Source: a virus. From it: a stretch of DNA of 26,149 nt. The stretch is taken from positions 1-26,149 of the IMG/VR virus record IMGVR_UViG_3300009008_000216; one strand, 5' to 3'. The notes under the pieces are model-generated. The model did no database searches, was not told where the DNA came from, and saw only the letters and a program-made list of their open reading frames with translations. Positions 1-26,149 of this stretch are shown here, one piece after another (positions within the stretch are counted from its first letter, which is position 1; every line of letters begins with the position of its first letter). The translations under genes were made by a program, and so were the position numbers.

Positions 1-117
1 GAATTACAGATTATGAAAGGGGAAAAACCAAGCGGTAATACGACCACTCATAATAATCTATATGTTGGTTCGACTGCCGATTTACAAGCAATGTTAAAGG
101 GCAAAGATATAAAATGA
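1..117 (+). CDS. gp16: Probable small terminase subunit, C-terminal end (partial)
   Basis: An open frame enters from the left edge and gives 38 residues before TGA at 115-117. It ends in VGSTADLQAMLKGKDIK. The VGSTAxLQ ending is, as far as I recall, typical of T4-type small terminase subunits, which recognise DNA and regulate the large subunit gp17 during packaging. Position just upstream of 17 fits, although two small genes intervene. The stop overlaps the next start (ATGA). Only the tail is visible, so the identification rests on a short motif and synteny; another small late protein remains possible. Confidence 0.5.
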   Translation, partial: ELQIMKGEKPSGNTTTHNNLYVGSTADLQAMLKGKDIK

Positions 118-437
118 CAAATTTAAACCAACAAATTAAAAACGAAGTATTATATAAACATAGACGAGAAACACGATTACAATCATTAGGTATGGTTGTT
201 GGTATCGCAGGTACAATGTTCATTGCTATGAATATTATGGACGTTATAAAAGAAGTCAAAACATTACACGACAATCAAGATAAGATATTATCATTTGTAC
301 AAGAAAGAAAAGAAATGCCAGAAAAAGTGAGGAACTTTGCTAGACAAGAAATATTGAAACACGAAGCAGGTGATATGTCAAGATGGAAGAAAGTAAATAA
401 AAGATTAGATGTATTAGAGGATAAATATAATGAATGA
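114..437 (+). CDS. Small membrane-anchored coiled-coil protein, unknown function
   Basis: 107 aa. Residues 1-23 are polar and basic. A hydrophobic stretch follows (about 24-43, LGMVVGIAGTMFIAMNIMDV), long enough for one membrane span, and the rest is charged, helical and heptad-like. This suggests a single-pass protein with a short basic cytoplasmic tail and a coiled-coil domain. The start overlaps the stop of the probable small terminase and the end overlaps the next gene by 8 bases, so it is translated as part of the terminase cluster. I do not recognise a family. A second TM-plus-coiled-coil gene sits at 24085, but I see no clear sequence similarity between them. Confidence 0.75.
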   Translation: MTNLNQQIKNEVLYKHRRETRLQSLGMVVGIAGTMFIAMNIMDVIKEVKTLHDNQDKILSFVQERKEMPEKVRNFARQEILKHEAGDMSRWKKVNKRLDVLEDKYNE

Positions 438-627
438 AAACCAAAAAGCAAAATTTATTAGTCAATGCGTCGCAATGTCCCCTTGTCCAAACCCAAATAA
501 CCACAAAATGAATAATGATTTTACTGGTTGTGAAATATGCAAACTATCTATTGAAGAATTACAAAAATGGGAGTCATATACTGACGAAGAACGTGAAGTT
601 ATTTGTAATGATATTTTAGATAGGTAA
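430..627 (+). CDS. Small Cys/His-rich protein, possible zinc binder, unknown function
   Basis: 65 aa. Cysteines and a histidine fall in a pattern that could bind one zinc ion: C13, C19-P-N-P-N-N-H25, then C34-E-I-C37, with one more Cys near the C-terminus. The remainder is acidic and probably helical. It overlaps the preceding gene by 8 bases, and 17 follows after a 24-base gap, so it belongs to the late terminase transcript. No family is recognised and zinc binding is inferred from residue spacing only. Codon use looks like the neighbours. Confidence 0.7.
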   Translation: MNENQKAKFISQCVAMSPCPNPNNHKMNNDFTGCEICKLSIEELQKWESYTDEEREVICNDILDR

Positions 628-651
628 CTAAAATAAAGGTTAATTTATATT

Positions 652-2241
652 ATGGCAAAGACAATATATCTCGGTAATCCAAACCTTAAACGTCAAAACG
701 TCGATATTGACTACACCGAAGAACAAATCAAAGAATATGTGAAGTGTAGGGACGACCCTATTTACTTTGTAAAGAACTACATTCATATTGTAAACCTTGA
801 TAAAGGTTTGATGAAATTTGAATTGTATCCGTTCCAAGAAAAACTTATTAATACACTTTACGAATCACGTTTCACAATTGTTAAGTGTCCACGTCAGTCG
901 GGTAAATCGCAAACATCACTTGCGTTTATGCTTCATTATGTTCTTTTCAATGACCAAAAGAATATTGCTATTCTTGCAAATAAATCAGCAACGTCACGTG
1001 AATTGCTTGGACGCCTTCAAATGGCATATGAAAAATTGCCGATGTGGTTACAGCAAGGTGTGATGGAATGGAACAAAGGTTCTATTGAACTTGAAAACGG
1101 TTCTAGAATTATGGCCGGTTCTACATCATCCAGTTCAATTCGTGGTTATTCATTTAACTTGATTTTCCTTGATGAGTTTGCGTTCGTACAACAAAGTATG
1201 GCAGAAGATTTCTTCCGTTCAGTATATCCTACAATTTCTTCAGGTAAAGATTCTAAAGTAATCATTGTATCAACACCTAATGGTATGAACCATTTCTATA
1301 AAATGTGGATGGACGCTGTTGAAAAAAGAAACACATACAAAGCATTTGAAATTAATTACTGGGACGTTCCTGGCCGTGATGATAAATGGAGGGAAGAAAC
1401 AATTCAAAACACGTCTGAAGAACAATTTAAACAAGAATTTGAATGTGAATTCTTAGGTTCTGCAGGTACGTTAATTGCTCCTGCTAAATTACATTCTTTG
1501 GTGATGAAAGATCCTATCTATACGAAAGATGAATTAAAAGTTTATGAAGAAACTGTTGAAGGTAACTCTTATGTAATTGCTATTGATGTTGCTGAAGGTA
1601 GGGGTCAAGACTATTCAACAATGAATATTATTGATGTTTCTAAATTACCATTTAAACAAGTTGCCACTTATAGGTCAAACGAAATTTCACCATTATTATT
1701 TCCACATTATATTATGACTACTGCAGAGGCTTATAATAATGCTACTGTTATTATTGAATCAAATGGTCCTGGCGCTGAAGTTGCCAATATTCTTCATTAT
1801 GATTTAGAATATGATAATACTATTAATGAATCTGGTGTTCATAATAAACTTGGTCGTAAAATGACAAGTAGGGTTAAAGCAATTGGTTGTTCTAATTTGA
1901 AGGATTTAATCGAGCAAGATAAATTGATTATTAATGATATGAGTACAATTTCAGAATTATCAATGTTTATTGTTAAAGGAAAGTCTTGGGCCGCAGAAGG
2001 TAATGGACACGATGATATGGTAATGGGTCTTGTTATGTTTGGGTGGTTATCTACTCAACCAGAATTCAAAGAATTGACTGATATGGAACTACGTGTTCGT
2101 TTATATCAAACTAAAATTAATCAAATCGAACAAGATTTAGCACCATTTGGTTTTATAGATGACGGAGGTACTGAAGAAGTTCTTGTAGAGGGGGGTGAGG
2201 TATGGACAACACAAGAAGAGTTTGGTAACATATTGTTTTAA
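652..2241 (+). CDS. gp17: Terminase large subunit (DNA packaging ATPase/nuclease)
   Basis: 529 aa (T4 gp17 is 610). This is the packaging motor: the N-terminal ATPase drives DNA into the prohead through the portal and the C-terminal RNase H-like nuclease cuts concatemers to headful length. Visible motifs: Walker A CPRQSGKS (79-86), Walker B LIFLDE (170-175), coupling motif STPNG (207-211), then nuclease acidic residues D312 (IDVAEGRGQDYS), E369 (VIIESNGPG) and D454/D455 (GHDDMVMG), which match the T4 catalytic triad in order and spacing. An AAAGG site precedes the ATG by about 14 bases. The frame is intact with no intron. Confidence 0.97.
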   Translation: MAKTIYLGNPNLKRQNVDIDYTEEQIKEYVKCRDDPIYFVKNYIHIVNLDKGLMKFELYPFQEKLINTLYESRFTIVKCPRQSGKSQTSLAFMLHYVLFNDQKNIAILANKSATSRELLGRLQMAYEKLPMWLQQGVMEWNKGSIELENGSRIMAGSTSSSSIRGYSFNLIFLDEFAFVQQSMAEDFFRSVYPTISSGKDSKVIIVSTPNGMNHFYKMWMDAVEKRNTYKAFEINYWDVPGRDDKWREETIQNTSEEQFKQEFECEFLGSAGTLIAPAKLHSLVMKDPIYTKDELKVYEETVEGNSYVIAIDVAEGRGQDYSTMNIIDVSKLPFKQVATYRSNEISPLLFPHYIMTTAEAYNNATVIIESNGPGAEVANILHYDLEYDNTINESGVHNKLGRKMTSRVKAIGCSNLKDLIEQDKLIINDMSTISELSMFIVKGKSWAAEGNGHDDMVMGLVMFGWLSTQPEFKELTDMELRVRLYQTKINQIEQDLAPFGFIDDGGTEEVLVEGGEVWTTQEEFGNILF

Positions 2242-2253
2242 AAACTCCTATTT

Positions 2254-2261
2254 TATAAATA
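2254..2261 (+). promoter_or_regulatory. T4-type late promoter upstream of the sheath gene
   Basis: TATAAATA, the T4 late -10 octamer, lies in the 17-18 gap with the extended form TATAAATAATAGTAT. The same flank recurs almost unchanged at 7491 and 24045. It should be read by gp55-bound host RNA polymerase with the gp45 clamp and start around 2267, giving a ~50-base leader before gene 18. Confidence 0.85.
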
Positions 2262-2320
2262 ATAGTATCGAAATAATAATGTTTCGACAAATTTATTTTA
2301 TTTAATATAGGAGAATGACA

Positions 2321-3928
2321 ATGGGATTTCAATTAAGTCCAGGCGTTCAAACGAAAGAAATCGATTTGAGTACGTCTATCCCTGCAGTTGCTACTAGCCT
2401 TGGTGCTACAGTTGGTCGTTTCACTTGGGGCCCTTGCTTTGATGCAACTTTAGTGGTTTCAGAGAGCAATCTAATTAGTACCTTTGGTAAACCAGATGCA
2501 ACTTCATACCCAGCGTTTTTAACTTCTGCGGCTTTCTTATCTTATGCAAATTCACTACAAGTTGTACGTGTAGTTGATGCTACTGCTACAAATGCTAACG
2601 CATCTGGAACAGGTGTTTTGATTAAGAATTCTGAAGATTTTGAAACACAAATGGATTCAGGTACATTAACAGAAGATTTTTATGCACGTTACCCAGGCGA
2701 ATATGGTAACTCAATTACAGTTGAAACATCAGACGAAACTGGTTATGCCACTTGGTCATATGCTGGTGCATTTGATGTATCACCTAGTTCATCAAATGAT
2801 GAAATGGCAATTGCTGTTTTAGTTGATGGTGAAGTTGCAGAAGCACATATCGTTTCTTTAACTGATGGTAATGTGAATGCAGACGGAAATAATATTTTCG
2901 TTGAAAAGGTTATTAACGATACATCAAAGTTAATTTTAGCAGTTAGTAGCAACATCACTAATGGTGTAAATAGTGTTGTTTTTGCTGATGGTGTTGATAC
3001 TGGTGTTGGTGAAGACGACTACAAATTAGGTTGGGACGAGTTATCTAATGCTGATGATATAAACGTTTCTATCTTAATTGCTGGTGGTGTTTCTAATGAA
3101 CCTAAAGCAGTATGTTATGCTGTTGAAAAGTATATGGTTGAACAAGTTGCAGAACAACGTAAAGATTGTATGGCGATGCTTTCGCCTGCTAAAGAAGACG
3201 TAGTAAATGTTGGTGGAGCATCTAATGCTGTTGCAAACGTTATTGCTTCACGTAAAGATACATCGTTTAACGTTGCTTCATCTTACGGTTCTTTAGACGC
3301 AAACTACAAGTACACATATGACAAGTATAATGATACTTATCGTTGGATTGGCTTTAGTGGTGATACTGCAGGTCTACTTGCATACACTGATGCAAATCGT
3401 GACGCTTGGTGGTCACCTGCTGGTCTAAACCGTGGTCAAATTAAAGGTGTAGTTAAGTTGGCATACAACCCATCTACTGCTCATCGTGACCAATTGTATA
3501 TGCTTCCGAATGGTATTAACCCAATTGTTTCTTTCCCAGGCCAAGGTACTGTACTTTGGGGTGATAGAACTTTACTTACAAAACCTTCTGCATTTGATAG
3601 AATCAATGTTCGTAGATTGTTTATTGTACTTGAGAAAGCAATTGCAATTTCTGCTAAGTATTTCTTGTTTGAGTTTAATAACAAGTACACTCGTAGAAAC
3701 TTCGTAAATATGGTAAACCCATTCCTTGCAGGAATTAAGGGTAAACAAGGTATGTACGACTTTTATGTTCAATGTGACGAAACTAACAACACTCCTGAAG
3801 TTATCGATGGTAACCAGTTTGTTGCAAGTATGTTCATTAAACCATCAAAATCAATTAACTACATTACGTTGAATTTTGTTGCAACTAAAACTGGCGTTGA
3901 CTTCTCTGAAGTTATCGGTCAGGTATAA
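2321..3928 (+). CDS. gp18: Contractile tail sheath protein
   Basis: 535 aa from this start. It polymerises around the tail tube and contracts on infection. The N-terminus MGFQLSPGVQTKEIDLS resembles T4 gp18 (LSPGIELKE), and the C-terminal third carries the conserved sheath region (NPIVSFPGQGTVLWGDRTL, then INVRRLFIVLEKAI). An in-frame ATG lies at 2315, but the GGAG site (2310-2313) is only one base from it and is seven bases from 2321, so 2321 is the better start. Synteny is 17-18-19-20. The protein is shorter than T4's 659 aa, so an outer domain is reduced. Confidence 0.95.
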   Translation: MGFQLSPGVQTKEIDLSTSIPAVATSLGATVGRFTWGPCFDATLVVSESNLISTFGKPDATSYPAFLTSAAFLSYANSLQVVRVVDATATNANASGTGVLIKNSEDFETQMDSGTLTEDFYARYPGEYGNSITVETSDETGYATWSYAGAFDVSPSSSNDEMAIAVLVDGEVAEAHIVSLTDGNVNADGNNIFVEKVINDTSKLILAVSSNITNGVNSVVFADGVDTGVGEDDYKLGWDELSNADDINVSILIAGGVSNEPKAVCYAVEKYMVEQVAEQRKDCMAMLSPAKEDVVNVGGASNAVANVIASRKDTSFNVASSYGSLDANYKYTYDKYNDTYRWIGFSGDTAGLLAYTDANRDAWWSPAGLNRGQIKGVVKLAYNPSTAHRDQLYMLPNGINPIVSFPGQGTVLWGDRTLLTKPSAFDRINVRRLFIVLEKAIAISAKYFLFEFNNKYTRRNFVNMVNPFLAGIKGKQGMYDFYVQCDETNNTPEVIDGNQFVASMFIKPSKSINYITLNFVATKTGVDFSEVIGQV

Positions 3929-3943
3929 TATAGGAGAATTGAA

Positions 3944-4456
3944 ATGAATTACGATAACTTTAGTTCACAACTCCAAAGTGGTTCTTCTAACTATGCACGC
4001 CCTAATCTGTTTGAAGTATCTATTGGGTTAGCAGGTCAGGATCAAACGTTTGTATGTAAAGCCGCTTCTTTACCAGCAACTTCTGTTGGTATTGTTGAAG
4101 TTCCATATCAGAACCGTAAATTAAAAGTTCCTGGCGACAGAACGTTCCAAGACTGGACTGTTACTATTATCAACGACGAGAGAATGTCAATCAGACACCA
4201 GTTATTAGAGTGGCAATCAGAGATCCAAGGTTTCCATTCTTTTGGTAGTGATGGCAACACACCTGATGATCATCATAGGACTTTAACAGTTACACCTAAA
4301 GATAGAGCATTAGGTGACTTGCTAGATTCAGAAGTTGACCTTTACGGTTGGCCTTCAGAGATTGGTGCTATTGACCTTTCTTGGGAAACTACTGATGCTG
4401 TTCAAGAGTACACTGTTACTTTCTCTATTACTCACGATAATAGTGGTAACAACTAA
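3944..4456 (+). CDS. gp19: Tail tube protein
   Basis: 170 aa (T4 gp19 is 163). Hexamers of this protein form the inner tail tube through which DNA passes. Typical features are the N-terminal RPNLFEVSIGL strand, VCKAASLPATSVGIVEVPYQNRKLKVPGDRTFQDWTV around residues 45-80, and a C-terminal beta-rich ending. It follows the sheath gene by 15 bases with AGGAGAA 5' of the ATG and shares the late promoter at 2254. Another protein of this fold is encoded at 9974, but this copy has the canonical position and length. Confidence 0.94.
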   Translation: MNYDNFSSQLQSGSSNYARPNLFEVSIGLAGQDQTFVCKAASLPATSVGIVEVPYQNRKLKVPGDRTFQDWTVTIINDERMSIRHQLLEWQSEIQGFHSFGSDGNTPDDHHRTLTVTPKDRALGDLLDSEVDLYGWPSEIGAIDLSWETTDAVQEYTVTFSITHDNSGNN

Positions 4457-4468
4457 TCTATAAACTGT

Positions 4469-4476
4469 TATAAATA
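4469..4476 (+). promoter_or_regulatory. T4-type late promoter upstream of the portal gene
   Basis: TATAAATA lies 13 bases after the gp19 stop codon. Here the flank is TATTATTAC rather than the ATAGTAT seen at the other late promoters. Predicted start is near 4482, leaving a ~25-base leader with an AAGG site before gene 20. Confidence 0.8.
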
Positions 4477-4507
4477 TTATTACAATATTATACAGTTAAG
4501 GTAAGTT

Positions 4508-6007
4508 ATGGAATTATTTGGTTATAAGATCGAAAAACAGTTAGGTTCGGCGGTAATTGAAAAGGGGACAAACTCTTTTGTACCGCCGGATTTAAATGAC
4601 GGTTCCACTGTTATCAACGGAGGAGGTATTAATGCCTTCTCCACTAATTTTGATATATCTTTCAAAAACCAGAAAGATTTAATTGGACAATACAGAAATA
4701 CTGCACAAAACCCAGAAGCAGAACTTGCTATTGATGATGTGGTTAATGAAGCAGTTGTATTAGATCCATATAAAGACGCAGTACAAATACATTTAGAAAA
4801 ATTAGATGTATCTGAAAATATTAAAACGACTATTGCAGAAGAATTTGCAACTATTTGTAAAAAGTTAGAATTCAATAATGCAGGCCCTGATATTTTTAAG
4901 CGTTGGTACGTTGATGGTGCAATTCACTATCACATTATTTTTGACAATGAAAATGTCAAAAAAGGTATTAAAGAGTTGAGATATATTGATGCTCTAGATA
5001 TCAAAAAAGTTAAAGAAGTTACAAAAGATAAAGATAAAAACGGTATAGAAATAATTAAAGATGTAGAAGAATACTGGTTATACACCACAACAGGTGTAGG
5101 AGGTCTTCAAACACTTAAAGTTGCAGATGAAACTATTGCCGTTGCAGATAGTGGTTTATTTGACAGCGATAAAGAAGTTACATTGTCTTATTTACATAAA
5201 GCAATGAAACCTATTAATCAACTTCGTATGTTAGAAGATGCGATGGTGATTTACAGAATTACACGTGCTCCAGAGCGTCGTGTGTTTTATATTGATGTTG
5301 GTAATCTACCTAAAACAAAGGCAGAGCAATATCTAAGAAACATTATGAACAAGTTCAAAAACAAAATGGTTTATGATGCTAGTTCAGGTAAAGTCAAAGA
5401 CGGTAAAGATACTATGTCAATGATGGAAGATTTCTGGTTACCACGTAAAGAAGGTGGTAGAGGGACAGAAGTTACTACATTGCCTGGTGGACAAAATTTA
5501 GGTGATATGGAAGATGTAATGTATTTTCAAAAGAAAGTATATCAATCACTTCATGTACCTCCATCACGTATGGAACAAGAACAAACTTGGGGCTTCAGTC
5601 GTGGTGGTGAAATTAGTAGAGATGAAATTAAGTTTACAAAGTTTGTTACTAAACTAAGAAAACGTTTTTCGGATTTATTTTATACTTTATTGAGAACACA
5701 ACTTATTGCCAAAGGTATTATAAGTAATGGTGAGTGGAATTCGTATAAAGAAAATATTGATTTTATTTTTGCAGATGATGGTTACTTTAGTGAAATAAAG
5801 AAACTTGAAATGATGAATACTAGACTAGAAATGCTTGATACAATTACTAATGGTGAAATGATTGGTCGTTATTATTCTATAGAATGGGTTCGTAAAAACA
5901 TTCTTATGCAGACTGATGAAGAAATTAGTGCCATGGATAAATTGATGGCTAAAGAAAAAGAAAATACACCAACAGACGACGATGGTGATGCAGACGATAC
6001 ATATTAG
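4508..6007 (+). CDS. gp20: Portal vertex protein
   Basis: 499 aa (T4 gp20 is 524). It forms the dodecameric ring at the unique vertex that nucleates prohead assembly, docks the terminase and later joins the tail. Recognisable segments include PEAELAIDDVVNEAVV (about 68-85), RITRAPERRVFYIDVGNLPK in the middle, MEDFWLPRKEGGRGTEV, and PPSRMEQEQTWGFSRGGEISRDE (about 355-378), all characteristic of T4-type portals. The C-terminus is acidic (DDDGDADD). The next gene follows after 8 bases with AGGAGAAA. Confidence 0.96.
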   Translation: MELFGYKIEKQLGSAVIEKGTNSFVPPDLNDGSTVINGGGINAFSTNFDISFKNQKDLIGQYRNTAQNPEAELAIDDVVNEAVVLDPYKDAVQIHLEKLDVSENIKTTIAEEFATICKKLEFNNAGPDIFKRWYVDGAIHYHIIFDNENVKKGIKELRYIDALDIKKVKEVTKDKDKNGIEIIKDVEEYWLYTTTGVGGLQTLKVADETIAVADSGLFDSDKEVTLSYLHKAMKPINQLRMLEDAMVIYRITRAPERRVFYIDVGNLPKTKAEQYLRNIMNKFKNKMVYDASSGKVKDGKDTMSMMEDFWLPRKEGGRGTEVTTLPGGQNLGDMEDVMYFQKKVYQSLHVPPSRMEQEQTWGFSRGGEISRDEIKFTKFVTKLRKRFSDLFYTLLRTQLIAKGIISNGEWNSYKENIDFIFADDGYFSEIKKLEMMNTRLEMLDTITNGEMIGRYYSIEWVRKNILMQTDEEISAMDKLMAKEKENTPTDDDGDADDTY

Positions 6008-6015
6008 GAGAAATT

Positions 6016-6327
6016 ATGAATAATTTAGAAAAAATGATCAAATATGCAAGATCTAAAAAAGCGAATGATTTTAAAAGTGCATTTAATAGTGAATTGGCAT
6101 CACGTGTTGCAGACAAATTAGACACAATGAAACGTTCTATTGCAACTACTTTGTTTGCGAAAGAAGACGTTGAAGAAGTTACTGAAGAAGAACGTGATAA
6201 ATGTAAACACTTAAAAGCAATTTACGATAAGAATAAAGAAGACGTTGCTGATGGCGAAATGGCAAGTAACGATCCTGATTTAGCACGTTCTCGTGAAAGA
6301 TATAAAAAATGTAGACGTTCAATGTAA
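6016..6327 (+). CDS. Probable prohead core protein
   Basis: 103 aa, helical and highly charged. The N-terminal half (YARSKKANDFKSAFNSELAS followed by RVADKLDTMKRSIATTLFA) resembles the short internal core proteins placed between portal and protease genes in T4-like phages (T4 67 and 68). These fill the scaffold with gp22 and influence head shape. It sits exactly between 20 and 21, with an AGGAGAAA site. The C-terminal half is acidic, then ends RSRERYKKCRRSM with two cysteines in total. I cannot decide between a 67 and a 68 equivalent, so no symbol is given. Confidence 0.7.
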   Translation: MNNLEKMIKYARSKKANDFKSAFNSELASRVADKLDTMKRSIATTLFAKEDVEEVTEEERDKCKHLKAIYDKNKEDVADGEMASNDPDLARSRERYKKCRRSM

Positions 6328-6339
6328 ACTGGAGTTAGT

Positions 6340-6813
6340 ATGAAATCATTCAATACTTTAAGGGAAGAAACTACACAGGAAACATATTTTGCATTTTCTG
6401 AAGATGAATGGAATTCTCTTTCCGAAGAAGAAAAAGACGAATACCTTGATATTGAAGAAGATATTGAAGGTGAATTTGAAGCAGAAAATGGTGACGCCAT
6501 TTGGGTTATAGGGGGTGAAGAATACGTTTTAGTATCTGACGAAGATATTGAAGAAGCACGTGGTTTCAATGGACGCTCTAAAAGACAAGTACACAAAACA
6601 CAGTTGAAAAAACGTCGTAACAGAGGTCGTAACCGTAGAGAAAAAATGAAGATGAAGATTAAAAGAAGAAAATCTTCATTTAAAGTAAAACGCAAAAGAC
6701 TTGAGAAAAAACGTCACAGAAAGTTTGGTGGTGGTGATATGTCAGGTAAAAGTGGAAAAATGGGTGCCGCCAGAAAACGTCGTGGTGGTCGATCTATTTC
6801 ATATAAAGGATAA
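6340..6813 (+). CDS. Two-part acidic/basic prohead protein, possibly cleaved internal head protein
   Basis: 157 aa with a sharp charge split. Residues 1-72 are strongly acidic (SEDEWNSLSEEEKDEYLDIE, EGEFEAENGD), while residues 74-157 are extremely basic (LKKRRNRGRNRREKMKMKIK, ARKRRGGRS). The junction IEE72|A73 fits the T4 prohead protease consensus (L/I)xE before A or G. In T4, internal proteins carry a cleavable N-terminal targeting peptide and leave a basic DNA-associated product in the head; the same is inferred here. The gene is next to protease gene 21 and in the position of T4 68. GGAG precedes the ATG. The family itself is not recognised. Confidence 0.75.
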   Translation: MKSFNTLREETTQETYFAFSEDEWNSLSEEEKDEYLDIEEDIEGEFEAENGDAIWVIGGEEYVLVSDEDIEEARGFNGRSKRQVHKTQLKKRRNRGRNRREKMKMKIKRRKSSFKVKRKRLEKKRHRKFGGGDMSGKSGKMGAARKRRGGRSISYKG

Positions 6814-6818
6814 CAATT

Positions 6819-7460
6819 ATGAGACTAATATCTGAAATTAATGAGCAAGTAAATTACCTAACAGAAGGTAAAGGAAAAGACTTATACATAGAAGGTGTGT
6901 TTTTACAAGCAGATTTGAAGAATCGTAACGGACGTGTTTATCCTGGCTCTATTATGGAAAAGGAAGTTAAACGTTACACAGAAACATACATTGACAAGAA
7001 ACGTGCTTTTGGTGAGTTAGGACATCCTGATGGACCTACTATTAATCTTGACCGTGTATCACATATGATTACAGAACTAAAGAAAGATGGTTCAAATTAT
7101 ATTGGTAAGGCAAAGATTACAGATACACCACACGGAAATATTGTTAAGAATCTTATTAATGAAGGTGCCCAACTTGGTGTTTCGTCAAGAGGTATGGGAA
7201 CACTGAAAGCAAATAAGAAAGGAATTCAGGAAGTACAAGGTGACTTTTATCTTGCTACTGCCGCTGACATTGTAGCAGATCCATCTGCACCAGATGCCTT
7301 TGTAAATGGTATTATGGAAGGTAAAGAATGGGTTTGGGATAATGGTATTATTAAAGAACAAGAAATTGCAGAGATGAAAAAAGAAGTTGAAAAAACTAGC
7401 AAAAACCGTTTAACGGCGTTAGAAGCACGTATTTTCAATGAATTTATCAATAAACTGTAA
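6819..7460 (+). CDS. gp21: Prohead core protease
   Basis: 213 aa (T4 gp21 is 212). This serine protease digests the scaffold and trims the capsid proteins during head maturation. The catalytic His region is FGELGHPDGPTINLDRVSH (H69) and the Ser region is LGVSSRGMGTL (S122/S123), as in the herpesvirus-assemblin-like fold of T4 gp21. Possible self-cleavage sites of the (L/I)xE|(A/G) type are LTE16|G and INE115|G. It is preceded by AAAGGA and lies 5 bases after the basic-tail gene, so the two should be made together. Confidence 0.95.
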   Translation: MRLISEINEQVNYLTEGKGKDLYIEGVFLQADLKNRNGRVYPGSIMEKEVKRYTETYIDKKRAFGELGHPDGPTINLDRVSHMITELKKDGSNYIGKAKITDTPHGNIVKNLINEGAQLGVSSRGMGTLKANKKGIQEVQGDFYLATAADIVADPSAPDAFVNGIMEGKEWVWDNGIIKEQEIAEMKKEVEKTSKNRLTALEARIFNEFINKL

Positions 7461-7490
7461 TAATTTGTTGTTTGTTAAAGTAATAAGTTT

Positions 7491-7498
7491 TATAAATA
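7491..7498 (+). promoter_or_regulatory. T4-type late promoter upstream of scaffold and capsid genes
   Basis: TATAAATAATAGTAA, nearly identical to the promoter at 2254, lies in the 99-base gap between 21 and 22. No separate late promoter is seen before 23, so it probably drives both 22 and 23 down to the terminator at 9917. Confidence 0.85.
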
Positions 7499-7559
7499 AT
7501 AGTAATTAGAAATAAAACTAATTGAAGATTATAATCAAAAATAATTAGGAGAACCTAAG

Positions 7560-8657
7560 ATGAAGTTAAAAACAGAAACTGGCGAAATGTTAGTTTTAGA
7601 TGAAGCACAGGAATTTTATATTTCTGAAGATGCTACATCTGATACTTCAATTGAGGCGTCTGAAGTTGATGCATTATTAGAATCTGGCGATTTAGAAATT
7701 GTTGCTGAAGATACTGATGATGTAACAGAAGGTGCTGCTGAACCTAAAGCGAAAAATGTAACTAAAAAGAAAAAGGTAATTCCTGGCTCTGGTGAAGTTA
7801 TGGAAGATGACGACGAAGATGAAGACAAAGACGACATCGACGAAGACGCTGATGATGCAGACGAAGACGACGAAGTTGAAGAAGACAAAAAAGTTGCTAA
7901 AGAAGAAGTGGAATTAGAAGTTGACGTTCAAGAAGATATGGACGCATTATTCGACGGTCAAGAATTGACTGAAGACTTTAAAGCACGTACAACTTTAGTA
8001 TTTGAAACTGCTGTTAAGGCAAAAGTTAAAGAAAACCTATCTGCTATCGAAGAAAAAATGGAAGCAGAATTAACTGAAAAAACAGACGCACTTTTAGAAG
8101 ATGTGACTGCTAAGTTAGACGGTTACTTGGACTACATGGTAAACGAGTGGGTTGAAGAAAATAAACTTGCTGTTGAAAATGGTCTTAAAAATGAAATCTT
8201 AGAAGGTTTCGTTGGTGGTCTACAAACATTATTCGCAGAAAATTACATTGAAGTTCCAGAGGACAAACATAACATCCTTGACGAACAAGCAAATGAAATT
8301 GCTAGTCTTAAAGAAGAGTTAGATGCTGAAATGAATAAAAACATTGAAGCACGTAAGTCTTTAGATGAAGCAACTGCTAAAGAAATTTTTGGTACAGTTT
8401 CTGAAGATTTGACTATGACACAAGTAGAGAAGTTAAATTCTCTTGCTGAAGGTGTTGTATTTGAAGACGCTGAATCTTATACTGAAAAGTTAGAAACTTT
8501 GAAGGAAACTTACTTTCCTTCTGAAGAAAAGAAAGAAGAAGTAATTGCTGAAGGTAACACAGAAGTAAACACTAATGACGGAGAGATGAGCGATTCTATG
8601 AAACGCATCGTTGATTCGCTTTCATCAACAACCACGAAAAGCATCTTAGGTGCTTAA
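7560..8657 (+). CDS. gp22: Major prohead scaffold (core) protein
   Basis: 365 aa (T4 gp22 is 269). It forms the inner core on which gp23 assembles and is then degraded by gp21. The N-terminus MKLKTETGEMLVLDEA is followed by an unusually acidic stretch (about 80-115, runs of D and E), then a long helical coiled-coil region to about 350. Candidate gp21 sites include LDE15|A, LAE297|G and IAE331|G, as expected for a protein that must be shredded. The extra length over T4 is largely the acidic segment. An AGGAGAA site precedes the ATG and gene 23 follows after 31 bases. Confidence 0.92.
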   Translation: MKLKTETGEMLVLDEAQEFYISEDATSDTSIEASEVDALLESGDLEIVAEDTDDVTEGAAEPKAKNVTKKKKVIPGSGEVMEDDDEDEDKDDIDEDADDADEDDEVEEDKKVAKEEVELEVDVQEDMDALFDGQELTEDFKARTTLVFETAVKAKVKENLSAIEEKMEAELTEKTDALLEDVTAKLDGYLDYMVNEWVEENKLAVENGLKNEILEGFVGGLQTLFAENYIEVPEDKHNILDEQANEIASLKEELDAEMNKNIEARKSLDEATAKEIFGTVSEDLTMTQVEKLNSLAEGVVFEDAESYTEKLETLKETYFPSEEKKEEVIAEGNTEVNTNDGEMSDSMKRIVDSLSSTTTKSILGA

Positions 8658-8688
8658 CATTTATAGTTAATATTAAGGAGAAAACAAA

Positions 8689-9882
8689 ATGTTTTTATCA
8701 GAAGAAATTAAAGATAAGTGGGAGCCGGTTATGGAGCACGCAGATGTACCTGCAATTAAAGATGCTACAAAACGAGCTATTACACTTCGTCTTTTAGAAA
8801 ATCAACAGACAGCTTTAGATGAAGCTAATGTTACAGGTGCTAATGTAGATAACTGGGATCCAGTTCTTATTTCATTAGTTCGTCGTACTATGCCTAAACT
8901 TATGGCATATGACACAATTGGTGTACAACCAATGAGTGGTCCAACTGGTCTTATCTTTGCAATGAAATCTCATTACACTGGTAACGCCGCTACTGGTGCT
9001 GAAGCTCTTACTACTACTGCAGGTGCTCCAGATACAGATTTTGCTGGTGACGATGGTACTGCTGACGCAATGACTACTGCACAAGGTGAGAATCTTGGTG
9101 GTTTTGATGGTGGTGCAACTACTTACAATGAGATGTCATTCTCAATTGAAAAGTCAAGTGTTACTGCTAAAACTAAGGCACTTAAAGCCAAGTACTCTTT
9201 AGAACTTGCACAAGACCTTAAAGCAATTCATGGTTTAGACGCTGAGTCTGAATTAAGTAACATTCTTTCAGGTGAAATTCTTGCTGAAATCAACCGTGAG
9301 ATTATCAATACTATTAGTTCACAAGCTACTGCTGGTGCTACTGCTGGTACTACTACTGCTGGTACTTTCGACGTTGCTGATGCAGTTGATAACCGTGGTG
9401 CTCGTTGGGGTGGTGAACGTTATAAGTCACTACTTGTACAGATTAACAAGGAAGCAAACTTAATTGCTAAGAACACTGGTCGTGGTCGTGGTAACTGGTT
9501 AATCGTATCTCCAGATGTTGCATCTGCTCTAGATATGACTTCTTCACTTGCTGAACCTAATATGTCACTTGACAACGGTTCACAACCTGACGTTACTGAC
9601 AACGTGTTTGCTGGTACATTAGGTGGTAAGTTTAAGGTATTTGTTGACCAATTTGCTTCTAGTGATTCAGTAATCGTTGGTTTTAAAGGTTCAAATATGT
9701 ATGATGCTGGTATGTTCTACTGCCCATACGTTCCATTACAGTTGATGAAATCAATTGGTGAAGAGGACTTCCAACCACGTCTTGGTTTCAAGACTCGTTA
9801 CGGAATTACTATGAATCCATTTGCTTCTGGTGCTGCTGGTGCAAACCCTTACTTCCGTAAGTTTACTGTTACTAACCTGTAA
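8689..9882 (+). CDS. gp23: Major capsid protein
   Basis: 397 aa (T4 gp23 is 521), so this is a compact version. Diagnostic block: LVRRTMPKLMAYDTIGVQPM then SGPTGLIFAMKSHY (about 63-97), the T4-like capsid signature, and the C-terminal YCPYVPLQLMKSIGEEDFQP region. LDE45|A46 fits the gp21 cleavage consensus, so the mature protein would begin at A46, close to the T4 arrangement (cut after residue 65). Codons are noticeably uniform (GGT, GCT, ACT), as in highly expressed genes. A strong AAGGAG precedes the start and a strong terminator follows. Confidence 0.97.
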   Translation: MFLSEEIKDKWEPVMEHADVPAIKDATKRAITLRLLENQQTALDEANVTGANVDNWDPVLISLVRRTMPKLMAYDTIGVQPMSGPTGLIFAMKSHYTGNAATGAEALTTTAGAPDTDFAGDDGTADAMTTAQGENLGGFDGGATTYNEMSFSIEKSSVTAKTKALKAKYSLELAQDLKAIHGLDAESELSNILSGEILAEINREIINTISSQATAGATAGTTTAGTFDVADAVDNRGARWGGERYKSLLVQINKEANLIAKNTGRGRGNWLIVSPDVASALDMTSSLAEPNMSLDNGSQPDVTDNVFAGTLGGKFKVFVDQFASSDSVIVGFKGSNMYDAGMFYCPYVPLQLMKSIGEEDFQPRLGFKTRYGITMNPFASGAAGANPYFRKFTVTNL

Positions 9883-9893
9883 TAGTTAAAAAG

Positions 9894-9910
9894 TTCCCCT
9901 ACCTTGGGAA
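9894..9910 (+). other. Small hairpin just ahead of the post-capsid terminator
   Basis: TTCCC (9894-9898) pairs with GGGAA (9906-9910) around a 7-base loop. It lies between the gp23 stop and the main terminator and may protect the 3' end of the capsid mRNA or assist termination. There is no T-run of its own. Confidence 0.4.
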
Positions 9911-9916
9911 ACCGTT

Positions 9917-9941
9917 AAACCCCCTTAATTGGGGGTTTTTT
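9917..9941 (+). terminator. Strong rho-independent terminator after the capsid gene
   Basis: AAACCCCC (9917-9924) pairs with GGGGGTTT (9931-9938) around the loop TTAATT, and six T follow the G-run. It closes the 22-23 transcript and shields the next gene, which has its own late promoter at 9961. Confidence 0.93.
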
Positions 9942-9960
9942 ATTCAATGAAATAAAACAT

Positions 9961-9968
9961 TATAAATA
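9961..9968 (+). promoter_or_regulatory. T4-type late promoter abutting a start codon
   Basis: TATAAATA followed by ATGGTATGAG. The start codon of the next gene is at 9974, only five bases after the octamer. T4 late transcription begins roughly 5-7 bases beyond the octamer, so the RNA should begin at or next to this ATG. Confidence 0.8.
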
Positions 9969-9973
9969 ATGGT

Positions 9974-10465
9974 ATGAGTGAAAGATTATCCCCACAAAAA
10001 ATTAACTTTGCTAAATCAACTAATTACAAATTAGTTATTAATGCAATTCCAGGCACTACTTTTTGGTTGACTACTGCAAATATTCCAACAATATCGGCAA
10101 ACGAAGTACCAATCCCAAATCCAATACATGGTCATACATACCAACCAACAACTACAACGATTTATGCACCATTAATGTGTACATTCTTAGTTGATGAAGA
10201 TTTTAGTAATTATATGGAACTGTTAAACTGGATAAATATGACTAATCACCCAGACACTTCAAAAAGGGTAGACTCAAAAGTAGATATAAGAACTACAGGT
10301 AGTTTGCATATTTTATCTAACAATAAAAATACATCAGATACTGTATTTACATTTCATAATATATTTCCTACTATTCTAGGCGAGATCCAATTTAACAACG
10401 ATCAGGCAGAAGAGGTAATAACAGACATAACACTACAATTCGATTATATGACAGTTGATACCTAA
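9974..10465 (+). CDS. Tail-tube-like structural protein (second gp19-fold protein)
   Basis: 163 aa. Segments FWLTTANIPTISANEVPIPN, IYAPLMCTFLVDEDFSNYME and LLNWINM resemble tail tube and baseplate tube-initiator proteins of T4-like phages (gp19/gp54 fold), and its length equals T4 gp19. It may be a baseplate or tail-completion protein; conserved T4-like marine phages often keep such a gene between 23 and uvsY. No Shine-Dalgarno site precedes the ATG, and a late promoter ends five bases upstream, so translation is probably leaderless. Isolated between a terminator and the uvsY promoter, it forms a one-gene late transcript. Confidence 0.75.
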   Translation: MSERLSPQKINFAKSTNYKLVINAIPGTTFWLTTANIPTISANEVPIPNPIHGHTYQPTTTTIYAPLMCTFLVDEDFSNYMELLNWINMTNHPDTSKRVDSKVDIRTTGSLHILSNNKNTSDTVFTFHNIFPTILGEIQFNNDQAEEVITDITLQFDYMTVDT

Positions 10466-10468
10466 AAT

Positions 10469-10497
10469 TTGACTTTTTTAATATATTATGGTATAAT
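10469..10497 (+). promoter_or_regulatory. Sigma70-type promoter of uvsY
   Basis: TTGACT (10469-10474), a 17-base spacer and TATAAT (10492-10497) with an extended TGG in front of the -10. The predicted +1 is at about 10504, which is the A of the uvsY start codon. Confidence 0.85.
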
Positions 10498-10503
10498 AGG
10501 TAT

Positions 10504-10914
10504 ATGAACTTAGAAGAACTTGAAAAACAGGTCGATAAAGACCTATACATAAATGAAACTGTACTTGCTAAAGAGTCATTAGCAACCCCAAATAAACATA
10601 ATAAATACTTAAAATTACTTTTAAGGGAACGTTTGAAATTAAAGAAATTAAAAACCGACCTATATAGAGTATCATTGGGTAGAACTAACTATTATAATGG
10701 AAACGATCCAGATCCATATGAGTATGTACTTAAAGATAGGGAAGTTAAAGAATATGTAAAAGTAGACCCAATGGTTGTTGAAGCAGAAGCACGTGTTGTT
10801 ATGCAAGAAGAAATGGTTAAGTATTTAGAAGAGATTTGTAAAATGTTTTCTGTTCGTGGTTTTGCAATTAAGAATGCGATAGATTTTATGAAATTTACAC
10901 AAGGTGAAGTATAG
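10504..10914 (+). CDS. uvsY: UvsY recombination mediator
   Basis: 136 aa (T4 UvsY is 137). It loads the UvsX recombinase on gp32-coated single-stranded DNA. The start MNLEELEKQVDKDLYINETV and the end MFSVRGFAIKNAIDFMKFTQ match T4 UvsY (LEDLQEELKKDVFID at the start, SRGFAIKHIQDMRAF near the end), and the central lysine-rich helix is kept. It is followed after 6 bases by uvsW, the order seen in T4-like phages. The promoter -10 ends six bases before the ATG, so the mRNA has almost no leader; only a weak AGG lies upstream. UvsX itself is not in the window. Confidence 0.93.
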   Translation: MNLEELEKQVDKDLYINETVLAKESLATPNKHNKYLKLLLRERLKLKKLKTDLYRVSLGRTNYYNGNDPDPYEYVLKDREVKEYVKVDPMVVEAEARVVMQEEMVKYLEEICKMFSVRGFAIKNAIDFMKFTQGEV

Positions 10915-10920
10915 TATATA

Positions 10921-12399
10921 ATGAGTGATATAGTAGTACACATCAAAGATGATGTATTTTTAAATGTAGAATGTGAGTCAGGTATTGGACATGAATTATC
11001 CGATTTCTTTACATTTGAAGTACCTGGCTATAAATTTATGCCAGCATATCGTGCTAGAGCATGGGACGGTAAAATACGTTTGTTCAATGTATTTGGTGGT
11101 GAGGTTTATGTAGGTCTTTTACCCTATATTATTGAGTTTGCAAAACGACGTGAATATACACTAGAATACCCTAAAAAACACATTATTCAAACCCTTAAAT
11201 CCACTGAGGACTTCGTTAAGGGGTTAAATCCCCACGTTAATTCGTCCCCTATATTACCATACGAGTATCAAATAAAAGCCATTAATCACGCAATTAACAA
11301 CGATAGGGCACTTTTACTATCACCAACTTCATCTGGTAAGTCGTTTATGATATATGGGTTAACACAATATTACCGTAAAGAACAAGACCGTAAAATTCTT
11401 ATTATTGTACCTACAACATCACTTGTTGAACAACTATACAAAGACTTTGCTGATTATGCTTCTGAACTAGACCCTACGTTTTCTGACGACAACGTTCATA
11501 GAATCTATTCAGGCAAAGAAAAAGAAACTGATAAACAAATCGTAATCACAACGTGGCAATCTATTTACAAATTAAAGAAACCATTCTTTGAACAATTTGG
11601 TTGTGTTATTGGTGATGAAGCACATAACTTCAAAGCAAAATCATTAACGTCTATTTTAACTAAGATGACAGATTGTAAATATAAGTTTGGTTTTACTGGT
11701 ACACTTGATGGTACAACTACGCATAAATTAGTGCTTGAGGGATTGTTTGGTGCTGTTAAAAAAGTTATCACAACGAAACAATTAATGGACGATGAAACAA
11801 TTACAAAATTACATATTGAAGCAATCATGTTGAAATATAAAGATGATGAACGCAAATTTGTAAAACAATTAACATACCAAGAAGAAATTGATTGGTTGAT
11901 TGACCACCCTAAACGAAATAAATTTATTTGTGACTTGTCTTTGAGTAGAACTAAAAACACATTAGTGTTATTTCAATTCGTAGAAAAGCACGGAAAGAAG
12001 TTATATGAATATCTTAAAAAGAAAGAACCAGAACGACCAATATTTTTCGTATCGGGAAACGTTGGAGTCGATGTTCGTGAGGAAATACGAGCAATCACCG
12101 AGAGTAGTACAAATGCTATTATCGTCGCTTCATATGGGACTTATTCTACTGGTATCAATATTCGCAATCTTCATAACATTATTTTTGCTCATCCTAGTAA
12201 ATCCCGTATTAGGAATTTACAATCGGTTGGTAGAGGTTTACGAAAATCTGAAGGAAAGGAAGTAGCAACGTTATTTGATTTGAGTGACGATTTGTCTTGG
12301 AAGAAACACAAAAACTTTTCATTGAAACATTTCATTGAAAGGGTAAAAATTTATAACACAGAAAAATTTGATTACAAACTAAGGAGCATTAAATTATGA
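10921..12399 (+). CDS. uvsW: UvsW recombination helicase (SF2)
   Basis: 492 aa (T4 UvsW is about 500). It unwinds R-loops and branch-migrates Holliday junctions and stalled forks, switching replication from origin to recombination mode. The N-terminal DNA-binding domain (about 1-100) contains FMPAYRARAWDGKIRLFN. Helicase motifs follow: Walker A SPTSSGKS (134-141), DEAH (232-235), FTGTLDG (motif III), and QSVGRGLRKSEG (motif VI). No clear Shine-Dalgarno site lies before the ATG, so translation is probably coupled to uvsY. The stop overlaps the next start (ATGA). Confidence 0.96.
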   Translation: MSDIVVHIKDDVFLNVECESGIGHELSDFFTFEVPGYKFMPAYRARAWDGKIRLFNVFGGEVYVGLLPYIIEFAKRREYTLEYPKKHIIQTLKSTEDFVKGLNPHVNSSPILPYEYQIKAINHAINNDRALLLSPTSSGKSFMIYGLTQYYRKEQDRKILIIVPTTSLVEQLYKDFADYASELDPTFSDDNVHRIYSGKEKETDKQIVITTWQSIYKLKKPFFEQFGCVIGDEAHNFKAKSLTSILTKMTDCKYKFGFTGTLDGTTTHKLVLEGLFGAVKKVITTKQLMDDETITKLHIEAIMLKYKDDERKFVKQLTYQEEIDWLIDHPKRNKFICDLSLSRTKNTLVLFQFVEKHGKKLYEYLKKKEPERPIFFVSGNVGVDVREEIRAITESSTNAIIVASYGTYSTGINIRNLHNIIFAHPSKSRIRNLQSVGRGLRKSEGKEVATLFDLSDDLSWKKHKNFSLKHFIERVKIYNTEKFDYKLRSIKL

Positions 12400-12698
12400 A
12401 TATATCAGTAGTACATATGAAACATACAGGCACAGAAGTTATTTGTGACCTAATTGAAATGAATGAAGAAAATATGGCAATCACTATCAAAGACCCACAG
12501 ACGATTGGTGTAGTATCCCACGATGACCAGGGCGCACAATTAGGATTTACACCATTTTTAATGAGTTGTAAGGACAATATTATACATTTAGCACTTCAAG
12601 ACATTTTATTCATTGCAGAAGCAAACCCACAAATCGCAGAACAATATCAAAGTATGTTTTCTCCAATTGATCTACCAAGTCAGAAAATAATCACATAA
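12396..12698 (+). CDS. Conserved small protein between uvsW and 55, unknown function
   Basis: 100 aa. The first two thirds are predicted to be beta-rich: TGTEVICDLIEMNEENMAIT followed by GFTPFLMSCKDNIIHLALQD and ILFIAEA. The GxxVxCxLxE...MNxxxxxIKDP pattern faintly recalls an Sm-like fold, but this is weak. The C-terminus (QIAEQYQSMFSPIDLPSQKI) looks flexible. The ATG overlaps the uvsW stop and has AAGGAG upstream, so it is the last gene of the uvsY-uvsW operon. T4-like marine phages often have a small gene at this place; its role is not known to me. Confidence 0.8.
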   Translation: MNISVVHMKHTGTEVICDLIEMNEENMAITIKDPQTIGVVSHDDQGAQLGFTPFLMSCKDNIIHLALQDILFIAEANPQIAEQYQSMFSPIDLPSQKIIT

Positions 12699-12703
12699 AT
12701 CGC

Positions 12704-12732
12704 TTGACTTTTGTATAAGTATAGTGTATAAT
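12704..12732 (+). promoter_or_regulatory. Strong sigma70-type promoter driving the non-coding region
   Basis: TTGACT (12704-12709), a 17-base spacer and TATAAT (12727-12732). It begins 6 bases after the preceding stop codon. No gene begins for nearly 600 bases downstream, and gene 55 has its own promoter, so its evident product is the structured RNA starting near 12739. A TATAAATA late-type octamer also occurs at 12750-12757, with a non-standard flank. Confidence 0.85.
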
Positions 12733-12792
12733 ATATTGAAAATTACACATATAAATACAAATTCTGCCTAGAACGTGAAAACTAGGATAGTA

Positions 12793-12806
12793 GCGAAAGT
12801 GAAGTG
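12793..12806 (+). repeat. Repeat copy 1: GCGAAAGTGAAGTG
   Basis: This string recurs at 13087-13099 as ACGAAGTGAAGTG, one base shorter. Both copies lie in the non-coding RNA, the second in a hairpin loop. Its core CGAAGTG is complementary to the CACTTCG in the hairpin at 13193-13199. Confidence 0.55.
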
Positions 12807-13044
12807 AGCAGACTATAATATCTTAAACGTAATTAGATTGAGGTCTGTAATTTGATGCCAACGTGTAATGGCTAAATAATTAAAATAATCGTGTCAGGAC
12901 TCTCACCACATAATGGTATCATATAGTCCAGTAGAGATGGGTGAATTGACATTCAGTGGCAAATAGGAATCCGTAACCTATCTCTAGGGATTATAGTGTG
13001 TATAGAAGTTAACTTCAAGATACTAGAAGAAAATATAGATTAAG

Positions 13045-13239
13045 AAAATGAAGACGGTCTTGCGAAGCAAGACCCGAAAACACGTAACGAAGTGAAGTGT
13101 TTTCGATTGGTGTAGTCGATGTAATTTTAAACTACATTAAGCTACTCCAGTGACCTGAAGTGTATCAAATGGTTCTTCAATCTACATATGGACACTTCGT
13201 GCCCATATGTGGGTTACTTCGTAACCCTGTCTTCATTTT
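13045..13239 (+). other. Closed multibranch hairpin domain at the 3' end of the RNA
   Basis: AAAATGAAGAC (13045-13055) is exactly complementary to GTCTTCATTTT (13229-13239). Inside are: 8 bp 13056-13063/13067-13074 with GAA triloop (core GCGAAGC); 9 bp CGAAAACAC/GTGTTTTCG (13075-83/13097-105); a weaker TGTAGT/ACTACA (13111-16/13131-36); TGAAG/CTTCA (13156-60/13175-79); 8 bp ACATATGG/CCATATGT plus CAC/GTG (13184-13210) with TTC loop; and 7 bp GGGTTAC/GTAACCC (13211-13227) with TTC loop. The last two hairpins abut and could stack. Confidence 0.75.
13087..13099 (+). repeat. Repeat copy 2: ACGAAGTGAAGTG
   Basis: Second copy of the motif at 12793-12806. Bases 13087-13094 (ACGAAGTG) are mainly in the loop of the CGAAAACAC/GTGTTTTCG hairpin and are perfectly complementary to CACTTCGT at 13193-13200, allowing a loop-loop contact. 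Confidence 0.55.
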
Positions 13240-13259
13240 ATTTAATTCTAGTTACTTGC

Positions 13260-13288
13260 TAGACATATAGTCATTTCTATGTTATAAT
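13260..13288 (+). promoter_or_regulatory. Extended -10 promoter of gene 55
   Basis: TAGACA (13260-13265, five of six to TTGACA), a 17-base spacer and TATAAT (13283-13288) preceded by TGT. The predicted start is near 13295, giving a ~30-base leader with AAAGGA before the GTG start codon. Confidence 0.8.
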
Positions 13289-13323
13289 TAATCTATTAAA
13301 ACTACATTAATAAAGGATATACA

Positions 13324-13935
13324 GTGTCAAAAGAAATTAAAACACCAGTCGATAAGGATAATAAAAATCATTACATTAATAATAAGGATTTCTTAGCGGC
13401 TTTAATCGAATATCAAGCAGATATTAAAGATAAAGAAGAAAGAGGTTTACCAAAACCTTATGTAACTGATTATATTGCTAGGTGTTTTCTTCAAATTGCT
13501 CAACGTCTTTCTTTTAGACCTAATTTTATTAACTACACTTATAAAGATGATATGATTAGTGATGGGTTAGAAAATTGTTTAGCATATATGCATAATTTCA
13601 ATCCAGAAAAATCTGATAATCCTTTTGCATATTTTACACAAATTATTTACTATGCATTCCTTAGAAGAATTCAAAAAGAGAAAAAACAACAGTATGTGAA
13701 GTACAAGTATTTTGATACTGCAGGTGGTTTTGAGCAAATGGACGAATTACAAGAACACGACAAAGAATCATTTGACTTTATTAATGATAAAGGGTCTGTA
13801 GATTTTCATATTCACATTAAAGAATTTATTGACGATATGGAAAAGAAAGAAGCAGAGAAAAAAGCAAAAAGGGAAGCGAAGATTAAAGAAAAAGAAATGA
13901 AGCAAAATAATTTATCATTCTTTATGGGTGTGTAA
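13324..13935 (+). CDS. gp55: Late-transcription sigma factor
   Basis: 203 aa (T4 gp55 is 185). It binds host RNA polymerase and recognises TATAAATA late promoters. Similarity to T4 includes the start (HYINNKDFLAALIEYQADI), DDMISDGLENCLAYMHNFNP (T4 EMIADGIEASIKGLHNF), and NPFAYFTQIIYYAFLRRIQK then EKKQQYVKYKYF, the sigma region 2-like part. The C-terminal NLSFFMGV corresponds to the hydrophobic gp45-clamp-binding tail of T4 gp55 (SLDFLYE). Residues 173-195 are a Lys/Glu-rich linker. The start is GTG at 13324, with AAAGGA 6 bases upstream and no better ATG. Gene 47 starts directly after the stop. Confidence 0.94.
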   Translation: MSKEIKTPVDKDNKNHYINNKDFLAALIEYQADIKDKEERGLPKPYVTDYIARCFLQIAQRLSFRPNFINYTYKDDMISDGLENCLAYMHNFNPEKSDNPFAYFTQIIYYAFLRRIQKEKKQQYVKYKYFDTAGGFEQMDELQEHDKESFDFINDKGSVDFHIHIKEFIDDMEKKEAEKKAKREAKIKEKEMKQNNLSFFMGV

Positions 13936-14982
13936 ATGAAAGTTGCTGTAATCACTGATACGCATTTCGGTGCAAGGTCTGACAGTAAAGCATTTTCTGA
14001 CTATTTTTATAAGTTTTGGACTAATACTTTCTTTCCATACTTAATTGAGAATGACATCAAAACAATCATTCATTGTGGTGATTTGATGGACAGACGTAAG
14101 TACGTAAATTTTGACACTCTTAACCGTATGCGTAAAGAGTTTATTAAACCAATGATTGACAATGGTATCACTATGCATACTATTGTTGGTAACCACGACA
14201 CATATTATAAAAATACTGTTGAAGTTAATTCTGTAGAGCAGTTATTTGATATTGGTGATGATAAATTAAATCCTATTGTTGCATATTCAGAACCAAAAAC
14301 ATTAGAATTACCAGATGGTTTTAAGGTTGATATGATACCTTGGATTAATAATGATAATGAAGAAAAAGTTCTTGAATTTGTTAAAAATACTAATTCAACA
14401 ATTGCTTGGGGACATTTTGATTTAAGTGGTTTTGAAATGCACAAAGGTGTAAATTCAATGTATCACTCACGTTCCCCTAAATTCCTTAAAGGATATGATA
14501 CAGTTTATTCTGGTCATTTTCACACAAAATCTGATGACGGTCATGTATTTTATCTAGGTAACACATACGAAATTAATTGGAGTGATTATAACGACAATCG
14601 TGGTTTTCATATTTTTGATACTGAAACGTTAGAATGTGACCAAATTGTAAATCCTTATAAATTACACGTCAAAGTTAATTATGATGAAGAAAAGAAAGAC
14701 GAGCAATTAAATGATGATTATGAAGGACAAATTGTAAAATTAATTGTAACAAGTAAAGGGGATTTTGCACATTTTAATTTATTAGTTGAAAAGATTGAAC
14801 GTGAATCTGAAACATTAACAATAGTTGAAGACCACGGTTTATTATCAACAGAACAAGTTGAGTTTGATACTGAAGATACTATTACTACATTGAACAAATA
14901 TGTTGAGGGTATGAATATTGATAATGAAGAACAAGTTAAGAAAATATTAAATGAAATATATGTAGAGGCAATTGCACTATGA
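13936..14982 (+). CDS. gp47: Recombination endonuclease subunit, Mre11/SbcD-type
   Basis: 348 aa (T4 gp47 is 339). It is the nuclease half of the gp46/gp47 complex that resects DNA ends for recombination-dependent replication. Metallophosphoesterase motifs are in order: TDTHFGARSD (D8, H10), CGDLMDRR (D49), GNHDTY (N86, H87), WGHFDLSG and SGHFHTKSDDG (the last metal-binding histidines). The C-terminal third is the capping domain and the gp46-contact region. The ATG follows the gene 55 stop with no gap, and its own stop overlaps the gene 46 start (ATGA), so 55-47-46 is one operon. Confidence 0.96.
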   Translation: MKVAVITDTHFGARSDSKAFSDYFYKFWTNTFFPYLIENDIKTIIHCGDLMDRRKYVNFDTLNRMRKEFIKPMIDNGITMHTIVGNHDTYYKNTVEVNSVEQLFDIGDDKLNPIVAYSEPKTLELPDGFKVDMIPWINNDNEEKVLEFVKNTNSTIAWGHFDLSGFEMHKGVNSMYHSRSPKFLKGYDTVYSGHFHTKSDDGHVFYLGNTYEINWSDYNDNRGFHIFDTETLECDQIVNPYKLHVKVNYDEEKKDEQLNDDYEGQIVKLIVTSKGDFAHFNLLVEKIERESETLTIVEDHGLLSTEQVEFDTEDTITTLNKYVEGMNIDNEEQVKKILNEIYVEAIAL

Positions 14983-16652
14983 TACATTTTACTAATGTTA
15001 AGTGGAAGAATTTTCTTTCAACAGGTAATAAGTTTTCTGAAATAATTTTAGATGATACTAAAACTACATTAATGATTGGTACTAATGGTGCAGGTAAATC
15101 TACTATGATGGATGCAATTAGTTTTGGTTTGTTTGGTAAACCATTTAGAAAAATTAAACTAGGTCAGTTGGTTAATTCTATTAATAGAAAAAACTGTATG
15201 GTTGAGTTGGACTTTAAGACAGGTGGTAAAGAATATAAAATTAAACGTGGTCTAAAACCTGCAAAGTTCGAAATATACGTAGATGGTGTTATGCAAGACC
15301 AAGATGCGGCCGCTAAAGACAGTCAAGAATTCCTTGAAAGATATGTATTAAAGATGAATGAAAAATCATTCAGACAAATTGTTGTATTGGGTAGTGGTTC
15401 ATTTGTTCCTTTTATGAGATTAAAGGCTGGTGAAAGACGTTCTATTATTGAAGAATTGTTAGATATTCAAATCTTTGGTGTTATGAATGATTTGGTTAAA
15501 GAACGTGTTTCAGAAAATAAAAACGATTTAAAAGACATTACACATAAAATAGAATTATTACACCAACATATTGAGTTGCAAGAGGAACATTTACATAAGT
15601 TAAATGAAGATAAGCATATTTTAATTGATAAGAAAAAGGTGTTTATTGATACGTGTAATGAAGATATTGTTAAATTGGAAAATGAAATAACTGAGTTAAA
15701 GGTTGCAACAAGTAATTTTGAAAAGGTTAAACGTGATAAGAATTCATTTAATAATTTTCAAACCACATTTAATAATAAAATAGAAACAATTAATAAACAA
15801 CTTAGACTTATTATTACAAACTCATCTTGTCCTGCTTGTGGTCAGGAAATTGATAAAAACCATATGGATGAAATGGGTGAAAGTTTAACTACTAAACGTG
15901 AGGGTATTGAAAAGGGGTTAGAAGAAGTTACTGCAAAGTTAACAGAAACCACAAAAACATTAGATCAAATACAGACGGATTTACAAAGTATTGTTAATAA
16001 ACAAAACCAAATAACAAATCTTAATGATACTTGTACACGTGTAAATAATGAAATTTCTGAAACATTAAATGAAGTTGTTGAGGTGGTTGATAATAAAGAC
16101 CTACAGGAAAAGAAAGTTGAAATAGATCAACACCACGATACAAAATATGAATTGCAAGAGGAAAAACACGATTTAAATACTGTGCAAGAATTATTGAAGG
16201 ATAGTGGTATTAAAACTGTTGTTATTAAAAACTATTTACCACTAATTAATCAATTAATTAATAAGTACCTATCTTCGCTTAATTTTTATATTAACTTTAA
16301 TCTTGATGAAAATTTCAATGAAACTATTAAATCACGTGGACGTGATGAATTTGCATATGGTTCATTTTCTGAAGGTGAAAAGTTAAGAATTGACCTTGCA
16401 TTGTTATTTACTTGGAGGGAAATTGCCAAGTTGAAATCTTCAGTATCTACAAACCTTTTAATACTTGATGAAATTTTCGATAGTTCTTTAGATAACACTG
16501 GTATTGAAGATTTTCTTGGTATCTTAAATGCACTTGGTAGCGAGGTTAATGCATTTGTTATATCACACAAAGGACAACAGATTATAGACAAGTTTGGTAG
16601 GGTGATAAAAATAACAAAAGACAAGAATTTTAGTAAAATTTCTGATAATTAA
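14979..16652 (+). CDS. gp46: Recombination endonuclease subunit, Rad50/SbcC-type ATPase
   Basis: 557 aa (T4 gp46 is 560). It is the ABC-type ATPase partner of gp47. Walker A IGTNGAGKS (33-41), Q-loop region near VLGSGSFVPFMRL, a long coiled coil broken by a zinc hook CPAC (C284, C287), signature FSEGEKLRIDLAL, Walker B LLILDEIFDSSLD and the His switch VISHKGQ are all present. The hook allows two complexes to join. Translation is coupled to gp47 by the ATGA overlap. No clear terminator follows in the 126 bases before the next gene. Confidence 0.96.
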   Translation: MIHFTNVKWKNFLSTGNKFSEIILDDTKTTLMIGTNGAGKSTMMDAISFGLFGKPFRKIKLGQLVNSINRKNCMVELDFKTGGKEYKIKRGLKPAKFEIYVDGVMQDQDAAAKDSQEFLERYVLKMNEKSFRQIVVLGSGSFVPFMRLKAGERRSIIEELLDIQIFGVMNDLVKERVSENKNDLKDITHKIELLHQHIELQEEHLHKLNEDKHILIDKKKVFIDTCNEDIVKLENEITELKVATSNFEKVKRDKNSFNNFQTTFNNKIETINKQLRLIITNSSCPACGQEIDKNHMDEMGESLTTKREGIEKGLEEVTAKLTETTKTLDQIQTDLQSIVNKQNQITNLNDTCTRVNNEISETLNEVVEVVDNKDLQEKKVEIDQHHDTKYELQEEKHDLNTVQELLKDSGIKTVVIKNYLPLINQLINKYLSSLNFYINFNLDENFNETIKSRGRDEFAYGSFSEGEKLRIDLALLFTWREIAKLKSSVSTNLLILDEIFDSSLDNTGIEDFLGILNALGSEVNAFVISHKGQQIIDKFGRVIKITKDKNFSKISDN

Positions 16653-16719
16653 TTCACACTTTTCATATATTTCTTTAATAATCAATAACTTACATTAGAA
16701 ATTAAATTCTAAAAAACCC

Positions 16720-16747
16720 TCGACAAGGGGGCGAATTAGTGTATAAT
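16720..16747 (+). promoter_or_regulatory. Sigma70-type promoter of the CobT-like gene
   Basis: TCGACA (16720-16725), a 16-base spacer and TATAAT (16742-16747). The -35 sits inside a small CCCT/AGGG inverted repeat. The promoter merges into the 25-base leader shared with the CobS-like gene. Confidence 0.75.
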
Positions 16748-16763
16748 GATCAGTGTTGGTTCG
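16739..16763 (+). repeat. Promoter-leader direct repeat, copy 1
   Basis: A 25-base block that begins GTGTATAATGATCAG and ends TGTTGGTTCG is identical to 19082-19106. It covers the -10 box and the first bases of the transcript, and contains the palindrome TGATCA just after the -10. AAAGGAGAAAT and the ATG follow within 16 bases. Confidence 0.85.
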
Positions 16764-16778
16764 GATTAAAGGAGAAAT

Positions 16779-19022
16779 ATGACAAATAAAGTAAATATTG
16801 AAGCGAAAAACACTCTTGCTCGTCTAATGGCGACAGAGAACATTACGGTTCAACACAAAAAGGTACAAACTGCCTCTTTTGATGTTAAGAACCGTGTCTT
16901 GAATCTTCCAATTTGGGAAGATATGTCAAACGTATTATATGAAGGGTTGATTGGACACGAAGTTGGTCACGCTCTTTACACACCATTTGAAGAATGGAAA
17001 GAATTCGTTAAAGAAAACCCAAACCTTAAAGATTATGCTAACGTCATTGAGGACGCTCGAATTGAACGTCTTATGAAAGTGAAATATGCAGGTATGAATA
17101 AAACATTCTTTGGGATGTATGATGAATTAAATATGAAGGATTTCTTTGGACTCCGTGGACGTGATATGGATGAATTTGGTATCCTTGATCGTATTAACCT
17201 ACGTTTTAAGTTGGGTTCACGTGCCGAAGTTACTTTTACTGAGGAAGAAGCCCGTATTGTTGATAAAGTTGCTTCTACTAAAACCTTCCAAGATGTGTTG
17301 GATTTAACACTTGAACTTGCTGAATATGCCAAAAATGAGGAACTAAACACTGACTTTGATAATATGGAGTTTTCTGACAGTGATGAAGACTTTGACATTG
17401 ATGATTTTGAGGAAAGTGATGGTGGTTCTAATGCTTCTCCACGTCCTTCACCTAAAGATAATAATGAAGATGGTGAAGGTGGTGCCGGTGATGAAGAAGA
17501 TGAAGACGGTGAAGATGGTGAAGATGGTAAAAGTGGTTCAGGTAATGACAGTGATGAAGACGGTGAAGATGGTAATGGTGATGGTAGTGGAAAAACTGAC
17601 CAACCACCTGCTTCAGAAACACAAAAAAACTTTGATGACCGTTTGGGTGAAATGAATGATGAAAATGCTTCAAACCCAATCTATGTTGATTTGCCTAACA
17701 TTGATTTAAAAAACACTGTTATTGGTTATAAAAATGTTGGGAGTGTTTTGAATGAGTTTTATGGACGTTCAGTTAATTATGACTATTGGGGTGACAACGG
17801 TGAAATCTTTAAAAAGAAAACCGACGATCAAATTGTTGCTTGGAAAAAGGATACTTTGCCTGTTGTAAATTATATGGTTAAAGAATTTGAAATGAAACAG
17901 GCCGCTACTGCCCATCGTCGCACTTCTGTTGGTAAGACTGGTGTTCTTGATACTAACAAAATGCACGCCTACAAATATGAAGAGGATATTTTCAAAAGGG
18001 TTGCTACTGTAAAAGATGGTAGAAACCACGCTTTGGTTATGTACGTTGATTGGTCGGGTTCAATGGCAGACAAAATATTAGGTACTGTAAAACAAACAAT
18101 TACCTTGGCGATGTTTGCACGAAAAGTTGGTATTCCGTTCCGTGTTTATGCTTTCACTAACTCTAGTGGTATTGGTGATTATAAGCCAAATAAAACACGT
18201 TTTTACCAAACTGAAGACAACGGTAATTTTGCTTTTGATCACCTAGAGTTGGGACGTATGACTTTGGTTGAGTTTTTCAATGAAAAGATGAATGCACGTG
18301 AGTTTAATGATGGAATTATTAACTTCTATAAACTTGGTCTTTCTGTTAGTTATTCAAGATATGATTCAATTCAAACACCTATTGGTTTTGGACTTGCTTC
18401 GACACCATTAAACGAGTGTATTATTGCTTCATATGAACAAGTTGAAAATTTCAAACGTGAATGTGGAAAAGAAAAGGTTAATGTTATTTTCCTAACTGAT
18501 GGTGATTCTGATGGAAATGATAGATACTACAGTGTTGATGAAACGTGTACTAAATATCCAACTAGATGGGGTGAAGGAAGATCACACCTTGCAATCCGTG
18601 ACCCAAAAACAAAGAAAATTGTTTCTGCTGTTACTGATGAATATAATAGGAATGGTATGACACAATCGTTACTAACTGCATTGGGTGAACGTTGTAAGGT
18701 TAATGTGATTGGTTTCTTTTTGACTGATAAACGTACTATTAAATATGCAATTGAGCGTAATTTTAAATGGGAAGAGGGTGCCGTTGTTAAGAAAAAACTA
18801 ACCAAAAATGGTTATGTTTCTATGGCTTCTGAAGGTTATGATAAATACTTTATGGTTAATGATAGAGTTATGGATAAAGAAGTTGAAATGCCTGATGAAG
18901 TTGCTCGTAAAGATGATGGTTCTGTTAATAAAGGAAAATTGAGAACTGCATTTAAAAAGTTTTCAAAAGGACGTAAGGTTAACAAGATGTTGTTGAATGA
19001 ATTTGTTCAAATGGTTGCCTAA
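16779..19022 (+). CDS. cobT: CobT-like protein: HExxH metallopeptidase-like plus von Willebrand A domain
   Basis: 747 aa. T4-like marine phages carry this next to a CobS-like ATPase and it is often labelled cobaltochelatase CobT. Visible parts: an N-terminal domain with HEVGH (60-64) and NVIEDARIER (88-97), a zinc-metallopeptidase-like pair; a very acidic Asp/Glu/Gly linker (about 185-280); and a C-terminal VWA domain with the MIDAS start DWSGSM (D424-M429) and FLTDGDSDGN further on. A MoxR ATPase plus VWA protein suggests a remodelling machine rather than B12 synthesis, and no other cobalamin gene is present. It has its own promoter and AAAGGAGAAA site. Substrate unknown. Confidence 0.85.
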   Translation: MTNKVNIEAKNTLARLMATENITVQHKKVQTASFDVKNRVLNLPIWEDMSNVLYEGLIGHEVGHALYTPFEEWKEFVKENPNLKDYANVIEDARIERLMKVKYAGMNKTFFGMYDELNMKDFFGLRGRDMDEFGILDRINLRFKLGSRAEVTFTEEEARIVDKVASTKTFQDVLDLTLELAEYAKNEELNTDFDNMEFSDSDEDFDIDDFEESDGGSNASPRPSPKDNNEDGEGGAGDEEDEDGEDGEDGKSGSGNDSDEDGEDGNGDGSGKTDQPPASETQKNFDDRLGEMNDENASNPIYVDLPNIDLKNTVIGYKNVGSVLNEFYGRSVNYDYWGDNGEIFKKKTDDQIVAWKKDTLPVVNYMVKEFEMKQAATAHRRTSVGKTGVLDTNKMHAYKYEEDIFKRVATVKDGRNHALVMYVDWSGSMADKILGTVKQTITLAMFARKVGIPFRVYAFTNSSGIGDYKPNKTRFYQTEDNGNFAFDHLELGRMTLVEFFNEKMNAREFNDGIINFYKLGLSVSYSRYDSIQTPIGFGLASTPLNECIIASYEQVENFKRECGKEKVNVIFLTDGDSDGNDRYYSVDETCTKYPTRWGEGRSHLAIRDPKTKKIVSAVTDEYNRNGMTQSLLTALGERCKVNVIGFFLTDKRTIKYAIERNFKWEEGAVVKKKLTKNGYVSMASEGYDKYFMVNDRVMDKEVEMPDEVARKDDGSVNKGKLRTAFKKFSKGRKVNKMLLNEFVQMVA

Positions 19023-19062
19023 TAACCATTTGAATAATGTGGAAATAAATGTGAAAAAATGC

Positions 19063-19090
19063 TGGACATGATACTAAATTCGTGTATAAT
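19063..19090 (+). promoter_or_regulatory. Sigma70-type promoter of the CobS-like gene
   Basis: TGGACA (19063-19068), a 16-base spacer and TATAAT (19085-19090), with the same spacing as the promoter at 16720. After the shared leader, GTTGG (19098-19102) can pair with CCAAC (19115-19119) ahead of the AAAGGAG site. Confidence 0.78.
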
Positions 19091-19106
19091 GATCAGTGTT
19101 GGTTCG
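19082..19106 (+). repeat. Promoter-leader direct repeat, copy 2
   Basis: Identical over 25 bases to 16739-16763. The two copies diverge immediately on both sides, so identity is confined to the -10, the TGATCA palindrome and the first part of the transcript. Confidence 0.85.
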
Positions 19107-19143
19107 AGGAAGTTCCAACTAATTAAATAAAAAAGGAGTAAAT

Positions 19144-20334
19144 ATGAGTAAAATTGTTAATATTAATGACTTTGGTGCCGCTGCTGAAGAGTTGTTCGGT
19201 ACTACTGAGATTACGAAAGGACAAGCCAAGGTTATTAAATCGACCTATGATGTTTGTGTTCCACAAGTAGTTTTTGATGGTTCAACTAACCGTGTTGCCC
19301 GTGGTGTTTATAAAATTCCAACCACTGGTGCTGGTATTGCCCCACCTAAAGTTGTTCAAGAGGTTGCAAAGACTGTTGTTAATGAAACCGTTGCTGAGAA
19401 AAAAGTTGGTACGACTGGTGCGATGGAACTTGATGCGTCAATTAGTTTTATCCCTAAAGTTGATAAGACATATGTTTCTTGGGGTAATGCGAATGACATT
19501 AAGAAAATTATTAAATCTAAATTGTTTTTTCCTGTTTACCTGACTGGTATGTCTGGAAACGGTAAAACGTTTGGAATTGAACAAACTTGTGCGTCACTTG
19601 GACGTGAAATGATTCGAGTGAACTTTACTGCTGAAACGGATGAAGATGATTTGTTTGGTGGTTTCCGACTTGTGAATGGTGAAACTGTGTTCCAATACGG
19701 GCCAGTTGTTGAAGCAATGAAACGTGGTGCTGTTCTTTTGCTTGACGAAATTGACCTTGCGTCTTCTAAAGTTATGGCACTTCAATCAGTCCTTGAAGGA
19801 AAGGGTTATTTTATTAAGAAACGTGGTGAGTGGGTTGAGCCCGCTGATGGTTTCACGGTGATTGCTACTGCGAATACTAAAGGTAAAGGTTCTGATGATG
19901 GACGTTTTGTTGGTACTAACGTTCTGAATGAAGCATTCCTTGACCGTTTTTCAATTACTTTATACCAGGCATACCCTTCCGAAGCAATTGAGAAAAAGAT
20001 TCTTACCAAAGCCGCTGAAGGATTTGGGTTGCGTTCTGCCGAAGTTGATGCGTTTATTCCGAACCTTACAATGTGGGGCGACATTATTCGTAAGACTTTT
20101 GAAGACGGTGGTGTTGATGAAATTATTTCAACTCGCCGACTGGTTGATATTCTAAAGTCTTATTCAATCTTCGGAAATAAAGAAAAAGCAATTAAGATGT
20201 CTATTGAACGTTTTGATGACGAAACTAAAGAATCATTCCTTTCTCTTTATGAAAAGATTGATGCTGGTGTTGGTACGAGTGAGTATGGTACTGAAACTAC
20301 GTTTGAGGATGTTGAAGATTACAAAACTGCTTAA
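19144..20334 (+). CDS. cobS: CobS-like MoxR-family AAA+ ATPase
   Basis: 396 aa. The N-terminal ~110 residues are variable, then an AAA+ core: Walker A GMSGNGKT (135-142), a MoxR-type insert with NFTAETDEDDLFGGFRLVNG (160-179), Walker B VLLLDEID (197-204), sensor ATANT (241-245) and the arginine finger region AFLDRFS (R269). MoxR/CobS ATPases act with VWA partners, and the CobT-like gene just upstream is such a partner. They are separately transcribed from near-identical promoters. Cobaltochelatase activity is only the family label; a phage-specific remodelling role is inferred. Confidence 0.9.
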   Translation: MSKIVNINDFGAAAEELFGTTEITKGQAKVIKSTYDVCVPQVVFDGSTNRVARGVYKIPTTGAGIAPPKVVQEVAKTVVNETVAEKKVGTTGAMELDASISFIPKVDKTYVSWGNANDIKKIIKSKLFFPVYLTGMSGNGKTFGIEQTCASLGREMIRVNFTAETDEDDLFGGFRLVNGETVFQYGPVVEAMKRGAVLLLDEIDLASSKVMALQSVLEGKGYFIKKRGEWVEPADGFTVIATANTKGKGSDDGRFVGTNVLNEAFLDRFSITLYQAYPSEAIEKKILTKAAEGFGLRSAEVDAFIPNLTMWGDIIRKTFEDGGVDEIISTRRLVDILKSYSIFGNKEKAIKMSIERFDDETKESFLSLYEKIDAGVGTSEYGTETTFEDVEDYKTA

Positions 20335-20352
20335 ATAATAAACACTAAATAA

Positions 20353-20376
20353 AACACCTCGATAATTCGGGGTGTT
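20353..20376 (+). terminator. Terminator-like hairpin after the CobS-like gene
   Basis: AACACCTCGA pairs with TTCGGGGTGTT around a TAAT loop, giving a 10-bp stem with one T-G wobble. It is followed by GTTAC rather than a clean T-run, so termination may be partial, allowing read-through into the next gene, which shows no promoter of its own. Confidence 0.6.
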
Positions 20377-20403
20377 GTTACAATTAAAATATAGGAGAAA
20401 AAT

Positions 20404-20766
20404 ATGAGTTGTGATATGGAATATGATGAGTTGCACGATGCATACCATCAATTATTGGAAAGAGAATCATTTAATTTTAAATATGGTGAAGGTAGGGTGC
20501 TAGACGACGTAGACGATTACATCAGAGGGACATATACATCACACTATACAAACGAAGACAACGACGTTCAGACGTTGGATGTGTTTGAATCGAGGGGAAC
20601 ACTAGGTACTACCTCTGTTGATAATGCAATTAAATACCTAATGAGGTATGGGAAAAAGAAGGGTAAAAATAAAATGGATTTGATTAAATCCATTCATTAC
20701 CTTATTCTTGCTACTGCATTTGATGAGAAAAATGGTGAGTTTGATTCGGATACAATTTTTGAGTAA
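20404..20766 (+). CDS. DUF3310-type phage protein
   Basis: 120 aa. The C-terminal half SVDNAIKYLMRYGKKKGKNK then MDLIKSIHYLILA (about 76-108) matches the pattern of the DUF3310 family (N/D-A-x-K-Y-x-x-R-x-G-K-K ... DLxKAxxYL), common in phages and of unknown biochemical role, often near nucleotide-metabolism or replication genes. The N-terminal half is acidic and unassigned. AGGAGAAA precedes the ATG. It lies after a leaky-looking hairpin and before the promoter of gene 45, so it may depend on read-through from cobS. Confidence 0.75.
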   Translation: MSCDMEYDELHDAYHQLLERESFNFKYGEGRVLDDVDDYIRGTYTSHYTNEDNDVQTLDVFESRGTLGTTSVDNAIKYLMRYGKKKGKNKMDLIKSIHYLILATAFDEKNGEFDSDTIFE

Positions 20767-20768
20767 AC

Positions 20769-20797
20769 TTGCAATTGGGTATTTTGTGTGTTATAAT
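20769..20797 (+). promoter_or_regulatory. Extended -10 promoter of the replication operon
   Basis: TTGCAA (20769-20774), a 17-base spacer and TATAAT (20792-20797) preceded by TGT. It begins 2 bases after the preceding stop codon. It should drive 45-44-mazG-trx-62-regA. Confidence 0.8.
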
Positions 20798-20828
20798 ATA
20801 CCTAACAATTATTATAAAGGAAATATAA

Positions 20829-21488
20829 ATGAAATTAAGTGAAAATACAATTGGGGTTCTAAAGAACTTCGCTACCATTAACCAATCAATTCTAATTAAG
20901 GATGGTTCTACTATTGATACAATGAGCGTTCAAAAGAACGTCCTTGCACAAAGTAAAGTTGAGGAAGACTTTCCTAATGAATTTGGTATTTATGATTTAA
21001 ACGAATTCCTTGCTACATTATCATTGTTTGAAGCACCCGAATTGGAATTTGGTGATAATTCGGTTACAATTACCGATGGTAAATCTACAACCTCTTATTG
21101 GTATGCAGATAAATCAATTATTGTATATCCAGAAAAGGAAATTACAATGCCTGCTACTGAAATTAAATTCACACTGACTGAAAGTAATTTGTCCAAACTA
21201 CAACGTGCAACTGGTACTTTAGGTTTGAGTGATTTGTGTATTAAGAATGTTGATGATAAGATTGTTGCAGAAGTACAGGATAAACGTAATAGTACATCTA
21301 ATACATATTCAATTGAAGTTGGTGATTATGATGGTGCTGAAAATTTCAACTTTTATTTCCTAACAGAACGTATGAAGATGTTACCGAATGATTATGAGGT
21401 TGAAATTTCATCTAAGAACATTTCTAAGTTTACTTGTGGTGATTTAGTTTATTGGGTTGCATTGGAGAGTGATTCTACATATGGATAA
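20829..21488 (+). CDS. gp45: Sliding clamp / late-transcription coactivator
   Basis: 219 aa (T4 gp45 is 228). The trimeric ring tethers DNA polymerase and also activates late transcription by tracking along DNA and contacting gp55. The N-terminus MKLSENTIGVLKNFATINQS is almost the same as T4 (MKLSKDTTALLKNFATINSG); IYDLNEFLATLSLF, VGDYDGAENFNF and the end YWVALESDST also match. The start region AAGGAAATATAAATGAAATT resembles the T4 gene 45 start, a known RegA target; regA is in the same operon. Its end overlaps gene 44 by 8 bases. Confidence 0.96.
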   Translation: MKLSENTIGVLKNFATINQSILIKDGSTIDTMSVQKNVLAQSKVEEDFPNEFGIYDLNEFLATLSLFEAPELEFGDNSVTITDGKSTTSYWYADKSIIVYPEKEITMPATEIKFTLTESNLSKLQRATGTLGLSDLCIKNVDDKIVAEVQDKRNSTSNTYSIEVGDYDGAENFNFYFLTERMKMLPNDYEVEISSKNISKFTCGDLVYWVALESDSTYG

Positions 21489-22428
21489 ACAAGATGAATT
21501 CTTATGGGTGGAGAAATATCGCCCACAAAAAATTGATGATTGTATATTACCAGATGATATAAAATCAACGTTCAAGGAATTTGTTGAAAATGGTGACATG
21601 CCTAATTTGTTATTATCTGGTACTGCAGGAACAGGTAAAACTACTGTTGCTAAGGCACTATGTAACGAATTAGGATATACGTCACTTGTTGTTAATGGTT
21701 CACTTGATCGTAACCTCGATACATTAAGAAACGAGATTGCATCATTTGCCAGTACGGTATCGTTTGATGGTGGTAAAAAGTGCATCATACTTGATGAAGC
21801 AGACTATCTAAATCCAAACTCATTCCAACCTGCTCTACGTGGGTTTATTGAGCAATTTAGTAAAAACGTCCGTTTCATTTTAACGTGTAACTTCAAAGAT
21901 AAAATCATTGAACCAATTCATTCTAGAACTACATTCATTGATTTCCGTAGCACTAAAAAAGAAATGCCTGAAATGATGGGTAGTTTAATGAAACGAATTC
22001 TTTCTATTTTAGAAGAAGAAAATGTTGAAGTTTCTAGTCCTAAAGTGGTTGCCGAGGTAATTAAAAAACATTACCCAGATATACGTAGAATTTTAAATGA
22101 ACTTCAACGTTATTCTGCAGGTGGTATTATTGATGAAGGTATTCTTGCTAACGTTGGTGAAACTAATGTAAAACGGTTGATGAAGAACCTTAAAGAAAAG
22201 GATTTTGGATCAATGCGACAGTGGGTAGTGGAAAATATCGATACAGACCCTGTCCGTATTTTTAGAACCATTTATGATAATATGTATGATTATTTAGAAC
22301 CATCATCAATACCTCAAGTTGTATTGTTAATTGGTGAGTATCAATATAAACAGGCGTTTGTCGCAGATAGGGAAATTAATTTAGTTGCCTTTTTAACAGA
22401 AGTAATGGTAGAAGCGGAGTGGAAATAA
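21481..22428 (+). CDS. gp44: Clamp loader ATPase subunit
   Basis: 315 aa (T4 gp44 is 319). With gp62 it opens and loads the gp45 clamp. EKYRPQKIDD at 11-20, Walker A GTAGTGKT (47-54), Walker B IILDEAD (102-108) and the HSRT segment (147-150) are the expected AAA+ loader motifs. An upstream in-frame ATG exists at 21457, but it would add eight unrelated residues. The start at 21481 gives MDKQDEFLWVEKYRPQ, the usual family beginning, and overlaps the gene 45 stop. The stop overlaps the mazG start (TAATG). Confidence 0.96.
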   Translation: MDKQDEFLWVEKYRPQKIDDCILPDDIKSTFKEFVENGDMPNLLLSGTAGTGKTTVAKALCNELGYTSLVVNGSLDRNLDTLRNEIASFASTVSFDGGKKCIILDEADYLNPNSFQPALRGFIEQFSKNVRFILTCNFKDKIIEPIHSRTTFIDFRSTKKEMPEMMGSLMKRILSILEEENVEVSSPKVVAEVIKKHYPDIRRILNELQRYSAGGIIDEGILANVGETNVKRLMKNLKEKDFGSMRQWVVENIDTDPVRIFRTIYDNMYDYLEPSSIPQVVLLIGEYQYKQAFVADREINLVAFLTEVMVEAEWK

Positions 22429-22724
22429 TGAGCAATAAAAATATGCATATTGATAAATGGTTTAATGATAGGGGTATTACTGAAAATGGTAAACCTATGA
22501 CACAAGCAATTAAAACATTGGAAGAACTTACAGAACTATTTGATGCTTTGAATAAAGATAATAAACACGAAGTGATGGATGCAATTGGTGATATTTACGT
22601 AACATTAAGGGGTGTTTGTTTAACTTATGGTGTTCGTATGGATGATTGCATTGACCAAGCATATAATGAAATCAAAGATCGTAAGGGGTATTTAACACCA
22701 GAAGGTATGTTTGTTAAGGAGTAA
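22428..22724 (+). CDS. mazG: MazG-like nucleotide pyrophosphohydrolase
   Basis: 98 aa from this start. The helical MazG pattern is present: LEELTELFDAL with E32, E33 and E36, then EVMDAIGDIYVTLRGVC with E48, D51 and D55, which would hold the metal ions that hydrolyse NTPs or dNTPs. Such enzymes are common in marine phages and may adjust nucleotide or alarmone pools. An in-frame ATG at 22419 lies inside gene 44; 22428 has GGAG 8 bases upstream and is preferred. It interrupts the 44-62 pair found adjacent in T4. Confidence 0.85.
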   Translation: MSNKNMHIDKWFNDRGITENGKPMTQAIKTLEELTELFDALNKDNKHEVMDAIGDIYVTLRGVCLTYGVRMDDCIDQAYNEIKDRKGYLTPEGMFVKE

Positions 22725-22726
22725 AT

Positions 22727-23044
22727 ATGAAAACTAAACTAAAAGTCGTAACAGAAAAGGCGGCACTTAATATTGTGAAAGAAAAGGATGATGTTGTTAT
22801 TGTTCATTCTAAAGATGGTTGTCCAGTTTGTGAATATTTCATTCCAGAAGTATTAGAACCACTTTTTGAGGATTATCCTAATGTAACTGTAAGAATGGTA
22901 AAAGAGCAATTGACATTCCCTGCACCATCACATCCAGTCACTTATTTCTTTAAGAATGGTAAATGTATTATGCACCCTAGTGGTTCTGCACCCGATAATG
23001 CAGTTCGTGAAATGATGGATAAGTTATATGGCAAATCTGTTTAA
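22727..23044 (+). CDS. Thioredoxin-fold protein with CPVC motif
   Basis: 105 aa. A small thioredoxin-like domain: beta strand DVVIVHSKDG, redox motif CPVC (C32, C35), helix, then SHPVTYFFKNG with the expected cis-proline (P70). It probably reduces a phage or host protein; ribonucleotide reductase is a usual partner of phage thioredoxins and glutaredoxins, but none is encoded in this window. AAGGAG precedes the ATG. Its 3' end overlaps gene 62 by 17 bases, so it is fixed in the clamp-loader operon. Whether it is closer to glutaredoxin or thioredoxin cannot be decided here. Confidence 0.8.
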   Translation: MKTKLKVVTEKAALNIVKEKDDVVIVHSKDGCPVCEYFIPEVLEPLFEDYPNVTVRMVKEQLTFPAPSHPVTYFFKNGKCIMHPSGSAPDNAVREMMDKLYGKSV

Positions 23045-23447
23045 AGATATAATACCTGATTTAAATTATGGTCATAAAAACCTAATTAGAACAGGGGATA
23101 TGGATGAAAAAGATTATACTAAGAATACGTTTTTAATAAACCGTTCTTTAAGTATGTCGCCTGATACTATTTTATATACAAATGAAATGAATCATTACTA
23201 TGACCTTGATAGTGTGCTTCAATATGATTATCTTATAAATACTATAAGAAAGAAGAAGAGGTATAATAAGTGGGCAAAAAACACTAAAAAAACCTCTAAT
23301 CTTGAACTTATACAAGAGTATTATAATTATAATGAGCAACGGGCAGTTGAGGTTTTACCATTATTGTCTGAAGATCATTTTGACTTTATAAGAAGCAAAA
23401 TGAACAAGGGTGGTAATGATGAATTATCAAGAGGAAAACACAAGTGA
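23028..23447 (+). CDS. gp62: Clamp loader small subunit (divergent)
   Basis: 139 aa (T4 gp62 is 187). Support comes from the short start ANLFKDIIPDLN (T4 SLFKDDIQLN), the central KKKRYNKWAK (T4 GKRYGKWAK), and the position just before regA. It would form the single non-ATPase subunit of the 4:1 gp44/gp62 loader. The protein is shorter and less similar than the other replication proteins. The ATG lies inside the preceding gene without a clear Shine-Dalgarno site, so translation is probably coupled. It overlaps regA by 32 bases. Confidence 0.82.
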   Translation: MANLFKDIIPDLNYGHKNLIRTGDMDEKDYTKNTFLINRSLSMSPDTILYTNEMNHYYDLDSVLQYDYLINTIRKKKRYNKWAKNTKKTSNLELIQEYYNYNEQRAVEVLPLLSEDHFDFIRSKMNKGGNDELSRGKHK

Positions 23448-23844
23448 TGTATATGATTGGTCACTTGATAAAATGTTGGAAGTGTCATTTGAACATGATG
23501 ATGACTTTCTTAAAATAAAAGAAACATTAACACGTATTGGTGTTGCATCTAATAAAAATAAGGTGTTATTTCAGACTGCACATATTCTACATAAACGTGG
23601 CAGATATTATATAGTACATTTTAAAGAGTTGTTTGCTTTAGATGGAAAAACTTCTTCTATTGAAAGTGTTGATATTGAAAGAAGAAATTCTATTGTGAAA
23701 TTGCTTGTTGAGTGGAATTTATTGACTGTTGTTAACGAAGAACAATTAGAACCAATGGGACACGTTGGACAGTTTAAAGTGATATCGTTTAAAGATAAAC
23801 GAAATTGGGAGTTGGTGCCCAAATATACTATTGGTACAAGATAA
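23416..23844 (+). CDS. regA: RegA translational repressor
   Basis: 142 aa from this start. RegA binds start regions of early mRNAs, including clamp and clamp-loader genes, and blocks ribosome entry. The match to T4 is strong: DFLKIKETLTRIGVASNKNK then VLFQTAHILHKRGRYYIVHF, and the end WELVPKYTIG. T4 RegA is 122 aa and starts at the residue equal to M20 here (ATG 23473). That internal ATG has no Shine-Dalgarno site, while 23416 has AAGGG 6 bases upstream, so a 19-residue N-terminal extension is likely but not certain. It overlaps gene 62; its stop overlaps the next start (TAATG). Confidence 0.94.
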   Translation: MMNYQEENTSDVYDWSLDKMLEVSFEHDDDFLKIKETLTRIGVASNKNKVLFQTAHILHKRGRYYIVHFKELFALDGKTSSIESVDIERRNSIVKLLVEWNLLTVVNEEQLEPMGHVGQFKVISFKDKRNWELVPKYTIGTR

Positions 23845-24053
23845 TGAAATACAAACGTTTTTATGATAATTTACAATTTACATCTAAAGACGCCACCCTA
23901 TCTGATATAATCCTCGCCCTACTTGTACTTATGGTATTGACTGTTGTGGCATTCCCACTTATTATAGTATTTGCAGGGTTTGTTTTCCTAACTGCTATAT
24001 ACATTATTATTAGTTGTTTATTTAGAAGTGTAAATGATAGAAGATATAAATAA
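23844..24053 (+). CDS. Small double-span membrane protein, unknown function
   Basis: 69 aa from ATG 23844, which overlaps the regA stop. After a basic N-terminus (MKYKRFYDNL) come about 45 hydrophobic residues, LSDIILALLVLMVLTVVAFP then LIIVFAGFVFLTAIYIIISC, enough for two adjacent spans, and a basic tail (FRSVNDRRYK). An earlier in-frame ATG at 23805 lies inside regA and is not needed. Coupled early expression with regA is likely. Its last codons are also the late promoter at 24045. Function unknown; phages often use such proteins at the host membrane. Confidence 0.78.
   Translation: MKYKRFYDNLQFTSKDATLSDIILALLVLMVLTVVAFPLIIVFAGFVFLTAIYIIISCLFRSVNDRRYK
24045..24052 (+). promoter_or_regulatory. 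T4-type late promoter overlapping a stop codon
   Basis: TATAAATAATAGTAT, the same extended sequence as at 2254. The octamer covers the last codons of the membrane protein (TAT AAA TAA). It places a late start near 24058 for the next gene. Confidence 0.85.
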
Positions 24054-24084
24054 TAGTATTGTTTAATTTAATAAGGAGTGGTGT

Positions 24085-24498
24085 ATGGTTTGTACTTCTG
24101 CCACGTGTACTTGGATAACAACTATTTCACAATTAGCAGTAGCAGTAGTTTTTGTGTATGCTGGATTAGTTGTAAATAGTCATATGGAATCATGGACAGA
24201 ATCCTTCAAGCAAGGACAAGAAGATTTACATTCTATTAGAGAAAATATGAATACAATTGCTTATTCAATGGAGTCTATTAACCAAGATATGGACGCAATG
24301 AATAATACAACAAACAAAATGAAAACACATATGGGAAGTATGGATTCTTCTGGTATTACTATGAGTAAAGATATGAAAGATTTAAGAAACGACATTGTTA
24401 TTATGAACGAACAGATATGGAGAATGAATGGTTCTGTAGGTAATATGTCGGATAAATTCAGCCCTGCTGGGATGATGAGAAGTTTTATGCCCTTTTAG
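24085..24498 (+). CDS. Late membrane-anchored coiled-coil protein, unknown function
   Basis: 137 aa. Residues 2-35 are hydrophobic (CTWITTISQLAVAVVFVYAG), a membrane anchor or uncleaved signal. The rest is a helix rich in Met, Asn, Asp and Ser with heptad-like spacing (SIRENMNTIAYSMESINQDM, DLRNDIVIMNEQIWRMNGSV), ending SFMPF. It is under a late promoter although it sits in the early replication region, so a role in the virion or in lysis is more likely than in replication. AAGGAG precedes the ATG. No family recognised. Confidence 0.78.
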   Translation: MVCTSATCTWITTISQLAVAVVFVYAGLVVNSHMESWTESFKQGQEDLHSIRENMNTIAYSMESINQDMDAMNNTTNKMKTHMGSMDSSGITMSKDMKDLRNDIVIMNEQIWRMNGSVGNMSDKFSPAGMMRSFMPF

Positions 24499-24507
24499 GA
24501 GAAATAT

Positions 24508-25218
24508 ATGGCAGATTCAGAAAATGGACAATTTGATATAGATGATGATTTTGAATGGGGGTTCTCGTTTTCGGATAATGATGACGGTGATACAGATGTC
24601 GTCGCACAAAAAACGTCAGAGGCAGTAAGTGCCGATTTAGGTCCAATTACGGCAAAATTAGATGCTATTCTTGCTTTAATACCAACAGATGGTATTGAGA
24701 ATTCAGAAACAGTAGATGTTGATTTGAGTGGTCTTGATAATAAACTAGACCAAATTTTAGCATTAGAAAAAGTTGATGCTTTGACTGCTGGTGATATGCC
24801 AGATTTAACACCATTGGAAGAAAAGGTTGATGAGTTACTATCAAGGGAAACAACCGTTAATGCACCAAGTGTTGATATTGATTTGTCAGAAATCACAGAT
24901 AAACTTGAAACTATTGAAACACAAGTAGGAGAAGTTCGTGAGTTGGATTTTGACGGAAGTGGTAGCGTTGATTTTGGTGACGTTAATAACAATCTTGCTG
25001 ATTTGTTGGCAAGACAAGAACAAGTTGAAGAAGACCTTGAAGCAAAGAAACAAGAGTTTGAAGATTTTAAGGCAAATAAACTTAAAGCATTGGAAAAATT
25101 AATCATTCCATTGTTGAAGAACTTGAAGAGTAATCCAGACAAAGCATATATTCATTGGCCAAATCGTTCTGGTGTATTAGATGCTCAAATTGCTAAGATT
25201 TTAGGAATTACTAGGTAA
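24508..25218 (+). CDS. Acidic repeat protein with calcium-loop-like motif, probable late protein
   Basis: 236 aa, very acidic. Short repeats of the type L-x-x-K-L-D-x-I-L-x-L occur about five times (LGPITAKLDAILAL, LSGLDNKLDQILALE, LTPLEEKVDELLSRE, LSEITDKLETIE, NNNLADLLARQE), separated by Asp-rich loops. DFDGSGSVDFGD (about 149-160) has the spacing of an EF-hand or dockerin calcium loop. A coiled coil follows, then PLLKNLKSNPDKAYIHWPNR near the C-terminus, a stretch I recall from small T4-like marine phage proteins. It follows the late gene at 24085 by 9 bases with AGGAGAAA, so it shares the late promoter. Possibly a structural or adhesion protein; unproven. Confidence 0.78.
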   Translation: MADSENGQFDIDDDFEWGFSFSDNDDGDTDVVAQKTSEAVSADLGPITAKLDAILALIPTDGIENSETVDVDLSGLDNKLDQILALEKVDALTAGDMPDLTPLEEKVDELLSRETTVNAPSVDIDLSEITDKLETIETQVGEVRELDFDGSGSVDFGDVNNNLADLLARQEQVEEDLEAKKQEFEDFKANKLKALEKLIIPLLKNLKSNPDKAYIHWPNRSGVLDAQIAKILGITR

Positions 25219-25640
25219 TGTTTGAGTATAATGCGAAAGTCAAGCGTGTTGTTGATGGTGATACTTTGGACGCTTATATCGACCTCGGTTTTGATGTATG
25301 GATACAAAAACGAATTAGACTCATGGGTATTGATACCCCAGAGTCGAGGACTAGGGACAAGGTAGAAAAACGTTATGGTAAAGGTGCTAAACATAGACTT
25401 GTTGAAATACTAGAATACAACGATAATAAGTTTACTATTAAATCACACGGCACAGGTAAGTTTGGACGAGTTCTTGGTGAAATGTTAATTGGTGATTTGA
25501 ACATCAATGAACAAATGATTAAAGAAGGACACGCAGTGGCATACTTTGGTGGTTCAAAACAAGAAGTCAAAGATGCTCTTATGGAAGCACGTGATCTATC
25601 AACTGAATATGTTTTCAAACATATACCCGAAATAAAATAA
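25218..25640 (+). CDS. Thermonuclease-like (SNase) protein
   Basis: 140 aa, the compact staphylococcal-nuclease OB fold. Expected active-site residues are all present: D15 in VVDGDT, R34 and D39-E42 in RIRLMGIDTPE, and R84 in GKFGRVLGEML. Calcium-dependent cutting of DNA or RNA is therefore plausible. No signal peptide is visible, so it would act inside the infected cell, for example in host DNA breakdown. The ATG overlaps the previous stop (TAATG). Such genes are frequent in marine phages. Confidence 0.9.
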   Translation: MFEYNAKVKRVVDGDTLDAYIDLGFDVWIQKRIRLMGIDTPESRTRDKVEKRYGKGAKHRLVEILEYNDNKFTIKSHGTGKFGRVLGEMLIGDLNINEQMIKEGHAVAYFGGSKQEVKDALMEARDLSTEYVFKHIPEIK

Positions 25641-25653
25641 ATCAAATAAAAAC

Positions 25654-25682
25654 TTGACTATTCATTTTTGTTATGGTATAAT
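25654..25682 (+). promoter_or_regulatory. Extended -10 promoter of dexA
   Basis: TTGACT (25654-25659), a 17-base spacer and TATAAT (25677-25682) preceded by TGG, the same layout as the uvsY promoter. The start is near 25689, with AAAGGAAG ahead of the ATG. Confidence 0.85.
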
Positions 25683-25712
25683 ATACATTAAATACCACAA
25701 TAAAGGAAGAAT

Positions 25713-26149
25713 ATGAAAGATACGGTTGTATTAGATTTAGAAACCCTTGGTAGTTTAAATAATTCTGTAATTTTATCTGTTGGTATGGTCGCTGTAGATT
25801 CTGCTGAGGATTATGAGTTTGCAGATTTAATAAAACACGGTTTTTATGCAAAACTTGATGTTGCTAGTCAAGTAAAAGATGGACGCAAAATATACAAAGA
25901 TACTTTGGATTGGTGGGAAAAACAAGGCCCCGACGCTCAACGAATTCTAAAACCACTTAAAACTGATATGCATTGGAGTAAGTTAATGCCTGCAATGTTT
26001 AATTGGTTTAAAAAAGAGGGTATCGATTTCGATAAAGCAAAATTCTATTCTAGAGGAAGTCATTTTGACTTTGCTTTATTACACGACTTATTCCGTATTA
26101 CTGGTGATGCAGGTGCAATGGAAATACCGTGGAGGTATTGGAATATACA
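25713..26149 (+). CDS. dexA: DexA exonuclease A (5' part; runs off the window)
   Basis: 145 complete codons are visible with no stop before the window edge (T4 DexA is 227 aa). DexA is a 3'-5' DnaQ-type exonuclease. Exo I is VVLDLETLGS (D8, E10); TLDWWEKQGPDAQRILKP is characteristic of DexA; and the Exo II region is FYSRGSHFDFALLHDLF. The last catalytic residues lie beyond the window. It has its own early promoter and a good AAAGGAAG site. Confidence 0.92.
   Translation, partial: MKDTVVLDLETLGSLNNSVILSVGMVAVDSAEDYEFADLIKHGFYAKLDVASQVKDGRKIYKDTLDWWEKQGPDAQRILKPLKTDMHWSKLMPAMFNWFKKEGIDFDKAKFYSRGSHFDFALLHDLFRITGDAGAMEIPWRYWNI

Follow-up and report, generated by a model that had tools for sequence, protein, structure and literature searches.

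Comparative evidence for a previously undescribed pseudoknotted RNA gene in marine T4-like phages

Few large structured RNAs are known from phages. GOLLD, a phage and prophage RNA of >800 nt, has a universally conserved 3' part and a less conserved 5' part, and ROOL, also found in phages and prophages, is ~660 nt long and contains multiple pseudoknots (PMC12286853). Conserved structured RNAs of marine T4-like phages include the manA, wcaG, and PhotoRC-II motifs (PMC2864571), which are of the leader type and belong to metabolic or photosynthesis genes. Here we analyzed a 26,149-nt stretch of viral DNA (IMG/VR record IMGVR_UViG_3300009008_000216, positions 1 to 26,149; referred to here as the window), in which an earlier note based on the sequence alone had proposed a ~500-nt phage RNA, possibly of a new class, between uvsW and the late sigma factor gene 55.

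A cmscan search against Rfam 15 at the gathering score yielded no match for the window or for eight homologous loci. When the threshold was relaxed to an E value of ≤10 over positions 12650-13350, only a chance match to mir-136 was obtained; none of the families that the note had suggested checking (GOLLD, ROOL, and group I intron) matched, nor did HDV or any other ribozyme. No test run here identified the RNA of the gap as GOLLD, ROOL, or a group I intron. The RNA resembles GOLLD in being large and ornate and in having a less conserved 5' part beside a conserved 3' part (PMC12286853) but differs in its helix order, in the size of its conserved core (only ~225 nt), and in having no Rfam match. 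It resembles ROOL in total size and in being pseudoknotted (PMC12286853), although it has no Rfam match and there is no tRNA island in the window. ARAGORN detected no tRNAs in the window, whereas both GOLLD and ROOL usually, but not absolutely, occur in the vicinity of tRNA genes. The RNA also had no match to manA, wcaG, or PhotoRC-II, and we found no description of it in the literature outside subscription journals. If phage RNAs of unknown function are grouped more loosely, GOLLD and ROOL are precedents; the novelty lies in the RNA family and its fold. Taken together with the comparisons below, these results support the presence in marine T4-like phages of a previously undescribed folded RNA gene with a core of ~225 nt and a total length of ~500 nt.

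All features of the window described below lie on its + strand. The gap (12699-13323; 625 nt) separates orf100 (12396..12698), which encodes an Sm-like protein, from gene 55 (13324..13935; phrog_234, E = 4e-61; PDB 7d7c gp55, E = 7e-21). The identities of uvsW, orf100, and gp55 were assigned using Pfam and PHROGs, with additional support from PDB 7d7c for gp55 and from a profile and a predicted fold for orf100. The statement of the earlier note that these 625 bases contain no credible protein gene was borne out, with no open reading frame (ORF) of ≥45 amino acids on either strand. In a 90-kb contig with identical sequence, the gap was the sole ORF-free stretch of >250 nt. The folding energy of the gap RNA (−140.8 kcal/mol) was far below the mean of shuffled sequences (−108.0 kcal/mol; z = −5.45), and none of 100 shuffles equaled it. 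Both promoters that the note had named were also present, namely a σ70 promoter of the RNA (12704..12732; TTGACT-17-TATAAT) and a separate σ70 promoter of gene 55 (13260..13288), each with 11 of 12 consensus bases. The note had missed an exact T4-type late promoter box, TATAAATA, at 12750..12757, which directly precedes the RNA core. By analogy with T4, this box would be gp55 dependent, and a late transcript would probably start at ~12763, the 5' edge of the core. The window contains seven exact TATAAATA boxes (2254, 4469, 7491, 9961, 12750, 23234, and 24045), all on the + strand.

To collect the corresponding gaps from related phages, a gp55-seeded scan was performed, which provided 80 loci (L numbers below denote loci). 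The core (~220 nt) aligned in 44 distinct gaps between uvsW or orf100 and gene 55, with nhmmer E values of 1e-22 to 5e-63. Further scans used patterns for parts of the core, bacterial genomes, and a second gp55-seeded search. In total, homologues were identified by profile or model match in ~88 IMG/VR contigs, some with identical sequences, and in one contig of a bacterial metagenome-assembled genome (MAG). The RNA was present as a single copy in each of five long contigs. The RNA had no match in distant relatives retrieved by the gp55 scans (gp55 identity, ≤~57%), and the long ORF-free gaps of L060 and L061 gave no model match. A blastn search of the window RNA, an A-type relative, and a B-type relative (types defined below) against 50,697 phage records returned no matches; thus, no phage of that collection is known as a carrier. 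Several candidates were rejected as chance matches: a weak model match in HTVC008M (18.8 bits; E = 0.04) lay inside the tail-tube gene, and pattern matches in L146, L150, L155, L157, L158, L163-L172, and L174-L179 had no profile match. The match in L146 (~8541-8574 of a 142-kb contig) fell in a structured-looking stretch just 3' of a tRNA; by profile and by model, this stretch is unrelated to the RNA family.

The conserved core spans 12761..12987. Two types of 5' domain with differing folds were recognized, type A (as in the window) and type B (L141-L145, L147-L149, L151-L154, and L160-L162), and both share the pseudoknotted domain described below. Some A-type phages (L007, L023, L028, and L156) have a shortened 5' domain. 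In L056-L059, an insertion of ~250 nt separates the core from the conserved promoter region. Downstream of the core, the window contains a variable hairpin array (13045..13239; z = −7.7 for the 3' part) closed by AAAATGAAGAC/GTCTTCATTTT and including a terminator-like hairpin at 13211-13227 (two such sites in the region versus 0.1 expected). The perfect helices of 8, 9, 7, and 11 bp to which the earlier note had drawn attention (13056-13074, 13075-13110, 13211-13227, and 13045-13055/13229-13239) do exist, but all of them sit in this lineage-variable array and none is part of the conserved core. Between the window phage and its near relatives, the core was 78 to 87% identical versus 32 to 39% for the region after the core in forced global alignments, and BLAST found no match between the window's post-core region and the nearest relatives. 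The pair L015 and L018 had cores with 99% identity and arrays with 51% identity. On these comparisons, the 3' hairpin array turns over completely between phages whose cores are 78 to 99% identical. The relatives have their own, different hairpin arrays at the same place (z = −0.9 to −8.1). No array precedes gene 55 in L134 and most B-type phages, and the distance from the core to gene 55 in L134 and the B-type phages is only ~75 to 100 nt. Mini-hairpins with the pattern GA(R)C(R)AAG(Y)GA (e.g., GAGCGAAGCGAG and GAACGAAGTGAG) recur in the arrays of the window and its relatives. In the 99-kb contig G009, the 9-mer CGAAGTGAG was found only within the RNA.

The 5' part of the core in the window folds into helix f (12767-12771 with 12782-12786), helix h (12810-12813 with 12843-12846; inner stem, 12820-12823 with 12835-12838), and helix i (12849-12851 with 12879-12881; inner stem, 12857-12860 with 12869-12872). 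It is followed by a pseudoknotted 3' domain of six helices (12890..12987) arranged in the order a-b-c-d-a'-e-c'. Stem a (12892-12895/12958-12961) and stem c (12933-12936/12982-12985) cross each other to form the pseudoknot and are accompanied by hairpin b (12897-12900/12926-12929), hairpin d (12939-12943/12950-12954), and hairpin e (12963-12967/12977-12981). The sixth helix is a 2-bp contact between 12890-12891 and 12972-12973 in the loop of e, which paired in 100% of cases and included a switch from G-C to C-G. A minimum-energy fold missed this conserved pseudoknot. RNAalifold applied to a MAFFT alignment predicted 36 pairs, 23 of which showed double changes.

Covariation, for which the note had suggested R-scape, was assessed by a G-test with average-product correction, using a null model in which the changes along a FastTree tree were replayed at randomly chosen positions. 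Among 38 A-type sequences, nine pairs were significant (E < 0.05). Seven of these were canonical and fell in helices f, h (inner), i (inner), and d; of the other two, one closes hairpin g at its small loop (82% canonical), and the other is a noncanonical loop pair (12773-12777). The significant pairs of helix f (12770-12783 and 12771-12782) each had seven to eight double-change events, the inner pair of helix h (12821-12837; E < 0.05) was UA in 19 sequences and CG in 19, and helix i of the A-type sequences had one pair at E < 0.05 (12859-12870) and another at E < 0.07 (12850-12880). Compensatory variants of AGAC/GTCT in the region of helix h were present in L039 and L056. For the shared domain, compared across 55 sequences of both types, six pairs were significant (E < 0.05): three in d, one in i, one in stem a (12892-12961; 100% canonical), and a partly noncanonical pair (12896-12957) that may represent a tertiary contact. 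The variable pairs of stem c were individually nonsignificant under the tree-based null (E = 3 to 151), yet they were 98 to 100% canonical. Stem c occurred as AGAG/CUCU, AAGG/CCUU, UAAG/CUUA, and GAAG/CUUU and stem a as UGUC/GGCA, GGUC/GGCC, and GAUC/GAUC; both pseudoknot stems vary in a compensatory manner. Overall, compensatory changes exceeded the phylogenetic expectation at nine pairs of the A-type core and six of the shared domain, as would be expected for a structured noncoding RNA, and the homologues have kept a structure through such changes.

The six-helix model was assessed on A3, a structure-blind MAFFT alignment of 50 sequences. It had 97.9% paired cells, 16 double-change pairs, and a covariation score of 0.464, versus 36 to 43%, 2 to 4 pairs, and scores of 0.06 to 0.16 for controls in which the partners were slid by one to three columns. 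Pairing of hairpin d was lowered in some rows of A3 because MAFFT misplaced one gap there, which was partly corrected by realignment (A4). A covariance model (R1) was built from stems a, b, d, and e only, leaving out the crossing stem c, and subsequently found L229/L230, L232, and L234, none of which had been used in building it. After the addition of three held-out sequences to A3 (53 in total), 98.4% of cells were paired, and stem c was 99.5% paired although it was not included in R1. In the later finds, a pair of hairpin e had changed from G-C to A-U, a double change that kept the fold. Across the pairs, G-U was observed 76 times and A-C 11 times, which points to the + strand as the acting strand.

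Judged by comparison among the homologues, the RNA has a conserved structure, a defined acting strand, a promoter of its own, independence from gene 55, and mobility. Of 44 homologues, 41 had a σ70 promoter upstream of the core (versus 13% of shuffled upstream regions), and 11 had an exact TATAAATA late box (versus 3% of shuffled regions). The RNA lies beside gene 55 in nearly all of the genomes found, a share that is biased upward by the use of gp55 as the seed of two scans. In L129, on a contig with neither uvsW nor gene 55, the RNA is antisense to both neighbors and has its own σ70 and late promoters. In L159, its neighbors are a gp23-like capsid gene and gp19, and the cluster of uvsW, the Sm-like gene, and gene 55 occurs elsewhere without it. 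L233 has an empty site, in which uvsW and gene 55 are 66 nt apart and the RNA is absent. With its own promoter and its independence from flanking genes, the RNA has the properties of a stand-alone transcription unit, and its lack of an Rfam match, compensatory changes, and occurrence away from gene 55 support the proposal of a possibly new class of ~500-nt phage RNA. From the promoters and the selection on base pairs, we infer that the RNA is transcribed.

The neighboring orf100 has an Sm/LSm fold, as indicated by both profile and structure. A profile of orf100 relatives, including distant members, matched PDB 3BY7, an Sm-like protein from a marine metagenome (E = 3e-15), whereas the orf100 of the window alone did not match 3BY7 without the family profile. 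The AlphaFold2 model of orf100 (pLDDT, 87.6) matched 3BY7 in a Foldseek search (E = 1.2e-05; TM, 0.76/0.87). Given this predicted fold, it is tempting to suppose that orf100 would form a ribonucleoprotein with the RNA next to it. Many marine T4-like phages have a conserved gene of the orf100 type between uvsW and gene 55; some of them lack the RNA (e.g., HTVC008M and L062), and no such gene was found in the fetched flanks of the B-type RNAs. On these grounds, a strict partnership was rejected.

One homologue (L173) was found in a contig of a Methylococcaceae MAG (JAPYOW010000051.1, 1-1110), which contains the full RNA core (model score, 71 bits) 60 nt from the contig end, with two TATAAATA boxes upstream. 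Its neighbors are a recombinase-like ORF, glmS, and purB. glmS is a common integration site, and the copy may be part of a phage-derived or satellite element near this gene; a chimeric contig or a binning error is also possible. No gp55 match was found in this MAG, and relatives of the recombinase-like ORF were absent from the viral and plasmid collections, whereas 60 related genomes contained just two, both distant.

We consider it probable that the RNA is the product of a stand-alone phage gene and acts in trans. Transcription would start at the σ70 promoter, with a second start in some phages at a late promoter of the gp55 type, giving a transcript of ~475 to 500 nt. This RNA would fold into an exchangeable 5' domain, the conserved domain with the pseudoknot, and a 3' hairpin array, present in most lineages, that evolves fast and ends in the terminator-like hairpin. 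It would most likely bind a conserved host or phage protein through the pseudoknotted domain, whose loops (UGAANNNACA and CGUAACC) are strongly conserved, and the swapped end domains may tune stability or partner choice to the host. We infer protein binding, trans action, and an effect on infection. The direct position upstream of gene 55 in most phages found, at only ~75 to 100 nt in L134 and the B-type phages, would instead suit control of gene 55 in cis, by a long leader or riboswitch-like element on the same transcript. This is improbable given that gene 55 has its own σ70 promoter within the last 130 nt before the gene in all 44 homologues (12% of shuffled regions), that the RNA is antisense to unrelated neighbors in L129 and apart from gene 55 in L159, that gene 55 occurs without the RNA in L233, and that the RNA ends in a terminator-like hairpin. 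A base-pairing regulatory RNA, of which many phages carry examples, could likewise have a stand-alone promoter and a terminator-like end, and its fast-changing 3' array or its loops could pair with host or phage mRNAs; we regard this as rather unlikely, because the strongest selection is on an elaborate pseudoknot, which is unusual for a simple antisense RNA, and L134 and most B-type phages lack the 3' array.

The strong promoter, the structured RNA of ~500 nt, and the position beside uvsW are also what one might expect of a replication-origin transcript that primes DNA synthesis via an R-loop, like ColE1 RNA II or the T4 origin transcripts; in T4, an origin lies near uvsY, and UvsW unwinds R-loops. 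We give this explanation as little credence as the leader, since the RNA moves between loci and is conserved at the level of RNA pairs, with G-U favored over A-C; in addition, the cumulative GC skew of three contigs of 90 to 124 kb has no turn at the RNA, although such a turn may be lacking in T4-like phages in any case. The least probable of these explanations is that the RNA is a ribozyme or the remnant of a self-splicing intron. The highly conserved loops and the crossing topology (a-b-c-d-a'-e-c'), in which two crossing stems enclose hairpins, recall P1, P2, P3, and P4 of HDV-like ribozymes or P3/P7/P8 of group I introns, a likeness of topology only. The Rfam models of group I introns, HDV, and other ribozymes gave no match even at an E value of 10, and the RNA lies between genes rather than within one. 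Moreover, stems e and c are contiguous and thus leave no J4/2 or J8/7 strand, where those ribozymes hold their catalytic residues: the catalytic C of HDV-like ribozymes lies between P4 and the 3' strand of P2, whereas here the 3' strand of e (12977-12981) abuts that of c (12982-12985), and for group I introns, a P3-P9 core was not found and the P8-P7 linker is absent in alignment A3.

Beyond the trans-acting, protein-binding RNA that we favor, the family might constitute a new class of mobile phage RNA machine built from modules, in which a conserved pseudoknot body carries 5' and 3' parts that can be swapped. It would be common to lytic T4-like phages and an element of a bacterial chromosome (a possible phage satellite) and would operate as a phage ribonucleoprotein, perhaps with the Sm-like protein of the phage itself in some lineages. 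We hold this wider proposal to be unlikely. A new family with no relative in Rfam 15 has been found in marine viruses; its pseudoknot is supported by covariation, its boundary is defined, and a covariance model for it is at hand. The rates of evolution differ greatly among the core, the 5' domain, and the 3' array, and the function of the RNA can therefore be tested through natural experiments, namely swapped domains, relocated copies, and an empty site.

On one T4-like phage contig (L144, 3641-6922), fadB-like and fadA-like beta-oxidation genes lie between uvsW and the B-type RNA.

Follow-up and report, generated by a model that had tools for sequence, protein, structure and literature searches.

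The marine, T4-like virus represented by the 26,149-nucleotide stretch of DNA analysed here (the window) carries two neighbouring genes on the + strand that encode a VWA protein with a metallopeptidase-like N-terminal domain and a MoxR-type AAA+ ATPase. We tentatively read this pair, with slightly less than even confidence, as an ATP-powered remodeller and protease for DNA replication-recombination complexes, its activity and substrate being presumed. In marine virus ecology, cobS is regarded as a vitamin-B12 auxiliary metabolic gene and a cyanophage marker (PMC9983427), and its partner has been named a peptidase or a mis-annotated CobT (PMC8651126). If our reading is correct, two core genes of abundant ocean phages, found also on resistance plasmids such as IncC, would make up a DNA-metabolism machine, not a vitamin enzyme, and an origin of CobT from a protease-like ancestor would become testable.

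Architecture of the gene pair

The pair comprises the following features, all on the + strand of the window:

16720..16763, +: sigma70-type promoter (TCGACA-16-TATAAT) and leader of the VWA gene, holding the 25-bp GTGTATAATGATCAGTGTTGGTTCG at 16739-16763
16779..19022, +: metallopeptidase-like and VWA protein ('CobT-like', PHROG 459 'peptidase'), 747 aa (PHROG 459, alignment, models)
16779..17351, +: predicted zincin-fold N-domain, residues 1-191 (model, PDB fold matches, projannalysin profile match)
16956..16970, +: HEVGH, residues 60-64, with putative Zn ligands H60 and H64 and putative general base E61 (invariant in 36/36)
17040..17066, +: NVIEDARIE, residues 88-96, with E91 as putative third ligand on the glutamate helix (N88, E91, D92, R94 and I95 invariant)
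17346..17603, +: acidic disordered low-complexity linker, residues about 190-275 (pLDDT below 50 at 190-273)
17868..19019, +: CobT_C-like helix and VWA domain with MIDAS (MIDAS invariance; MDN1/Rea1 and NorD folds)
19063..19106, +: sigma70-type promoter (TGGACA-16-TATAAT) and leader of the AAA+ gene, with the second exact 25-bp leader copy at 19082-19106
19144..20334, +: CobS/MoxR-type AAA+ ATPase (PHROG 249), 396 aa (PF07728, PHROG 249, solved relatives)

The VWA protein matches PHROG 459 'peptidase' over its full length (residues 5-747, E 4.7e-201) and the AAA+ protein matches PHROG 249 'porphyrin biosynthesis' (E 3.5e-111). At least 80% of the VWA protein is covered in 456 phage records, with identities among the phage matches below 60%. 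Pfam and NCBIfam gave no usable match for it, and phmmer of the whole protein against the PDB returned only low-complexity nanobody matches. The initial annotation suggested that a cobaltochelatase label may conceal another function; the label does appear functionally misleading, but public phage records attach the cobaltochelatase or porphyrin name mainly to the AAA+ neighbour and mostly call the VWA protein 'peptidase'.

The MIDAS of the VWA domain is complete (D424-W-S426-G-S428, T542, D574) and invariant in 36/36 homologues, and the closest folds of the domain are the MDN1/Rea1 MIDAS (Z 17.4) and the NorD VWA (Z 16.4). The neighbouring protein is an ATPase of the AAA_5/MoxR type (PF07728, E 6.5e-21) with the Walker A motif GMSGNGKT and the Walker B motif VLLLDE, and its solved relatives are midasin, CobS, NorQ and CbbQ. 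In all 48 viral loci with at least 3.5 kb of downstream sequence, the AAA+ gene is the next gene after the VWA gene. By Walker motifs, full MIDAS and gene adjacency, the two proteins are a MoxR AAA+/VWA pair, and the acidic linker, MIDAS-containing VWA domain and MoxR-type neighbour described in the initial annotation are all confirmed.

Also real are the two motifs from which a metallopeptidase was originally proposed. An alignment of 36 homologues, a T4-like set with identities down to 32-36% and a mean column identity of 38%, shows no substitution at H60, E61, H64, N88, E91, D92, R94 or I95, so that HExxH is conserved throughout this phage family. HExxH arises in 0.64% of composition-preserving shuffles of the protein, which makes a chance occurrence unlikely, and is absent from every other gene in the window. 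Distant bacterial relatives, whose retrieval did not rely on HExxH as a pattern, keep it as well. Since NxxEDARI was part of the pattern that retrieved loci L094-L101, its conservation there is partly selected; its presence in L105, L107, L108, L145, L147 and L148, which were reached by other routes, is independent evidence.

The N-domain was modelled with high confidence (pLDDT 92.4, pTM 0.89), with HEVGH in a helix at residues 51-67 and E91 in a helix at 81-102. Among PDB folds it is matched best by zincins, with jannalysin (4jix) on top at Z 7.0, a modest value given that the tool cautions that Z below 8 may reflect a common arrangement, and followed by ArdC, selecase and abylysin and then BlaR1, SPRTN, IrrE and Wss1; Foldseek E-values were above 0.05. 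The top hit of an independent sequence profile was projannalysin (E 0.013), in an alignment that pairs the HExxH motifs. CobT is missing from the fold matches despite existing structures, which is uninformative because the fold library ends in April 2026. With an HExxH helix, a downstream glutamate helix and a zincin fold of modest Z, the modelled domain is a putative gluzincin, and the predicted helices are arranged as in solved gluzincins. A DNA-protein-crosslink protease of the SPRTN/Wss1 type was considered and rejected: a His would be expected as third ligand soon after HExxH, none follows HEVGHALYTP, and the conserved candidate is E91. The DNA-related zincins among the fold matches (SPRTN, Wss1, IrrE, ArdC) were likewise discarded as functional evidence because zincins generally look alike and minigluzincins score at least as high.

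In the wider family the motif is not universal. The Nickie-like phage ZY21 has SEISK in place of HExxH and lacks NxxED while the pair is still present, a Pseudomonas plasmid homologue has HEILCH, and the homologues of phage ICP2 and of the IncHI1 plasmid have partly altered motifs, so that some family members must do without catalysis. In the window protein, the metallopeptidase assignment is backed by the predicted zincin fold, with the three anticipated ligands on adjacent helices, but it does not extend to all of its wider relatives.

Relation to cobaltochelatase CobT and CobS

Compared directly, the profiles of the T4-like set and CobT match weakly (prob 19, 43 columns), and a bridge set was therefore used. 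The T4-like set matches the bridge set (prob 99.9, E 1.4e-32), the bridge set matches CobT (prob 99.8, E 1.2e-29), and one bridge-set member exceeds the Pfam CobT cut-off. These sequence profiles indicate that the VWA protein is homologous to CobT over the protein length by way of the bridge set.

The active-site signatures differ, CobT having HDxxxH...EQARVE (signature HDxxxH...E(Q/T)xR) and the VWA protein HExxH...EDARIE; in the CobT N-domain (PDB 21vu, 9uka) the conserved positions are H82, D83, H87 and E105. HExxH was found in none of 26 aligned and 23 additionally scanned genuine CobT sequences, which answers the comparison with bacterial CobT suggested in the initial annotation; six HExxH-type proteins turned up in the same scan. 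The labels 'peptidase' and 'CobT' are each half right: by descent the protein belongs with CobT, yet it keeps an active-site signature seen in none of the genuine CobT sequences examined. We infer that CobT lost the HExxH site, rather than that the others gained it.

None of the CobT models (PF06213, PF11775, TIGR01651) matches the VWA protein above cut-off, and the AAA+ protein scores 70.8 bits against the CobS equivalog TIGR01650, whose cut-off is 558.6. CobN (PF02514) is absent from all 13 pair-carrying records searched, of which two are bacterial assemblies (Nonlabens, Chloroflexi) and the phage contigs are fragments. The control of this search recovered a CobN/ChlH-type subunit in cyanobacterial hosts.

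Promoters and genomic neighbourhood

Both genes of the pair are preceded by TTGACA-like/TATAAT promoters, not T4-late ones, and share an exact 25-bp leader, GTGTATAATGATCAGTGTTGGTTCG, that occurs in the window only at 16739 and 19082 and in none of 100 shuffles. The T4-late motif TATAAATA is instead found at several structural genes of the window (2315, 4508, 7560, 9974). TATAAT also precedes gp45 and gp55.

In T4-like loci the gene order is gp47-gp46-[pair]-gp45-gp44-gp62, and in RHEph10, SSU5, ZY21 and ICP2 the pair lies beside ligase, primase, helicase or polymerase genes. The IncC plasmid order is AAA+-ssb-bet-exo-DUF3150-[VWA], and other plasmids also hold the pair among replication or recombination genes. 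Bacterial counterparts include a Pseudovibrio locus with RecT-YqaJ-DUF3150 and Desulfallas/Pelotomaculum loci with RecT-AAA+-[VWA]-PDDEXK, whereas the bacterial loci L095, L096, L098 and L099 have no recombination neighbour. Relatives occur in elements of E. coli, Klebsiella and Salmonella. In a controlled comparison, all 4 HExxH loci had recombination markers and none of 11 CobT loci had any of those tested (Fisher p 7e-4), although the neighbourhood argument is confounded by the frequency of SSB, RecT and toprim genes on mobile elements and by the general clustering of phage replication genes. No paper linking cobS with the SXT recombination genes turned up in a literature search. Together, neighbourhoods and promoters favour a role in DNA replication or recombination over the virion target raised in the initial annotation, which we do not uphold.

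Proposed function, alternatives and known systems

In the mechanism that we propose, a hexameric MoxR/CobS-type AAA+ ring and its VWA partner would form a single machine, the partner probably docking on the ring through its MIDAS VWA domain and carrying the gluzincin-type metallopeptidase domain on its flexible acidic tether. ATP-driven motion of the ring, relayed by the VWA domain, would pull on or remodel a client protein complex, while the tethered zincin domain would bind the client and, if it holds metal and is proteolytic, probably cleave part of it. The client would most likely belong to the DNA replication or recombination apparatus of the element itself or of its host; a protein that obstructs DNA ends or forks would be one candidate. 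A broader and more doubtful generalisation, which we consider possible, is that an AAA+/VWA-metallopeptidase family of T4-like and other phages, conjugative plasmids and other mobile elements serves DNA replication and recombination, perhaps by removing proteins from DNA ends or forks, that bacterial CobST derived from this family when the zincin site was lost, and that the 'cobST' label should be dropped. If true, marine phage 'cobST' would no longer count among cobalamin auxiliary metabolic genes.

The zincin-like domain might instead serve a MoxR-VWA chaperone solely to bind clients, stabilised by metal and performing no proteolysis. CobT lacks HExxH, the motif is missing or changed in a few phage and plasmid members that retained the pair, and target specificity has been ascribed to the NorD N-domain (PMC9976466); we nevertheless regard this as rather unlikely for the window protein, as H60, E61, H64 and E91 never vary among the T4-like homologues and an invariant catalytic-type E61 would be unnecessary for merely holding a metal. 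A protease acting in host takeover, on host proteins outside DNA metabolism such as RNA polymerase or defence factors, would agree with the early/middle-type promoters and with the targets often proposed for phage metallopeptidases (PMC7824862). PADLOC matched neither protein to a defence family, and the pair is a conserved part of the core of T4-like marine phages and is not patchy, with its several hundred phage records, which makes host takeover improbable.

Virion assembly, with the ring and its metallopeptidase-vWA partner assembling and processing structural proteins, has been proposed for a pair of the same architecture in group 2.2 jumbo phages (Iyer et al. 2021, PMC7824862), and that article also cites a MoxR-vWA pair required for tail assembly in an archaeal virus. 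We judge this reading unlikely here: several structural genes of the window carry T4-late motifs and the pair does not, T4-like, ICP2, SSU5-like and Nickie-like phages have the pair inside their replication cluster, and the same family is found on conjugative plasmids, which form no virion. T4-like phages, moreover, have a separate and known prohead protease of the T4 gp21 type. The pair could also be a cobaltochelatase auxiliary, viral CobST recruiting host CobN and raising the supply of cobalamin, as Liu et al. reportedly proposed in 2021. True homology to CobT and CobS and the CobN/ChlH-type subunit of cyanobacterial hosts speak for it; the unmatched CobT models, the low CobS score, the replaced CobT signature and, less firmly, the lack of CobN in the 13 pair-carrying records, phage fragments included, speak against it. 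Relatives also occur in elements of E. coli, which is not known to make the corrin ring, and we find this explanation very unlikely too.

Compared with known systems, our preferred reading of a replication-recombination machine concerns an architecture that is not new, as a metallopeptidase-vWA protein with an adjoining MoxR AAA+ was published in 2021 for jumbo phages. The description there, as far as the accessible text goes, has the N-terminal metallopeptidase fused to vWA, is confined to group 2.2 and makes no mention of CobT homology, plasmid relatives or a replication/recombination context (PMC7824862). The aerobic cobaltochelatase CobT/CobS (PDB 9uka) shares the order of N-domain, acidic linker, CobT_C-like helix and VWA and the CobS-type AAA+ partner, whereas the window pair falls far under the equivalog cut-offs and lies in another genomic context. 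In NorQ/NorD, CbbQ/CbbO and Rea1/midasin, too, a MoxR-class AAA+ is combined with a VWA protein that has a MIDAS, and the window VWA domain matches the folds of NorD and Rea1 at Z 16-17. These systems act on NO reductase, Rubisco and pre-60S particles, respectively, but no zincin N-domain is reported for them in the literature examined. The minigluzincins jannalysin, abylysin and selecase provide the closest solved fold to the N-domain, with HExxH aligned, but unlike the window protein they are stand-alone, of about 100 aa and without a VWA or AAA+ partner. The IncC-plasmid VWA protein (L105) shares HEAAH...NVLEDCRIE, MIDAS and the AAA+ partner, and differs in its ssb-bet-exo cluster with DUF3150 and in a sequence distant from the T4-like set. 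The window proteins are members of PHROG 459 and PHROG 249 of T4-like cyanophages and differ from them only in divergence.

Fold and partnership of the two genes

The window is a piece of a T4-like marine phage, in which terminase, tail, portal, prohead and capsid genes are followed by UvsW, gp55, gp47, gp46, the pair, gp45, gp44 and gp62 (structural-gene and UvsW names were assigned by translation and position). IMG/VR also holds a longer, 90 kb record of the same virus (L001). The pair consists of:

16779-19022, VWA gene, assigned over its full length to PHROG 459 'peptidase' (E 4.7e-201)
19144-20334, AAA+ gene, PHROG 249 'porphyrin biosynthesis' (E 3.5e-111)

Relatives of the VWA protein are encoded in at least 462 phage records, almost all from marine cyanophages and mostly labelled 'peptidase', and the pairing is strict, with the AAA+ gene downstream of the VWA gene in 48 of 48 viral loci. 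T4-like replication clusters also occur under two bacterial genome entries, a Nonlabens xiamenensis contig (L087, 188 kb) and a Chloroflexi MAG contig (L084, 161 kb), which are probably co-assembled or mis-binned phage genomes.

The full-length model of the VWA protein comprises an N-domain, an acidic disordered linker, a long helix and the VWA domain. In fold, the latter comes closest to two MIDAS domains, that of MDN1/Rea1 (Z 17.4) and that of NorD (Z 16.4), both of the type by which VWA proteins dock on MoxR-class rings. Modelled alone (pLDDT 92.4, pTM 0.89), the N-domain places HExxH on one helix (51-67) and E91 on a later one (81-102), and its best matches among solved structures are zincins, with minigluzincins and ArdC first (Z about 7); independently, its sequence profile ranked projannalysin first, with HExxH aligned (E 0.013). 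As a Z of about 7 is modest, the zincin assignment rests on fold, motif and the agreement of these two routes. We are nearly certain that the window genes form a zincin-fold/VWA/MoxR pair, and the zincin-like domain is probably catalytically active.

Motif conservation and relation to CobT

The motifs recognized in the initial annotation, HEVGH (60-64), NVIEDARIE (88-96) and the MIDAS residues, were borne out, being present and invariant across 36 aligned T4-like homologues at identities down to 32-36%. The expectation that HExxH is conserved in phage homologues thus holds within the T4-like family, but only partly in the wider family: the Nickie-like phage ZY21 has SEISK at this position and lacks NxxED, and ICP2 keeps HECYH without the downstream Glu. 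Of two plasmid-encoded proteins, the one from an IncHI1 plasmid retains HEAGH but differs in the downstream motif, and the one from a Pseudomonas plasmid reads HEILCH. The AAA+ gene still adjoins despite lost or altered HExxH in Pseudomonas phage ZY21 (L194:6983-9067) and at a plasmid locus (L143:7897-9630), whose homologues are natural candidates for inactive members. In a Moellerella plasmid (L139:8827-10623), the annotated start of the VWA gene (9274) is too late, and a HEAAH domain is encoded in-frame upstream.

Liu et al. 2021 described cyanophage CobT as 'mistakenly annotated as a peptidase' (PMC8651126). Relatives in bacteria, on IncC plasmids and in other phages were aligned as a bridge set (A5) that is homologous both to the T4-like proteins (prob 99.9, E 1.4e-32) and to genuine CobT (prob 99.8, E 1.2e-29), and the set's Pseudovibrio protein (L094) scores above the Pfam CobT cut-off in a genome that also encodes a genuine CobT (L102). 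The 26 genuine CobT aligned mostly show H-D-x-x-x-H in place of HExxH, with the inter-histidine spacing one residue longer, and the next helix retains Glu and Arg. A scan of 299 genomes found HExxH in none of 23 CobT, and ED-x-R-x-E in all six HExxH-type proteins among the loci kept. Given this homology and the differing N-domain motif, the labels 'peptidase' and 'CobT' are each half right. Loss of the HExxH site in CobT would be the simpler direction of change. Genuine CobT (e.g. L102:1459-3345) conserve HDxxxH and Glu (H82, D83, H87, E105) where the phage protein has its zincin ligands, and this altered site might still bind metal. A cobalt-chelatase role of the phage pair itself is unlikely, though conceivable in cyanobacterial hosts: a search for CobN in 13 pair-bearing records, including two bacterial assemblies, came up empty, and the window proteins failed the CobS and CobT model tests.

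Matched promoters and a candidate structured RNA

An identical 25-bp leader with a sigma70-type promoter precedes both genes of the pair (16739-16763 and 19082-19106) and is the window's only exact repeat of at least 20 bp, besides one within the acidic-linker coding sequence. Other phages carry matched leaders of other sequences, 50 bp long in L013 (5920/8211), 47 bp in L093 (4013/6582) and 31 bp in L072-L074 (L074 at 5895/8253). Identity inside one phage and divergence from phage to phage suggest that the two promoters are under concerted evolution, as if homogenised. Unlike the pair, several window structural genes have the T4 late motif TATAAATA immediately in front of them, an observation that is only suggestive, as the motif was found 7 times against 4.2 expected.

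An ORF-free stretch (12699-13323) upstream of gp55, the late sigma factor gene, contains a candidate conserved structured RNA (12763-12986) that is common to 12 T4-like phages at about 70-80% identity. Compensatory changes affect 23 of its 50 predicted pairs, its folding z is -5.4, and it has no match in Rfam 15, even at E 1.

Genomic neighbourhood and proposed role

The pair lies between gp47-gp46 and gp45-gp44-gp62 in T4-like phages, after UvsX and primase/helicase in Stenotrophomonas phage DLP6, between endonuclease subunits and clamp in Ochrobactrum phage OC, between ligase and Pol III alpha in RHEph10, SSU5 and ZY21, and before primase, helicase and polymerase in ICP2. In IncC and other plasmids, the VWA gene is found beside AAA+ and DUF3150 genes, in most cases with SSB, RecT/Bet, exonuclease or toprim close by, while the Pseudovibrio, Desulfallas and Pelotomaculum loci contain RecT and a YqaJ or PDDEXK nuclease. 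SSB/RecT/Exo/toprim occurred within a 19-kb stretch at all four new HExxH loci vs. none of 11 CobT loci (home-made profiles; p 7e-4), a comparison confounded by mobile-element background, and four bacterial loci had no neighbours of this type. The initial annotation had envisaged a metallopeptidase-VWA protein and its MoxR ATPase, possibly acting on virion or host complexes; the pair itself is supported, and its neighbourhoods point to DNA replication/recombination, to which we tentatively assign its client.

In the versions examined on plasmids and ICEs (L094:3710-4822; plasmid loci L105 and L138-L144), both partner genes adjoin one for a DUF3150 protein; such a protein was not recognised in the phages and is a possible third component.

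In the open-licence papers covered, we found no prior statement of CobT homology with a differing N-domain motif, nor of the plasmid relatives, the replication/recombination context or the matched promoters. The metallopeptidase-vWA and MoxR architecture is already known, since Iyer et al. 2021 described, for group 2.2 jumbo phages, a MoxR AAA+ accompanied by a vWA cochaperone that bears a metallopeptidase at its N-terminus, and proposed that the two serve virion assembly (PMC7824862).
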